From Procambarus clarkii (lineage: Eukaryota > Arthropoda > Malacostraca > Decapoda > Cambaridae): a stretch of DNA of 64,000 nucleotides. The stretch spans positions 3,533,232 through 3,597,231 of the forward strand of contig NC_091209.1 in NCBI RefSeq assembly GCF_040958095.1, written 5' to 3'. The notes beneath the pieces were generated by a model. It saw nothing but the letters and a program-made list of their open reading frames with translations, had not been told where the DNA came from and did no database searches. This document shows, piece after piece, positions 1 to 64,000 of this stretch. Each line of letters opens with the position of its first letter. Position 1 is the stretch's first letter. The position numbers and the translations under genes were made by a program.

Positions 1-1667
1 ATATAGCTAATAAAGCCAAGACTGAACCAAAGGTACTACACAGTCACATCAGGAGGAAGACAACAGTGAAGGAACAGGTGATGAAACTTAGGGTGGGCGA
101 TGACAGGTACACAGAGAATGACAAAGAGGTGTGTGAAGAACTCAACAAAAGGTTCCAAGAGGTCTTTACAATAGAACAGGGAGAAGTCACGGCGCTAGGA
201 GAGGTGGCAGCAAACCAGGTGACCTTGGAAAGGTTCGAAATTACAAGAGATGAGGTCAAGAAGCACCTATTGGAGCTGGATGTGAGAAAAGCTGTTGGGC
301 CGGACGGAATCTCACCATGGGTATTGAAAGAGTGTGCAGGAGCACTTTGCTTGCCACTCTCCATAGTGTATAGTAGGTCACTGGAAACGGGAGACCTACC
401 GGAAATATGGAAGACTGCTAATGTAGTACCAATATACAAAAAGCGTGACAGACAAGAGGCACTGAACTACAGGCCAGTGTCCTTAACTTGTATACCATGC
501 AAGGTGATGGAGAAGATTGTGAGAAAAAACCTAGTAACACATCTGGAGAGAAGAGACTTCGTGACAACCCATCAACATGGGTTCAGGGAGGGTAAATCTT
601 GCCTTACAGGCTTGATAGAATTCTACGATCAGGTGACAAAGATTAAGCAAGAAAGAGAAGGATGGGCGGACTGCATTTTTTGGACTGTCGGAAAGCCTTT
701 GACACAGTACCCCATAAAAGGTTGATGCATAAGCTGGAGAAACAGGCAGGAGTAGCTGGTAGGGCGCGCCAGTGGATAAGGGAGTACCTAAGCAATAGGA
801 AGCAGAGAGTTACAGTGAGGGGTGAGACCTCAGAATGACGTGAAGTCACCAGTGGGGTCCCACAGGGCTCTGTGCTTGAACCTATCCTGTTTCTGATATA
901 CGTAAATGATCTCCCAGAGGGTATAGACTCATTCCTCTCAATGTTTGCTGACGACGCCAAAATTATGAGAAGGATTAAGACAGAGGAGGACAGCTTGAGG
1001 CTTCAAGAAGACCTGGACAAGCTGCAGGAATGGTCGAACAAATGGCTGTTAGAGTTTAACTCAAGCAAATGTAATGTAATGAAGATACGGGTAGGAAGCA
1101 GGAGACCAGATACAAGGTACCATTTGGGGGATGAAATTACTTCAAGAGTCAGAGAGAGAGAAAGACCTGGGGGTTGATATCACGCCAGACCTGTCCCCTG
1201 AAGCTCATATCAAGAGGATAACATCAGCAGCATATGCCAGGTTGGCTAACATAAGAACGGCCTTTAGAAACTTGTGTAAGGAATCTTTCAGAACAATTAA
1301 TAACACATATGTCAGACCAATCCTGGAGTATGCGGCTCCAGCATAGAGTCCATATCTAGTCAAGCATAAGACTAAACCGGAAAAGATTCAAAGGTTTGCC
1401 ACCAGACTAGTACCCGAGCTGAGAGGTATGAGCTACGAGGAGAGACTACGGGAATTAAACCTCACTTCATTGGAAGACAGAAGAGTTAGGGGGGACATGA
1501 TCACCACATTCAAGATTCTCAAGGGAATCGGCAGGGTTGATAAAGACAGGCTATTTAACACAAGTGGAACACGCACTAGGGGACACGGGTGGAAACTGAG
1601 TGCCCAAATGAGCCACAGAGATATTAGAAAGAACTTTTTTAGTGTCAGAGTGGTTGACAAATGGAAC
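1..1667 (+). pseudogene. CR1-like LINE-C copy 1, reverse transcriptase, broken
   Basis: This is the RT part of a non-LTR retrotransposon ORF2 that enters the window already in progress. Readable pieces lie at 66-725 (RT N-terminal part with VGPDGISPWVLK and NYRPVSLTCI), 872-1177 (FADDA catalytic box, SNKWLLEFNSSKC), 1131-1346 (KDLGVDITPDLSPE and YVRPILEYA) and 1428-1697 (C-terminal RGDMITTFKIL, SVRVVDKWN). Frameshifts near 680 and 1130 and a stop near 1345 break it. The C-terminal signature is that of the CR1/Jockey group. It has no 3' UTR, because copy 2 EEP sequence follows directly at about 1668. Non-functional. Confidence 0.85.
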
Positions 1668-3030
1668 TTTGAAGGGTTCAAAGATGACATAACATGAATT
1701 ATAACAATGGGTGGACGTAAGTAAATAGTGGCAGTCATTTACAATCCTCCCCTAAATGACAGAAGACCCAGACAGGAGTTTGATAGGAACACCATGGCAA
1801 CCAATAATATAATAGAGAGAGCAGCTTCAGTTGCCTGCAGGAATGGCTCAAGACCCTTAATCATGGGCGATTTCAACCATGGAAAAATAGACTGGGAGAA
1901 TGGGGACCCACATGGTGGTGCAGATACATGGAGAGCTAAATTCTTGGAAGTGGCAACAAGGAACTTTCTGAGCCAGCACGTATGGGAACCATACAATGCT
2001 GGTTCATCATTGAGAGGCAATGATGAACCAGCTAGACTCGACCTGATATTCACCCCTGAATGAGTCAGAAGTAAGGGATGTCAAAGTTGAAGCCCCCATA
2101 GGGATGAGTGACCACAGTGTATTGACATTTGAGTACTTTGTAGAAGTAGGGATTACCTATCCAAGAAAGGGATCGGAAGGGAAAAGACTAAATTACCGAA
2201 GAGGAAAATATGACGAGATGAGGAACTTCCTAAGGAGAATACCAGAGGGGAATACTTAGAGATAAGACTGTACAGGATATGATGGATTATGTCACGCAGA
2301 AGTGCCAAGAAGCTGCAGACATGTTTATCCTGGTCCAAAGAGAGAAAAACGAAAAGCAACAGAAGAATCAATGATTCAAGCCGGAATGAAAGGAAGCAAA
2401 GCAACTGAGTAAAAGAACATGGAGGAACTACAGAAATAACAGAACACCAGAGAGCAGGGAGAAATACCAAAGGGCCAGAAATGAGTACCTCTGAGTGAGG
2501 AGTGAAGCAGAGAGACAGTATGAAAATGACTTCGCGAGTAACGCCAAAACTGCTCCACAACCACATCAGGAGGAAAACAGCAGTGAAGGAACAAACAAGT
2601 GATGAAACTGAGAAAAGGGAAGAACAGATACACAGAGAACGACAAGGTGTGCGAAGAACTCAACAAGAGATTCCAGAAGGTCTTCACAAAAGAACAAAGA
2701 GAAGCCCCTGCACTAAATGAGGAGGAAGCAAACTAAGCAACCTTGGAGGATTTTGATCTCACCAGTGATGAGGTCAAAAGAAATCTGTTGGAGCTGGATG
2801 TGATAAAGGCTGTTGTGCCAGATAAAATCTCACCATGGATAATAAAGAAAGGTGCAGAAGCACTAAGTGTGGGAATGGTGTTATACACCACTCTCTATGG
2901 TGTATAGCAGGTCACTGGAAACAGGAGACCTACTGGAAAGTTGGAAGACAGCTAACATAGTCCCAATATACAAGAAGGGTGACAGGCAAGAGGCACTGAA
3001 CTACAGGCCAGTTTCCGTAACTTGTATACA
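1668..3030 (+). pseudogene. CR1-like LINE-C copy 2: endonuclease, linker and start of RT, broken
   Basis: The segment starts inside an exonuclease-endonuclease-phosphatase (EEP) domain. The readable part at 1728-2063 shows VAVIYNPPLNDRRPR, PLIMGDFNHGKIDW and DEPARLDLIFT, which are EEP core motifs used for target nicking. The EEP-to-RT linker (2064-2750) is full of stops. RT begins again near 2750-3030 (VYSRSLETGDL, NIVPIYKKGDRQEALNYRP), where a reverse LINE-A tail cuts it. The family is the same as copy 1 by shared motifs. Confidence 0.8.
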
Positions 3031-3485
3031 AATCAAATCAAATCAAATGTTTATTTAGGTAAGGTACATACATACAAGAGATTTTACAAAGAGTGATGGA
3101 TTTATAGATAGAGCTAGTACATACAATGCCTAAAGCCACTATTACGCAAAGCGTTTCGGGCATGAAAAACTTAAATGACTAAAGCTTAATACTAATTGAG
3201 CATAAAGAGTATAATGAAAACATGGAATGAAAACATAGCTGAAAAAGCAGCACAAATACAATATTGTCGACAAACAGCGCTCTTAAAAAAAAACAGACAT
3301 TGGTTGACAATAGAGGGGTAAGGTAGGTTACAGGGAATTTATTAGGTATAGCTTCGTTTTTATGTTAAACTGGTTGAGAGAGGTACAGTCTTTAACATGG
3401 TTGGGAAGGTCATTCCACAATCTGGGTCCCTTGATTTGTAGAGCATTTCTAGTTTGATTAAGTCGTACTCTAGGAATATCTTTAG
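3031..3485 (-). pseudogene. LINE-A 3' end fragment (reverse), inserted in LINE-C
   Basis: Read on the minus strand this gives the last ORF2 residues (IPRVRLNQTRNALQIKGP, LWNDLPNHVKDCTSLNQF), a 3' UTR with the conserved CCCGAAACGC hairpin (about 3131-3160) and a short (AAATC)n-type tail at 3031-3050. It matches the other LINE-A copies in the window. It is strongly 5'-truncated. RT sequence of LINE-C is missing across the insertion, so a deletion accompanied or followed it. Confidence 0.85.
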
Positions 3486-3785
3486 CATGGGTGGGACACG
3501 AACAAGGGGACACAGGTAGAAACTTAGCACCCAGATGAGCCACAGAGACGTTAGAAATTTTTTTTTCAGTGTCAGAGTAGTTAATAAATGGAATGCATTA
3601 GGAAGTGATGTGGTGGAGGCTGACTCCAAACACAGTTTCAAATATAAGTATGATAGAGCCCAGTAGGCTCAAAAATCTGTACACCATTTGAGTGACGGTT
3701 GAGAGGCGGGACCAAAGAGACAAAGCTCAACCCCCGCAAGCACAACTAGATGAGTACAACTAGGTGAGTACACACACACATAGTG
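3486..3785 (+). pseudogene. CR1-like LINE-C 3' end with UTR
   Basis: This is the C-terminal end of LINE-C ORF2 (GTRTRGH-like, then SHRDVRNFFFSVRVVNKWNA), followed by a stop and a short UTR. The UTR ends in repeats built from gagtacaactaggtgagtac and then (AC)n. Such short tandem repeats at the 3' end are usual for CR1-group LINEs. It is probably the distal part of copy 2, separated from it by the reverse LINE-A tail and a deletion of the RT core. Confidence 0.7.
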
Positions 3786-4316
3786 GAGCGTGGTGAAGTG
3801 TGGTGGAGGAAGCGGAGTGGCCCTACTAATAAGAAACGAATGGAGTTTCAAGGAAATGGTTATCCCGGGCTGCGAGGGATTCAGAGACTACATAACAGGC
3901 ACAATGACAATGGGAGGACCAAGAGTAGTAGTTGCAGTGATATATAACTCTCCAACAAACGACAGAAGACCCAGGCTGAGTATGAAAACAACAACATGGT
4001 AGTTAACACTATAATTGAGAGGGCAGCCTCTGCTGCCTGTAGAAATAGATCCCATCTGCTCATTATGGGGATCTCAATCACGGAAGGATAGACTGGAAGA
4101 ACAAGGAACCGCATGGAGGTAAGGATACATGGAGAGCTAAACTATTGGTGGTGACGACAAGAAACGTTTTAAGCCAGCATGTCAGGGAACCCACAAGAAT
4201 AAGAGGAAACGATGAACCAGCGAGACTCGACCTAGTATTCACTCTAAACGACTCCGACATAAGAGAAATCGGTTTCGAGGCCCCAGTAGGAATGAGCGAC
4301 CAGAGTGTACTGAAGT
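3786..4316 (+). pseudogene. CR1-like LINE-C copy 3, endonuclease fragment
   Basis: A third LINE-C piece that is 5'-truncated within the EEP domain. 3790-4002 reads GGGSGVALLIRNEWSFKEM then RVVVAVIYNSPTNDRRPR. After a frameshift the DEPARLDLVFT and PVGMSDQSVL motifs are visible up to about 4316, where SINE-like sequence begins. Broken, not functional. Confidence 0.7.
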
Positions 4317-4330
4317 AAGTAAGTGTACTG

Positions 4331-4594
4331 AAGTAAGGGCAAAGAGAGAGAACAGCCTATTGACATAGCTCGAGTGCATGGGGGAGTTGTGTAAAACCCT
4401 GGTTTGTGTCTCAGAGATGCTGCAGGATCCAGTGAGTTCAGTAGAACTTCGGTTTCAACTCTTTTGACTATGTCGTAGCTCAGTCAATTAAGGCAGCGTC
4501 TGGGATGCTCTCGGACACAGGTTCAAATCCTCGTCACTGCCCTTGTGGATTTGTTCATTGATGCATCGTGCTAGTGTGATTTCTGTGTGTAATG
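4331..4594 (+). repeat. tRNA-derived SINE-like unit, tandem copy 1
   Basis: First of two head-to-tail units with a 264-bp period; the second starts at 4595. The unit ends in a tRNA-like part with a box A-like TAGCTCAGTCAATTAAGG at 4476 and a box B GGTTCAAATCC at 4520-4530, the two internal RNA polymerase III promoter elements. The T-stem and acceptor stem do not pair well, so this is a tRNA-derived repeat and not a tRNA gene. Confidence 0.65.
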
Positions 4595-4830
4595 AAGTAA
4601 GGGCGAAGAGGGAGAACGGCCTATTGACATAGCTCGAGTGCATGGGGGAGTTGTGTAAAACCTTGGTTTGTGTCTCGGAGAGGGGTGCAGGATCCAGTAA
4701 GATAAGTGGAACTTCGGTTTCAACTCTTTTGACTATGTCGTAGCTCAGTCAATTAAGGCAGCGTCTGGGATGCTCTCGGGCGCAGGTTCGAATCCTCGTC
4801 ACGACCCTTGTGGATTTAATCACAAACTTT
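4595..4830 (+). repeat. tRNA-derived SINE-like unit, tandem copy 2
   Basis: Second unit of the tandem pair, about 90-95% like the first by eye. Box A-like sequence starts at 4741. Box B is GGTTCGAATCC at 4785-4795, an exact consensus match. The unit ends about 25 bases after box B, shorter than the first. Confidence 0.65.
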
Positions 4831-4935
4831 ATTCATAACATCTTACACAAATCTAATTTATATTTTTATATAAGTACATTTAAGTGCTACTTACTTAAGT
4901 GCTACATTTGTATGTGAAATGAGTGTTTTTTGTGT
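4831..4935. other. AT-rich spacer
   Basis: AT-rich sequence between the SINE pair and the reverse LINE-C. I see no coding or structural signal in it. Confidence 0.5.
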
Positions 4936-6895
4936 TTGTCAATGTGTACTTACCTATTTGTACTTACTTATTAGTGTCTACAGGGGAGAGAGGTCTAGCT
5001 CTTTATGCCTCGCCTCCTGGCCTTGAACCTGTTGCATATCAACTTATCTACTCTGACTTTCAAGTTCTTTGTCGAATTGGGCCTTTAAGTTGTGGATGGA
5101 GGTGGCTTCCACAACTTCCTCTTTTAGAGCATTCCATTTTTCAACTAGCCGTACAGGGTACGAGTACTTTCTTACGTCACTTCGGATCATTTGCTCTCCA
5201 GCCTCCACCTGTGTCCTCTTCTCCTTCTCTCTCTCAATCTGAAGAGACTATCCTTGTCTACCGTACCTATTCCCCCTTAGAATCTTGTAAGTTGTGATCA
5301 TATCCTCTCTCTTCCTTCTATCTTCAAGGATTGTGAGATTTAGTTCCATTAGCCTATGTTCGTAGCTCAGCCCTCTTAGCTCTGGCATCAATCTTGTTAC
5401 AAACCTTTGTACTTTTTATATTTTGGCTTTATGTTTCACAAGGTACAGGTTCCATACTGGTGATGAGTATTCCAGTATTGGTCGATCAACTGTTGTGTAG
5501 ATTACATAGAAGTTCTGAATCAGGTTCTTAAATGATGAAGTTATATTTGCCAGCTTCGCATAAGCTGCTGATGTTATCCTGTTTATTTGTGCCTCCGGTG
5601 TTAGTGTCAGAATTGTATCCACTCCCATATCCTTTCTTCTTTATTACTATAGCTGCCTTCCCCGGATGGTGTAGATACCCTCTGGTCTAATTTACTATCT
5701 TCATTACCTTACACTTGTTGGGATTCAACTCCAGCATCCATTTGTCTGAATACTTCTGGAGTTTGTCAAGGTTCTCTTGTAACTTTCTACAGTTCTCAGC
5801 TGTTTTTAAGTTCCTCAACAGCTTTGCAAAATCTGCAAACATTGACATGTCCGAGCTTACTCCCTCGGATAGGTCGTTCACATTAATTGGGAACAGCATT
5901 GGTCTTAGGATAGACCCTTGTGGGACCCCAACTGTTACATTCCTCCAGTTTGAAACCTTCTCTCTGAGTGAGTCTCTGGTTTCTGTCCTTCAGGTACTCC
6001 CTTACCCAGATCAGTGTTTTCCCAGTTATTACAGACTGGTTCTCCGTCTTGTACAACAGACCTTCACAGGGAACAGTGTCAAATGCCTTCTGACAGTCAA
6101 GAAAATTACAGTCTACTCAGACATCGCTTGCGTATCATATTTTAGTATCCTTGTCATAACATTCAACCAAGTTTGTCAGGCACGACTTTCCATTTCAAAT
6201 AAGTCAAAAAGTCGATCCTCTCAAAATGCTCCACCATTCTTGACTTGATTACTTACTCCGGCACTTTACAAGGAACACTTGTCAGTGACACTGGTCTATA
6301 GTTCAGTGCCTCCTTTACATCTCCTTTTATCAATATTGGGGCTACATTTGCCTTTCTCGAGACATTTGGGGACTGCAAATTTCAAGTGTTTTATTACAAA
6401 TTTTTGACAACGGGTGACAGTGCTTCAGTAGCCTCCATCAGCAGCTATGGTGAGATTATGTTTGGCTTCATTGATTTCCATCACTTCTAGTTTCTCTGGG
6501 ATTCTTTTCACCTCTTTCACAGTGACTACAATGCCATCCAGTATTTCTGTCCTTTCATTTTGCAACTTTGGTCTCCATGCAGTTTTGTAATGTAAAGACC
6601 TTCTGAAATATTTCGTTGAGTTCCTTGCGTGCCTCCATGTCATTCTCTGTGAAAGCTCTTGTTTGTTTCCTCAATCTGAGTACATAGGCTTGCACTGTTC
6701 TTTTTCTCTCTATATGGGTATTGAACTCTTTTTGTTATTCCTGAGCTTTTGCAGCAATGTCATTTTCAAATGGCCTCTCTACTTTCCGAAACCGGGTGTA
6801 TTCAGTCCCTGTTGTCTTCAGTGCCTCTCTAATTCTTCTCTGTTCCGAGTTCTCTGTACTTTTTCCCGACTTATTTTTTTCCTGAGAGTGTTCTA
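4936..6895 (-). pseudogene. CR1-like LINE-C copy 4 (reverse), broken
   Basis: Reverse-strand LINE-C with its 3' end at the left (reverse complement of gtaagtacaaataggtaagt near 4936-4980). Readable pieces are 5416-5628 (TPEAQINRITSAAYAKLANI, DRPILEYSSPVWN), 5687-5899 (NVNDLSEGVSSDMSMFAD, KWMLELNPNKCKVMKI; the catalytic FADD is changed to FADF) and 6425-6643 (EEP-RT linker). It is disrupted by many stops and frameshifts. Its 5' end abuts gypsy gag sequence at about 6896, so it probably inserted into the gypsy element or beside its edge. Confidence 0.75.
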
Positions 6896-7078
6896 GCATA
6901 TCGTCGACAAGAACTCACCTTGGAAACTACACACCACATTCAGCGCCAACAAGCTACTGCTAGTCTTCCCGTAAGTTTCAATGCCTCCCATGCAAGTAAG
7001 TTAATGCCACCATTCGTTGAGTTAGAAGTCGATGTATTTTTTACTACTTTTGAGATCCTAGCTGACAAACTTAAATGA
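6896..7078 (+). pseudogene. gypsy gag, N-terminal fragment
   Basis: The frame reads AYRRQELTLETTHHIQ, then KLMPPFVELEVDVFFTTFEI and LADKLK. This is the typical Ty3/gypsy Gag capsid start (PPF-E-VD-FF-FE). It breaks off at the tryptophan codon after LADKLK, where LINE-B sequence starts, and resumes at 7705 in the same reading sense. The 5' part of gag is lost at the reverse LINE-C boundary. Confidence 0.75.
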
Positions 7079-7664
7079 CTCAAAATCAGTACTAAAAAGT
7101 ACCTAGTTTCATCTTCACAGTTTTTCACTTTTTGCCTTAAAATTGCACTGTATCAATTGCTACCCAATCTCCCAACCTTTATGTTCCCAATTTGAACATC
7201 TTTACATTGTGATCATTGCTGTTTTCTTATATGTGCTGCCAATCTGTTGTATGGTGTTTATAAATCTTGTTTATCTGTATCTTTTGCTACCCAGTCTCCC
7301 AATCTTTATGTACCCAATCTGAACATCTTTACCATTGTGATCATTGCTGTCTTATATGTGCTGTCAATCTGCTGTATGGTGTCTATTAATCTTGTTTAAA
7401 TTACTAATCAAGCTGTCAATGTAATCAATCAGAGCTTTAATATAACAATGTGCTTTAATATACTTACTTATCTCTCTCATCTCATTTTTCTCTTGTAATG
7501 TATCTTTATCATTTATCAATTCTGATTGAAATTACCTACTTAAAATTATCTGCTAGATTAAGGACCTGCCCGAAACGCTGCGCGTACTAGTGGCTTTACA
7601 AGAACGTAAATACTGTACTATCCAATGTATTCTCACAAACCCAATGTACCTTCTTGTATATATA

Positions 7665-7703
<39 letters not shown>

Positions 7704-7704
7704 A
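7079..7704 (+). pseudogene. LINE-B 3' tail inserted in gypsy gag
   Basis: A 5'-truncated LINE-B containing the end of ORF2 (KKYLVSSS-like, ending near 7110), a 3' UTR with a tandem duplication (two gatcattgctgt blocks), the CCCGAAACGC hairpin at 7569-7598 and an (AAAT)n tail at about 7665-7704. Gag resumes immediately after the tail with only about one base missing, so the insertion site is precise, although I cannot see a clear target duplication. Confidence 0.85.
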
Positions 7705-8217
7705 CCTGAAGATCAATGGTCTACCCTTCTCAGAGTGCATCTCACAGGTAGAGCTGCTGTTACTCTCAGTACCTTAGCGTCTGAGAATGGCTACCAGACC
7801 CTGAAGCAAGTAGTTTTAGACGCCTACCTTCTCTCCACCGAAAGCTACAGACGAAAATTCCGTGATTATCTAAAGACAAGTACCACCACCTTTTTAGAAA
7901 TTGCCAATACAAAGAAAAGATATTTCATGAAATGGCTGGAAGCAGCACATGTCTCTACATTTCCAGAACTCGTCAACCTCATTCTAGTTGAGGAATTCTT
8001 TAGACGTGCTCCCCCTTCCATCCGTTTATATTTAGCAGACAAAGAAGAAACCGACTGCATCAGATGTTCGAAGTCGGCTGACACCTACAGCCTCATACAC
8101 CAGCTAACACCAGACCCACCTTCCAGTAAGAAGTCTTCATATAGTTATCAATTGTATTGTAAGTATTGCAAGCTCTATGGACATACCATAGATAAATGTG
8201 GGAAAGCTCAATACTAA
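7705..8217 (+). pseudogene. gypsy gag, capsid and zinc knuckle
   Basis: Gag continues with WSTLLRVHLTGRAAVTLSTL and RKFRDYLKTSTTTFLEIA. It ends in a CCHC zinc knuckle, CKYCKLYGHTIDKC (C-x2-C-x4-H-x4-C), which binds the RNA genome. The longest ATG-led stretch is 7735-8217, but that ATG is internal to gag. A stop at 8215-8217 closes the frame, and the following sequence (VNSETPKPKP) looks like the continuing Gag-Pol linker, so the stop is probably a decay mutation. Confidence 0.8.
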
Positions 8218-8660
8218 GTCAATAGTGAAACTCCTAAACCCAAACCGACTCCTCCTAAGTCCGGTAAGCCTGTGATGAATGTTGGTGTTCCTGTTAATGA
8301 TCTTTCTCTCTTCAGCAAACACCTGTATCCTGGAACTGTCTCTGCCAGCAGTACAGATTCGGAGGGACGTTTCAAATTGAAGATCTTGAGGAACACAGCG
8401 GCTCTTCAGTCAATAATATTGAAATCGGCTGTGCCTAACATCACCTACACCGGGGAAACCGTCCTTATCACTGACCTCACTGCTACACTCCGTATCCACT
8501 CGCCAGAGTCCACCTGGATTGTCCTTTCGTGACCGGTGAAGTCCAAGTCACCATCAGGGAAAAGCCTTTTCCCATGTCTGGAGTGCAACTTCTCCTGGGC
8601 AATGACTTGGCCGAAGATCTACAACCTTCCAACCTGATCATCATGGACAAACCCCAGATA
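8218..8660 (+). pseudogene. gypsy aspartic protease, active site mutated
   Basis: The protease region is recognisable from LKILRNTAALQSIILKSAVP and, after a frameshift near 8500, GVQLLLGNDLAEDLQPSNLI. The active-site position expected to read D-T/S-G reads N-T-A here, so the catalytic aspartate and glycine are both lost. The flap and the ALQSI block are otherwise well preserved. The protease would have matured the Gag-Pol polyprotein. Confidence 0.7.
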
Positions 8661-9189
8661 TGTGACTCTGTAGTGGACAACCCCATCTTAAAGTATGTTC
8701 CAGCAGAGGTTCAAGAAAGTGATGAAGTTTCTCCTCCGATTTTGGTGACCACCCGTGCACAAGCTGCACGCCCACAACCAGCTGACACTACTGCAACCGC
8801 TGTCCCTCAAGACCATCCGAACCTACCACCGAATCGTACTATGTTGAAATTCCGTAAGTTACAGAGGGAGGATCCTTCATTAACACCATTATTCTTCCAG
8901 GCTGAGATTCAACCTGACAGTATCCCTGGGTTCTTCCTAGAGAATCAGTTGCTCTACCACAGGTACAGACCCAGTAAGCTGACGGAGGATGACGAGTGGG
9001 CCAATGTCGACCAACTAGTTGTTCCCACCAGCCTGCGGCCCGAAATTCTACACCTGGCCCATGGAGCACTTTCTCACTACGGTTTTAATATGACCTATCA
9101 CGCCATCAGATAAGACTATTACTGGCCAGGTATGGTTAAAGATGTGAAAATCTATGTACAGCAGTGTCATACATGTTAGATGGCAGGTA
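8661..9189 (+). pseudogene. gypsy integrase, N-terminal zinc-binding domain
   Basis: After a linker (TTRAQAARPQPADT) comes LVVPTSLRPEILHLAHGAL, SHYGFNMTYHAIR, a stop, DYYWPGMVKDVKIYVQQCHTC and another stop. This is the HHCC zinc-binding domain with H, H, C and C visible. It follows protease directly with no RT between them, which shows that integrase comes first. A BEL/Pao element interrupts the frame at AGGTA (9185-9189); it resumes at 18607 with KPNISIPRAPLTPIP. Confidence 0.8.
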
Positions 9190-10881
9190 TGTGGGAAAAT
9201 TTTACCCACCATATCTAATAATCATCTAAGAAATGTATAATTTCTATATCATATCAAAATCATATCTAAATCGTATCAAAATCAAATTAGAATCATGAAA
9301 GATTCATTATATAGCTTGATCCTGGATGACAATGGCACCATGAACACGTACGCAACAGGGGCCCTTTTGATGCCTACGTGACTTTGTACATGATCTTTCA
9401 AGGATCCAGAAGCTTCTAGAAGGACTTCTTAATTAAAAAACTATTGGAACATTGATTCAACATCCGGTAGGATTAAAAATCGAATCCTTAATAAGATCCA
9501 GTGGTACTTTCAAATACTACTTATAATCTTTAAATCTTATATCTAATTATATTATAATCACATCTTATCTTAATCATAAGTCTAGACTGTAAAAATAATC
9601 AATCAATATTCATAGAAGGCTACCGTGCTCAGAGAGCATGGCAGGGCGATGGGGGGAGTGAAGCGCCCACCAACAAGCCCAGCGGACTCCGCGTTTGTTT
9701 ACAATTGAGTGAACAAGTGACTGATCCTTAGCGAACATTACCAGCTCAAGGACACCTTATCTAATATTTTTTATCGCCAGTGAATACTCTCTAGAACTGG
9801 GGGAGTACCTGGACAATATCTACAAGGAAAATCCTAGAACATTCACATAAAATAGAGTGTATAGTGGAGATCAGTGACACGGTTTCCTCCACCTTCATTC
9901 ATAAACTTTTATCTCGAATCATTCTTCTGCAACTGCAGGATAATCACGTAGCAACGCTACCAGATCATCATACAGCAACGCTGTAGCAAAATATCGTGCC
10001 TAAACTCAACAAGAGAGAGTTAATCAGTCTGGCAAACTTGTCAGACAGGCACCCCGACTGGCAGAGAAGTATATTGAAGGTTATTTGGTATATGATTGGC
10101 CAATTGTATGCTTGTGTAGCTTTAATATCCTATAAATCTGTCTGTTGGTTAAAAAGCGAGGCTAAGCCTCACATTTCAGTAAGTTTATTAAAATTGTAGT
10201 GTAGCTGTGAATCTTATCCAAGCACTGAACCTCATGAGTGTCCATTCTGTCAGAAAAGAATTCAGCCTCAATAAGTAAAAACCTCACAAGTGTCCACAGT
10301 CTTGGAAGAGATTCAGTCAAGCTAACTGTATAAATTGAATATGTCTGCATATATATTTGAATATATAAATTAAGTTATCAATTGCTTACTTAGTTAATTT
10401 TTAAGTTATCATATAAGTTCATTTAATTGAATATAATTTCTAGTACTAAGTTAATAGTATTAAGACTACATTTAAGGTCATTTATTTATACTTTTACAAT
10501 TTAATTTGTTGTTTATAGTATAAGAACATATTGGCTGTTAAGTTATGGTGCTAGGTTAGACTATGTATGTTTAAATCCCTGATTTAAACAGAGCCAGTGT
10601 TCAGTCAGATAACTGAATTTATCAAATCTTATCCTTGTATAAAATACAAGCTGATGTGAGATCCCTGTCTACAGGTGGATTGGAACTTCTATCAACTAAG
10701 TCATTCACCCCACCTGTCCCTTACAGCCCACAGTTTGTCATTAGGAAAAGAGGAATTAGGATTTACAACCCTAGCTAGAGATTTTAGTTGAATTAATTTG
10801 CAGACAGTAAATTTTTAATTTAGTTCAGTACAAGTCCCTGGTAGTCTCCTCTTATATCAATCCCAGCAGGTTTTTCCCACA
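9190..10881 (+). repeat. BEL/Pao 5' LTR
   Basis: 1692 bp, with the terminal inverted repeat TGTGGGAAAA...TTTTCCCACA. It contains a non-conserved open frame at 9996-10199 that is repeated exactly in the 3' LTR and looks fortuitous. The constant offset of 7725 bases to the 3' LTR shows no net length change. Confidence 0.95.
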
Positions 10882-10885
10882 TTAA

Positions 10886-10899
10886 TGGTCCTTCGAACC
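10886..10899 (+). promoter_or_regulatory. Candidate BEL/Pao primer-binding site
   Basis: TGGTCCTTCGAACC starts four bases after the 5' LTR. It begins with TGG, the complement of a tRNA CCA end, as expected for a minus-strand primer site. I could not match it to a specific tRNA. A near-repeat, TGGTCCTTTGTACC, lies about 24 bases downstream. Confidence 0.5.
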
Positions 10900-12123
10900 T
10901 AGATAATAATGGTCCTTTGTACCTAGATATTTATGATCATTCGTTTACCGAATATTTCAATGCCAAATACATAAGAAACTTCTTGATTTTGCATTGGAAT
11001 AATTCTTACATATTCTGGCCTAACCTAGCTATCAGCCAATATTTATCATAGCTATATATCTAAGTAAACAAATAGTTTGCAGTGGCTTAAGCCACCATAT
11101 CCATTAACTAGTAAGCATTCATAACAAACTGATACTGTTTTGTGTTAAGAAACCTCAGTACTTAATTATATCAGTGTCAAAGACACAACTGCATCTTAAT
11201 CATAAATATCAATTATCTACCTCATTGTGGTAACATTACATATATATTTAAGTGTATTATCTAGTATTATCTCTAATCTACTGATTTTCAGAGCTGCTCA
11301 TTACATAATATTCTTTAAAAAAGTGTTATCACTGTAAGAGCATTCATTACAATCTAACCATAATATACTGTACATACCCTATAACAGGTAAAACCAGTAG
11401 GCATTCTACTGTATTTTATCAATCAATTATTATGGTAACAGATTTTGTAATAACTTTGCAAAAATAGTGCCATTTACTATTTTTAAAAAATTATTACAAG
11501 ATTTACCAACTTGGTGCATTCGTGCATTCGGGTCACAAATCAAATTATTACAATACTTTTGATAATTGAACACCTGCTACAACCAGATTCCAGGGAGGAA
11601 ATGAAGGACGATCTTTGGAATCATTACCTAAGTAGACAGGAAAGCTCATTTATCAAAATACATTAACATCAACATATTCATCAGAAAAAAGAGAAAAATC
11701 TCGGAATCTCCGAAACTCGGAAAAGGTCAAAATGACTAACAGTATTCCACCAGCAGCTGAAACAGAAAAGAAAAGGACACAAAGTGTCTAAAAAAATCAC
11801 TTGAATCTACAGCCTACAGACCATTTAAATCAGGTGATAGACAAATGTCATCATCACTTGGCTACAATAGTCTACAATTGGGGATTAAGACCAATCTTAA
11901 TCTCACATCACAATCTGAAAGGCTAACAACACATTGACAATGTCAATACAAATATTATCATCCATCTAAGATAACTATCTTAATCCAAGAATATAGTCTT
12001 GATCACCTAATCTCATGCTTTCACTGGAGTGAAAGCAGCCTCAGAAAATCTGAAGTTAATCAAGCATCTCAAAGAGACTTACTTAATAGAAAAGGCAAAG
12101 CCGAGAAAAAAAGCAAAAGCAAA
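10900..12123 (+). other. BEL/Pao leader, possible degraded start of gag
   Basis: About 1.2 kb between primer site and gag-pro ORF. A short ATG frame at 11732 (MTNSIPPAAETEKKRTQSV) stops after 19 codons. The adjacent frame is open from about 11762 to a TGA at 11935, and the gag-pro frame is open from 11938 onward, upstream of its first ATG at 12124. I do not recognise a usual BEL Gag N-terminal domain. Either Gag is divergent here or its start is broken by a -1 shift and a stop. Confidence 0.45.
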
Positions 12124-13449
12124 ATGCTTCATCACATCATGAATAATGTAGATACACATTATTACAGATACAATTCATCCTTTAAGGAAATCCTTGGAGG
12201 AGTACAAGTGTTACATGCTTGTATGACCTACTTGCATGTAATTACTTACCTACAAGTTTTACATACTTGTAACAACATCTTATCACAAAGCCAAATCTTT
12301 GATGGACTTCGAGCTTACGTACAAAGATTACGAAGCCGAGGAAAACTTAGATCTCAAGAAAAAATCCCCAAAGGTGAATCCACGGACAAAAATAAAAATG
12401 TCCAGAATGGCAGTCAAAAATCAAGGCAACAAAATTCCTCTTCTGCAAAGTGGAAACAGAATAATGTTGGCTCTTATGCTATATCCCCCACAGTTAACAG
12501 AACTGTAGGAAACCAAGCTCCTAAGACAGATAAGACAAAAGGAGCTACAAGTGCCCCAAAATGTTTATTCTGTCAAGAAGCACATACCATTTATCAATGC
12601 ACAGTTTATGAAGGCCGTGCCAGTCGAATCGATCGACTGAAATCTCTGAACAGGTGCATCCGTTGTTTACGGAAGCACAATACAAGTGAGTGTAACACTC
12701 CATTGCAAAACTGCCAATATTGTCATAAAAGTGTTCATCACACAGCACTCTGTAGTGATATTAACACTCAATCCAGATCACAGACTTCCAATAATCAACC
12801 TACATCTCAGGCAAAGCCCAAAGATGATAATACCACAACAGCCGTACAATTCTGTACAGTAATGAGCAATGTCAACGACTTGGATACAGAAATTGTTACA
12901 ACAGCCATATTGCCTACTGCACAGCTAGAACTATGCAATCAAGGAATTTGTATTCCAACTAGAGGCTTTTTTGATCAAGGGTCACAGAAAACCTTTATCA
13001 GTAAAAAGATGGCAGAAGATTTACAACTTAAATCTTCAAAGCAAGTATCTACATCTATATCAGGGTTTTTTACTAATTCTGGTCGTAGAACCTTTCCAGT
13101 AGTAAAACTCAATGTCTGTCTAGGTACATCCCAAAGGACAGTAGAAGCCATAGTAGTTGATAAAATTCCTACTGAAATGGAAGTGACTGGTCTGACAGCC
13201 ACAATTAAATTCCTAAAAGAAAAAGGAATCCAATTAGCAGATCCTCTACTTGATTCTGACTACATAGGGGATATCGGAATCCTGATTGGAGCTGACTACT
13301 ATCATCGATTCATTCTGGGATCAGAAGAATCTATGGGTATGAATATACTCAAATCAGCAGGAGGCATATTGATGACAGGACCTATACTAGATCTTGAACC
13401 TTCAACTCCTGAAAAATCACATCATACAGAAACTGTAATAGTGGCATGA
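12124..13449 (+). CDS. BEL/Pao Gag (C-terminal part) and aspartic protease
   Basis: A 441-residue frame. Residues about 140-220 hold the nucleocapsid-like zinc-binding cluster (CLFCQEAHTIYQC, RCIRCLRKHNTSEC, CQYCHKSVHHTALC), which packages element RNA. Residues about 255-420 are a retropepsin-like protease of the Pao type (peptidase A17): the active site reads FDQGSQKTFI, D-Q-G instead of the commoner D-S-G, and ILIGADYYHRF lies downstream. The ATG may not be the true start because the frame stays open upstream to 11938. It ends in UGA, followed by CUAG, and pol continues in the same frame. Confidence 0.8.
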   Translation: MLHHIMNNVDTHYYRYNSSFKEILGGVQVLHACMTYLHVITYLQVLHTCNNILSQSQIFDGLRAYVQRLRSRGKLRSQEKIPKGESTDKNKNVQNGSQKSRQQNSSSAKWKQNNVGSYAISPTVNRTVGNQAPKTDKTKGATSAPKCLFCQEAHTIYQCTVYEGRASRIDRLKSLNRCIRCLRKHNTSECNTPLQNCQYCHKSVHHTALCSDINTQSRSQTSNNQPTSQAKPKDDNTTTAVQFCTVMSNVNDLDTEIVTTAILPTAQLELCNQGICIPTRGFFDQGSQKTFISKKMAEDLQLKSSKQVSTSISGFFTNSGRRTFPVVKLNVCLGTSQRTVEAIVVDKIPTEMEVTGLTATIKFLKEKGIQLADPLLDSDYIGDIGILIGADYYHRFILGSEESMGMNILKSAGGILMTGPILDLEPSTPEKSHHTETVIVA

Positions 13450-13453
13450 CTAG
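13447..13453 (+). promoter_or_regulatory. In-frame UGA CUAG: candidate stop-codon readthrough site
   Basis: The Gag-protease frame ends GTG GCA TGA CTA GGC. The next codons stay open in the same frame through the whole pol. UGA followed by CUAG is the best known leaky-stop context in animal mRNAs. Readthrough would make a Gag-Pol fusion without a frameshift. The motif is seen directly; its use is inferred. Confidence 0.65.
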
Positions 13454-13485
13454 GCAAAGAACAGTCACCACTTAAAATCCCCCAC

Positions 13486-16400
13486 ATGATTGATGATGGA
13501 TTAGAATCTGTACATCAATTGTGGGAACTTGATGCCATAGGAATAATTCCTGAACAACCAAGTCCTGATGATGTCTGTGCATACAATCAATACTTAGAAA
13601 CTGTACAGTACCATGATGGACAGTACTGGGTAAGGCTACCATGGAAAATCAACCATAAAACCTTACCTACCAATTATCACATGGCTTATAGTCAATTTAA
13701 ATCGCAACTAGCAAAGCTAAGAAAAAGGCCTGAGCATTTAAAACTCTATCATGAGATTATTGCTCAACAATTAAAGAATAAATTCATCGAAGTCGTGAAA
13801 CATGACAATAAGCAAACAGGCCATTTTTTACCTCACATGGCTGTAATGAGAGAATCAAAAACGACTCCTTTACGGATAGTTTTTAATTGTAGCTCTAAAT
13901 CTGGACCCCAAGGAACCAGTCTAAATGATTGTTTGCAAACAGGTCCAAGTCTAACTCAGAAATTGTATGACATACTGTTGAAGTTTAGACTTAACAAATA
14001 TGCGTATTCAGCAGATATAAGTAAGGCCTTTCTAAGAGTTGGCTTACAAGAAGAAGATAGAGACTTCACTAAGTTTCTATGGGTAGAGAACCCAGAAGAT
14101 ATCAATAGTCCTCTAGTGACTTTCAGATTCTCATCAGTTCTTTTTGGGGCGACAAGTAGTCCATTTCTGTTGCAAGCAACTCTAGATACTCATCTGAAGA
14201 AATCATCAAGTCCCTGTAAGACTGAAATCAGTCAAAATCTATATGTAGATAATTTTCAAGGGACAGTTAACAGTACTACTGAACTGTTACAATTATATCA
14301 AGAGGCCAACAAGGAGCTACAAGGTGCCAACATGCCACTACAATCTTGGGCCTCTAATAATGCAACATTGAATAATCAAATAGCAAGAGATTACCCTGAA
14401 TATCACGTACCAGAATCACAAAAGGTGTTAGGTATGGATTGGGATTTAATCTCGGACACAATATCGATCAAATCCGTGCCAGTAAATTACAACATCACTA
14501 CAAAAAGGGATTTGCTTTCACAAGTTAGCAAAGTATTCGACCCACTTGGTCTACTAAATCCTTTGACTATCAAGTGGCGTTTATTGGTGCAACAAGCATG
14601 GAAAGCTAAGGTTGGTTGGGATGATCCACTACCAATCCAGTTACAAAAAGCTTGGATGGAAGTGGCTCAAAAACAAACTTTAGTTGAAAAGATAATCTTT
14701 CCGAGACACATAGTCGAGGAAAATGAGGAAGTATCACTACATGTATTCGCAGACTCGTCAGCCAAAGCTTTTGGAGCTTGTGCTTACTTAGTGACTTCTA
14801 ATCAATCATATCTTATCACCTCTAAGGCCAGAGTCGCTCCATTAAAAAAGAGGACTTTGCCTCAGATGGAACTAACAGCACTGCTAACTGGAACACGCTT
14901 AGCAGTGCATATCAAACAAGTCTTGTCTACCATGAACATCAAAGATGTCATTATATGGTCTGACAATGAAGCTGTCTTACAATGGGTACGAAACGACAAC
15001 TGTCCAACTCCATATGTAAAAAATCGAGTCTCGGAAATTAAAGAAATTTCCGCAGGCTTTCAATTGTTGCATGTACCAACGAAGGATAATCCAGCTGATC
15101 TCTTATCAAGAGGTATGACATTTAAACAATTCGCAAAGGCAGATATTTGGTTTCATGGGCCTCGATGGTTAGTGAATGGTAGTTGGCCTGAACAAAAGCC
15201 ACACGTCATTACGACACAAACCATAACTACCACCAGGCAGCAAGCTCAAATATCAGTCTTGGATTGTACTCGTTACTCCTCGCTCATCAAATTAATCAAT
15301 GTAACACAGAACGTGTTTCATTATCTCAGGAAAAAAGGTATAAAATACACTTTTCCAGATGCACTTCTCTATTGGGTAAGACAAGCCCAGAGAGAAACTT
15401 ATGGGAATAACTATGAAAATCTTCCGCATAAGTTAAAACACAATCTCGGTCTGTGGATAGACCAAGAAAATCACAACATTCTGCGTTGTGGAGGGAGACT
15501 TAAACACGCAGATATCAATCTAGATACCGTGCATCCATGGCTTTTACCAAAAAATCATTGGATCACAAGGTTGATTGTGTTGCATACACATCAACAAATC
15601 ATCAAACATGGAGGAGTGTTAGACACACTCACACAAATCAGACAGCAGTACTGGATTCCTCAGGGAAGACAGTCAGTCAAATCAATCTTGAAGAATTGCA
15701 TGATATGCCGAAGGTACGATGCAAGAACTTGCTCTTATCCAGGGCCACCACCCCTACCAAAGGAACGAGTGGTCCAACTACAACCTTTCGAAACGACAGG
15801 AGTAGATTATACAGGAGCAATATATCTAACAGGGACTGCAGATAAGCAACCTATCAAGGCATACATCTGTCTGTTCACCTGTGCTACCACCAGGGCAGTA
15901 CATCTAGAGGTAACACCCGATATGACTGCTCAATCATTTATTCAAGCTTTCCGCAGATTCGCAGCACGCCGATCATACCCTAAGCTGATGATTTCAGATA
16001 ACGGAGCAAACTTGGTAGCTGGAGAAGCATGTCTACGGGAAATCTGTTCCCATCCTGCAGTTACTTCCACACTGGAACAGCGTCATTGCAGATGGAAATT
16101 TATCCCTCCGAGAGCCCCATGGCACGGAGGATTTTATGAACGGTTAATAGGAACTGTAAAAAGATCCTTGAGAAAATCTCTACACCGTCAGAAAATCAAT
16201 CTTCAAGAACTCCAGACAGTAATCACGGAAATAGAATCAAGGGTGAATAACCGGCCGTTGACTTACTTGTCTGAGGATCCTACTCAACATGAGCCATTAA
16301 GTCCTGCCCACCTAATGTATGGAAGACTTCTGTCTCCAGTACCATCTCTAGTGGATGATGAGATCAGAGATCCCTCATATGTGGGTCAGAGCGAGTTGGT

Positions 16401-16848
16401 TCAGGGGTATAAGCATCTGTCCAGCATAATCCAAAAATGGAATGATGTTTGGACAAAAGAATATCTTACATCTCTACGAGAACATCACTATGGGGCTAAT
16501 GTCCCACATAATATATCTAATCTCCAACCTGGCGATATTGTCTTGGTAGACAGTGATGGCCCTAGGGCTGACTGGCCATTAGGTAAAGTTGTCTCAGTCC
16601 ATCCAGATAGTCAGGGGATTTTGAGAATAGTCAAAATCCTGTCTAAAGGAACAACTTCCCTGAAGACATTGGACAAACTCATCCACATGGAATCAGTGAG
16701 CCAGCTGCAGTTAGATCCTGAGAGACCTCAAGACACTCTAACTCCACAAGACCCACAGACTCCTAACAGACACAATCGTCCACAACGGACAGCAGCAGAA
16801 AAGTGCAAGCAAAATTTGCACTTGTATTATCAATCCAATGGAGAGTAA
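13486..16848 (+). CDS. BEL/Pao Pol: reverse transcriptase, RNase H, integrase
   Basis: An 1120-residue uninterrupted frame that is in phase with gag-pro (open from 13450; first ATG at 13486). RT: ADISKAF with the first catalytic Asp near residue 177, and the second motif reads LYVDNFQG near 252-258, YVDN where most RTs have YVDD. RNase H about 418-560: FADSSAKAFG, MELTALLTG, WSDNEAVL and DNPADLLSRG. Integrase: zinc finger about 699-745 (H, H, CMIC), then the DDE core with Asp in GVDYTG (about 773), Asp in SDNGANL (about 838) and Glu in FYERLIG (about 885). A C-terminal module (GDIVLVDSD) typical of the family follows. All integrase catalytic residues are present. Complete for the family apart from YVDN. 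Confidence 0.93.
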   Translation: MIDDGLESVHQLWELDAIGIIPEQPSPDDVCAYNQYLETVQYHDGQYWVRLPWKINHKTLPTNYHMAYSQFKSQLAKLRKRPEHLKLYHEIIAQQLKNKFIEVVKHDNKQTGHFLPHMAVMRESKTTPLRIVFNCSSKSGPQGTSLNDCLQTGPSLTQKLYDILLKFRLNKYAYSADISKAFLRVGLQEEDRDFTKFLWVENPEDINSPLVTFRFSSVLFGATSSPFLLQATLDTHLKKSSSPCKTEISQNLYVDNFQGTVNSTTELLQLYQEANKELQGANMPLQSWASNNATLNNQIARDYPEYHVPESQKVLGMDWDLISDTISIKSVPVNYNITTKRDLLSQVSKVFDPLGLLNPLTIKWRLLVQQAWKAKVGWDDPLPIQLQKAWMEVAQKQTLVEKIIFPRHIVEENEEVSLHVFADSSAKAFGACAYLVTSNQSYLITSKARVAPLKKRTLPQMELTALLTGTRLAVHIKQVLSTMNIKDVIIWSDNEAVLQWVRNDNCPTPYVKNRVSEIKEISAGFQLLHVPTKDNPADLLSRGMTFKQFAKADIWFHGPRWLVNGSWPEQKPHVITTQTITTTRQQAQISVLDCTRYSSLIKLINVTQNVFHYLRKKGIKYTFPDALLYWVRQAQRETYGNNYENLPHKLKHNLGLWIDQENHNILRCGGRLKHADINLDTVHPWLLPKNHWITRLIVLHTHQQIIKHGGVLDTLTQIRQQYWIPQGRQSVKSILKNCMICRRYDARTCSYPGPPPLPKERVVQLQPFETTGVDYTGAIYLTGTADKQPIKAYICLFTCATTRAVHLEVTPDMTAQSFIQAFRRFAARRSYPKLMISDNGANLVAGEACLREICSHPAVTSTLEQRHCRWKFIPPRAPWHGGFYERLIGTVKRSLRKSLHRQKINLQELQTVITEIESRVNNRPLTYLSEDPTQHEPLSPAHLMYGRLLSPVPSLVDDEIRDPSYVGQSELVQGYKHLSSIIQKWNDVWTKEYLTSLREHHYGANVPHNISNLQPGDIVLVDSDGPRADWPLGKVVSVHPDSQGILRIVKILSKGTTSLKTLDKLIHMESVSQLQLDPERPQDTLTPQDPQTPNRHNRPQRTAAEKCKQNLHLYYQSNGE

Positions 16849-16908
16849 ATAAATACATATGGTTACTATTGTCCTAAGTATTGGACTCTGTGCCAGTTCT
16901 CTCCCTCT

Positions 16909-16914
16909 GGAAGA
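16909..16914 (+). promoter_or_regulatory. Short polypurine tract before BEL/Pao 3' LTR
   Basis: GGAAGA directly precedes the TGTGGG start of the 3' LTR, where plus-strand priming would occur. It is short for a polypurine tract, so the call rests mainly on position. Confidence 0.5.
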
Positions 16915-18606
16915 TGTGGGAAAATTTTACCCACCATATCTAATAATCATCTAAGAAATGTATAATTTCTATATCATATCAAAATCATATCTAAATCGTA
17001 TCAAAATCAAATTAGAATCATGAAAGATTCATTATATAGCTTGATCCTGGATGACAATGGCACCATGAACACGTACGCAACAGGGGCCCTTTTGATGCCT
17101 ACGTGACTTTGTACATGATCTTTCAAGGATCCAGAAGCTTCTAGAAGGACTTCTTAATTAAAAAACTATTGGAACATTGATTCAACATCCGGTAGGATTA
17201 AAAATCGAATCCTTAATAAGATCCAGTGGTACTTTCAAATACTACTTATAATCTTTAAATCTTATATCTAATTATATTATAATCACATCTTATCTTAATC
17301 ATAAGTCTAGACTGTAAAAATAATCAATCAATATTCATAGAAGGCTACCGTGCTCAGAGAGCATGGCAGGGCGATGGGGGGAGTGAAGCGCCCACCAACA
17401 AGCCCAGCGGACTCCGCGTTTGTTTACAATTGAGTGAACAAGTGACTGATCCTTAGCGAACATTACCAGCTCAAGGACACCTTATCTAATATTTTTTATC
17501 GCCAGTGAATACTCTCTAGAACTGGGGGAGTACCTGGACAATATCTACAAGGAAAATCCTAGAACATTCACATAAAATAGAGTGTATAGTGGAGATCAGT
17601 GACACGGTTTCCTCCACCTTCATTCATAAACTTTTATCTCGAATCATTCTTCTGCAACTGCAGGATAATCACGTAGCAACGCTACCAGATCATCATACAG
17701 CAACGCTGTAGCAAAATATCGTGCCTAAACTCAACAAGAGAGAGTTAATCAGTCTGGCAAACTTGTCAGACAGGCACCCCGACTGGCAGAGAAGTATATT
17801 GAAGGTTATTTGGTATATGATTGGCCAATTGTATGCTTGTGTAGCTTTAATATCCTATAAATCTGTCTGTTGGTTAAAAAGCGAGGCTAAGCCTCACATT
17901 TCAGTAAGTTTATTAAAATTGTAGTGTAGCTGTGAATCTTATCCAAGCACTGAACCTCATGAGTGTCCATTCTGTCAGAAAAGAATTCAGCCTCAATAAG
18001 TAAAAACCTCACAAGTGTCCACAGTCTTGGAAGAGATTCAGTCAAGCTAACTGTATAAATTGAATATGTCTGCATATATATTTGAATATATAAATTAAGT
18101 TATCAATTGCTTACTTAGTTAATTTTTAAGTTATCATATAAGTTCATTTAATTGAATATAATTTCTAGTACTAAGTTAATAGTATTAAGACTACATTTAA
18201 GGTCATTTATTTATACTTTTACAATTTAATTTGTTGTTTATAGTATAAGAACATATTGGCTGTTAAGTTATGGTGCTAGGTTAGACTATGTATGTTTAAA
18301 TCCCTGATTTAAACAGAGCCAGTGTTCAGTCAGATAACTGAATTTATCAAATCTTATCCTTGTATAAAATACAAGCTGATGTGAGATCCCTGTCTACAGG
18401 TGGATTGGAACTTCTATCAACTAAGTCATTCACCCCACCTGTCCCTTACAGCCCACAGTTTGTCATTAGGAAAAGAGGAATTAGGATTTACAACCCTAGC
18501 TAGAGATTTTAGTTGAATTAATTTGCAGACAGTAAATTTTTAATTTAGTTCAGTACAAGTCCCTGGTAGTCTCCTCTTATATCAATCCCAGCAGGTTTTT
18601 CCCACA
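16915..18606 (+). repeat. BEL/Pao 3' LTR
   Basis: 1692 bp, the same length as the 5' LTR and identical wherever I compared the two. It ends TTTTTCCCACA, then AGGTA (the target duplication), after which gypsy integrase resumes. Confidence 0.95.
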
Positions 18607-18965
18607 AGGTAAACCTAATATCTCTATTCCCAGGGCTCCGTTGACTCCTATCCCAGTGCCTTCGGAACCTTTCCACAGGCTCATTATAGACTATGTTGGT
18701 CCTTTACCCCGGACCAGTTCTGGCAACGCCTATATACTAGCTATCCTGTGTCCTACCACCAGATTCCCCATAGCAGTTCCCGTAAAGAACATTACGGCTG
18801 CTACTATGGTGAAACAACTATTGAAGATCTTCACCCAGTATGGATTTCCAAGAGAGGTTCAAAGTGACTGTGGCACCAACTTCACCAGTGATCTCTTCAA
18901 GAAGACGCTGGAAGAGTTCAACATCACTCAGGTATTGTCCAGCCCCTATCATCCTGCTTCACAGG
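18607..18965 (+). pseudogene. gypsy integrase catalytic core, first part
   Basis: Continues the integrase from 9189. It shows PFHRLIIDYVGPLPRTSSG with the first catalytic Asp, PTTRFPIAVPVKNITAATMV and REVQSDCGTNFTSDLF with the second Asp, ending VLSSPYHPASQ. The frame is then cut by a solo LTR whose target duplication ACAGG lies at 18961-18965. It resumes at 20291. Confidence 0.85.
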
Positions 18966-20285
18966 TGTTACGACCCTGGGTTCCTCAGTGGAAACCAGAG
19001 GTCAAAATTGAGCTAAATAAACTACCTTTTAGTAGAGGGATGCATGGCGAGGTGCATATCTTCCCTGCCAGATGTAAGACTATTCTTGTTTCTCAAAGAG
19101 CATTTAAAGACTGAGCTTGGGGTTGATTATTAAATAATAAAATAGGCACCAACTATGTTTACTAATACTTTCTAATCATTTGTAAAGTAAACCTGAGTAA
19201 ACTTGGGATAGGAATGCTGTACGATTAGTTGAGTAGTCTGCTGGCAGCGAGTGAACTGAGGGAGGGGAGTGGAGACGCTCAGCCTTCTCTGGGTGGCGTT
19301 CGTGGGGATCAAGACTTTTCTGAGCTGCTCTGCACTCCTCTACCTTTCCTCTTACTTATTTCCCTTACCATTAAGTTAAGTCCTGTGTTTTTTAAGTGTG
19401 CCTACTCTGGGTTTGTAAGATTGGTGGAGACCTTGGGGTTGAATTTGCCAGTGTTTTGGGTACCCATTAGTGTTGTGTTGTGTTACAACCCGTTCTCGCA
19501 AATTTAACAAGTCAATATTGACTTATTAAATATGTGCATAGGTGACATACTTAACATAATAGATACCCTTAAAAAGATTCATAGAAAACACCGACCTTAC
19601 CTAACCTACTTAGTATGTTAAGATAAGCATCTTATTGCTTCGTAATTACAATTATTACCTAACCTATAATAGGTATAGGTTAAGTAATATTTGTAATTAC
19701 GAAGCAATAAGATGCTTATCTTAAGATACTAACAAGGTTAGGTAAGGTCGGTGTTTTCTATGAATCTTTTTAAGGGTATCTATTATGTTTAGTATATCAC
19801 CTATGCACGTAGTTAATAAGTCAATATTGACTTTACGAATTTGCGAGAACGGGTTGTGTGTTAAGGTACCACGTGGGCTCACTACCCCCTAAGCTGCCCA
19901 AGCTTCAAGTGCTTCACTAGTAGTACTTTACCCTAGCTTGTTCTCAGTGTAAACCTTGTATCCTGTTTATGTGGACCAAGGCTTTTAACGTAAGATAGTG
20001 TGGTAAAGTAATTATTATTATTGTTATTGGTGTGAATGTATATGGGGGGTTGTTAAGGGGTTAATAAATAAGTAAGTTAGTAAAGGAGTATCCATTCTTC
20101 CTGTGTAGGAGATCTATGATCAACCTATAGACTAACATTGTGTTGCCAATTAATATTCACTGTGGATATTTTACTTGGGGGCCGGGCCTTTTAGATCTCC
20201 CATATTCGATAACTCTCAATGCTAACTACTGACCCTACATCCATTTATACTAGATCCCCCATAGTACAGACTCCCATTTTTAACA
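18966..20285 (+). mobile_element. Solo LTR inserted in gypsy integrase
   Basis: It begins TGTTACGACC and ends TTTTTAACA (TG...CA ends with an inverted TGTTA/TAACA). It is flanked by the 5-bp duplication ACAGG at 18961-18965 and 20286-20290. It has no coding content. A second copy in reverse at 23986-24974 shares the ends and most of the body, supporting a distinct LTR family. It contains a 371-bp palindromic MITE, which explains most of the length difference. Confidence 0.85.
19486..19856. mobile_element. Palindromic (foldback) MITE inside the solo LTR
   Basis: A 371-bp near-perfect palindrome. The outer ends are CAACCCGTTCTCGC and GCGAGAACGGGTTG; the arms continue about 180 bases to a centre near 19670. 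It is flanked by the 7-bp direct repeat TGTGTTA (19479-19485 and 19857-19863). The reverse copy of the host LTR at 23986-24974 lacks it. No coding capacity. Long TIRs with a 7-bp duplication suggest a DNA transposon derivative, but I cannot assign the superfamily. Confidence 0.8.
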
Positions 20286-20290
20286 ACAGG

Positions 20291-22389
20291 GTTCTCTTCA
20301 ACGTAGTCACCAAACGATTAAATCACTCCTAAAGAAATTTTGCAATGAAACCATGAAAGACTGGGACAAACAACTTGACATCATCATGTGTATTTTCAGA
20401 AGTCTCCCAAATGAGTCTCTAGGAGTATCTCCTTATGAGATGCTCTACAGACGTAAGTGCCATACTCCTCTCAAAGCTTTTAAAGACTCTCTGCGTGATA
20501 CCTCCTTCAGTGACCCTCTGAATGTGCCCCAGTTTCTTCAAAACTTAAAGCACATTCTCGAGAGAGTGCGTAAATTTGCCAACACCAATTTGTTAAAAGC
20601 TCAAGATAAAATGAAGACTCATTTTGACCAGCGCAGTAAAATTAGGAAATTTCAACCAGGAGACTTCGTTCTAGCATATTTTCCAATTCCTGGTTCTCCA
20701 TTGCAACACAAGTCTTCAGGACCATACCGCATCAAGGAGTGCAGAAACAACCACAACTACGTTCTTGAGACTCCAGATAGGCGGCGGAAGACCCAGTTGT
20801 GCCACGTCAACCTCCTGAAGCAGTATCAAGGTACTCCCCCCACTGTGTTAGTCTCATTATCCACATTTCAAGGTCCATACCTCCACAGTGAGACCTTCCC
20901 TGCTTCTCCTCCCAGCACTAACAATGTGTCAGTGCCTTCCAACTCGGAAATCCTAACTGATCTTCATAAATATTTGCAGGACTGTAATAGTGCTCCTCTC
21001 ATCAGAATCTTCAATCAGAAGTTGTTCAGCGATGATCCACAAGAGTGCAATGTGGTTCAGCACGACATCCAGCTACTTCCTGACACCCGGCCGATTCGTC
21101 AACCTTTCTACCGAATCAGCCCGAGCAAAAAGGAAGTTATGCGTGCTAAAGTACAGTACCTCCTGGATCATAGGCTGGCCACCCCTTGTGAGTCCCCTTG
21201 GGCCTCACCTTGCATCTTGGTGCCGAAACCGCACGGTAAAGTGAGGCTGTATACCGACTACAGGAAATTGAATCTTGTGACTGTCAAGGATGCTTACCCA
21301 TTACCTAGAATAGATGACATCCTTGACGCCATTGGTAATGCTCGGTATTTATCCCAACTAGACTTACTCAAGGGATACTACCAAGTGTGTTTGACAGAGC
21401 GAGCTAAGGAAATACCTGCCTTCACCACTCCTTTTGGCCTTTACAGATATGAACGCCTTCCATTTGGACTATGTAATGCCCCGGCCACCTTCCAGCGATG
21501 TGTCAACCGCGTCATCCATGGCTTAGATCACACCTACGCCTACTTGGATGATATCGTTATGGCAACTAACACCTGGGACGAACATCTGCTCCAGCTGCAC
21601 CGATTGTTCGCCAAGCTCCTGACAGCCGGCCTCACCATCAACTTGGGCAAGTCCACCTTTGCTAAAGGTAAAGTGCGTTATCTTGGTCATGTGATAGGGA
21701 GTGGCAGCCTAGCTCCGTTAAACATACACACTCAAGCCATCCAGCATTACCCACAGCCTACCACCAGGAAGCAGCTCCTACGCTTCCTTGGTCTTGCCTC
21801 CTACTACCGTAGGTTTGTGAAGAATTTTAGTACGGTAGCGACACCATTGATCACTCTAACCAGCCCCATGCAACGGTATCATTGGACCATTCAGCAAACC
21901 ATTGCTTTTGAACAACTAAAATCTCTGCTCTGTTCTAATCCCATTCTCGCTTCGTCAGATATCACGAAACCCTTCATCCTCCATGTCGACGCCAGTGGCA
22001 CCGGCATCGGGGGCGTCCTAATGCAACAACGAGGCGAGGAGGTTCTTCCTGTTAGCTACTACAGCTACAAGTTGAAGCCACACCAAAAGAACTACAGCAC
22101 TATCGAAAAGGAACTTCTCTCCATCGTCCTGAACTTACAGCACTTTGAGTCTTACCTACAAGATACACGGTCTACCACCATCTACTCGGACCACAATCCC
22201 CTACGCTTCTTGCAGCAAGCCCAATTCAACAATCAACGACTTCTACGATGGGCTTTGTATCTGCAGAATTTCAACCTGGAAATCTTCTACATCAAGGGTT
22301 CTGACAACATCATAGCAGACTCCCTCTCCAGAGTCTATGAGGTAGAGGCAGCTACACATACCACTCTACCATCTGAAGGAGTAACTTAA
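20291..22389 (+). pseudogene. gypsy integrase C-terminus, reverse transcriptase and RNase H
   Basis: A long open frame (ATG-led part 20353-22389, 678 residues). It begins in integrase: the position of the catalytic Glu reads GSLQRSHQTIK, with Gln where Glu is expected. A GPY/F module follows (SSGPYRIKECRNNHNYV, about residues 120-160). RT spans about 245-430 with YPLPRIDDILDAIGNARYL, LDLLKGYYQV, RLPFGLCNAPATFQR and the catalytic YLDDIV (about 397-402). RNase H spans about 540-660 with FILHVDASGTGIGG, IEKELLSIV, YSDHNPLRFL and IIADSLSR. One continuous frame reading integrase then RT shows the Gmr1 order directly. RT and RNase H look intact, but the element cannot be autonomous. Confidence 0.88.
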
Positions 22390-22407
22390 CCCGTAAGAGC
22401 AGGCTTC

Positions 22408-22416
22408 GGGGGAGAG
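22408..22416 (+). promoter_or_regulatory. Polypurine tract of the gypsy element
   Basis: GGGGGAGAG lies one base before the TGTGACGG start of the 3' LTR and a few bases after the pol stop, the expected plus-strand primer position. Confidence 0.75.
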
Positions 22417-22417
22417 T

Positions 22418-23134
22418 TGTGACGGTAATCTCTTTCAAGAGAGATTGAGCCTGCTCTTCCATACATAAAGTTACTCATATATATACAACAAGAAGATGCT
22501 AACTTCAAGATACGTATACCAGTAGCATAAAACGTTTTGACCAAGGGTAAACGTACCCTAAGCTCGCTCCACTCCACACTCCCTCCGGCCGACTCGCCAC
22601 CTTCGTCAACAACCAAACTACCACTCCAAGCCAGCGCTCTTCCCGATTGGTGGATCAACGACTGTACTCGAAGCCAGCGCCATCTACACCCCCCATATAA
22701 ATAGCCACACACGAGCTGTGGACTTCAGAATATCCTAGTGCTCTAAGAGCTGACATCTCTCTCTGGCATACTTAGCTCTCTGGCTCTGTATACTAAGGGA
22801 GGTCTCAGCCAAGGTCAATATTCTCAGCACCATTTACTATTTTGTCTTATGTATTCACTATTTTATTTTATATTGTGTTCTTGCATTTATCTCCGTTTTT
22901 TGAGTACACTGTACATTGCCATGGGACTTGTCTTTCTTTTTATTTGTGTTTAAAGTAAATTAAAGTTTCATTTTTATACGATTTGTTTTACGTGTTCCTC
23001 CCTCTCACTTACCACAGGAAACAAGCCAAGCAGTCAACATTTTTGTTTTTTCTTTTTTTTTTTCTCTAAATGTGATTAGGCATTAACATCAGCCAAAGTG
23101 AGGACTGCATTACCATCTACACTTTCCCGTTACA
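22418..23134 (+). repeat. 3' LTR of the Gmr1-type gypsy element
   Basis: 717 bp from TGTGACGG to CCGTTACA, imperfect inverted ends. A TATA-like TATAAAT at 22696-22702 could be the core promoter. It is followed by ATATATAT (23135-23142) and then the next LTR element, so both lie in an (AT)n context. Confidence 0.75.
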
Positions 23135-23142
23135 ATATATAT

Positions 23143-25462
23143 TGTAACACTGTAAAAGGTGTTTGGTTTAGTTGTATTTAAAATACATAAGAGATTCAGG
23201 AGTCACAGACAAGGATTTGAGAAGGCGCCAGGTTGTCGGCCTGAGATCTCACACCTCAAAGCGTTAATGACCTCAAGTGACCTGAGGTCAGATCATGCGA
23301 ATTTCACCTTGCTTCTGCTAATCTTATAATTGGAGTCTGGTAGCCTTCAAACATGCCGACATTTAAGGAGTGGCTTGGTAGAGTGCCTGAGGCTATCTAC
23401 TTGTGGGCGGAGTTAGTTACTAGGTTCCCCAAAATATACTCGGAGAGCTATCGATTCGAGAGCATTAACGAGACAGATAAGAACAGCAGCCAGCAGAGGA
23501 GAGAAGACGGCCTAGCAGGGAGGCTGTCAGCCGGCAGGGCGGGACAGTCTCTGTCAACTATAGACCCCCTCCCCCCTCTATCCAGCTATAGGCAGACACT
23601 TGGTGAGTTGAGCATTAAGGTGACTTGGTCGTGTTTCCATATGTTGTGTGATGATCAGGGGCAGTCAAGTTGTAGGGTTCTCAAATTCTTGGAGGATGAC
23701 TCGCCTTGCATATTAAACGTGAACAGTGGAATTGCTTAAATTATGATAGTTATCATGTGAAATATAATTGAATTTATTATTTAAATTGTTTTTAACTTGG
23801 TTCCCTAGTCTTTGGGTGGAGGTGAGAAAGCCTTTGTGGTTACTGGTTTCATGATTTAATGAGTACATGATAAAGATGGGACATATTAATAATGACCTCT
23901 TGATAACATCTTTTGTGAATATTGTGATACAGATAAGTTCCATTCCTTGTCTTATATGTAATGGTCTTGAATGGATGGTGGCAGCTGTTATAAATAATGG
24001 TGTGTGGGGCTTCTATGGGGTACTGGTACTATTAAGGGGTAAGGGTAGTTAGAAGACAGAGTATCAAATATGGGAGAGCTAAAAGGCCCGGCCCCCAAAA
24101 TAAACTATCCACAGTAGTAATAACTTGCTACTAGACCATATATGTTAGTCTAAGGGTTGATCAATGCGCTCCCACACAGGAAGAAGGGATACTCTGTAAT
24201 TCATGTACTTATTTATTAACCCCTTAACAACCCCCCATATACACTCACACCAATAACAATAATAATAATAACTTTACCACACTATCTTACGTTAAAAGCC
24301 TTGGTCCACGTAGGCAGGATACAAGGTTTACACTAAGAACAAGCTAGGGTAAAGTACTACTGGATAAGCACTGAAGCTGGATGCAGCTTAGGGTAGGGAA
24401 ACCACGTGGGACCCTAATACAAAACACAACACTTAGGGGTACCCAAAACACTGGCAAATACTACCCCCAGGTCTCACCAATCGTTACTACCAGAGTAGGT
24501 ACACTTAATAATGCCCCGTACTTAACTTAAGGGTACAGGAACTTCAGGTAAGGGAAATAAGTAAGAGGAGAAGGGAGAAGAGTAGGGGTGCAGCCACAGA
24601 GTAGGTCTCGTCCGCACGAACGCCAGCCAGAGAAGGCACCTCCTAGCGACCAGCTAGGCCTCCCATGTCGTGGTGCCGGAAGGAGCCTAATTGATCGTGC
24701 AGCTAAGCACATTAAAGATCTTCCCCTATGCAACGTATTGTTACTTTACAAATGATTAGAAAGTATTAGTAAGCAAAGTTGGTGCCTATGTTATTATTTA
24801 ATAATCAACCCCCAGCTCAGTCTTTAAATGCTCTTTGAGAAACAATAATAGTCTTACGTCTGGCAGGGAAGATACAAACAATTGCAGCTCGAGATGCACT
24901 CAACTGTACTACCAGAAAGTTTAATAGCTCAATTTTGACCTCTGGTTTCCACTGGAGAACCCAGGGTCGTAACAGCAGCATTTCGTCTTCTACTATCTAC
25001 TCTTCTTCTTCTACTATCTACTCTTCTACTTCTACCTATCTACTTCTCTCCCTCCACTCCTCTCCAAACTCTCACTTTCAACTAATGACCCTCCTCGCTC
25101 CTCCCACCTCTCTACCTCTCACCCCAAACCCTCACTAATTACTTCACTATTCATTTCTTTCCTTTCGTTTTCTCTTATATGGTTGTGTCAGTGAAATGTA
25201 TTCTAGAGTTCTCTCTAGAGTTTCGGGTAGCTGATCCAGTTACGGCGCCTTGCAGTCTTAGCACCTAGGTAGTCAAATACCTAGGTTACAAGGTGTTGAA
25301 CGAGAGAGGTTGCCTTAGGAACTCTGGGAGTGCTCTAGAATAGTTAGCTAACTGGGGACGGGATAACGGACTAGAGAGAGCTGTTTCCCCCGGCCTCGTT
25401 AGTTAACTGGGGGGTGTGGAATAATGGACAAGATAGAGCTATTTCCCCCACCCCCCGTTACA
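23143..25462 (+). repeat. 5' LTR of the LARD-like element (interrupted)
   Basis: About 1326 bp of LTR sequence once the reverse solo LTR at 23986-24974 and one copy of its GCAGC duplication are discounted. It is nearly the same as the 3' LTR, differing at scattered bases (for example 23391 and 23434). Short open frames inside it also occur in the 3' LTR and look fortuitous. Confidence 0.85.
23986..24974 (-). mobile_element. Solo LTR, reverse copy, in the LARD 5' LTR
   Basis: Reverse copy of the solo LTR at 18966. It begins TGTTATAAAT and ends GGTCGTAACA, flanked by the duplication GCAGC at 23981-23985 and 24975-24979. The 3' LTR of the host has a single GCAGC at 28386-28390 with continuous flanks: the empty site. 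It lacks the palindromic MITE present in the other copy. Confidence 0.88.
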
Positions 25463-27533
25463 ATGTTGGCAGCGGTGTTGAACAATGTTGTAGGTAGATG
25501 GTGTTCATTTAACATTGTTCAGTTCCACGTGTCTTTTGCAGCTCAGGCGCTATCAGGGAGATCTTGACAGGTGTTTAATATTCGCGATTTAGCGAGCTTT
25601 TTTCAGGTTAGGAGATAGTGATTCTCTGGTGTTGTGTTGTAATGATTTTGTGAGTTTTGTGAAGTTCAGATAATGTTCACCAGAACGTGCGAGTGTAGTG
25701 ATTTATGTTAGTGATAAGATTTGGTGATTTGGGAACTTAGCGGTTGGTGGTAGTAGAGGTCAGCTGAGTGTGACAGGTGACCTCGCATGTCCCACGGGGA
25801 CACCCAGCCTCCGCTGGTTGCCAGATCAGTTGGGGAGTGGCAGGTGTAGTTCTTAAGTAGTTTTAAGTAGTGGTTCTGCTCAGATTATTGCGATCGACTG
25901 TTTTACTCCATTTGAACGCAATAACCCGAGGTGTACTGGTTTTGTACAGCATGCTAGGGGAAGGCTTAGTATGTCAGTAGACTTCACGTTGGGGACGCTC
26001 GACATTAGATAGTCTGGTCACAGGGGTGGCAAAAGTTTGGAGTTGTGGACCCGCGGAGAAGCGAGGGAAACACTCTGGGTCACGTAGGTGGCTGTAGGTT
26101 AAGGGTGGGAGTAACGGCTATTTAAGTACGTAAGATTAGGAACGGTATAGTTAAGTTAGGCTAGTGTTTTGTCTACTAGTTTTGATATTTATTGTGGAGA
26201 TTGGTTTAGGTGACAAGTTAAAAGTAGTGACGACCTTATTCTCTCTTCTCTAACTTTACTGTTTTACTTCTCTAACTAGTACTGTTTTATGTTCCACCAA
26301 GTCAATATCATTCAGTGTTAATGGGATTATTAAAATTTAAGTGTAGTCGTTGCCAGGAGGAGAGCATTATGAGTAGACTGTGTAAACCCTATACAAACTA
26401 CAGGGTCACACAACAGGATGGAACATGGGTATTGTTGCCTTTCTGTTCATTCACAGGTCGGAGCCAGAGGAGAGACGCATATACAGAAGAGAGAAACGGC
26501 TGCTGTGTACCACACTCAGGGGCGTTCCTCACCACCACCACGACCAGCCCCTACCTGGAGGTCATGGCTCCACCACCACCACCACCACCCCGGCGACCCC
26601 AAGATGCAGCCCTCTCGGTCAGTCAACATTGGTCTACCCAGTGGACCCCAGGACGGACGGACCCCAGTGGACCCCAGGTCGTTCTGCAGACGACCCCAGA
26701 CGACCCAGTAAAGATGGAAGAGGAACAACAACGACTCCAGTCTGTCCCACCAACATCGGTCTACCCAGGATGGACCCCAGGACGGACGGACCCCAATGGA
26801 CCCCAGGTCGCCTGTCAAAGACCCATGGGAGGAGGAAGAGAGAAGAAAGAAGAGAGAAGAAAGAAGAGAGAAGAAAGAAGAAGACAAGACAAGCTGAGTG
26901 AGACACGATGCCTAGTGTCCCTTGCTGGTGTCAGCATCATTGCAGGGAGCGTAATTGCAAGACAGGATCGTTTGCCTTAACTGGCCGCCCCTCCTGCAAG
27001 CATGTTGCTCTGTTGAGTGATTCTTCCTGTGTCGTGCGGACTTGATGTGGCTGTCAGAAGTGGCTCTCTGAAGGAGGCGTGCTGGAACAACAGGGAGGAG
27101 AAGAGTAGGATGGGATTTCCACGTTGGCAACTATCGAGGTCTCGAAACTTGTAGTCCCGATAGCTGTGAAAAACCCCAATATACGTCTCTCATGGTGACT
27201 GACGTAGGGCCAATTACAGATCAGCTGGGACAACCGAATTCCACGGTCCTGTGCGCAGTTTAAGTAGTAACGGCTTCCTGGTTGACCAAGGGTTGTTGTG
27301 CGTTAACGACGGAGAAGCGACGGAGGCAGTTGTGTTGAAGAAATGTGGTACAGGATTATCTACAAGACCAAGCAGTGACGTCGCCCAGCCAGAGACAATG
27401 GACGTCTGTCTACATATTTAATTTTTTAGAGTAGGATGATGTATATTTGTTTAGCTAGGATGTATTCTTTTCGTTAATAAAGTTGTCGCACACAGCTAGC
27501 TCGCTTTAGCAGTGTTGCAAAAACTTTATTTTC
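25463..27533 (+). other. Internal region of the LARD-like element, no recognised pol
   Basis: Contains no retroelement protein motif that I can find. The longest frame (26315-26980, 221 residues) has two copies of a GGACCCCAGGACGGACGG-type minisatellite (about 26635-26690 and 26760-26815), a proline run and a GAAAGAAGA-type tract at about 26830-26890. All three frames across the repeats are open, so this may not be a gene. It could carry packaging or other cis signals. Confidence 0.55.
25467..25483 (+). promoter_or_regulatory. Primer-binding site of the LARD-like element
   Basis: TGGCAGCGGTGTTGAAC starts four bases after the 5' LTR and begins with TGG, complementary to a tRNA CCA end. The specific tRNA was not identified. 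Confidence 0.6.
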
Positions 27534-27548
27534 GGGGAGAAGGGGAGA
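27534..27548 (+). promoter_or_regulatory. Polypurine tract of the LARD-like element
   Basis: A purine-only run, GGGGAGAAGGGGAGA, ends exactly at the TGTAACAC start of the 3' LTR. It is a clear plus-strand primer and supports replication by reverse transcription in trans. Confidence 0.8.
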
Positions 27549-28871
27549 TGTAACACTGTAAAAGGTGTTTGGTTTAGTTGTATTTAAAATACATAAGAGA
27601 TTCAGGAATCACAGACAAGGATTTGAGAAGGCGCCAGGTTGTCGGCCTGAGATCTCACACCTCAAAGCGTTAATGACCTCAAGTGACCTGAGGTCAGATC
27701 ATGCAAATTTCACCTTGCTTCTGCTAATCTTATAATTGGAGTCTGGTAGCCTTCAAACATGCCGACATTTAAGGAGTGGTTTGGTAGAGTGCCTGAGGCT
27801 ATCTACTTGTGGGCGGAGTTAGTTACTAGGTTCCCCAATATATACTCGGAGAGCTATCGATTCGAGAGCATTAACGAGACAGAGAAGAACAGCAGCCAGC
27901 AGAGGAGAGAAGACGGCCTAGCAGGGAGGCTGTCGGCCGGCAGGGCGGGACAGTCTCTGTCAACTATAGACCCCCCCACCCTATATCCCACTATAGGCAG
28001 ACACTTGGTGAGTTGAGCATTGAGGTGACTTGGTCGTGTTTCCATATGTTGTGTGATGATCAGGGGCAGTCAAGTTGTAGGGTTCTCAAATTCTTGGAGG
28101 ATGACTCACCTTGCATATTAAACGTGAACAGTGGAATTGCTTAAATTATGATAGTTATCATGTGAAATATAATTGAATTTATTATTTAAATTGTTTTTAA
28201 CTTGGTTCCCTAGTCTTTGAGTGGAGGTGAGAAAGCCTTTGTGGTTACTGGTTTCATGATTAAATGAGTACATGATAAAGATGGGACATACTAATAATGA
28301 CTTCTTGATAACATCTTTTGTGAATATTGTGATACAGACAAGTTCCATTCCTTGTCTTGTATGTAATGGTCGTGAATGGATGGTGGCAGCATTTCGTCTT
28401 CTACTATCTACTCTTCTTCTTCTACTATCTACTCTTCTACTTCTACCTATCTACTCTCTCCCTCCACCCCTCTCCAGACTCACACTTTCAACTAATGACC
28501 CTCCTCGCTCCTCCCACCTCTCTACCTCTCATCCCAAACCCCTCACTAATTACTTCACTATTCATTTCTTTCCTTTCGTTTTCTCTTATACGGTTGTGGC
28601 AGTGAAATGTATTCTAGAGTTCTCTCTAGAGTTTCGGGTAGCTGATCCAGTTACGGCGCCTTGCAGTCTTAGCACCTAGGTAGTCAAATACCTAGGTTAC
28701 AAGGTGTTGAACGAGAGAGGTTGCCTTAGGAACTCTGGGAGTGCTCTAGAATAGTTAGCTAACTGAGGACGGGATAACGGACTAGAGCGAGCTGTTTCCC
28801 CCGGCCTCGTTAGTTAACTGGGGGGTGGAATAATGGACAAGATAGAGCTATTTCCCCTACCCCCCCCTGTT

Positions 28872-28874
<3 letters not shown>
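27549..28874 (+). repeat. 3' LTR of the LARD-like element (uninterrupted)
   Basis: 1326 bp, TGTAACACTG...CTGTTACA. It preserves the empty target of the reverse solo LTR at 28386-28390. (AT)n follows directly from 28875. Confidence 0.88.

Positions 28875-28914
<40 letters not shown>
28875..28914. repeat. (AT)n microsatellite
   Basis: Pure AT dinucleotide tract between the LARD 3' LTR and the first palindromic element. It is the right half of the tract in which the LTR elements sit. Confidence 0.95.
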
Positions 28915-28917
<3 letters not shown>

Positions 28918-29302
28918 GTACCTAATAGCCAGAACTCACTTCTTGGCCTACTATGCAAGGCCCGATTTGCCTAATAAGCCAAGTTTTCATGAATTAATGT
29001 TTTTTCGACTACCTAACCTACCTAACCTAACCTAACCTAACTTTTTCCGCTACCTAACCCAACCTAACCTATAAAGATAGGTTAGGTTAGGTTAGGTAGG
29101 GTTGGTTAGGTTCGGTCATATATCTACGTTAATTTTAACTCTAATAAAAAAAATTGACCTCATACATAATGAAATGGGTAGCTTTATCATTTCATAAGAA
29201 AAAAAATAGAGAAAATATATTAATTCAGGAAAACTTGGCTTATTAGGCAAATCGGGCCTTGCATAGTAGGCTGAGAATTGCGTTCTGGCTATTAGGTACG
29301 AC
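28915..29302. mobile_element. AT-flanked palindromic element, unit 1 (TTAGG-like arms)
   Basis: About 390 bp. Ends are GTCGTACCTAATAGCCAG and, inverted, CTGGCTATTAGGTACGAC. Inside the terminal inverted repeats (about 75 bp) lie two facing runs of CCTAA and TTAGG repeats around an AT-rich loop. (AT)n lies on both sides, which fits a Tc1/mariner-like MITE with TA targets, although that assignment is inference. No coding capacity. Confidence 0.75.
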
Positions 29303-29324
29303 ATATATATATATATATATATAT

Positions 29325-29402
<78 letters not shown>
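29303..29402. repeat. (AT)n microsatellite
   Basis: About 100 bp of AT repeat with one GAT interruption near 29325. Open frames of alternating Ile-Tyr across it are artefacts of the repeat. Confidence 0.95.

Positions 29403-30244
<842 letters not shown>

Positions 30245-30302
<58 letters not shown>
30245..30302. repeat. (AT)n microsatellite
   Basis: Pure AT tract joining units 3 and 4. Confidence 0.95.
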
Positions 30303-30305
<3 letters not shown>

Positions 30306-30676
30306 GTACCTAGTAGCCAGAACTCACTTTTCAGCCTACAATGCAAGGCCCGATTTGCCTAATAAGCCAAGTTTTCATGAATTAAAATATTTTCTCTAAT
30401 TTTTTTCTTATGAAATGATAAAGCTACCCATTTCATTATGTATGAGGTCAATTTTTTTTTATTGGAGTTAAAATTAACGTAGATATATGACCGAACCTAA
30501 CCAACCCTACCTAACCTAACCTAACCTATCTTTATAGGTTAGGTTAGGTTAGGTAGCCGAAAAAGTTAGGTTAGGTTAGGTAGTCGAAAAACAATTAATT
30601 CATGAAAACTTGGCTTATTAGGCAAATCGGGCCTTGAATAGTAGGCTGAGAAGTGCGTTCTGGCTACTAGGTACGA
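30303..30676. mobile_element. AT-flanked palindromic element, unit 4
   Basis: A 374-bp complete unit with both ends; slightly shorter in the TTAGG-rich right arm than unit 3. Confidence 0.78.
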
Positions 30677-30677
30677 C

Positions 30678-30754
<77 letters not shown>
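30677..30754. repeat. (AT)n microsatellite
   Basis: Pure AT tract at the right edge of the four-unit cluster. Confidence 0.95.
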
Positions 30755-30758
<4 letters not shown>

Positions 30759-31000
30759 TACAGAGGAACCTCGGTTCTCGTAATTTTCAGCACTCGTGGT
30801 CAATTTCTCCGAAAAATTTGATTCGGTACTCATTGTTTGCCACGGTGCCCGGAATTAGGTTATACACGTCCTGGTCCATTAAGCGCCTGGTTCTGTTCTG
30901 CTTGGCGAGGGGTGGGACCAGGTGTGCACAGTTTACCTGTGTCTCTCGCTTAGTGACGATCACGCTTGAATATTGTATTTAAGAGGACAACAGGATGGAT
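30755..31000. mobile_element. Possible Tigger/pogo-like transposon end fragment
   Basis: Begins CAGAGGAACCTCGGTTCTCG near 30761, then contains cactcgtggtcaatttctcc. A terminal CAG-GGAACCTCGGTT block is typical of Tigger/pogo-type mariner ends. No transposase or second end is visible, so the call is tentative. Confidence 0.45.
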
Positions 31001-31570
31001 GGTGAGGGGACTGGGTGTATGGTGGAGGAAACTGGATGGATGGTGGAGGGGGACTGGATGGTGGAGGGGGACTGAATGGATGGAGGGAGGCTGGGTGGAT
31101 AGATGGATGGTAGAAGGGAACTAGATGGATGGATGGATGATGGAGGGGGACTGGATGAATGGGGAGGGGGATTTGATGGATGGATGGTGGAGGGGGAAAG
31201 GATGGTAAAGGGAGACTAGATGGATAGATGATGAAGGCTTACTGGATGGTGGAAGAGGACTAGATGGATGGATGGAGGGGGACTGGATGGTTGGATGGTG
31301 GAGGAGGGCTGGATGGATGGATAGTGGAGAGAGGTAGGATGGATGGTGGATGGATGGATGGAGGGGGACTGGATGGATGGATGGTGGAGGAGGACTGGAT
31401 GGATGGATAGTGGAGAAAGGTAGGATGGATGGATGGAGGGGGACTGGATGGATGGATGAATGGTGGAGGGGGACTAGATGGATGGATAGATGGAGGTGGA
31501 CTGGATGGTGGAGCGGGGGGGACTGGATGGATGGATGGTGTTGGGGGACAGGATGGATGGATAGTGGAGG
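31001..31570 (+). repeat. GGAT-based minisatellite
   Basis: Irregular tandem repeat of about 30-60 bp units made of ggatggatggtggagggggact variants. The plus strand is G-rich. Overlapping long frames in several phases, including a proline/serine/histidine-rich one on the minus strand, come from the repeat and are not genes. Confidence 0.9.
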
Positions 31571-31849
31571 GGCGGGCAGCAAATTGGGTGGATAGGCGGG
31601 CAGCAGTGGATGGGCATGTGTCAGTGTGCAGGCAGGCAGTAGTGAGAGGGTTTGCAGGGCTGGACACCCCACTACCTCCATCTCCACCCTCCATCCCGCT
31701 CCCTCCCCACTACCTCCACCCCCTCATTTCCCACACCGGACCCTTCCAGCTGTACCCCTCCCAGCCATATGGACGGTATTATTTTTGTAAATTAATAGAG
31801 TGGGTTTCTTTGCTACCAGCTGAGGCCGACTCCCTGAGCACCTGTCATT
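31571..31849. other. Unassigned spacer
   Basis: Mixed-composition sequence after the minisatellite, with a C-rich patch near 31660-31720. I see no gene or recognised repeat. Confidence 0.4.
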
Positions 31850-32125
31850 AAACTCTTACTTTTACTGACTCACTGATTGCGGCTGTGAATGCCTGATTGA
31901 CTGTGAGCGGCTGAGTGATTGTGAATGTCTGACTGTAAATGGTTGATTGACTGTGAATGCATAACTGACTGTAAATGCCTAACTGATTGCTACAACAACT
32001 GTGAAAGTTTGACTGCCTGTCACTGGAATTGACTGAATGCTTGACTGACATGTTATGACTGGTCTTGACTGGATGCTTGATTGACATGTGACTGTAACTG
32101 ACTGGTTCTGACTGGCTGCCACATA
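31850..32125 (+). repeat. Degenerate TGACTG-rich tandem repeat
   Basis: Diverged repeats of a motif like gactgtgaatgcctgattga, period about 20-24 bases. Probably an old minisatellite, possibly the upstream part of the neighbouring Penelope-like element. Confidence 0.6.
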
Positions 32126-32149
32126 ACAGAAAGCTGCCGCTTTCTAGAA

Positions 32150-32760
32150 AAGTGAAACTCCATGCAACCTCTGAAGAGTCAACTAACACAATACTTGTAC
32201 CTCCTTTTAGACTGTTTAACAGGAACTTCATTTCGACGGCTCACAAAACGGAGGAAAGTGTCCTGAAAGATATTATTAATAGGAACGTTATTTCCACAGA
32301 CACAAATCAGAAGATACAATTAACAATCTACTATAAAACAAGAAAATGGCCAACCTACTCATAAAGAACTCTCCAGACACCAAACAGAACGCCTTGTAGG
32401 AAACCAACGTCGTCTATGCCTTCACATGCCCAATTGGGGACTGTCAGCCCCAAAGATCTCATAATATTGGCAAGACGACAACATCTCTTTCTAGGCTATT
32501 AACAATGCATAAACAACAGGGCTCCATCAAGGAGCATATAATCTCCAGACACAACCAGACCATCACTAGAGACATCTTAACAAGCAACATAGAAATTATC
32601 GACAGACACAACGATAACAGGAGGCTCGACATCAGTGAGGCCCTATACAGCAAAAAGTCAAAACCAGCAATCAACAGCCAATTAACACAATTACATTCTA
32701 CCCACTTCAAGACTCCAAACCAGCACAGAAGCAAGAAGATAGAATGTATACCCATGGTTA
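32150..32760 (+). pseudogene. Penelope-like element remnant with GIY-YIG endonuclease
   Basis: Two frames joined by a shift near 32360 read FNRNFISTAHKTEESVLKDI, VISTDTNQKIQLTIYYKTRK, then (after VVYAFTCPIG, visible in a third frame around 32410) a GIY-YIG-type core HNIGKTTTSLSRLLTMHKQQ, GSIKEHIISRHNQTITRDIL and NDNRRLDISEALYSKKSKPA. These match the C-terminal RT-to-endonuclease region of Penelope-like retroelements, in which GIY-YIG nicks the target. The YIG motif reads NIG. Broken and 5'-truncated. Confidence 0.75.
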
Positions 32761-33099
32761 TATGCCCATTGTATATATCCAATGTACATCCATTGTTTCA
32801 TGTTTTGTCTTTTGTTTCCTGTCACCTCACCCAAACATATTTGTATCCCCTCACCTCACCCAAAAACGAATATAAGCACAACATGAGTGAGTTAAAAAAA
32901 ATGTCTTTGAAAATGTGAGAAATGTTCTTACAAATCGCTTCTAGGCATCAGACCATAAAAAACATGTGAAAATGAAATTTGGGGAGTTAATTTTGAGAAG
33001 ATTCGTGTTAGAATCATTAATCTTACCCTTTCAGTCATATTCAACAACATATGTTTACAAGAAAGACTGCTACCAAAATATACTAAATACACAAATTAT
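32761..33099. other. Probable 3' flank of the Penelope-like element
   Basis: AT-rich, with a repeated cacctcacccaaa motif near 32820-32870. Likely 3' UTR of the Penelope-like remnant followed by unassigned sequence. Confidence 0.4.
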
Positions 33100-33853
33100 G
33101 CGAACAAGCCTGAATGGTCCCCAGGACAATATGCAACTGAAAACTCACACCCCAGAAGTGACTCGAACCCATACTCCCAGGAGCAACGCAACTGGTATGT
33201 ACAAGACGCCTTAATCCACTTGACCATCACGACCGGACAAAATGAGGTGATAGCCGAGGCTATTTGAACCACCCCACCGCCGGCACTCGGATAGTAATCT
33301 TGGGCATAGCATTTTACCAAATCACCTCATTCTTTGGGGCACACGTGAGGAACACAAATGCGAACAAGCCTGAATGGTCCCCAGGACAATATGCAACTGA
33401 AAACTCACACCCCAGAAGTGACTCGAACCCATACTCCCAGGAGCAACGCAACTGGTATGTACAAGACGCCTTAATCCACTTGACCATCACGACCGGACAA
33501 AATGAGGTGATAGCCGAGGCTATTTGAACCACCCCACCGCCGGCACTCGGATAGTAATCTTGGGCATAGCATTTTACCAAATCACCTCATTCTTTGGGGC
33601 ACACGTGAGGAACACAAATGCGAACAAGCCTGAATGGTCCCCAGGACAATATGCAACTGAAAACTCACACCCCAGAAGTGACTCGAACCCATACTCCCAG
33701 GAGCAACGCAACTGGTATGTACAAGACGCCTTAATCCACTTGACCATCACGACCGGACAAAATGAGGTGACAGCCGAGGCTATTTGAACCACCCCACCGC
33801 CGGCACTCGGATAGTAATCTTGGGCATAGCATTTTACCAAATCACCTCATTCG
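33100..33853 (-). repeat. SINE-1 tandem array, three 260-bp units
   Basis: Starts at 33100, 33360 and 33620 with GCGAACAAGCCTGAATGG; units 1 and 2 look identical and unit 3 differs at about one base. On the minus strand each unit holds a tRNA-like part with a box A-like TGGTCAAGTGG and a box B-like GGGTTCGAGTC (unit 1, 33160-33170). A tRNA-derived SINE amplified head-to-tail is the best explanation. Confidence 0.8.
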
Positions 33854-33879
33854 GTGATGTGAGGTGGTGATTCTGGGGG

Positions 33880-34164
33880 TGTGAGTTTTCAGTTGCATAT
33901 TGTCCTGGGGACCATTCAGGCTTGTTCGCATTTGTGTTCCTCACGTGTGCCCCAAAGAATGAGGTGATTTGGTAAAATGCTATGCCCAAGATTACTATCC
34001 GAGTGCCGGCGGTGGGGAGGTTCAAATAGCCTCGGCTATCACCTCATTTTGTCCGGTCGTGATGGTCAAGTGGATTAAGGCGTCTTGTACATACCAGTTG
34101 CGTTGCTCCTGGGAGTATGGGTTCGAGTCACTTCTGGGGTGTGAGTTTTCAGTTACACACATTA
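33880..34164 (+). repeat. SINE-1 unit, inverted relative to the array
   Basis: Same sequence as the array but in plus orientation, forming a large inverted repeat with unit 3. The tRNA-like part is at about 34055-34140, with box A-like TGGTCAAGTGG and box B-like GGGTTCGAGTC at about 34120-34130. Polymerase III would read it rightward. Confidence 0.8.
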
Positions 34165-34169
34165 TATAT

Positions 34170-34238
34170 ATATATATGGGAAAACTCAGTGCCAAATGCT
34201 TAATGCATATAAACTTCAGCTACTGGAACAGGGTAGTC

Positions 34239-34333
<95 letters not shown>
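34170..34333. repeat. SINE-2 fragment and (AT)n microsatellite
   Basis: 34180-34243 matches part of SINE-2 (aaactcagtgccaaatgctt and the cttcagctactggaacaggg block). (AT)n fills 34244-34333. Confidence 0.7.
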
Positions 34334-35395
<1,062 letters not shown>

Positions 35396-38001
35396 CAGGG
35401 GTCTCCAAACTATGGCCCGCGGGCCACATCCGGCCCGCCACATAATTTCATCCGGCCCTCCAAACAAATCCCTGTGTGGTGGCCTTGAAAAAATAATTAT
35501 CGTACGAATGGCATCGCAGAATTATTCAAAGCTGGGGCTGCTGACTGGTGGCGCTCAACCCGAGTCAGTTTTCCTCTCTCTCGATAGTGTGACGCACAGA
35601 TACTAATACTGGTAGGTATGTGTTGTGCATTAGAAACAATCAGTTGTGTATAACTGTATATTGTGGGGATGGAGGGCGAGTGGGGCTTCGCTGCTTCCGT
35701 TTCAGGGAGCACAAACACTGTGCAATATTCTTTTCTCTGTACTTTGACAATGCCTTTATCTTAGTTATACAAAATAGCAATAATACTATTGTAGCCAAAA
35801 ATATTGCATGTTTAAAATAGTTAAAATGGTAACCATTAAGTTTATCAACGAAAGCTGTTGCCATAATATTTACCACTTTATAATAATATGCTATGCTTTT
35901 TAACACCACATACAAGCTGTTTTTTTCCTGTAGAATTTATTTCATTTATTTTACCCTTATGTTTTCAGATATGGAAAAGATAAAGAAAAGAAAATTGGAC
36001 ATTGAGTGCCGTTGGTTCAATGACGAATGGAAGATAAAGTACTTTTTTGTGATAGCAAATGATAAAGCTTTATGCATAATATGTAGAGACAGTGTTGCTG
36101 TTCTGAAGGAATACAATATTCGTCGGCACTATGAATCTAAACATGGCTCAAGTTATTCTCACATCACAGGAGCAGAACGCACTAAAAAGTTTGAATCATT
36201 TCAGCACAGTCTGCATTCTCAACAAGCTGTTTTCAGTAAGAAAAAATCTGAAAATGAAACTTCAACTAGAGCCAGTTACAAAGTTGCCTATGTGTTGGCT
36301 AAAAAAGGAAAACCTTTCACTGATGGTAGTATCATAAAAGAGTGTATAGTGGAAGCAGCAGGAGAGGTATGTCCAGAAAAAGTAAACCTCTTCAAAATGA
36401 TAAGTCTTGGGTCAAATACTGTTGCTCGTAGAATTGAAGATTTAGGAGGCGACATAATTCGGCAAATAAAGGAAAAAACAAAAAGATTTTGTTGGTATTC
36501 TCTTGCTTTGGATGAATCAACTGATGTGTGTGATACTTCTCAGCTCTTAGTATTCATTCGTGGTGTTGATAGTGAATTTAATGTGAGCCAAGAATTAGCA
36601 TCAGTTCACAGCATGCACACCACAACAACTGGAGAGGACATTTTCAATGAAGTAAGTAAAACTATGACAGAATATAACCTGGAATGGAAACAAGTGCAGT
36701 GTGTGACAATTGATGGAGGAAAGAATATGTCTGGGACAAAGAAGGGTTTGGTTTGGCAAATTACAACAGCTTGTGAGGTTGGAGGATTCTCAAAACCCAT
36801 TTTTCTGCATTGCCTTATCCATCAACAAGCATTGTGCCTAAAATATGTTGATATGTCTTGTGTCATGAAACCTGTTGTTTCTGTGGTTATTTTCATTAGA
36901 TCTCATGCACTCAACCATCGCCAGTTCCGTGATTTCTTGAAAGAAATTGATGCGGAGTTTGTTAACTTGCCTTATTATACAGCAGTTAGATGGCTTAGTT
37001 GTGGAAAGGTTTTGCTGCATTTCATTGAGCTCAGATTAGAAATTGATTTATTTCTCACAGAGAAAAATAACCCTCAGCCATTATTATCAGAATGTGAATG
37101 GATTTGGAAATTGGCATTTTTTGCAGATATGACAGGTCATATGAATAACTTGAATCTGAAATTGCAAGGCAAAACAAATTTGATCAGTGACTACTTTGTT
37201 CATGTCAAGGCATTCAGAGCAAAACTTGCGCTACTTGAAGGCCAGGTGAAGGTTAAGAATTTTGCTCATTTTCCATGTTGTGAAAAATTTCATGCAGAAA
37301 GTAAAGTTGAATTTCCTTTTTCATTTGCAAATGAAATAATTTCAGATTTGAAAAAACAGTTTCAGAAGCGATTTGCTGACCTTGATGCCAAAGCAAATGA
37401 AATCAGGCTCTTTCATAATCCATTTGACTGCAATGCTGAAAATCTTCCAACTCAATTTCAAATGGAAATTATTGATCTCCAGGCAGATGACAGACTGAAA
37501 GATAAGTATAGAGAAGGAAATCTGATTGAGTTTTATAAATGCCTGCAGCCAGATCAGTTTCCAAATTTGATAAAGTTTGCTTGTAGTTTTGTGTCCATTT
37601 TTGGTTCAACATACTTGTGTGAACAAACTTTTTCCAAAATGAAGTATGTGAAATCTAACTATCGAGCAAATTTGTCTGATGATCACTTGAAATCAATTCT
37701 TACAATTGGCTCATCTAATCTGGAACCTGATTTTAATGAAATTTTCAAGTCAAAACGACAGTATCATTCGTCACACTAATTTGGTTGCATAAAACTAAAG
37801 GCAGGAATCTATTTAGTTTACCCTGATTTTTTCCAAAAAGATATGTTTTAATTTTTCCATGTTTATACTTTAATATTTGAGGAAATTAAATTACTGGCAC
37901 TGATTAGTTTTTTGTTTTTTTTCATTTTTTATTCCTCCGGCCCGCATAAATATGGGAAATATATAATGTGGCCCTTACATTGAAAAGTTTGGAGACCCCT
38001 G
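35396..38001 (+). mobile_element. Complete hAT DNA transposon
   Basis: 2606 bp with perfect 16-bp TIRs CAGGGGTCTCCAAACT (35396-35411) and AGTTTGGAGACCCCTG (37986-38001). An 8-bp target duplication, CACTACAC (35388-35395) and CACTACAT (38002-38009), differs at one base. Subterminal GGCCCGC/GTGGCCC blocks occur at both ends. It encodes one transposase. These features are typical of the Charlie/Tip100 branch of hAT. Confidence 0.92.
35971..37779 (+). CDS. hAT transposase, GTF2IRD2/ZBED-like
   Basis: Cut-and-paste transposase acting on the TIRs. The frame is open from 35893, but MEKIKKRKLDIECR at 35971 is the likelier start: a splice-acceptor-like TTTTCAG precedes it and the residues upstream are hydrophobic filler. 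Numbering is from that Met. A BED-type zinc finger lies near 30-62 (CIIC...RRHYESKH). The RNase H-like core has Asp in ALDESTDVCD and VTIDGGKNMSG, then the hAT insertion motifs HCLIHQQAL and TAVRWLSCGKVL. The C-terminal dimerisation region reads STYLCEQTFSKMKYVKSNYR. There is no internal stop over 602 residues. Closest in style to the hAT proteins domesticated as GTF2IRD2 in vertebrates. Confidence 0.9.
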   Translation: MEKIKKRKLDIECRWFNDEWKIKYFFVIANDKALCIICRDSVAVLKEYNIRRHYESKHGSSYSHITGAERTKKFESFQHSLHSQQAVFSKKKSENETSTRASYKVAYVLAKKGKPFTDGSIIKECIVEAAGEVCPEKVNLFKMISLGSNTVARRIEDLGGDIIRQIKEKTKRFCWYSLALDESTDVCDTSQLLVFIRGVDSEFNVSQELASVHSMHTTTTGEDIFNEVSKTMTEYNLEWKQVQCVTIDGGKNMSGTKKGLVWQITTACEVGGFSKPIFLHCLIHQQALCLKYVDMSCVMKPVVSVVIFIRSHALNHRQFRDFLKEIDAEFVNLPYYTAVRWLSCGKVLLHFIELRLEIDLFLTEKNNPQPLLSECEWIWKLAFFADMTGHMNNLNLKLQGKTNLISDYFVHVKAFRAKLALLEGQVKVKNFAHFPCCEKFHAESKVEFPFSFANEIISDLKKQFQKRFADLDAKANEIRLFHNPFDCNAENLPTQFQMEIIDLQADDRLKDKYREGNLIEFYKCLQPDQFPNLIKFACSFVSIFGSTYLCEQTFSKMKYVKSNYRANLSDDHLKSILTIGSSNLEPDFNEIFKSKRQYHSSH

Positions 38002-38009
38002 CACTACAT

Positions 38010-38373
38010 CATACTTCAAAGCCATAAGAGAGGTAGGAATTCTGGGGTATTTAACCAACCAGAACTCCAATCCTCTCCCAGGCAATGAGATAGTGTGGGA
38101 CCCCGGGTGCTCTTTCATCGGGCCCTGTTATATGGGAAAACTCAGTGCCAAATGCTTAATGCACAGACTACCCTGTTCTAGTAGCTGAAGTTTATAACTT
38201 TTTAAGACACTCAACCCACCAGGGGACTCGAACACTGGCCAACAAGGTGGGTTGGCCAGTGACTCGAACATTGGCCAGTGTTCGAGTCCCCTGGTGGGTT
38301 GAGTGTCTAAAAAGTTATAAACTTCAGCTACTGGAACAGGGTAGTCTGTGCATTAAGCATTTGGCACTGAGTT
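38010..38373. repeat. SINE-2 flank and head-to-head SINE-2 palindrome
   Basis: 38010-38130 continues the SINE-2 copy split by the hAT element. 38131-38250 (minus) and about 38265-38373 (plus) are two facing SINE-2 pieces that share aaactcagtgccaaatgctt, the cttcagctactgg block and the box B-like GTTCGAGTCCCC. They form a palindrome about 240 bp long. Confidence 0.7.
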
Positions 38374-38652
38374 TTATAAAATAAATATTTCTTTGATATC
38401 CCCAGAGTCAAACTTAATTTGTGTAAACACTCTATGCAAATAAAGGGACCCAGTCTATGGAATTCACTCCCTATTGAATTGAAAAGCTGTCCAACTCTTG
38501 CATCATTCAAAAACAATACTAAAAAGTACCTAATTTCATCTTCATAGTTTTTTACCTTTTGCTTTAAAACTGCACTGTATCTATTGCTACCCAATCTTTA
38601 CGTACCCAATCGGAACATCTTTATCATTGCGATCATTGCTGTCTTCTTATAT
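38374..38652 (+). pseudogene. LINE-B ORF2 end and 3' UTR, first part
   Basis: It reads KYFFDIPRVKLNLCKHSMQI-like residues (from about 38385), then SLWNSLPIELKSCPTLASF, a stop and the start of the 3' UTR. It breaks at cttcttatat (38652) and continues at 40923 with ctgtcaatctgctgtatggt, so a reverse LINE-A is inserted here. Confidence 0.8.
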
Positions 38653-39107
38653 AATAATAATAATTTATAATAATAATAATAATAATTTTTATTTAGGTAA
38701 AGGTACATACATAAAGAGATTTGACAAAGTTTGTTGGCTTTATAGATAGAGCTAGTACATACAATGCCTAAAGCCACTATTACGCAAAGCGTTTCGGGCA
38801 GGAAAAAACACTAATGACTAAAGCTTAAAACTAATGGGTAAAAAGAATAAAATGTGTTGAGTGCAAATAAAAATATAGGTAAAAGAGGGGGGAACATTGT
38901 TGAAAAAGCAGCACAAATACAATTACAAATTATTACAGAAAATTACATTCAAACAGCGTTGATTTGAAAAACAAAAAACATACATGGGTTGACAACAGAG
39001 GGGTAAGGTAGGTTACAGGGAATTTATTAGGTATAGCTTCGTTTTTAACTTAAACTGGTTGAGAGAGGTACAGTCTTTAACATGGTTGGGAAGGTCATTC
39101 CACATTC
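38653..39107 (-). pseudogene. LINE-A 3' end (reverse), left part
   Basis: Reverse LINE-A with tail (TTA)n-like repeats at 38653-38685, the hairpin CCCGAAACGC at about 38772-38801, and the end of ORF2 up to the NDLPNHVKD codons. It is split by a forward LINE-A copy at ATTC (39104-39107) and resumes at 40604. Confidence 0.85.
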
Positions 39108-40603
39108 ACTAACGCCACATTCCACATTCCACATTCCACAAGCACTAACGATGCACTTATTAGTATGCTTAACTCGATTCATACAGCTCTTGATAAAAAT
39201 GAGTTCTCTGTTGGGTTGTTTGTGGACCTGCGTAAAGCTTTTGACACTGTCAACCACCAAAACCTTCTTCTTAAATTACATCATTATGGAGTCAGAGGAC
39301 ACTCCCTACAATACCTCAAATCCTACCTTACTGACAGGCTCCAATATGTTTCTGTGAATAATACAATTTCTCCCACCCTACCCATCAACATTGGTGTTCC
39401 CCAGGGCAGCATACTTGGCCCTCTCCTCTTTCTCATCTACATTAATGACCTTCCAAATGCCTCCCAACACCTCAAACCAATTCTATTTGCTGACGACACA
39501 ACCTTCATTTACTCCAGTCCTTATCCCCTTGCTCTAAATGCCACAGTAAATACTGAGCTAAATAAAGTCCATCTGTGGCTAACTGCCAACAAACTCACCC
39601 TTAACATTGACAAAACCTTTTATATTCTGTTTGGCAATAAATCCTCTAATCAAATAAATCTCAAAATAAACAATACCCAAATTTGTAACAAATTAGATGG
39701 CAAATTCCTTGGCATTCTCATTGACCACAAGCTTAATTTCCAGGGACACATTCTAAACATATCAAAAAAAGTTTCAAAAACTGTGGGCATTCTTTCTAAG
39801 ATCAGATATTATGTACCACGCCCTGCCCTGGTGACTCTCTATTACTCCCTTATCTATCCATATCTCAACTATGGTATTTGTGCTTGGGGCTCTACTACCC
39901 AAAATCACTTACGTCCTCTAATTACTCAACACAAAGCTGCTATTAGGACAATATCCAATTCTGGCCCCAGACATCACTCGGTACCCCTACTTAAATCTCT
40001 GAATATGTTAGACATTAAGTCACTGCACATTCTCTCATGTGCATTATACATATATAAAACGCTAAACTATAATGCCAATCCTGATCTCAAAAGCTTCATA
40101 GAAGGTTGTATCAGAACCCATGAGCATCACACCAGAAATAAATACAGTTTTGATATTCCTAGAGTACGACTTAATCAAACTAGAAATGCTCTACAAATCA
40201 AGGGGCCCAGAATGTGGAATGACCTTCCCAACCATGTTAAAGACTGTACCTCTCTCAACCAGTTTAAGTTAAAAGCGAAGCTATACCTAATAAATTCCCT
40301 GTAACCTACCTTACCCTTCTATTGTCAACCAATGTCTGTTTTTTCTTTAAAGAGCGCTGTTTGTCGACATAATTGTATTTGTGCTGCTTTTTCATCTATG
40401 TTTTCATTTCTTGTTTTCATTCTACTCATTATGCTCAATTAGTATTAAGCTTGTCATTTAAGTTTATCATGCCCGAAACGCTTTGCGTAATAGTGGCTTT
40501 AGGCATTGTATGTACTAGCTATACCTATAAGTTAAACAATCCTTGTAAATATCTATTGTATGTATGTACCTTACCTAAATAAAATTGTATTGTATTGTAT
40601 TGT
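39108..40603 (+). mobile_element. LINE-A, forward 5'-truncated copy inside reverse LINE-A
   Basis: Flanked by ATTC at 39104-39107 and 40604-40607. Its first about 32 bases are filler made of repeated ccacattc and actaacg pieces, then LINE-A starts at AGCACTAACGATGCAC. It holds the RT C-terminal half, the 3' UTR hairpin at 40472-40500 and a (TGTAT)n tail at about 40580-40603. Confidence 0.88.
39165..40304 (+). CDS. LINE-A reverse transcriptase, C-terminal part (open)
   Basis: 379 codons without a stop. Motifs in order are VGLFVDLRKAFDTVNHQNLL, INIGVPQGSILGPLLFLIYI, the catalytic FADDTTFIYSS, the thumb region KFLGILIDHKLNFQGHI, and the C-terminal IPRVRLNQTRNALQIKGPRM. It lacks the endonuclease and the RT fingers because of 5' truncation, so it is not an independent gene although it carries no lesion. 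The first Met is internal to the original ORF2. Confidence 0.85.
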   Translation: MLNSIHTALDKNEFSVGLFVDLRKAFDTVNHQNLLLKLHHYGVRGHSLQYLKSYLTDRLQYVSVNNTISPTLPINIGVPQGSILGPLLFLIYINDLPNASQHLKPILFADDTTFIYSSPYPLALNATVNTELNKVHLWLTANKLTLNIDKTFYILFGNKSSNQINLKINNTQICNKLDGKFLGILIDHKLNFQGHILNISKKVSKTVGILSKIRYYVPRPALVTLYYSLIYPYLNYGICAWGSTTQNHLRPLITQHKAAIRTISNSGPRHHSVPLLKSLNMLDIKSLHILSCALYIYKTLNYNANPDLKSFIEGCIRTHEHHTRNKYSFDIPRVRLNQTRNALQIKGPRMWNDLPNHVKDCTSLNQFKLKAKLYLINSL

Positions 40604-40922
40604 ATTCTGGGCCCCTTGATTTGTAGAGCATTTCTGGTTTGATTAAGTCGTACTCTAGGAATATCAAAACTGTATTTATTTCTGGTGTGGTGCTCATGGG
40701 TTCTGTTACAACCTTCTATGAAGCTTTTGAGATCAGGATTGGCATTATAGTTTAGCGTTTTATATATGTATAATACACATGAGAGAATGTGCAGTGACTT
40801 AATGTCTAACATATTCAGAGATTTGAGTAGGGGTACCGAGTGATGTCTGGGGCCAGAATTGGATATTGTCCTAATAGCAGCTTTGTGTTGAGTAATTAGA
40901 GGACGTAAGTGATTTTGGGTAG
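40604..40922 (-). pseudogene. LINE-A (reverse), right part
   Basis: Continues the reverse LINE-A of 38653-39107. On the minus strand it reads MLDIKSLHILSCVLYIYKTL and NPDLKSFIEGCNRTHEHHTR. It is 5'-truncated at about 40922, where LINE-B 3' UTR resumes. Confidence 0.82.
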
Positions 40923-41263
40923 TACTGTCAATCTGCTGTATGGTGTCTATTAATCTTGTTTAAATTACCAATCAAGCTGTCAATGTAATCAATCAGAGCT
41001 TTAATATGCCAATGTGCTTTAATATACTTACTAATCTCTCTCATCTCATTTTTTTTCTTGCAATGTATTTGTTATCATTTTATTAATTCTGATAGAATTT
41101 ACCTACTTAAAATTATCTGTTAGATTAAGGACCTGCCCGAAACGCTGCGCGTACTACTGACTTTACAAGAGTGCAATTACTGTACTATGCTATGTATTCT
41201 CACAAACCCAATGTACCTTCTGGTATATAAATGAATAAATAAATAAATAAATAAATAAATAAG
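40923..41263 (+). pseudogene. LINE-B 3' UTR and tail, second part
   Basis: Rest of the LINE-B copy begun at 38374. It has the hairpin CCCGAAACGCTGCGCGT at 41136 and an (AAAT)n tail at about 41230-41263. I-clade ORF2 sequence follows directly. Confidence 0.82.
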
Positions 41264-41589
41264 TAGCCATGGAAGAGAAGATTAAAGAGCGGGAAAGACA
41301 ATGGCTTGAGTTCACTAGCTCTATTGGACGGGAAACATCTGCAAGACAAGAGTGGGCAAAAATTCAGATAGCTAAGGGGGGCAGAACCCGGCCTGCGGCT
41401 CACAATGACCCCCAGGGCAAAGCCGATCGAGGAACTAATTCACAAGGGGAGTGATGCAGCATTCTCCTCCTCCCTCCCTGCAGAAATCAGCAGGGAACAG
41501 CTCCTGCGACATGATGACAGAAGAATTAGGATAACAAGAGCACTGTCTAGTGATGACGAATATGGGGAACCAATCATAGCCCAGGAAGT
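41264..41589 (+). pseudogene. I-clade LINE ORF2, segment before RT
   Basis: Readable as WLEFTSSIGRETSARQEWAK then, after a shift, SSLPAEISREQLLRHD and ITRALSSDDEYGEPIIAQEV. This is the linker just upstream of RT in I-clade LINEs. It is cut by a reverse I-clade copy; AAGT at 41586-41589 and 43657-43660 is the likely target duplication. RT begins after the second AAGT. Confidence 0.7.
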
Positions 41590-43656
41590 TTTTTTTTATT
41601 ATTATTATTATTTTCTACCACAGACGTGGCCACACATTTATAATGCTAACCAGCATATATACATTTTCTTATGTCCTCCATGGACAGGGTTAGAGAAGTA
41701 TTAAACATATAGTTCAAGGGTTTATTGAACACTCAACCACAGAAGGTGTTTCGTTGCTTTTAAAATGCTAAGCTAATCTACATACGTAAATACATAGATT
41801 CACAGATTTACGTATGCCCTACATAAAGTGTTATATGTGTCTTTTACATAGTGTCATTAATGTACATTCACAAAGGTGAAATGTAGTTCTGATCAGCTTC
41901 CATATATACTTTATACCCATACATATACATACACACACACACACACATATACATACATATATATACACACACACACACATGCATTCACATACATTTGTCT
42001 CATTTACTCTGACAGGGTGAGGTAGCTGATAAAGAAACTAGTGTGCAATTAAGCACTTAATCATTGAAGGTGATGAAGGTGCTTTTACAAGCTCAAGTTA
42101 TATAGTTACATCATATATATACATTGTATGATTGATATATTACATGGTCAATCTTGGATACAAGTCCAATATATCATCAAGTGTTCCAGTACTCATATAG
42201 TAACTACAGAGTTCAGCATACCTTAGCCCAGGAGGGCGAAAGTCAGTCAGTATGGGACATTCTACAATATAATGTTCAAGAGAGTGCATGTTTTCTCTTT
42301 CACAAAGTTGACACATTGTGTACTCGACATTTGGGTTTTGAGAAAGCTGCCAGATACGTCTATATCCCAGGCGTATTCTGGCCACTATAACATCACATTG
42401 CCGGGTTCTTGTTCTATTAGTCCCACATGTGAATGTCTCCTCACGATATCTATCATAATATTTAATGCTACAACTTTCAGGTCTTTGAGAATTTGTTAGG
42501 TCGGTGAGATTTCCATTAGATATTTGTTTAAGTATTCTCTTTGTCACTGCTAATGAAACACCCATATCAATTTCTACCACTGGTTTTCTGCAGGCTTGCT
42601 AAGTCTGCAGACTTAGCAAGCATATCAACAGTGTCATGCCTTGAGATGCCAACATGTGATGGTATCCATAGGAATTTAATCTCAAATCTGTTTTCTTTGG
42701 CAGCTAAAACATTCATTCGAATATCACTGACTATTTTCTGGGTGTCACTACTATGTGCGTTCAATGCCAGGAGTGCACTCTGCGAGTCACAGTATATAAG
42801 TCCACTGCCTTTGTCTTTTAAAAATTCAGTGGCAAGGTATATGCCTGCAAGTTCGGTTTGAGTTGTACTTGCCCAGTTATTGACGCGCTTCATTGCTGTA
42901 TGTACGAGAGAAGATTGTTCAAATATGTTACATGCATATCCAGTTCATCGTCCACCTTCTTCTACAGAGTCGTCGGTATAGCACTGGTAAACATCATTAC
43001 CCATACTCTGAGTACTTTCAGTGATGCTTTTCAGTGTTAACTGTTTTAATAATGTAGTGTGCACACTATCTTTCTTGGGCGCATTTACAAAATCAACTGA
43101 TAGATCCCAGTTATCCCGTGGAGTAATTGGTTGATTAATCATTAGTTGAGTTGGGTACATATTTAATATTTTGATGGAGTTGGCTACCTTGTAGAACCAA
43201 TATACATAATCAGATTTCGTTCTTCTTCTATAGACCTCAGGTGAGTGCAGCATATTAGAAAGTTTAACTTGAAACTTCATATGTTGTCTAGATCTACTCA
43301 ATGCCTTCACGCCGAAAACTGTGCTAATAGACAAAATTCTCTCACTTATGGTAGGTAATTTTAACTCTGCTCTCATATTAACTATTCTCGTGGACTTTGT
43401 AGCCCCAAGGATGAGACGCATAGCTTCATTTTGCAAGGTTTCAAGAGATTTCAGCTCTTTGTCAGTATACAGCGTGAGATGTAGAGCATTGTAGTCAATC
43501 ACAGAGCGTATAAATGATACATAAAACATTCTAGCAAGTCTCACGTTAAGTCCATGATTGACACCAACAAGGACCCGCAAGGGCTTTAATCTCTCCCAAA
43601 GTCTCCTCTTGAGAGAAGGTACCCAGGGTCGTTAATGGGGACACCAAGGTATCTGT
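41590..43656 (-). pseudogene. I-clade LINE (reverse): RT end, RNase H and zinc finger
   Basis: On the minus strand the order is YRYLGVPINDPG (43656), RT C-terminal region (42945-43580, SFIRSVIDYNALHLTLY and QNEAMRLILGATKS), RNase H (42567-42893, TELAGIYLATEF, YCDSQSALLAL, FLWIPSHVGISRHD) and a C-terminal zinc finger (42140-42580, CQLCERENMHSLEHYIVEC). A (TAA)n tail lies at the left end (41590-41612), as in the I clade. Frameshifts near 42570 and 42900 separate the frames. 41740-42125 is its 3' UTR, with (CA)n runs at 41932-41980. Confidence 0.82.
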
Positions 43657-44783
43657 AAGTAAAGGGTAAAAGTACAGCACCTGGTGAAGATGGCGTCACC
43701 TACGACATACTCAATGCACTGTGTGAAGTGTCTGGGAATCCACTACTCCACCTGTTTAACAAGTCATAACTAAGTGGAGTGCTACCCACACAATGGAAAC
43801 ACGCAATAATTGTTCCCATACCGAAGCCCAATGACCCTGGTAATTACAGACCTATCAGTCTCGTGTCATGCACTTGCAACATGCTTGAAAGGATCATCCT
43901 AAACCGACTGTTGCACAAAATTGGCAGGCTAGGGGAGGGGGTCAATGGATTTGTTAAAGCACAGCAAATTGTATCGTTAATTATTTGGCTAATGACACGG
44001 CTAGGTACTCTATATTTGTTGACATCAAAGAAGCTTTCGACAAAGCACAGGGGATTGCGATCCTGGATGAGTCTCCCCTGGACAAGGGGAGACTCATGAA
44101 ATGGGTTGAAGACTACCTCACAGGGAGGAAAGCCAAGGTTTGCTTCAATGGAGCAGTCTCCAGAACAATGAATATGGAACTCGGGACCCCCAAGGAGGAG
44201 TCTTAAGCCCTACGTTATTCAATGTACTTATGAACGCCATTGCAAATATTGATTTTCCGGAAGGAACACAACAAGTGGGATATGCAGATGATGTTCTAAT
44301 ACAAGCTCCCACCTTTGGAAAAATTGAACAGTCCATTGAACTCCTCGGAAGGAAATGTATTGAGCTCGGTTTCACTCTCTCCACAAACAAAACGAAGGCA
44401 TACTCCCATCACAAGCGGAGAGCAAATGAAGAACTGCATGTTAATGGTGTAACACTTGAATGGGTTGACCACTATCGGTACCTTGGCGTCACTGTCGGCT
44501 CTAACAAGGGAAAGAAAGAGGAGCTCAATCAACCCATAGGAACATGCAAAAGTCGACTCAGGGCACTGAAAGATATGACCTGGAATGGACATGGAGCCTC
44601 TATTGCCGTGCTTAAAATGATGTACACAGCCTATGTGCGCTCCGTCATAGACTATGCCGCACCAGTTCTGTGCACCTACTCCCAAAGCGATATGAAAAGG
44701 CTTTAAAGCATTCAAAATGAAGCCATGACAATCATTCTTGGAGTTCCAAGAACTGTCAAAACGTCTAATCTACGAGAAGAGTT
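43657..44783 (+). pseudogene. I-clade LINE reverse transcriptase, broken
   Basis: Continues the element of 41264. Pieces: KGKSTAPGEDGVTYDILNAL (43661), WKHAIIVPIPKPNDPGNYRP (43797), YSIFVDIKEAFDKAQGIAIL (44010), GVLSPTLFNVLMNAIANIDF and the catalytic GYADDVLIQAP (about 44276-44310), YRYLGVTVGSNKGK (44476) and SVIDYAAPVLCTY (44641). Frameshifts occur near 43990 and 44195 and a stop at 44704. It is interrupted at GAGTT (44779-44783) by LINE-B and resumes at 53131. Confidence 0.85.
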
Positions 44784-45599
44784 CTCGTTGGTAAAATAAT
44801 AGCTAGGAAGACTGACTCTGGAAAAACTTATGTCATAACCACTGAAGCACACCTCACTTCTTTCCTGGATGACTGTGGGATATCAGCTGAATAACCAGAA
44901 CATAATTTGTAGTCTCACATACAACCAAAGTGTATTTAAGCTCTGCCTTTCCTTTCCAAAGGTTTTTATTTTTTATTTTTATTTTATTTTTTGTTTGTCA
45001 TCTTTGTCTGTTTTATACTCTTAATTATTTGGTCTTAGTTAATCCCCTTGTCACTAAACCTAGGGCTTTTTATTACCCTGTTTCTTAAAGTAACTTGGTA
45101 TTTGTTTCTTATAATCATTTATTGGAATTAATTAACAGTATAATTGTTTATAAAAGCATCTACCTCAGTATCTTAGTAAAATTTTCCACATGAATATACT
45201 CTCACCCTGTTTATTTTTACACTTAGATTTATATTAGAGTAAATTTCAAGATTTAATTAGATTTACATGTCATCTTTTTTTTCTTTTCTTTTTTTCTCTC
45301 GGAATTATCTATTTGAGCTCACTGTTTTCTTAGGTTCATACCAATTATAGGATTTTAATTAACCATTACTAAGCTAATTATCTTCAAGATCATTTTTTTC
45401 TGATTATTATTTTTCTTATTATTTTTTATTTTACATTTATATTGTCAGTCTCTACTGATTTTTTGTTTTTTATTTTATGTAACTTCTGTGTCCTCCCTGG
45501 CTATCTATTGGATCTTTATTTTACTTCTAAATTGTTACTATTTTATTGTATTTGCTTTTATTCTTGTGTTTTGCTTTATCGTGATCCCTCTGCATCTCT
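44784..45599 (+). pseudogene. LINE-B ORF1 C-terminal end and inter-ORF spacer
   Basis: 44790-44895 reads GKIIARKTDSGKTYVITTEA then a DDCG block and stop, matching the end of LINE-A ORF1 at 46555-46664. The rest, to 45599, is a T-rich spacer upstream of ORF2. LINE-B is 5'-truncated within ORF1. Confidence 0.65.
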
Positions 45600-46468
45600 A
45601 TGCACACTGATATTGATCCTGATCAAAATCTTCTGTCTCATATCTATACCAACCAGCACATTGATCATCATTATTGCAAGTATTTCACAGCACACCAGGC
45701 TAAAAACAAACTCCAAAATAGTACCTGTCTATCAGTTTATAACCAAAATGTTAGATCACTTGGTAAACATTTTGACGATTTAAATGCATTACTCACAGCA
45801 CTAGGTACTACCTTATCGTTCATTATTTTAACAGAAACTTGGCTAAATAAAGACTATACCCAACTCTACAACTTAGCTGGTTATAAAGCCATTCATAACT
45901 GTAGGCCTAAAAAAGGTGGTGGCACAGCTATATATTACCGACATACATTTATCTGCAACAGTGTTATTAGTGACAGAGATGACTACTGTGAATATACTTT
46001 TGCTCAGTTTACAATTAAATCCCTTAAATCCTCTTTGACTATTGGAGCCATCTATAGATTTCCCAATACTAACATAGCTTCTTTCTCAGACAACCTAAGG
46101 AATCTTATTATAAACAACAATCTCAACAAAAACCACATCATTCTGGGAGGAGACTTTAATATTGACCTGGGTCAACAAAATTGCCCTCAAATTGACTATT
46201 TCCTTAACAGCATGAACTCCTGTATGCTAATCCCCACAATCACCAAACCTACCCAAGTCACTCAAACATCAGCCACTACCTTGGACCACATATGGACAAA
46301 CATAACAGCTCCAATTGTATCAGGTATAATCTACGACAGAACAACTGACCACTATCCTACCTTTCTCATAGCGAACATGGACATAACACCACCAAAAAGC
46401 AAGAAAATTTCATTTAGACTACACAGTGAATCAGCTTTAGGCAATCTTACAGATGCACTTCACAATAT
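45600..46468 (+). pseudogene. LINE-B ORF2 apurinic-type endonuclease (EEP), split
   Basis: Starts MHTDIDPDQNLLSHIYTNQ. EEP motifs: YNQNVRSLGKHF, FIILTETWLNK, GGGTAIYYRH, IGAIYRFPNTNI, IILGGDFNIDLGQ, TTLDHIWTN and TTDHYPTFLI. This domain nicks the target to start reverse transcription. The frame is cut after LTDALHNI by LINE-A and resumes at 50544 with NWDSEFNNTHDI. A continuing frame into LINE-A (to 46664) makes a chance fusion. Confidence 0.88.
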
Positions 46469-46469
46469 A

Positions 46470-46664
46470 TGTCTGACCAGGTGCAGGCAAAATCTCTTTT
46501 TTAAACTGCGTGGCTTCTGCAAAAATTCCCCTACAATTAAACACTGTTTTGTGCGAGATGGTAAAATTATAGCTAGGAGGACTGACACTGGAAAAACCTA
46601 TTCAATAACCACAGAAGCTCACCTTAATTCTTTCCTCAGTGACTGTGGGTTAGCTGCTGTATAG
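46470..46664 (+). pseudogene. LINE-A ORF1, C-terminal end
   Basis: It reads RCRQNLFFKLRGFCKNSP, HCFVRDGKIIARRTDTGKTY, EAHLNSFLSDCGLAAV and stop. It is in frame with the upstream LINE-B endonuclease, which is a coincidence of the insertion. LINE ORF1 proteins bind element RNA; too little remains here to name the domain. Confidence 0.6.
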
Positions 46665-47184
46665 CCTGAATTCAGATTATAATCTCATATAACTACCTTT
46701 GTGTACTCTAGCTCTGCCTTTCCCTTCAAAAGGTTTTAACTTTAGTTTAAAAAAGAAAAAAAAATAATAAAAAGAATAATATTGTCATCTTTATTATTGT
46801 CTTTTTTTTTTTTCTTTTTACTCCCATGTTCCATAGTACACTGGCTTTGCCTGTGTCCTCTAGTATTAACTTCATTATCCAATGTTCCTGAGTGTATCTC
46901 TATTTAAACTACCTCAGTTTGTTTTAGTGTAACTTTAGTATTCAATTATAGTGTACTTATAATAGTATAGTAAGCAAGCTTATTATCTTATAGATTTCAT
47001 AATTGTTTTTTTTTTTTTTTTTTTTTTACTTTTTTGGTCATCTATTGTTATTAATTATTCTAGTTAATTTTTTACATTCCTAGTTCCCATTAAGTTTTTT
47101 TTTCTTTTTACTTAAAATTACCATTAAGTTTATTTTACTTTAGAATTTTTAATCTGCATTTTTCTTTGTTTTCTATTTTGTAAT

Positions 47185-48855
47185 TTGCCATTCTTACCTT
47201 GTTTTCCTGCAATCAGCCTTTTTATGCAGACAAGTATAGACCCAGAACTAAACCTCTTATCCACTATCTATGACAATCATCACTTCAATGATCAAAATTG
47301 CAGATATTTTACAGCACATGATGTAAACAATGTATTAACAGATAATCTCAATATCTCTGTAATCAACTTGAACGTTAGATCCCTAGGTAAACACTTCGAT
47401 GATGTTAGTGCCTTGATTGAAACTATTGACAACAAATTCTCTTTTATTATACTTACTGAAACGTGGTTGAAAGAGGATAATACTCTACTCTTTAACATGC
47501 CTAACTACTCGGCAATTCACAACTGTCGTCAAATGCAGAGAGGTGGTGGTACTGCTCTTTACTACCACCAAGAACTAACATGCTTAAAAATAATTAGAAC
47601 TAGAGACTGCTGTGGGGAGTATATCTTCGCCAGTTTCAGAGTCAAGGGTGCCGAGTCTGTCCTGTCTGTGGGTGCAGTCTATAGAATTCCTAACACTGAT
47701 GTGTCTGAATTCAACTCAAACCTTAGAAATCTAATACTAGATAACAGATTGAACAAAAACCATCTAATTATCGCAGGGGACTTTAATATTGACCTCTGCG
47801 AGCCTGAACACCCTACTGCTGTTAGCTTCCTCAACTGTATGAATTCCTGCTTCCTCATACCCTTAATCACTAGACCAACTAGAATCACTGATAGTACTGC
47901 TACGACTCTAGATCACATCTGGACCAACATAACCTCTCCGCTTACTTCAGGTATAATCACCGATAGCACTACAGACCATTACCCCACATTTCTCTTAACT
48001 AACATTAGCAAACCACCTCTAGAGACAAGGGAGTTAAGCTTTAGGCTGCACAATGAAACTGCTATAAACAATTTTATAACTGCTGCTGATAATGTCAACT
48101 GGGAGTCCGAGTTAGGTAACATAGGGGACATCAACCTAGCAGTGAAATCTTTTCTACAAACAACTCTTAGCCTTTATAACACCCACTGTCCTATGCTTAC
48201 AAAACAAGTCACAAGCAAAAGACTTAACAATCCTTGGCTTACAAAGGGAATACTTAAATCCATTAACAAAAAACACGACCTTGAGAAGAAGTATAGGCTA
48301 GGAACAGTCTCCAAAGAATTCTCAAAGAATTACTCGTTATTGCTATCAAAAATAATTAGACGAGCCAAAACTAAATACTATGAAGATAAATTTACCCAAA
48401 TAAAGAGCAACATTAAAAAAACTTGGAGCACAATTTCACAAATATTGGGATCAAAGAAGATTTTAAATAACAAACCAACACTCCTTTCCAATAACGTTGG
48501 TCAGCTTTCAGCCTCTGATTCTGCTATTGAGTTCAATAGGTTCTTCTCTTCCATTGGGTCATCCCTTGCAAATGATATTCCATCTTCCTGTACTGATGTT
48601 AAGGACTATCTTACAGGTAACTATCCACAGTCTCTGTACCTAAAGCCTACTAGTTCCACTGATGTCAATGAAATAATCCTTTCCCTTAAAACCAAGTCTA
48701 GTGCCCTCGAGGAGATACCAACTTTAATTTACAAAAAAGCCTCCAGATCTCTAGCCCCTGCTATTGCATTGCTCTTCAACAAGTCACTTGAACTCCAAAC
48801 CTTTCCTGACATTCTAAAAAAAAGCAAGAGTAACCCCTGTCTACAAATGTGGTGA
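47185..48855 (+). pseudogene. LINE-A ORF2 first part: endonuclease and RT start
   Basis: The likely true start is MQTSIDPELNLLSTIYDN at 47227, parallel to LINE-B. EEP motifs: INLNVRSLGKHF, FIILTETWLKE, GGGTALYYHQ, VGAVYRIPNTDV, IIAGDFNIDLC, TTLDHIWTNI and TTDHYPTFLL. The linker and early RT follow, ending KSLELQTFPDILKK. The frame is lost at an A8 run (48816-48823) by one extra base relative to LINE-B and continues in the next frame to 50167. Apart from this, the ORF2 of about 980 residues looks whole. Confidence 0.88.
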
Positions 48856-50167
48856 TCTCACTGATGTTAACAACTATAGACCTATATCAATCCTGCCTAA
48901 CTTGTCAAAAATATTCGAAAAGCTAATCTACAAGCAGCTTTACTCTTTTCTAGCCAAACACAATATACTTAGCTCTTGTCAATATGGCTTCAGACCCAAA
49001 AAAAGCACTAACGATGCACTTATTAGTATGATTAACGTAATTCACGCAGCGCTTGATAAAAAGGAGTTTCCTGTTGGGTTATTTGTGGACCTGCGTAAGG
49101 CTTTTGACACTGTCAACCATCAAAACCTTCTTCTTAAATTACATCATTATGGAGTCAGAGGACACTCCCTGCAATACCTCAAATCTTATCTTACTGACAG
49201 GCTCCAGTATGTTTCTGTGAATAATACAATTTCTCCCACCCTACCCATCAACATTGGTGTTCCTCAGGGCAGCATACTTGGCCCTCTCCTCTTTCTCATC
49301 TACATTAATGACCTTCCAAATGCCTCCCAACACCTCAAACCAATTCTATTTGCTGACGACACAACCTTCATTTACTCCAGTCCTGACCCCCTTGCTCTAA
49401 ATGCCACAGTAAATACTGAGCTAGAGAAAGTCCATCTTTGGCTAACTGCCAACAAACTCACCCTTAACATTGACAAAACGTTTTATATTCTGTTTGGCAA
49501 TAAATCCTCTAATCAGATAAATCTCAAAATAAACAACACCCAAATTTGTAACAAATTAGATGGCAAATTCCTTGGCGTTCTCATCGACCACAAGCTGAAT
49601 TTCCAGGGTCACATTCTAAATATATCAAAAAAAGTTTCAAAAACTGTTGGCATTCTTTCTAAGATCAGATATTATGTACCCCGCCCTGCCCTGGTTACTC
49701 TCTATTACTCCCTCATCTATCCATACCTCAACTATGGTATTTGTGCTTGGGGTTCTACTACCCAAAATCATTTACGTCCTCTCATTACCCAACACAAAGC
49801 TGCTATTAGGACAATAACCAACTCTGGCCCCAGACATCACTCGGTACCCTTACTCAAATCTCTGAATATGTTAGATATTAAGTCACTGCACATTCTCTCT
49901 TGTGTATTATACATATATAAAACGCTGAACTGTAATGCCAATCCTGACCTCAAAAGCTTCATTGAAGGTTGTAACAGAACCCATGAGCACCACACCAGGA
50001 ATAAATACAGTTTTGATATTCCTAGAGTACGACTTAATCAAACTAGAAATGCTCTACAAATCAAGGGACCCAGAATGTGGAATGACCTTCCCAACCATGT
50101 TAAAGACTGTCCCTCTCTCAACCAGTTTAAGATAAAAACTAAACAATACCTAATAAATTCCCTGTAA
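48824..50167 (+). pseudogene. LINE-A ORF2 second part: reverse transcriptase
   Basis: Continues after the A8 frameshift (ATG-led part 48902-50167, 421 residues). RT motifs: NNYRPISILPNLSKIFEKLI, YGFRPKKSTNDALI, VGLFVDLRKAFDTVNHQNLL, VPQGSILGPLLFLIYI and the catalytic FADDTTFIYSSPD. The C-terminal region reads IPRVRLNQTRNALQIKGPRM. Nearly the same protein as 39165-40304. It uses nicked target DNA as primer to copy the element RNA. Confidence 0.9.
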
Positions 50168-50543
50168 CCCACCTCACTCCTTTATTGTCAACCCATGTCT
50201 GTTATTTTATTTTATTATTATTATTTTTTTTTTTTTTAATCAACACTGTTTGTCAACCTATTGTATTTGTGCTGCTTTTTCAGTCATGTTCCCCCTTTTT
50301 TTATCTTTATTTGTATTTGTTTTCAACACTTTTTATTCTTTATGCTCAATTAGTATTAAGTTCTAGATATTAATGTTTTTCTTGCCCGAAACGCATTGCG
50401 TAATAGTGGCTTTAGGCATTGTATGTACTAGCTCTATCTATATATCAATCCATTAATGTAACATCACTTGTATGTATGTACCTTACCTGAATAAACATAT
50501 TTATTTATTTATATTTATTATTATATTTATTTTATTTATTTAT
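50168..50543 (+). repeat. LINE-A 3' UTR, hairpin and tail
   Basis: After the ORF2 stop comes an A/T-rich UTR, the hairpin CCCGAAACGCATTGCGT at 50385 with the conserved TAGTGGCTTTA downstream, and a tail of TTTA/TTA repeats (about 50498-50543). Very similar to the tail piece at 59730-60160. Confidence 0.85.
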
Positions 50544-52617
50544 AATATTAACTGGGATTCTGAATTCAATAATACCCATGATATAAATTCATTAGCTAAC
50601 CTCTTCCTCTCCAAAACTCTAAGCCTCTACAACCTTCATTGTCCCCTTCTTACCAAGCAAGTAACTGACAAAAGATTAAACAATCCATGGCTCACTAGTG
50701 GCATTCTCAACTCAATCAACAAGAAACATGAATATGAAAAGAAACTTAGGATTGGCCTAGTTTCAAAGGAAGTAGCTAAAAGGTACTCATCAATGCTTAC
50801 CAGTATCATAAGAAAGGCAAAACTTGCATATTATGTGAATAGATTCAATGAAGCAAAAGGCAACATGAAAAGCACTTGGAAAACAATCTCTAGTATCCTA
50901 GGAACTAAACAACACTCACATAACCAAATAAAACTACAAGGATGGGGATATGCCGTCAACTGATTTAGAAATGGCAAATTAATTTAATAGTTTCTTTTCA
51001 TCAGTTGGTGCTAATCTTGCCAGTAGAATCCCACAGACTCAGACACATATTAACACATATCTCTCAGGCAGCTATCCAAACTCTCTTCTCCTTTCACCAA
51101 TCAGCCCGGCAGATGTTGTGTCCATCATACACTCTCTAAAAACCAAGGCAGGGAACACCAGTGAAATTCCGTCCATTGTGTACAAGAGAGCCTCCCATGC
51201 CCTTGCCCCACCCATAGCACTACTGTTCAACAAATCTATAGAGTGTCACACCTTCCTTGATATCCTCAAAAAAGCAAGAGTAACGCCAGTCCATAAAGGA
51301 GGCAATCCGGCGGACATAAAGAATTATAGACCAATATCAAATCTACCCATTCTAGCAAAAATATTTGAAAAAATTATTTACAAACAGCTCTATTCCTACC
51401 TCGTAAAATTCGACATACTCAGCCCCTGCCAGTTTGGCTTCCGGTCCCAAAAGAGCACCAACGATGCAATCATTAGTCTCCTTGACGTTATCTACTCACC
51501 CCTTGACAAAAATGAGCTTCCGATTGGACTCTTCATTGACCTAAGAAAAGCCTTTGATACTGTTAATCACAACCACCTCTTACTTTAACTCCAGCATTAT
51601 GGAATCCGAGGCCTTGCCCTTGACTACATCCGATCCTATCTTAGTGACAGACACCAATATGTAACCATCAATGATACAACTTCTTCCACTCTACCAATTA
51701 CCGTTGGAGTGCCACAGGGCAGTATCTTAGGACCTTTTCTATTTCTTATATATATAAACGATCTGCCTAATGTCTCTAATATTCTCAAACCTATATTGTT
51801 TGCTAACGATACTACCCTTATCTATTCAGACCTCAACCCACATACACTAAATAATGTTGTGAATAATGAATGAAAAAAAGTCCACTTATGGATGTCAACG
51901 AACAAACTAACATTAAACATCGAAAAGGCTTACTACATCTTATTTGGAAGCAAATCATCAAATGCAATTCAGCTACAGATAGACAACATTAACATTAGTA
52001 ATAAAAATGATGGCAAGTTTCTTGGCCTATTCCTAGACAAGAGACTCAACTTCAGCACCCACATTCAACACATAACTAAGAAAGTCTCTAAAACAGTTGG
52101 TATACTCTCCAAAATCAGATATTATGTTCCTAACTCTGCTCTCCTCTCACTATATTATGCACTAATCTACCCCTATCTTAATTATGGTATCTGTGCATGG
52201 GGGTCTACCACTGCAAACCACCTTAAGCCCATCATCACACAGCAAAAATCTGCTATCAGAATAATAACTAACTCTGCTTTCAGACAACACTCAGCTCCCT
52301 TGTTTAAATCCCTAAACTTGCTAAATATTAATTCCCTCCACACATTCTCTTGTGTCAACTACATTTACAAAACCCTGTTCTTAAATGCAAACCATGCTCT
52401 GAAACTCTCCCTGGACAGATGTAATAGGACCCATTATCACCACACCAGAAATAAATATCTCTTTGATATCCCCAGGGTCAAACTTAATCTGTGTAAACAC
52501 TCTATGCAAATTAAGGGACCTAGTCTATGGAACTCACTCCCTAGTGAATTGAAAAACTGTAAAACTTTTGCCTTATTTACAAGCAAAACCAAAAAGTACC
52601 TAATTTCATCTTCTTAG
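50544..52617 (+). pseudogene. LINE-B ORF2 remainder: linker and reverse transcriptase, broken
   Basis: Continues from 46468 with NWDSEFNNTHDINSLANLFL. Pieces: 50544-50963 (linker), 51118-51588 (NYRPISNLPILAKIFEKIIY, GLFIDLRKAFDTVN) and 51892-52617 (thumb and C-terminus, VSKTVGILSKIRYYVPNSAL, IPRVKLNLCKHSMQIKGPSL). Lesions: stops at 50961 and 50989, TAA at 51586, the catalytic FADD changed to FAND (51801), and TGA at 51871. Dead. Confidence 0.88.
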
Positions 52618-53130
52618 TTTCCTACACTAAGCTTTAAATTTGCTCTGTACCTAGTGTTACCCAATCTCCTAATTTTTATGTAGTATCAAACAACCTTATC
52701 ATTGTGTTCATTGCTGTCTTCTTTTATGTGCTAGCCATATGCTGTATTGTGACTACCAATTTTTGTCAACTACCATTCAAGCTGTCACTGCAATCAATCT
52801 TATATTGTTTCTGCTGTATTGTGCCTACCAATTTTTGTCAACTACCATTCAAGCTGTCATTGCAATCAATCTTAGCTACCTATGTGCTTTAATTTACTGT
52901 ACCTACAATTTTCTCTCATCTTCTTTTTTTCATTCCATGCAATCTGTTATCATTTTTTTGTCTATAATTTTTGCAAGTATTTACCTCCTTAAATTTTTCT
53001 TAGATTAAGGACCTGCCCGAAACGCTGCGCGTACTAGTGGCTTTACAAGACTGTAATTACCATATTACGTATCCTCACATTCCCAATGTACATTCTTGTA
53101 TATGCATAAATAAATAAATAAATAAATAAA
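52618..53130 (+). repeat. LINE-B 3' UTR, hairpin and (AAAT)n tail
   Basis: Contains an internal tandem duplication (two gtcaactaccattcaagctg blocks near 52767 and 52838), the hairpin CCCGAAACGCTGCGCGT at 53016 and (AAAT)n at about 53107-53130. Confidence 0.85.
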
Positions 53131-54320
53131 GAGTTGTCCCTCCACAGTGTTAAAAGTAGAATTAAGGAGCTGAATGCTAATTTTAAGCTTACAATTAGGA
53201 TAGCCAGAGATCCCCATTACAATGATATTGCTAAGAAAAAACGAGCTCTGTGCTACTTTTAGGGGGAAACAGGAGAAGCAATAAAATGGCATCACAGATC
53301 AGTCTGCTTCCTCGAAGAGCTTCACCTGCTTGAGCAAGCCCGTGAGCTCCTGCCTGTAGACAGGTTACCTCCCTGGGAGGATGACTCATGCAAGATCATG
53401 CATGTATTGAGAACTATGCCTCTTCAACGCAAGCAGAGCTAACTGCGATTGTTATGGCGTTAAGGTTTCTTGGACGAAACACTAATGGTGCAGTGATTTG
53501 CACCGATTCAAAAGCAGCACTGCAAAGCCTAAGTAAAAATCGGGCAGAAAATCTTGCAATAGTCGCTGAAATTAAGAGAGCTGTGAGAGTACTTACCAAT
53601 CAGGGAAGAGTCATCAAGTTTCTGTGGATCCCCTCCCATGTTGGAATATGTGGGAATGAACGAGCAGATGTGCTGGCTGCTGAAGGCGTTGAAGGAGACC
53701 ATATTGAATACTTCATACCCAAGACTCTACTACAAATTAGAGGTACTGTCAGGCAACATCACCGTGACAAGGTAACTACTGAGGAAATGAGGATAGAAGC
53801 ACAAACCAGTGAATCTGTACGATGGTACAACGTGGTTGCAGCTGGCAATCCCAGTCATTATGGCCGAAGAGGAGGACGACGAGGGAGAGAATCAGTAATA
53901 GTGAGAATCCGTCTTGGATACAAATATCCATGGAGATATGGAATGGAAACAACAATTGATCAATGAAGTTGTAGAATCTGTGGTGACAGTGATGGACACC
54001 GCCTTGAACACTATCTACGTGAATGTGAACACCCGAGAGAAATCAGAACTATGTGTAGAATAATAAACCCCACATTGTTTGAGTTAGGAAAACACTATTT
54101 GTCAAATATTGATACTGTTCTTAAAAAGCACGTACACAATACATACACACATATAATAATAATGAAGCCTATACTCTATACTATTACAATCAGGTTGCAC
54201 TCCAACACCATCAGAACTCTATCATCAGCTTATCAAGTGGCATCCTATCTTCTGATTCCCCACCTGATACTATCAACCTCCTCAAGTTGATCAAGTCTAC
54301 ATACACTGTTGCACCATCAG
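53131..54320 (+). pseudogene. I-clade LINE: RNase H and C-terminal zinc finger
   Basis: Continues the element of 43657. SRIKELNANFKLTIRIARDP (53155) is the RT-RNase H linker. RNase H lies in 53388-53966: STQAELTAIVMALRFLGRN, ICTDSKAALQSLS, FLWIPSHVGICGNERADVLA; the first Asp region is degraded. After a stop at 53964 a zinc finger follows (CRICGDSDGHRLEHYLREC). It differs clearly from the reverse I-clade copy at 41590, so the two are different families. The end is not sharp. Confidence 0.8.
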
Positions 54321-55027
54321 CAAGAGAATATATATATGTATCTATAAATGTGTACAAAGAAAATCAGCATGTGAATGCAATAACATATATCAGTATAAAT
54401 GTTCCTTGATACACAACAATGATCAATCGATCACTCTATCAGTCCTAGAACACATACATCTGTAGGTAACCCAGCCTACGACTGTAACTCTAAACTTCAG
54501 TATAAAACACTCCTTGACATAATAATGCAAACAATCACTCACCTCTCACTGCGTCTTGCACGCTAATGACAACCAAACACTATCAAGTCCCTACAAGTAA
54601 TCCACCAGAACTTCCCTTCCACCTCTGGAAGTTCACTACCCTGATATCTTTAGGTTCTTCCGGGTTTAACTACCAGGATCCTGTGCAGCTCCTCCAGGCT
54701 GCTACCATGAAGTTACGTTGAGCAACTACGGTGCTTCACCCTTCTGCTAGGGTCCTCCACAGCTCTCCTGGTTGCTACACCATGAAGTTCCCTCGAGCAA
54801 CTATGGTGCTTCACCACCTCTACAGAAGCAGGTGACACTCCTCTTCACTGCTTCTCCTCACAGCTCGAGGCCCTCGCCTCCACTACCTTGGAGTCTCATC
54901 AACTACTTCATCTGTGCTGGCTTCGAAGTTCTCAGCAACTTCTTCCCCAAAGACAAACCTGCAACCCATCGACACTCCAATAAAAATGTTTCCCCTTAAA
55001 CAACTAAACAAAAAATAACCACACAAT
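54321..55027. other. Unassigned sequence with an imperfect 84-bp duplication
   Basis: No recognised protein. Two copies of a motif around ccatgaagtt, gagcaacta, ggtgcttcacc lie at about 54704-54740 and 54780-54815. It may be LTR or UTR sequence of an unidentified element. Confidence 0.35.
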
Positions 55028-58000
55028 ATTTATTTATTTATTTATTTATTTATTTATGCATATACAAGAATGTACATAAGGAATGTGAGGATACAAATAT
55101 GGTAATTACAGTCTTGTAAAGCCACTAGCACGCGCAGCATTTCGGGCAGGTCCTTAATCTAAGAAAATTTTAAGGAGGTAAATACTTGCAAAAATTATAG
55201 ACAAAAAAATGATAACAGATTACATGAAATGAAAAAAAAAGATGAGAGAAAATTGTAGGTACAGTATATTAAAGCACATAGGTAGCTAAGATTGATTGCA
55301 ATGACAGCTTGAATGGTATTTGACAAAAAATTGGTAGGCACAATACAGCAGAAACAATATAAGATTGATTGCAATGACAGCTTGAATGGTAGTTGACAAA
55401 AATTGGTAGTCACAATACAGCATATGGCTAGCACATAAAAGAAGACAGCAATGAACACAATGATAAGGTTGTTTGATATTACATAAAAATTAGGAGATTG
55501 GGTAACACTAGGTACAGAGCAAATTTAAAGCTCAGTGTAGGAAACTAAGAAGATGAAGTTAGGTACTTTTTGGTTTTGCTTTTAAATAAGGCAAAAGTTT
55601 TACAGTTTTTCAATTCACTAGGGAGTGAGTTCCTTAGACTAGGTCCCTTAATTTGCATAGAGTGTTTACACAGATTAAGTTTGACCCTGGGGATATCAAA
55701 GAGATATTTATTTCTGGTGTGGTGATAATGGGTCCCATTACATCTGTCCAGGGAGAGTTTCAGAGCATAGTTTGCATTTAAGAACAGGGTTTTGTAAATG
55801 TAGTTGACACAAGAGAATGTGTGGAGGGAGTTAATATTTAGCAAGTTTAGGGATTTAAACAAGGGAGCTGAGTGTTGTCTGAAAGCAGAGTTAGTTATTA
55901 TTCTGATAGCAGATTTTTGCTGTGTGATGATGGGCTTAAGGTGGTTTGCAGTGGTAGACCCCCATGCGCAGATACCATAATTAAGATAGGGGTAGATTAG
56001 TGCATAATATAGTGAGAGGAGAGCAGAGTTAGGAACATAATATCTGATTTTGGAGAGTATACCAACTGTCTTAGAGACTTTCTTAGTTATGTGTTGAATG
56101 TGGGTGCTGAAGTTGAGTCTCTTGTCTAGGAATAGGCCAAGAAACTTGCCATCATTTTTATTACTGATGTTAATGTTGTCTATCTGTAGCTGAATTGCAT
56201 TTGATGATTTGCTTCCAAATAAAATGTAGTAAGTCTTTTCGATGTTTGATGTTAGTTTGTTCGTTGACATCCATAAGTGGACTTTTTTTAATTCATTATT
56301 CACAACATTATTTAGTGTATGTGGGTTGAGGTTTGAATAGATAAGAGTAGTATCGTCAGCAAACAATATAGGTTTGAGAATATTAGAGACATTAGGCAGA
56401 TCGTTTATATATATAAGAAATAGAAGAGGTCCTAAGATGCTGCCCTGTGGCACTCCAACGGTAATTGGTAGAGTGGAAGAAGTTGTATCATTGATGGTTA
56501 CATATTGGTGTCTGTCACTAAGATAGGATCGGATGTAGTCAAGGGCAAGGCCTCGGATTCCATAATGCTGGAGTTTAAGTAAGAGGTAGTTGTGATTAAC
56601 AGTATCAAAGGCTTTTCTTAGGTCAATGAAGAGTCCAATCGGAAACTCATTTTTGTCAAGGGCTGAGTAGATAACGTCAAGGAGACTAATGATTGCATCG
56701 TTGGTGCTCTTTTGGGACCGGAAGCCAAACTGGCAGGGGCTGAGTATGTCGAATTTTACGAGGTAGGAATAGAGCTGTTTGTAAATAATTTTTTCAAATA
56801 TTTTTGCTAGAATGGGTAGATTTGATATTGGTCTATAATTGTTTATGTCCGCCGGATTGCCTCCTTTATGGACTGGCGTTACTCTTGCTTTTTTGAGGAT
56901 ATCAAGGAAGGTGTGACACTCTATAGATTTGTTGAACAGTAGTGCTATGGGTGGGGCAAGGGCATGGGAGGCTCTCTTGTACACAATGGACGGAATTTCA
57001 CTGGTGTTCCCTGCCTTGGTTTTTAGAGAGTGTATGATGGACACAACATCTGCCGGGCTGATTGGTGAAAGGAGAAGAGAGTTTGGATAGCTGCCTGAGA
57101 GATATGTGTTAATATGTGTCTGAGTCTGTGGGATTCTACTGGCAAGATTAGCACCAACTGATGAAAAGAAACTATTAAATTAATTTGCCATTTCTAAATC
57201 AGTTGACGGCATATCCCCATCCTTGTAGTTTTATTTGGTTATGTGAGTGTTGTTTAGTTCCTAGGATACTAGAGATTGTTTTCCAAATGCTTTTCATGTT
57301 GCCTTTTGCTTCATTGAATCTATTCACATAATATGCAAGTTTTGCCTTTCTTATGATACTGGTAAGCATTGATGAGTACCTTTTAGCTACTTCCTTTGAA
57401 ACTAGGCCAATCCTAAGTTTCTTTTCATATTCATGTTTCTTGTTGATTGAGTTGAGAATGCCACTAGTGAGCCATGGATTGTTTAATCTTTTGTCAGTTA
57501 CTTGCTTGGTAAGAAGGGGACAATGAAGGTTGTAGAGGCTTAGAGTTTTGGAGAGGAAGAGGTTAGCTAATGAATTTATATCATGGGTATTATTGAATTC
57601 AGAATCCCAGTTAATATTGTGAAGTGCCTCTGTAAGATTGTCTAAAGCTGATTCACTGTGTAGCCTAAATGAAAGTTTCTTGCTTTTTGGTGGTGTTATG
57701 TCCATGTTCGCTATGAGAAAGGTAGGATAGTGGTCAGTTGTTCTGTCGTAGATTATACTAGATACAAGGGGAGCTGTTATGTTTGTCCATAAGTGATCCA
57801 AGGTAGTGGCTGATGTTTGAGTGACTCGGGTAGGTTTGGTGATTGTGGGGATTAGCATACAGGAGTTCATGCTGTTAAGGAAATAGTCAACTTGAGAGCA
57901 ATTTTGTTGACCCAGGTCAATATTAAAGTCTTCTCCCAGAATGATGTGGTTTTTGTTGAGATTGTTGTTTATAATAAGATTCCTTAGGTTGTCTGAGAAA

Positions 58001-58057
58001 GAAGCTATGTTAGTATTGGGAAATCTATAGATGGCTCCAATAGTCAAAGAGGATTTA
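55028..58057 (-). pseudogene. LINE-B, reverse copy, 5'-truncated in the endonuclease
   Basis: Tail (TTTA)n at 55028-55056 and 3' UTR with a mutated hairpin near 55110-55150. RT is open at 55545-57044 (499 residues): NNYRPISNLPILAKIFEKII, FIDLRKAFDTVNHNYLLL, VPQGSILGPLLFLIYI and the catalytic FADDTTLIYSN. Linker and EEP occupy 57199-58057 (AIYRFPNTNIASFSDNL, HIILGEDFNIDLGQ). The two are separated by the same frame loss and stop as in the forward copy at 50961-50991. The protein reads LTEALHNINWDSEF with no insertion: the empty site of the LINE-A at 46469. Upstream of 58057 the frame runs into unrelated sequence. Confidence 0.88.
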
Positions 58058-58620
58058 AGGGATCGGTCCTCACTCACGCTGGGAGGGTCCTCCGCCGTCA
58101 GGAGCCGGGCTCCCTCAGTTGCCTGCCAGCGCTCAGAGGAGACGGACGTCGTTCCGTGTTCCTCCCTCTCCACTCTCTTATTTCAGGCCTTCTGCCTTAC
58201 TAAAACATGTCTAACTTATCAATTAACATTGCTACTGTCGCTGGGCACATGACCAACTACAAGCAATCACTATGAACTGGCGTATATCGTGCTTACCACA
58301 GATTGTCTAGTCGAGGGCGCTATCCCTCTGACAGAGCTTGTTCCACGGCCCACAATAATGTCTCTGGGCGGCTTAATACTCTCCTCGTCGACCAGGATTT
58401 GAAACCACAACGTTCCCAGCTCGATTCCACAGCTGGTACGTCTGCACACTTCTCTTCTCTTGGAGATATATCACTAGGGGTTCCTTCCTGATGGGAGCTC
58501 AACGGAGCGCGGCTTTCCCCCCTGCGATGTCTGGCCTCAAGTGAGGTCAAAGCCCTCCAGAAGCGAGCCTCATGCCTCCAGCAAAATGTCCACATCTCCT
58601 AGCCAGTCACTTATCTGTTT
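58058..58620. other. Unassigned sequence, possible tRNA-related repeat
   Basis: GC-richer than its surroundings. On the minus strand near 58385-58420 GTGGTTTCAAATCCTGG resembles a box B, but no box A or tRNA fold is evident. Open frames at 58303 and 58320 lack recognisable motifs. Confidence 0.3.
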
Positions 58621-59238
58621 TCTTCTTCACTGCCCATAATCTTAAATTGTTCATCATATCCAACCAGCTATTTTACATGTGTGTTATCACCTCTATATTT
58701 CTTAGACCTTCTGGTTAGGTCAGGCTTGCTGAATAACTCTCAAGGGGGAGACTCGTTTCTCCTGCAGGTTGAGATCATAACAATGCACAATATGCTAATA
58801 TATTATAATATTAATTTATACTTGAGAAAATTCCTGTTTTGAATGAACAGCATATTAAAATTTATGAATGCGTCTGTGGGGTCGACCGCTGGATGTAATG
58901 GACTTGAGTCGAGGACGGGTTGTATATTGAATTTTGTAACTAACTCATCAAGATTGTAACTTGCTTAGCTAAATGAATTGTGGGGTTCAGTCCCTGAGCC
59001 CATTATGTGCCTCTGTAACCCTTTCCACTACCACCCACAAGATGGGTATGGGGTGCATAATAAATGAACTAAACTAAACTGGGGAGTGTTGTACATGCTG
59101 CTATGGCGGTATGTCCACTCACAAGATGAGTGGCGCTGCCCAATAAACTCGCCCCTCGGGGCAAAATTTAAAGTACTGAACAATATAAAACAAGTGCTGC
59201 AGAGGATGACGTAATCTTCACAGCTTCGTAATCTTCAG
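58621..59238. other. Unassigned repeat-like sequence
   Basis: Contains gcataataaatgaactaaac near 59055-59080, which looks like a simple-repeat tail of a SINE or LINE, then a short unrecognised stretch. No coding signal. Confidence 0.3.
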
Positions 59239-59239
59239 C

Positions 59240-59274
<35 letters not shown>

Positions 59275-59710
59275 TGTATATACAAGAAGGTACATTAGGT
59301 TTGTGAGAATACATTGGATAGTACAGAATTTACATTCTTGTAAAGCCACTAGTACGCTCAGCGTTTCGGGCAGGTCCTTAATCTAGCAGATAATTTTAAG
59401 TAGGTAATTTCTATCAGAATTTATAAATGATAAAGATACATTGCAAGAGAAAAATGGGATGAGAGAGCTTAGTAAGTATATTAAAGCACATTGTTATATT
59501 AAAGCTCTGATTGATTACATTGACAGCTTGATTAGTAATTTAAACAAGATTAATAGACACCATACAGCAGATTGACAGCACATATAAGACAGCAATGATC
59601 ACAATGGTAAAGATGTTCAGATTGGGTACATAAAGATTGGGAGACTGGGTAGCAAAAGATACAGATAAACAAGATTTATAAACACCATACAGCAGACTGG
59701 CAGCACATAT
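59239..59710 (-). repeat. LINE-B 3' UTR (reverse), left part
   Basis: (TTTA)n tail at 59239-59272, the hairpin as AACGCTGAGCGT on the minus strand near 59353-59375, and the duplicated UTR block seen also at 7190-7400. Split by a LINE-A tail; continues at about 60163. Confidence 0.82.
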
Positions 59711-60162
59711 AACCTTCCCAATGACCTTCATTGACCTTCCCAACCATGTTAAAGACTGTACCTCTCTCAATCAGTTTAAGATAAAAACTAAACACTACCT
59801 AATAAATTCCCTGTAACCTACCTCACTCCTCTATTGTCAACCCATGTCTGTTATTTTATTATTATTATTTTTTTTTTTAATCAACACTGTTTGTCAACCT
59901 ATTGTATTTGTGCTGCTTTTTCAGTCATGTTCCCCCTTTTTTTATCTTTATTTGTATTTGTTTTCAACACTTTTTATTCTTTATGCTCAATTAGTATTAA
60001 GTTCTAGATATTAATGTTTTTCTTGCCCGAAACGCATTGCGTAATAGTGGCTTTAGGCATTGTATGTACTAGCTCTATCTATATATCAATCCATTAATGT
60101 AACATCACTTGTATGTATGTACCTTACCTGAATAAACATATTTATTTATTTATGTTATATTT
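59711..60162 (+). pseudogene. LINE-A 3' tail inserted in reverse LINE-B
   Basis: Starts with filler accttcccaatgaccttcat, then true LINE-A from NHVKDCTSLNQFKIKTKHYL to the stop. The 3' UTR has the hairpin at 60026 and a TTTA-rich tail. The filler repeats the adjoining LINE-A bases, as in the copy at 39108. Confidence 0.82.
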
Positions 60163-61330
60163 ATAAGAAGACAGCAATGATCACAATGGTAAAGATGTTC
60201 AAATTGGGAACATAAAGGTTGGGAGATTGGGTAGCAATAGATACAGTGCAATTTTAAGGCAAAAAGTGAAAAACTATGAAGATGAAATTAGGTACTTTTT
60301 AGTATTGATTTTGAATGATGTAAAAGTTGGACAGCTTTTCAATTCAGTAGGGAGTGAGTTCCATAAACTGGGTCCCTTTATTTGCATAGAGTGTTTACAC
60401 AGATTAAGTTTAACTCTGGGGATATCAAGGAGATATTTATTTCTGGTGTGGTGATAATGGGTCCTATTACATCTGTCCAGGAGGAGTTTCAGAGCAGGAT
60501 TTGCATTTAAGAACAGGGTTTTGTAAATGTAGTTGACACAAGAGAATTTATGGAGCGAGATTATGTTTAGCATGTTTAGGGAGTTAAACAAGGGGGCTGT
60601 GTGTTGTCTGAAAGCAGAATTTGATATTATTCTGATAGCAAATTTTTGCTGGGTGATGATGGACTTGAGGTGGTTTGCAGTGGTTGAACCCCATGCACAA
60701 ATACCATAGTTGAGATAGGGATAGATTAGTGCATAATATAGAGAGATGAGAGCAGAGTTAGGTACATAATATCTGATTTTGGAGAGTATACCAACTGTTT
60801 TAGAGACTTTCTTAGTTATGTGTTGTATGTGGGTACTGAAGTTGAGTCTCTTGTCTAGGAATAGGCCAAGAAACTTTCCATCATTTGTATTGCTAATGTT
60901 TACATTGTCTATCTGAAGCTGAATTGCATTTGTAGATTTGCTTCCAAATAGGATGTAGTAGGTCTTTCCTATGTTAAGTGTTAGTTTGTTGGTTGACATC
61001 CATAAGTGGACTTTTTTTAGTTCATTATTAACAACATCATTTAGTGTATGTGGGTTGGGGTTGGAGTAGATGAGGGTAGTATCATCAGCAAACAAAATAG
61101 GTTTCAGAATGTTAGAGACATTAGGCAGATCATTGATGTATATAAGAAATAGAAGAGGTCCCAAGATGCTGCCCTGTGGCACTCCAACGGTTATTGGTAG
61201 AATGGGAGAGGTTATATTATTGATGGCTACACATTGGTGTCTATCACTAAGATAGGATTGGATATAGTCCAGTGCATGGCCTCGGATTCCATAATGATGG
61301 AGTTTACATAAGAGGTAATCGTTATTAATT
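60163..61330 (-). pseudogene. LINE-B reverse transcriptase (reverse), partial
   Basis: Frame 60274-61182 (302 residues) covers PQGSILGPLLFLIYINDLPN, the catalytic FADDTTLIYSNPN, KFLGLFLDKRLNFSTHIQ and the C-terminus IPRVKLNLCKHSMQIKGPSL. Upstream codons to 61330 read further RT before truncation. No stop lies in the surviving part, but the N-terminal RT and the endonuclease are missing. Confidence 0.85.
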
Positions 61331-61442
61331 AAATCGTGATTAATTAAAGCTTTATTAAAAGTAAGTCAATTTACCAATTTTATTATAGTATTACAACATA
61401 TTAATCTCTGCAAATGTATATTCTATCATTAGCAGAGAAGTA
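61331..61442. other. AT-rich spacer
   Basis: Short AT-rich stretch between opposed LINE fragments; taattaaatcgtgattaatt near 61335 is locally palindromic. Nothing else recognised. Confidence 0.4.
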
Positions 61443-62440
61443 CAATACCCAATTTGTAACAAATTAGATGGCAAATTCCTTGGCATTCTCATTGACCACA
61501 AGCTGAATTTCCAGGGACACATTCTAAACATATCAAAAAAAGTTTCAAAAACTGTGGGCATTCTTTCTAAGATCAGATATTATGTACCACGCCCTGCCCT
61601 GGTGACTCTCTATTACTCCCTTATCTATCCATATCTCAACTATGGTATTTGTGCTTGGGGCTCTACTACCCAAAATCACTTACGTCCTCTAATTACTCAA
61701 CACAAAGCTGCTATTAGGACAATATCCAATTCTGACCCCAGACATCACTCGGTACCCCTACTCAAATCCCTGAATATGTTAGACATTAAGTCACTGCACA
61801 TTCTCTCATGTGTATTACACATATATAAAACGCTAAACTGTAATGCCAATCCTGATCTCAAAAGCTTCATAGAAGGTTGTAACAGAACCAATGAGCACCA
61901 CACCAGAAATAAATACAGTTTTGATATTCCTAGAGTACGACTTAATCAAACCAGAAATGCTCTACAAATCAAGGGGCCCAGAATGTGGAATGACCTTCCC
62001 AACCATGTTAAAGACAGTACCTCTCTCAACCAGTTTAAGTTAAAAACGAAGCTATACCTAATAAATTCCCTGTAACCTACCTTACCCCTCTATTGTCAAC
62101 CCATGTATGTTTTTTTGTTTTTTTTTGTTTTTCAAATCAACGCTGTTTTAATGTAATTTTCTGTAATAATTTGAAATTGTATTTGTGCTGTTTTTTCAAC
62201 AATGTTCCCCCCTCTTTTACCTCTATTTTTATTTGTACTCAACGCATTTTTTTCTTTTTACCTATTAGTTTTAAGCTTTAGTCAGTAGTGTTTTTTCCTG
62301 CCCGAAACGCTTTGCGTAATAGTGGCTTTAGGCATTGTATGTACTAGCTCTATCTATAAAGCCAACAAACTTTGTAAAATCTCTTTATGTATGTACCTTT
62401 GCCTAAATAAAAAAATTATTAAATTATTATTAATTATTAT
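61443..62440 (+). pseudogene. LINE-A 3' part, 5'-truncated
   Basis: Starts inside the RT thumb (QICNKLDGKFLGILIDHKLN in frame, one base lost at 61450) and is open to the stop at 62075: VSKTVGILSKIRYYVPRPAL, IPRVRLNQTRNALQIKGPRM. The 3' UTR hairpin CCCGAAACGCTTTGCGT is at 62301 and the (ATT)n-type tail at about 62405-62443. Very like the copy at 39108. Confidence 0.85.
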
Positions 62441-62443
62441 TAT

Positions 62444-63518
<1,075 letters not shown>

Positions 63519-63595
<77 letters not shown>
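63519..63595. repeat. (AT)n microsatellite
   Basis: Pure AT tract between units 6 and 7. Confidence 0.95.
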
Positions 63596-63598
<3 letters not shown>

Positions 63599-63984
63599 GT
63601 ACCTAGTAGCCAGAACTCACTTCTCAGCCTACTATGCAAGGCCCGTTTTGCCTAATAAGCCGAGTTTTCATGAATTAATTGTTTTTCGACTACCTAACCT
63701 ACCTAACCTAACCTAACCTAACTTTTTCGGCTACCTAACCAAACCTAACCTATAAAGATAGGTTAGGTTAGGTTAGGTAGGGTTGGTTAGGTTCGGTCAT
63801 ATATCTATGTTAATTTTAACTCCAATAAAAAAAAATTGACCTCATACATAATGAAATGGGTAGCTTTATCATTTCATAAGAAAAAAATTAGAAAAAATAT
63901 ATTAATTCAGGAAAACTTGGCTTATTAGGCAAATCAGGCCATGCATAGTAGGCCAAAAAGTGAGTTCTGGCTGCTAAGTACGAC
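63596..63984. mobile_element. AT-flanked palindromic element, unit 7
   Basis: A 389-bp complete unit, the right end slightly diverged (CTGCTAAGTACGAC). (AT)n follows to the window end. Confidence 0.78.
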
Positions 63985-64000
63985 ATATATATATATATAT

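What the first reader, a model, noticed from the sequence alone, without database searches (positions are those of the whole stretch)
13441..13490. BEL/Pao Gag-Pol joined by an in-frame UGA CUAG: predicted stop readthrough
The Gag-protease frame ends TGA CTAG and pol continues in the same frame with no second stop. BEL/Pao elements often have a single Gag-Pol frame; a lone UGA in the known leaky context UGA-CUAG is unlikely by chance and suggests translational readthrough to set the Gag to Pol ratio. A fresh point mutation is the alternative.
Basis: partly seen in the sequence, partly recalled or inferred. Interest (0 to 1): 0.75.

Follow-up and report, generated by a model that had tools for sequence, protein, structure and literature searches.

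The report
Leaky stop codon in BEL/Pao retrotransposons
A jumping-element gene is interrupted by one stop codon set in a well-known leaky sequence; many copies and two distant relatives in the same genome keep the same stop, which suggests that ribosomes are meant to read through it now and then to make the element's enzymes in a limited amount.

Summary
At 13447-13449 an in-frame TGA, followed by CTAGGC, separates a nucleocapsid-protease frame from an open 1132-codon pol frame of a BEL/Pao element (9190-18606). It is not a private mutation. In the window's own genome (4.03 Gb) the junction pattern with the stop left free had 652 matches; 100 were listed, 85 TGA and 15 TGG. In a second BEL family (about 56% amino-acid identity, silent sites near saturation) 100 of 100 listed matches, of 415, are TGA. 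In a third, 7 of 7 readable junctions are TGA CTAGGC. Of 11 leucine codons kept in all three families, only the CTA after the stop has the same codon in all three. The TGG copies form one clade. Best reading: programmed UGA-CUAG readthrough makes Gag-PR and, less often, Gag-PR-RT-RH-IN. Two corrections: the stop lies after protease, and the window copy belongs to an amplified gag-less subfamily, so it cannot make full Gag. Translation was not measured. The mechanism is known from Tj1-type Ty3/Gypsy elements, gammaretroviruses and alphaviruses; my searches of open papers showed no report of it in BEL/Pao.

The parts
9185..9189 (.). 5-bp target-site duplication AGGTA, left
9190..10881 (+). 5' LTR, 1692 bp, TGTGGGAAAA...TTTTTCCCACA
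   Evidence: 0 differences from the 3' LTR
10886..10899 (+). primer-binding-site-like TGGTCCTTCGAACC; its match to a tRNA-Tyr 3' end is recalled, not tested
   Evidence: sequence and place; 24-nt repeat at 10883-10930
11938..13446 (+). open frame with three Cys-His boxes and the protease (DUF1758) domain; DUF1759 Gag domain missing in this copy
12273..12273 (+). edge of the gag deletion or replacement: gag-bearing copies are homologous only from here on
13447..13449 (+). in-frame UGA stop, proposed readthrough codon
13450..13455 (+). CUAGGC readthrough context
13440..13472 (+). predicted hairpin that includes the stop; not shown to be conserved
13481..13525 (+). predicted hairpin downstream of the stop; not in the predicted fold of the second family
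13450..16848 (+). pol frame: RT, Pao-type region (Peptidase_A17 model), integrase, DUF5641; ends at TAA
16915..18606 (+). 3' LTR, 1692 bp
18607..18611 (.). target-site duplication AGGTA, right

Best explanation
The UGA at 13447 is a programmed leaky stop of a BEL/Pao lineage. Most ribosomes end there and make Gag-nucleocapsid-protease. A minority decode UGA with a near-cognate tRNA, helped by the 3' context CUAG, and make the full Gag-PR-RT-RNase H-integrase protein, so enzymes are made in a smaller amount than Gag. Shown here: the in-frame stop, its context, its persistence in three families of one genome, and open pol frames behind it. Inferred: that the stop is read through, how often, and that the ratio matters. 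The window copy carries the signal but has lost the DUF1759 part of gag, so it would depend on other copies for Gag.
For: Stop, context and open frames. The motif equals one that drives readthrough in mammalian mRNAs; the same paper gives UGA_CUAGGC for OPRL1, Ross River and Getah viruses (PMC4132726, passages). Own family: 652 pattern matches, 100 listed, 85 TGA and 15 TGG. Second family: 39 of 39 readable junctions (40 fetched) TGA; 415 pattern matches, 100 listed, all TGA; of the 150 scored Peptidase_A17 hits (40 of them fetched, 39 proved to be of this family) 63 pol frames are exactly 1128 aa and none exceeds 1132, so none of the 150 is seen fused. Third family: 7 of 7 readable junctions (8 fetched) TGA CTAGGC. 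Divergence, one copy per family: 56 to 69% amino-acid identity; four-fold sites equal at 15/35, 17/35, 16/42; of 11 shared Leu columns only the CTA after the stop has one codon in all three; overall 20 of 67 degenerate residues do. In 8 of 9 gag-bearing own-family TGA loci examined the frame is open from the locus edge into the TGA, with DUF1759 in the one scanned. First Met after the stop is pol residue 13 in the window but 78 in the second family, against initiation at a fixed AUG. A one-codon length difference just after the stop keeps the frame.
Against: No translation data. 15 of 100 listed own-family matches carry TGG; they form an older clade (mean pairwise 3.0% against 1.6%) that multiplied, so the stop is not strictly needed for spread, or those copies were moved by others. 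The listed pattern rows are all zero-mismatch rows, which favours young copies. No conserved RNA structure was found: the fold around the stop has z -3.96, but a similar value (-4.15) is only the 5th lowest of 161 overlapping windows of the same element, whose mean is -1.37, and the three-family fold has a covariation term of +3.11 with 1 of 31 pairs changed on both sides. All three families come from one genome. The Sinbad paper speaks of a large single polyprotein for the BEL/Pao elements it compared (PMC554778, passage), so the stop is not general in the superfamily.
Confidence: 0.87

Rival explanations
1. Pol is made by another route and the UGA is a strict stop: a spliced RNA that skips it, internal initiation, or A-to-I editing of UGA to UGG.
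For: In Tca2 of Candida, which also has a gag-UGA-pol junction, the flanking sequence did not direct readthrough in S. cerevisiae (PMC2194720, passages). A predicted hairpin includes the UGA, as an editing site might. Genomic TGG copies exist.
Against: No conserved AUG near the start of pol. The pol frame and the CTA codon are kept. TGG copies are one clade, not scattered as repeated copying of edited RNA would give. Splicing was not tested.
Confidence: 0.08
2. The stop is a neutral lesion of a defective lineage that spreads because other copies supply Pol.
For: The window copy is gag-less, and that subfamily has multiplied: 22 of 35 TGA loci examined (the window copy among them) share the whole gag-less stretch and one more shares part of it. 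A sense-codon clade exists.
Against: Gag-bearing copies of the own family have the same TGA, and so do two other families at near-saturated silent divergence. None of the 150 scored Peptidase_A17 frames exceeds 1132 aa.
Confidence: 0.04
3. A fresh point mutation private to this copy, or a sequencing error.
For: The LTRs are identical, so the insertion is young.
Against: 652 pattern matches in the genome, with 85 of the 100 listed TGA.
Confidence: 0.005

Closest known systems
Tj1, Tosmo1-3 and Tcry1 (Ty3/Gypsy elements of fission yeasts)
   Same: In-frame TGA between Gag and Pol with a kept context GAA TGA CT (CTA or CTG); Pol ORF of Tj1 lacks an AUG; removing the stop made Tj1 inactive (PMC10085805 and PMC4600332, passages).
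   Different: Another superfamily and kingdom; stop lies before protease, here after it; here the full CTAG is kept in all three families.
Gammaretroviral gag-pol readthrough (murine leukaemia virus)
   Same: Same frame, one stop, readthrough gives Gag-Pol as the minor product (PMC8310308, passages).
   Different: UAG with a 3' pseudoknot, stop near the start of the protease; here UGA-CUAG after protease and no conserved structure found.
UGA-CUAG readthrough of OPRL1, OPRK1, AQP4, MAPK10 and of alphaviruses
   Same: The same UGA_CUAGGC is given for OPRL1, Ross River and Getah viruses (PMC4132726, passages).
   Different: Cellular C-terminal extensions or a viral polymerase, not Gag-Pol.
BEL/Pao retrotransposons (Belpaoviridae, Semotivirus)
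   Same: Domain order, Pao-type region, triple Cys-His box, target duplication.
   Different: [quoted passage not shown] LTR of 1.69 kb exceeds its 0.2-1.2 kb.

Membership tests
BEL/Pao (Belpaoviridae) | LTRs with a short target-site duplication | tested here: met
BEL/Pao (Belpaoviridae) | Pao-type pol: PF05380 with RT before and integrase after it | tested here: met
   Peptidase_A17 8.7e-30, RVT_1 1e-8, Integrase_H2C2 7.3e-10, DUF5641 4.3e-12; rve 4.1e-6 is below its cut-off
BEL/Pao (Belpaoviridae) | Gag with DUF1759 (recalled as a BEL Gag domain) and a triple Cys-His box | tested here: inconclusive
   Three boxes read in the window translation. DUF1759 absent in the window copy, present in one gag-bearing own-family copy (3.4e-23) and one second-family copy (5.9e-22)
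BEL/Pao (Belpaoviridae) | Active-site words DSG (protease) and YVDD (RT), named as hallmarks in the Sinbad paper (PMC554778, passages) | tested here: inconclusive
   The window reads FDQGSQ and YVDN: the exact words are not met, while the profile matches hold
BEL/Pao (Belpaoviridae) | tRNA primer-binding site | not tested
   TGGTCCTTCGAACC follows the LTR; tRNA identity recalled only; the ICTV profile names tRNA-Arg or tRNA-Gly
Programmed stop-codon readthrough | UGA in a known leaky 3' context | tested here: met
Programmed stop-codon readthrough | Conserved coding frame continues in frame after the stop | tested here: met
Programmed stop-codon readthrough | Stop and context kept between divergent relatives | tested here: met
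   exceptions: TGG in 15 of 100 rows, CTTG in 1 of 39 junctions
Programmed stop-codon readthrough | Readthrough product or measured efficiency | not testable with these tools
   no translation data held
Gammaretrovirus-type readthrough | Conserved 3' pseudoknot or stem | tested here: inconclusive
   local folds, not shared or supported by covariation; pseudoknots not modelled

The most novel reading that the evidence does not exclude
A whole branch of BEL/Pao elements sets its Gag-PR to Pol ratio by UGA-CUAG readthrough, and the two halves split by the stop have each become mobile on their own: gag-less PR-UGA-Pol copies such as the window's, and Gag-PR-only families whose frame ends just after protease. 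They may supply each other in trans, a division of labour that the leaky stop made possible.
Probability: 0.25. Interest if true: 0.75.

Novelty: new variant of a known kind. Interest (0 to 1): 0.62.

Why it matters
BEL/Pao is a main LTR-retrotransposon class of animals (recalled), and the ICTV profile calls its replication poorly understood. A leaky stop with a defined seven-base signal, kept over near-saturated divergence, gives a testable answer to how such elements could hold Gag above Pol. It would show that the UGA-CUAG signal of mammalian genes and alphaviruses was also recruited by animal retrotransposons. The TGG clade is a natural comparison for what losing the stop does.

Tried and rejected
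Fresh mutation: rejected by other copies. A stimulatory RNA structure: locally good folds, but similar windows occur elsewhere in the element, the second family folds otherwise, and there is no covariation support; not claimed. Internal initiation at a fixed AUG: not supported. A fused frame in a third-family copy (1641 aa): the stretch is withheld and reads N (L112), so it is no evidence either way. Searches in viral contigs, prokaryote contigs, plasmids and phages gave no confirmed relative; these tools warn that records of the window's own genome may be left out. PF05585 hits in the genome were meant to give another Gag-Pol family; the 16 looked at were Gag-PR-only. The unbiased codon count for the third family did not complete. 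Literature searches. No title or abstract start shown there was about readthrough in BEL/Pao, and no row shown had both the BEL/Pao term and the readthrough term; the lists were cut (30 of 60, 15 of 18, 1 of 1, 15 of 63, 0 of 0, 10 of 72 papers shown) and most listed papers were not opened. The library holds open-licence PMC papers only; Repbase was not searchable.

Rows dropped: L023 had no junction match (1 of 40); L112 withheld (1 of 8); L082 left out of the tree for length; 13 of 15 TGG and 35 of 35 TGA loci entered the divergence means. One of the 35 TGA loci is the window copy itself (L047). The comparison of lesions in 12829-15200 (20 of 35 TGA and 3 of 15 TGG loci free of extra stops and frameshifts, tallied by hand, one TGA locus having an in-frame gap; Fisher p 0.029) is biased, because 30 of the 35 TGA loci were best matches to the window and some loci align only in part; I give it little weight. 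Searches repeated 96 and 117 by mistake.
Full report
What is there. The window holds an LTR retrotransposon at 9190-18606: LTRs of 1692 bp with no difference between them, a 5-bp target duplication AGGTA on both sides, and a primer-site-like stretch after the left LTR. It sits inside a Gypsy-type element: an integrase core lies just to its right (rve 2.8e-13), RT and RNase H further on, and a weak integrase zinc-domain match (below cut-off) just to its left. Its own pol matches Pfam RVT_1, Peptidase_A17, Integrase_H2C2, rve (below cut-off) and DUF5641, the BEL/Pao order. The frame 11938-13446 carries three Cys-His boxes (read) and a DUF1758 protease match. It ends at TGA 13447-13449, and pol continues in the same frame to TAA at 16846.

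Is it chance? In the window 1 of 1141 forward TGA triplets is followed by CTAG, this one, and 1 of 1336 reverse ones. Of 730 single-base ways to a stop elsewhere in codons 12124-16845, one gives TGA-CTAG. The longer context UGA CUAGGC is given in PMC4132726 (passages) for OPRL1 and for Ross River and Getah viruses; that paper reports that deleting CUAG made readthrough almost undetectable in four mammalian genes. These odds alone do not settle the matter, since the site was picked out because it looked striking.

Other copies. A pattern with the stop codon left free (NNN) had 652 matches in that genome with up to 3 mismatches, and 0 for the reversed control. The 100 listed, all without mismatch, were 85 TGA and 15 TGG, with no other codon. 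The other 552 were not shown, and zero-mismatch rows favour young copies. I fetched the 15 TGG loci and 5 listed TGA loci, besides 30 loci of the DNA search (40 scored of 1283 candidates); one of the 30 is the window copy.

The TGG copies. They are about 94-95% identical to the window, more diverse among themselves (3.0% against 1.6%), and one clade in 98% of bootstrap trees (14 TGG, 35 TGA and 4 second-family rows; the bootstrap had not fully settled, two TGA copies lie near the base, and the TGA group itself has no support, 42/0). With two other families carrying TGA, one change from TGA to TGG is the simplest history. That clade did multiply, so the stop is either dispensable or was bypassed with help from other copies. 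By contrast, in Tj1 of fission yeast a construct without the stop was inactive (PMC4600332, passages).

Second family. The Peptidase_A17 search scored 150 of 4988 candidates. 63 of the 150 pol frames are exactly 1128 aa from stop to stop, and none exceeds 1132. I fetched 40 of these 150 at the junction: 39 readable, all of one family, TGA in 39, CTAG in 38; one has CTTG, and two depart just after CTAG. The other 110 were not fetched. A free-codon pattern gave 415 matches; all 100 listed are TGA. The upstream frame, examined in 4 copies, runs 658, 659 and 658 aa into the TGA in three and 295 aa in the fourth, and has DUF1759 and aspartyl-protease matches in the one scanned.

Third family. The DUF5641 search scored 150 of 3720 candidates and showed a recurrent 1134-aa frame (7 rows). 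The only frame above 1135 (1641 aa) lies over a withheld stretch. Of 8 fetched junctions 7 were readable, all TGA CTAGGC.

Divergence. With one copy per family and 145-147 codons around the stop, amino-acid identity is 56.5, 55.9 and 69.0%, and four-fold sites agree at 15 of 35, 17 of 35 and 16 of 42. 67 degenerate residues are the same in all three families, and 20 of those use the same codon. Of 11 leucine columns only the one after the stop does (CTA). A length difference of one codon just after GG keeps the frame. The stop has therefore stayed while silent sites were nearly randomised and pol stayed open.

Where Gag went. Gag-bearing own-family copies align to the window only from 12273 on. 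Of the 35 TGA loci, 11 show this edge, 22 (the window included) share the window's whole gag-less upstream stretch, 1 shares it in part and 1 begins later. Of 9 gag-bearing TGA loci examined, 8 have a frame open from the edge of the locus into the TGA, 549 codons, with DUF1759 (3.4e-23 in the one scanned); the window's remnant has none. The window copy is thus one of an amplified gag-less subfamily.

How it works, shown and inferred. Shown: position, context, conservation, open frames. Inferred: most ribosomes stop and give Gag-PR, and a few read UGA and give Gag-PR-Pol. That tryptophan is among the residues inserted at UGA, and that TGG is its codon, is recalled knowledge. Initiation at a fixed AUG is not supported (first Met at pol residue 13 in the window and 78 in the second family). 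Splicing and editing are not excluded; one TGG clade argues against frequent copying of edited RNA. RNA structure is not established: window 13420-13539 has z -3.96, 13450-13600 z -2.10, a similar value ranks 5th of 161 overlapping windows in the element, and the three-family fold is not supported by covariation.

Against what is known. In-frame TGA with a kept CT(A/G) context between Gag and Pol is described for fission-yeast Ty3/Gypsy elements (PMC10085805, passages). UAG readthrough is classic in murine leukaemia virus (PMC8310308, passages). [quoted passage not shown] The BEL/Pao survey PMC3118150 has no occurrence of readthrough, stop codon or frameshift in its main text (word search). 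Searches showed no title or abstract start on readthrough in BEL/Pao; the lists were cut and the library holds open-licence papers only, so this is not proof of absence. Two differences stand out: the superfamily, and the place of the stop after protease, so that protease belongs to the abundant product.

Side finding. The DUF1758 hits in the genome that I looked at (16 loci of 150 scored) lie in two groups of elements with a Gag-PR frame that ends just after protease (TAG after MPADKQYQ; TAATAA after a word like GRNTAE). No RT was found by tblastn behind the first group (8 loci); the second group was seen only for about 450 bases (8 loci). Together with the gag-less subfamily this suggests that each half can travel alone; whether they help each other is a guess.

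Noticed in passing
L095-L102 and L103-L110 (G000): Two groups of BEL-like elements whose Gag-protease frame (recurrently 663 or about 660-680 aa) ends just after protease with TAG or TAATAA; no RT found behind the first group.
   Followed up: partly
window 11800-12272: The window copy belongs to an amplified gag-less subfamily: 22 of 35 TGA loci, the window included, share this whole stretch, which replaces the DUF1759 part of gag.
   Followed up: partly
window 18536-22389: The Gypsy-type element around the BEL element has its integrase core (rve 2.8e-13) and integrase C-terminal match upstream of RT and RNase H, the reverse of the usual Ty3/Gypsy order; a likeness to Gmr1-type elements is recalled, not tested.
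   Followed up: partly
G000:C10:471315-617553: Six own-family junction matches on one strand, four of the five gaps about 18-20 kb (one 70 kb), as in a segmental tandem array.
   Followed up: no
window 10883-10930: The primer-binding-site region is present twice in a 24-nt direct repeat, 88% alike.
   Followed up: no
window 13450-14802 (RT) and 12963-13446 (protease): RT active site reads YVDN rather than YVDD, and the protease site FDQGSQ rather than DSG.
   Followed up: no
window 19485-19857: 184-nt inverted repeat, 93% complementary with a 5-nt spacer, downstream of the element.
   Followed up: no
window 12130-12290: Strongest local RNA fold among the 161 windows scanned (z -6.05 for the 120 nt from 12160), at the gag deletion edge.
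   Followed up: no
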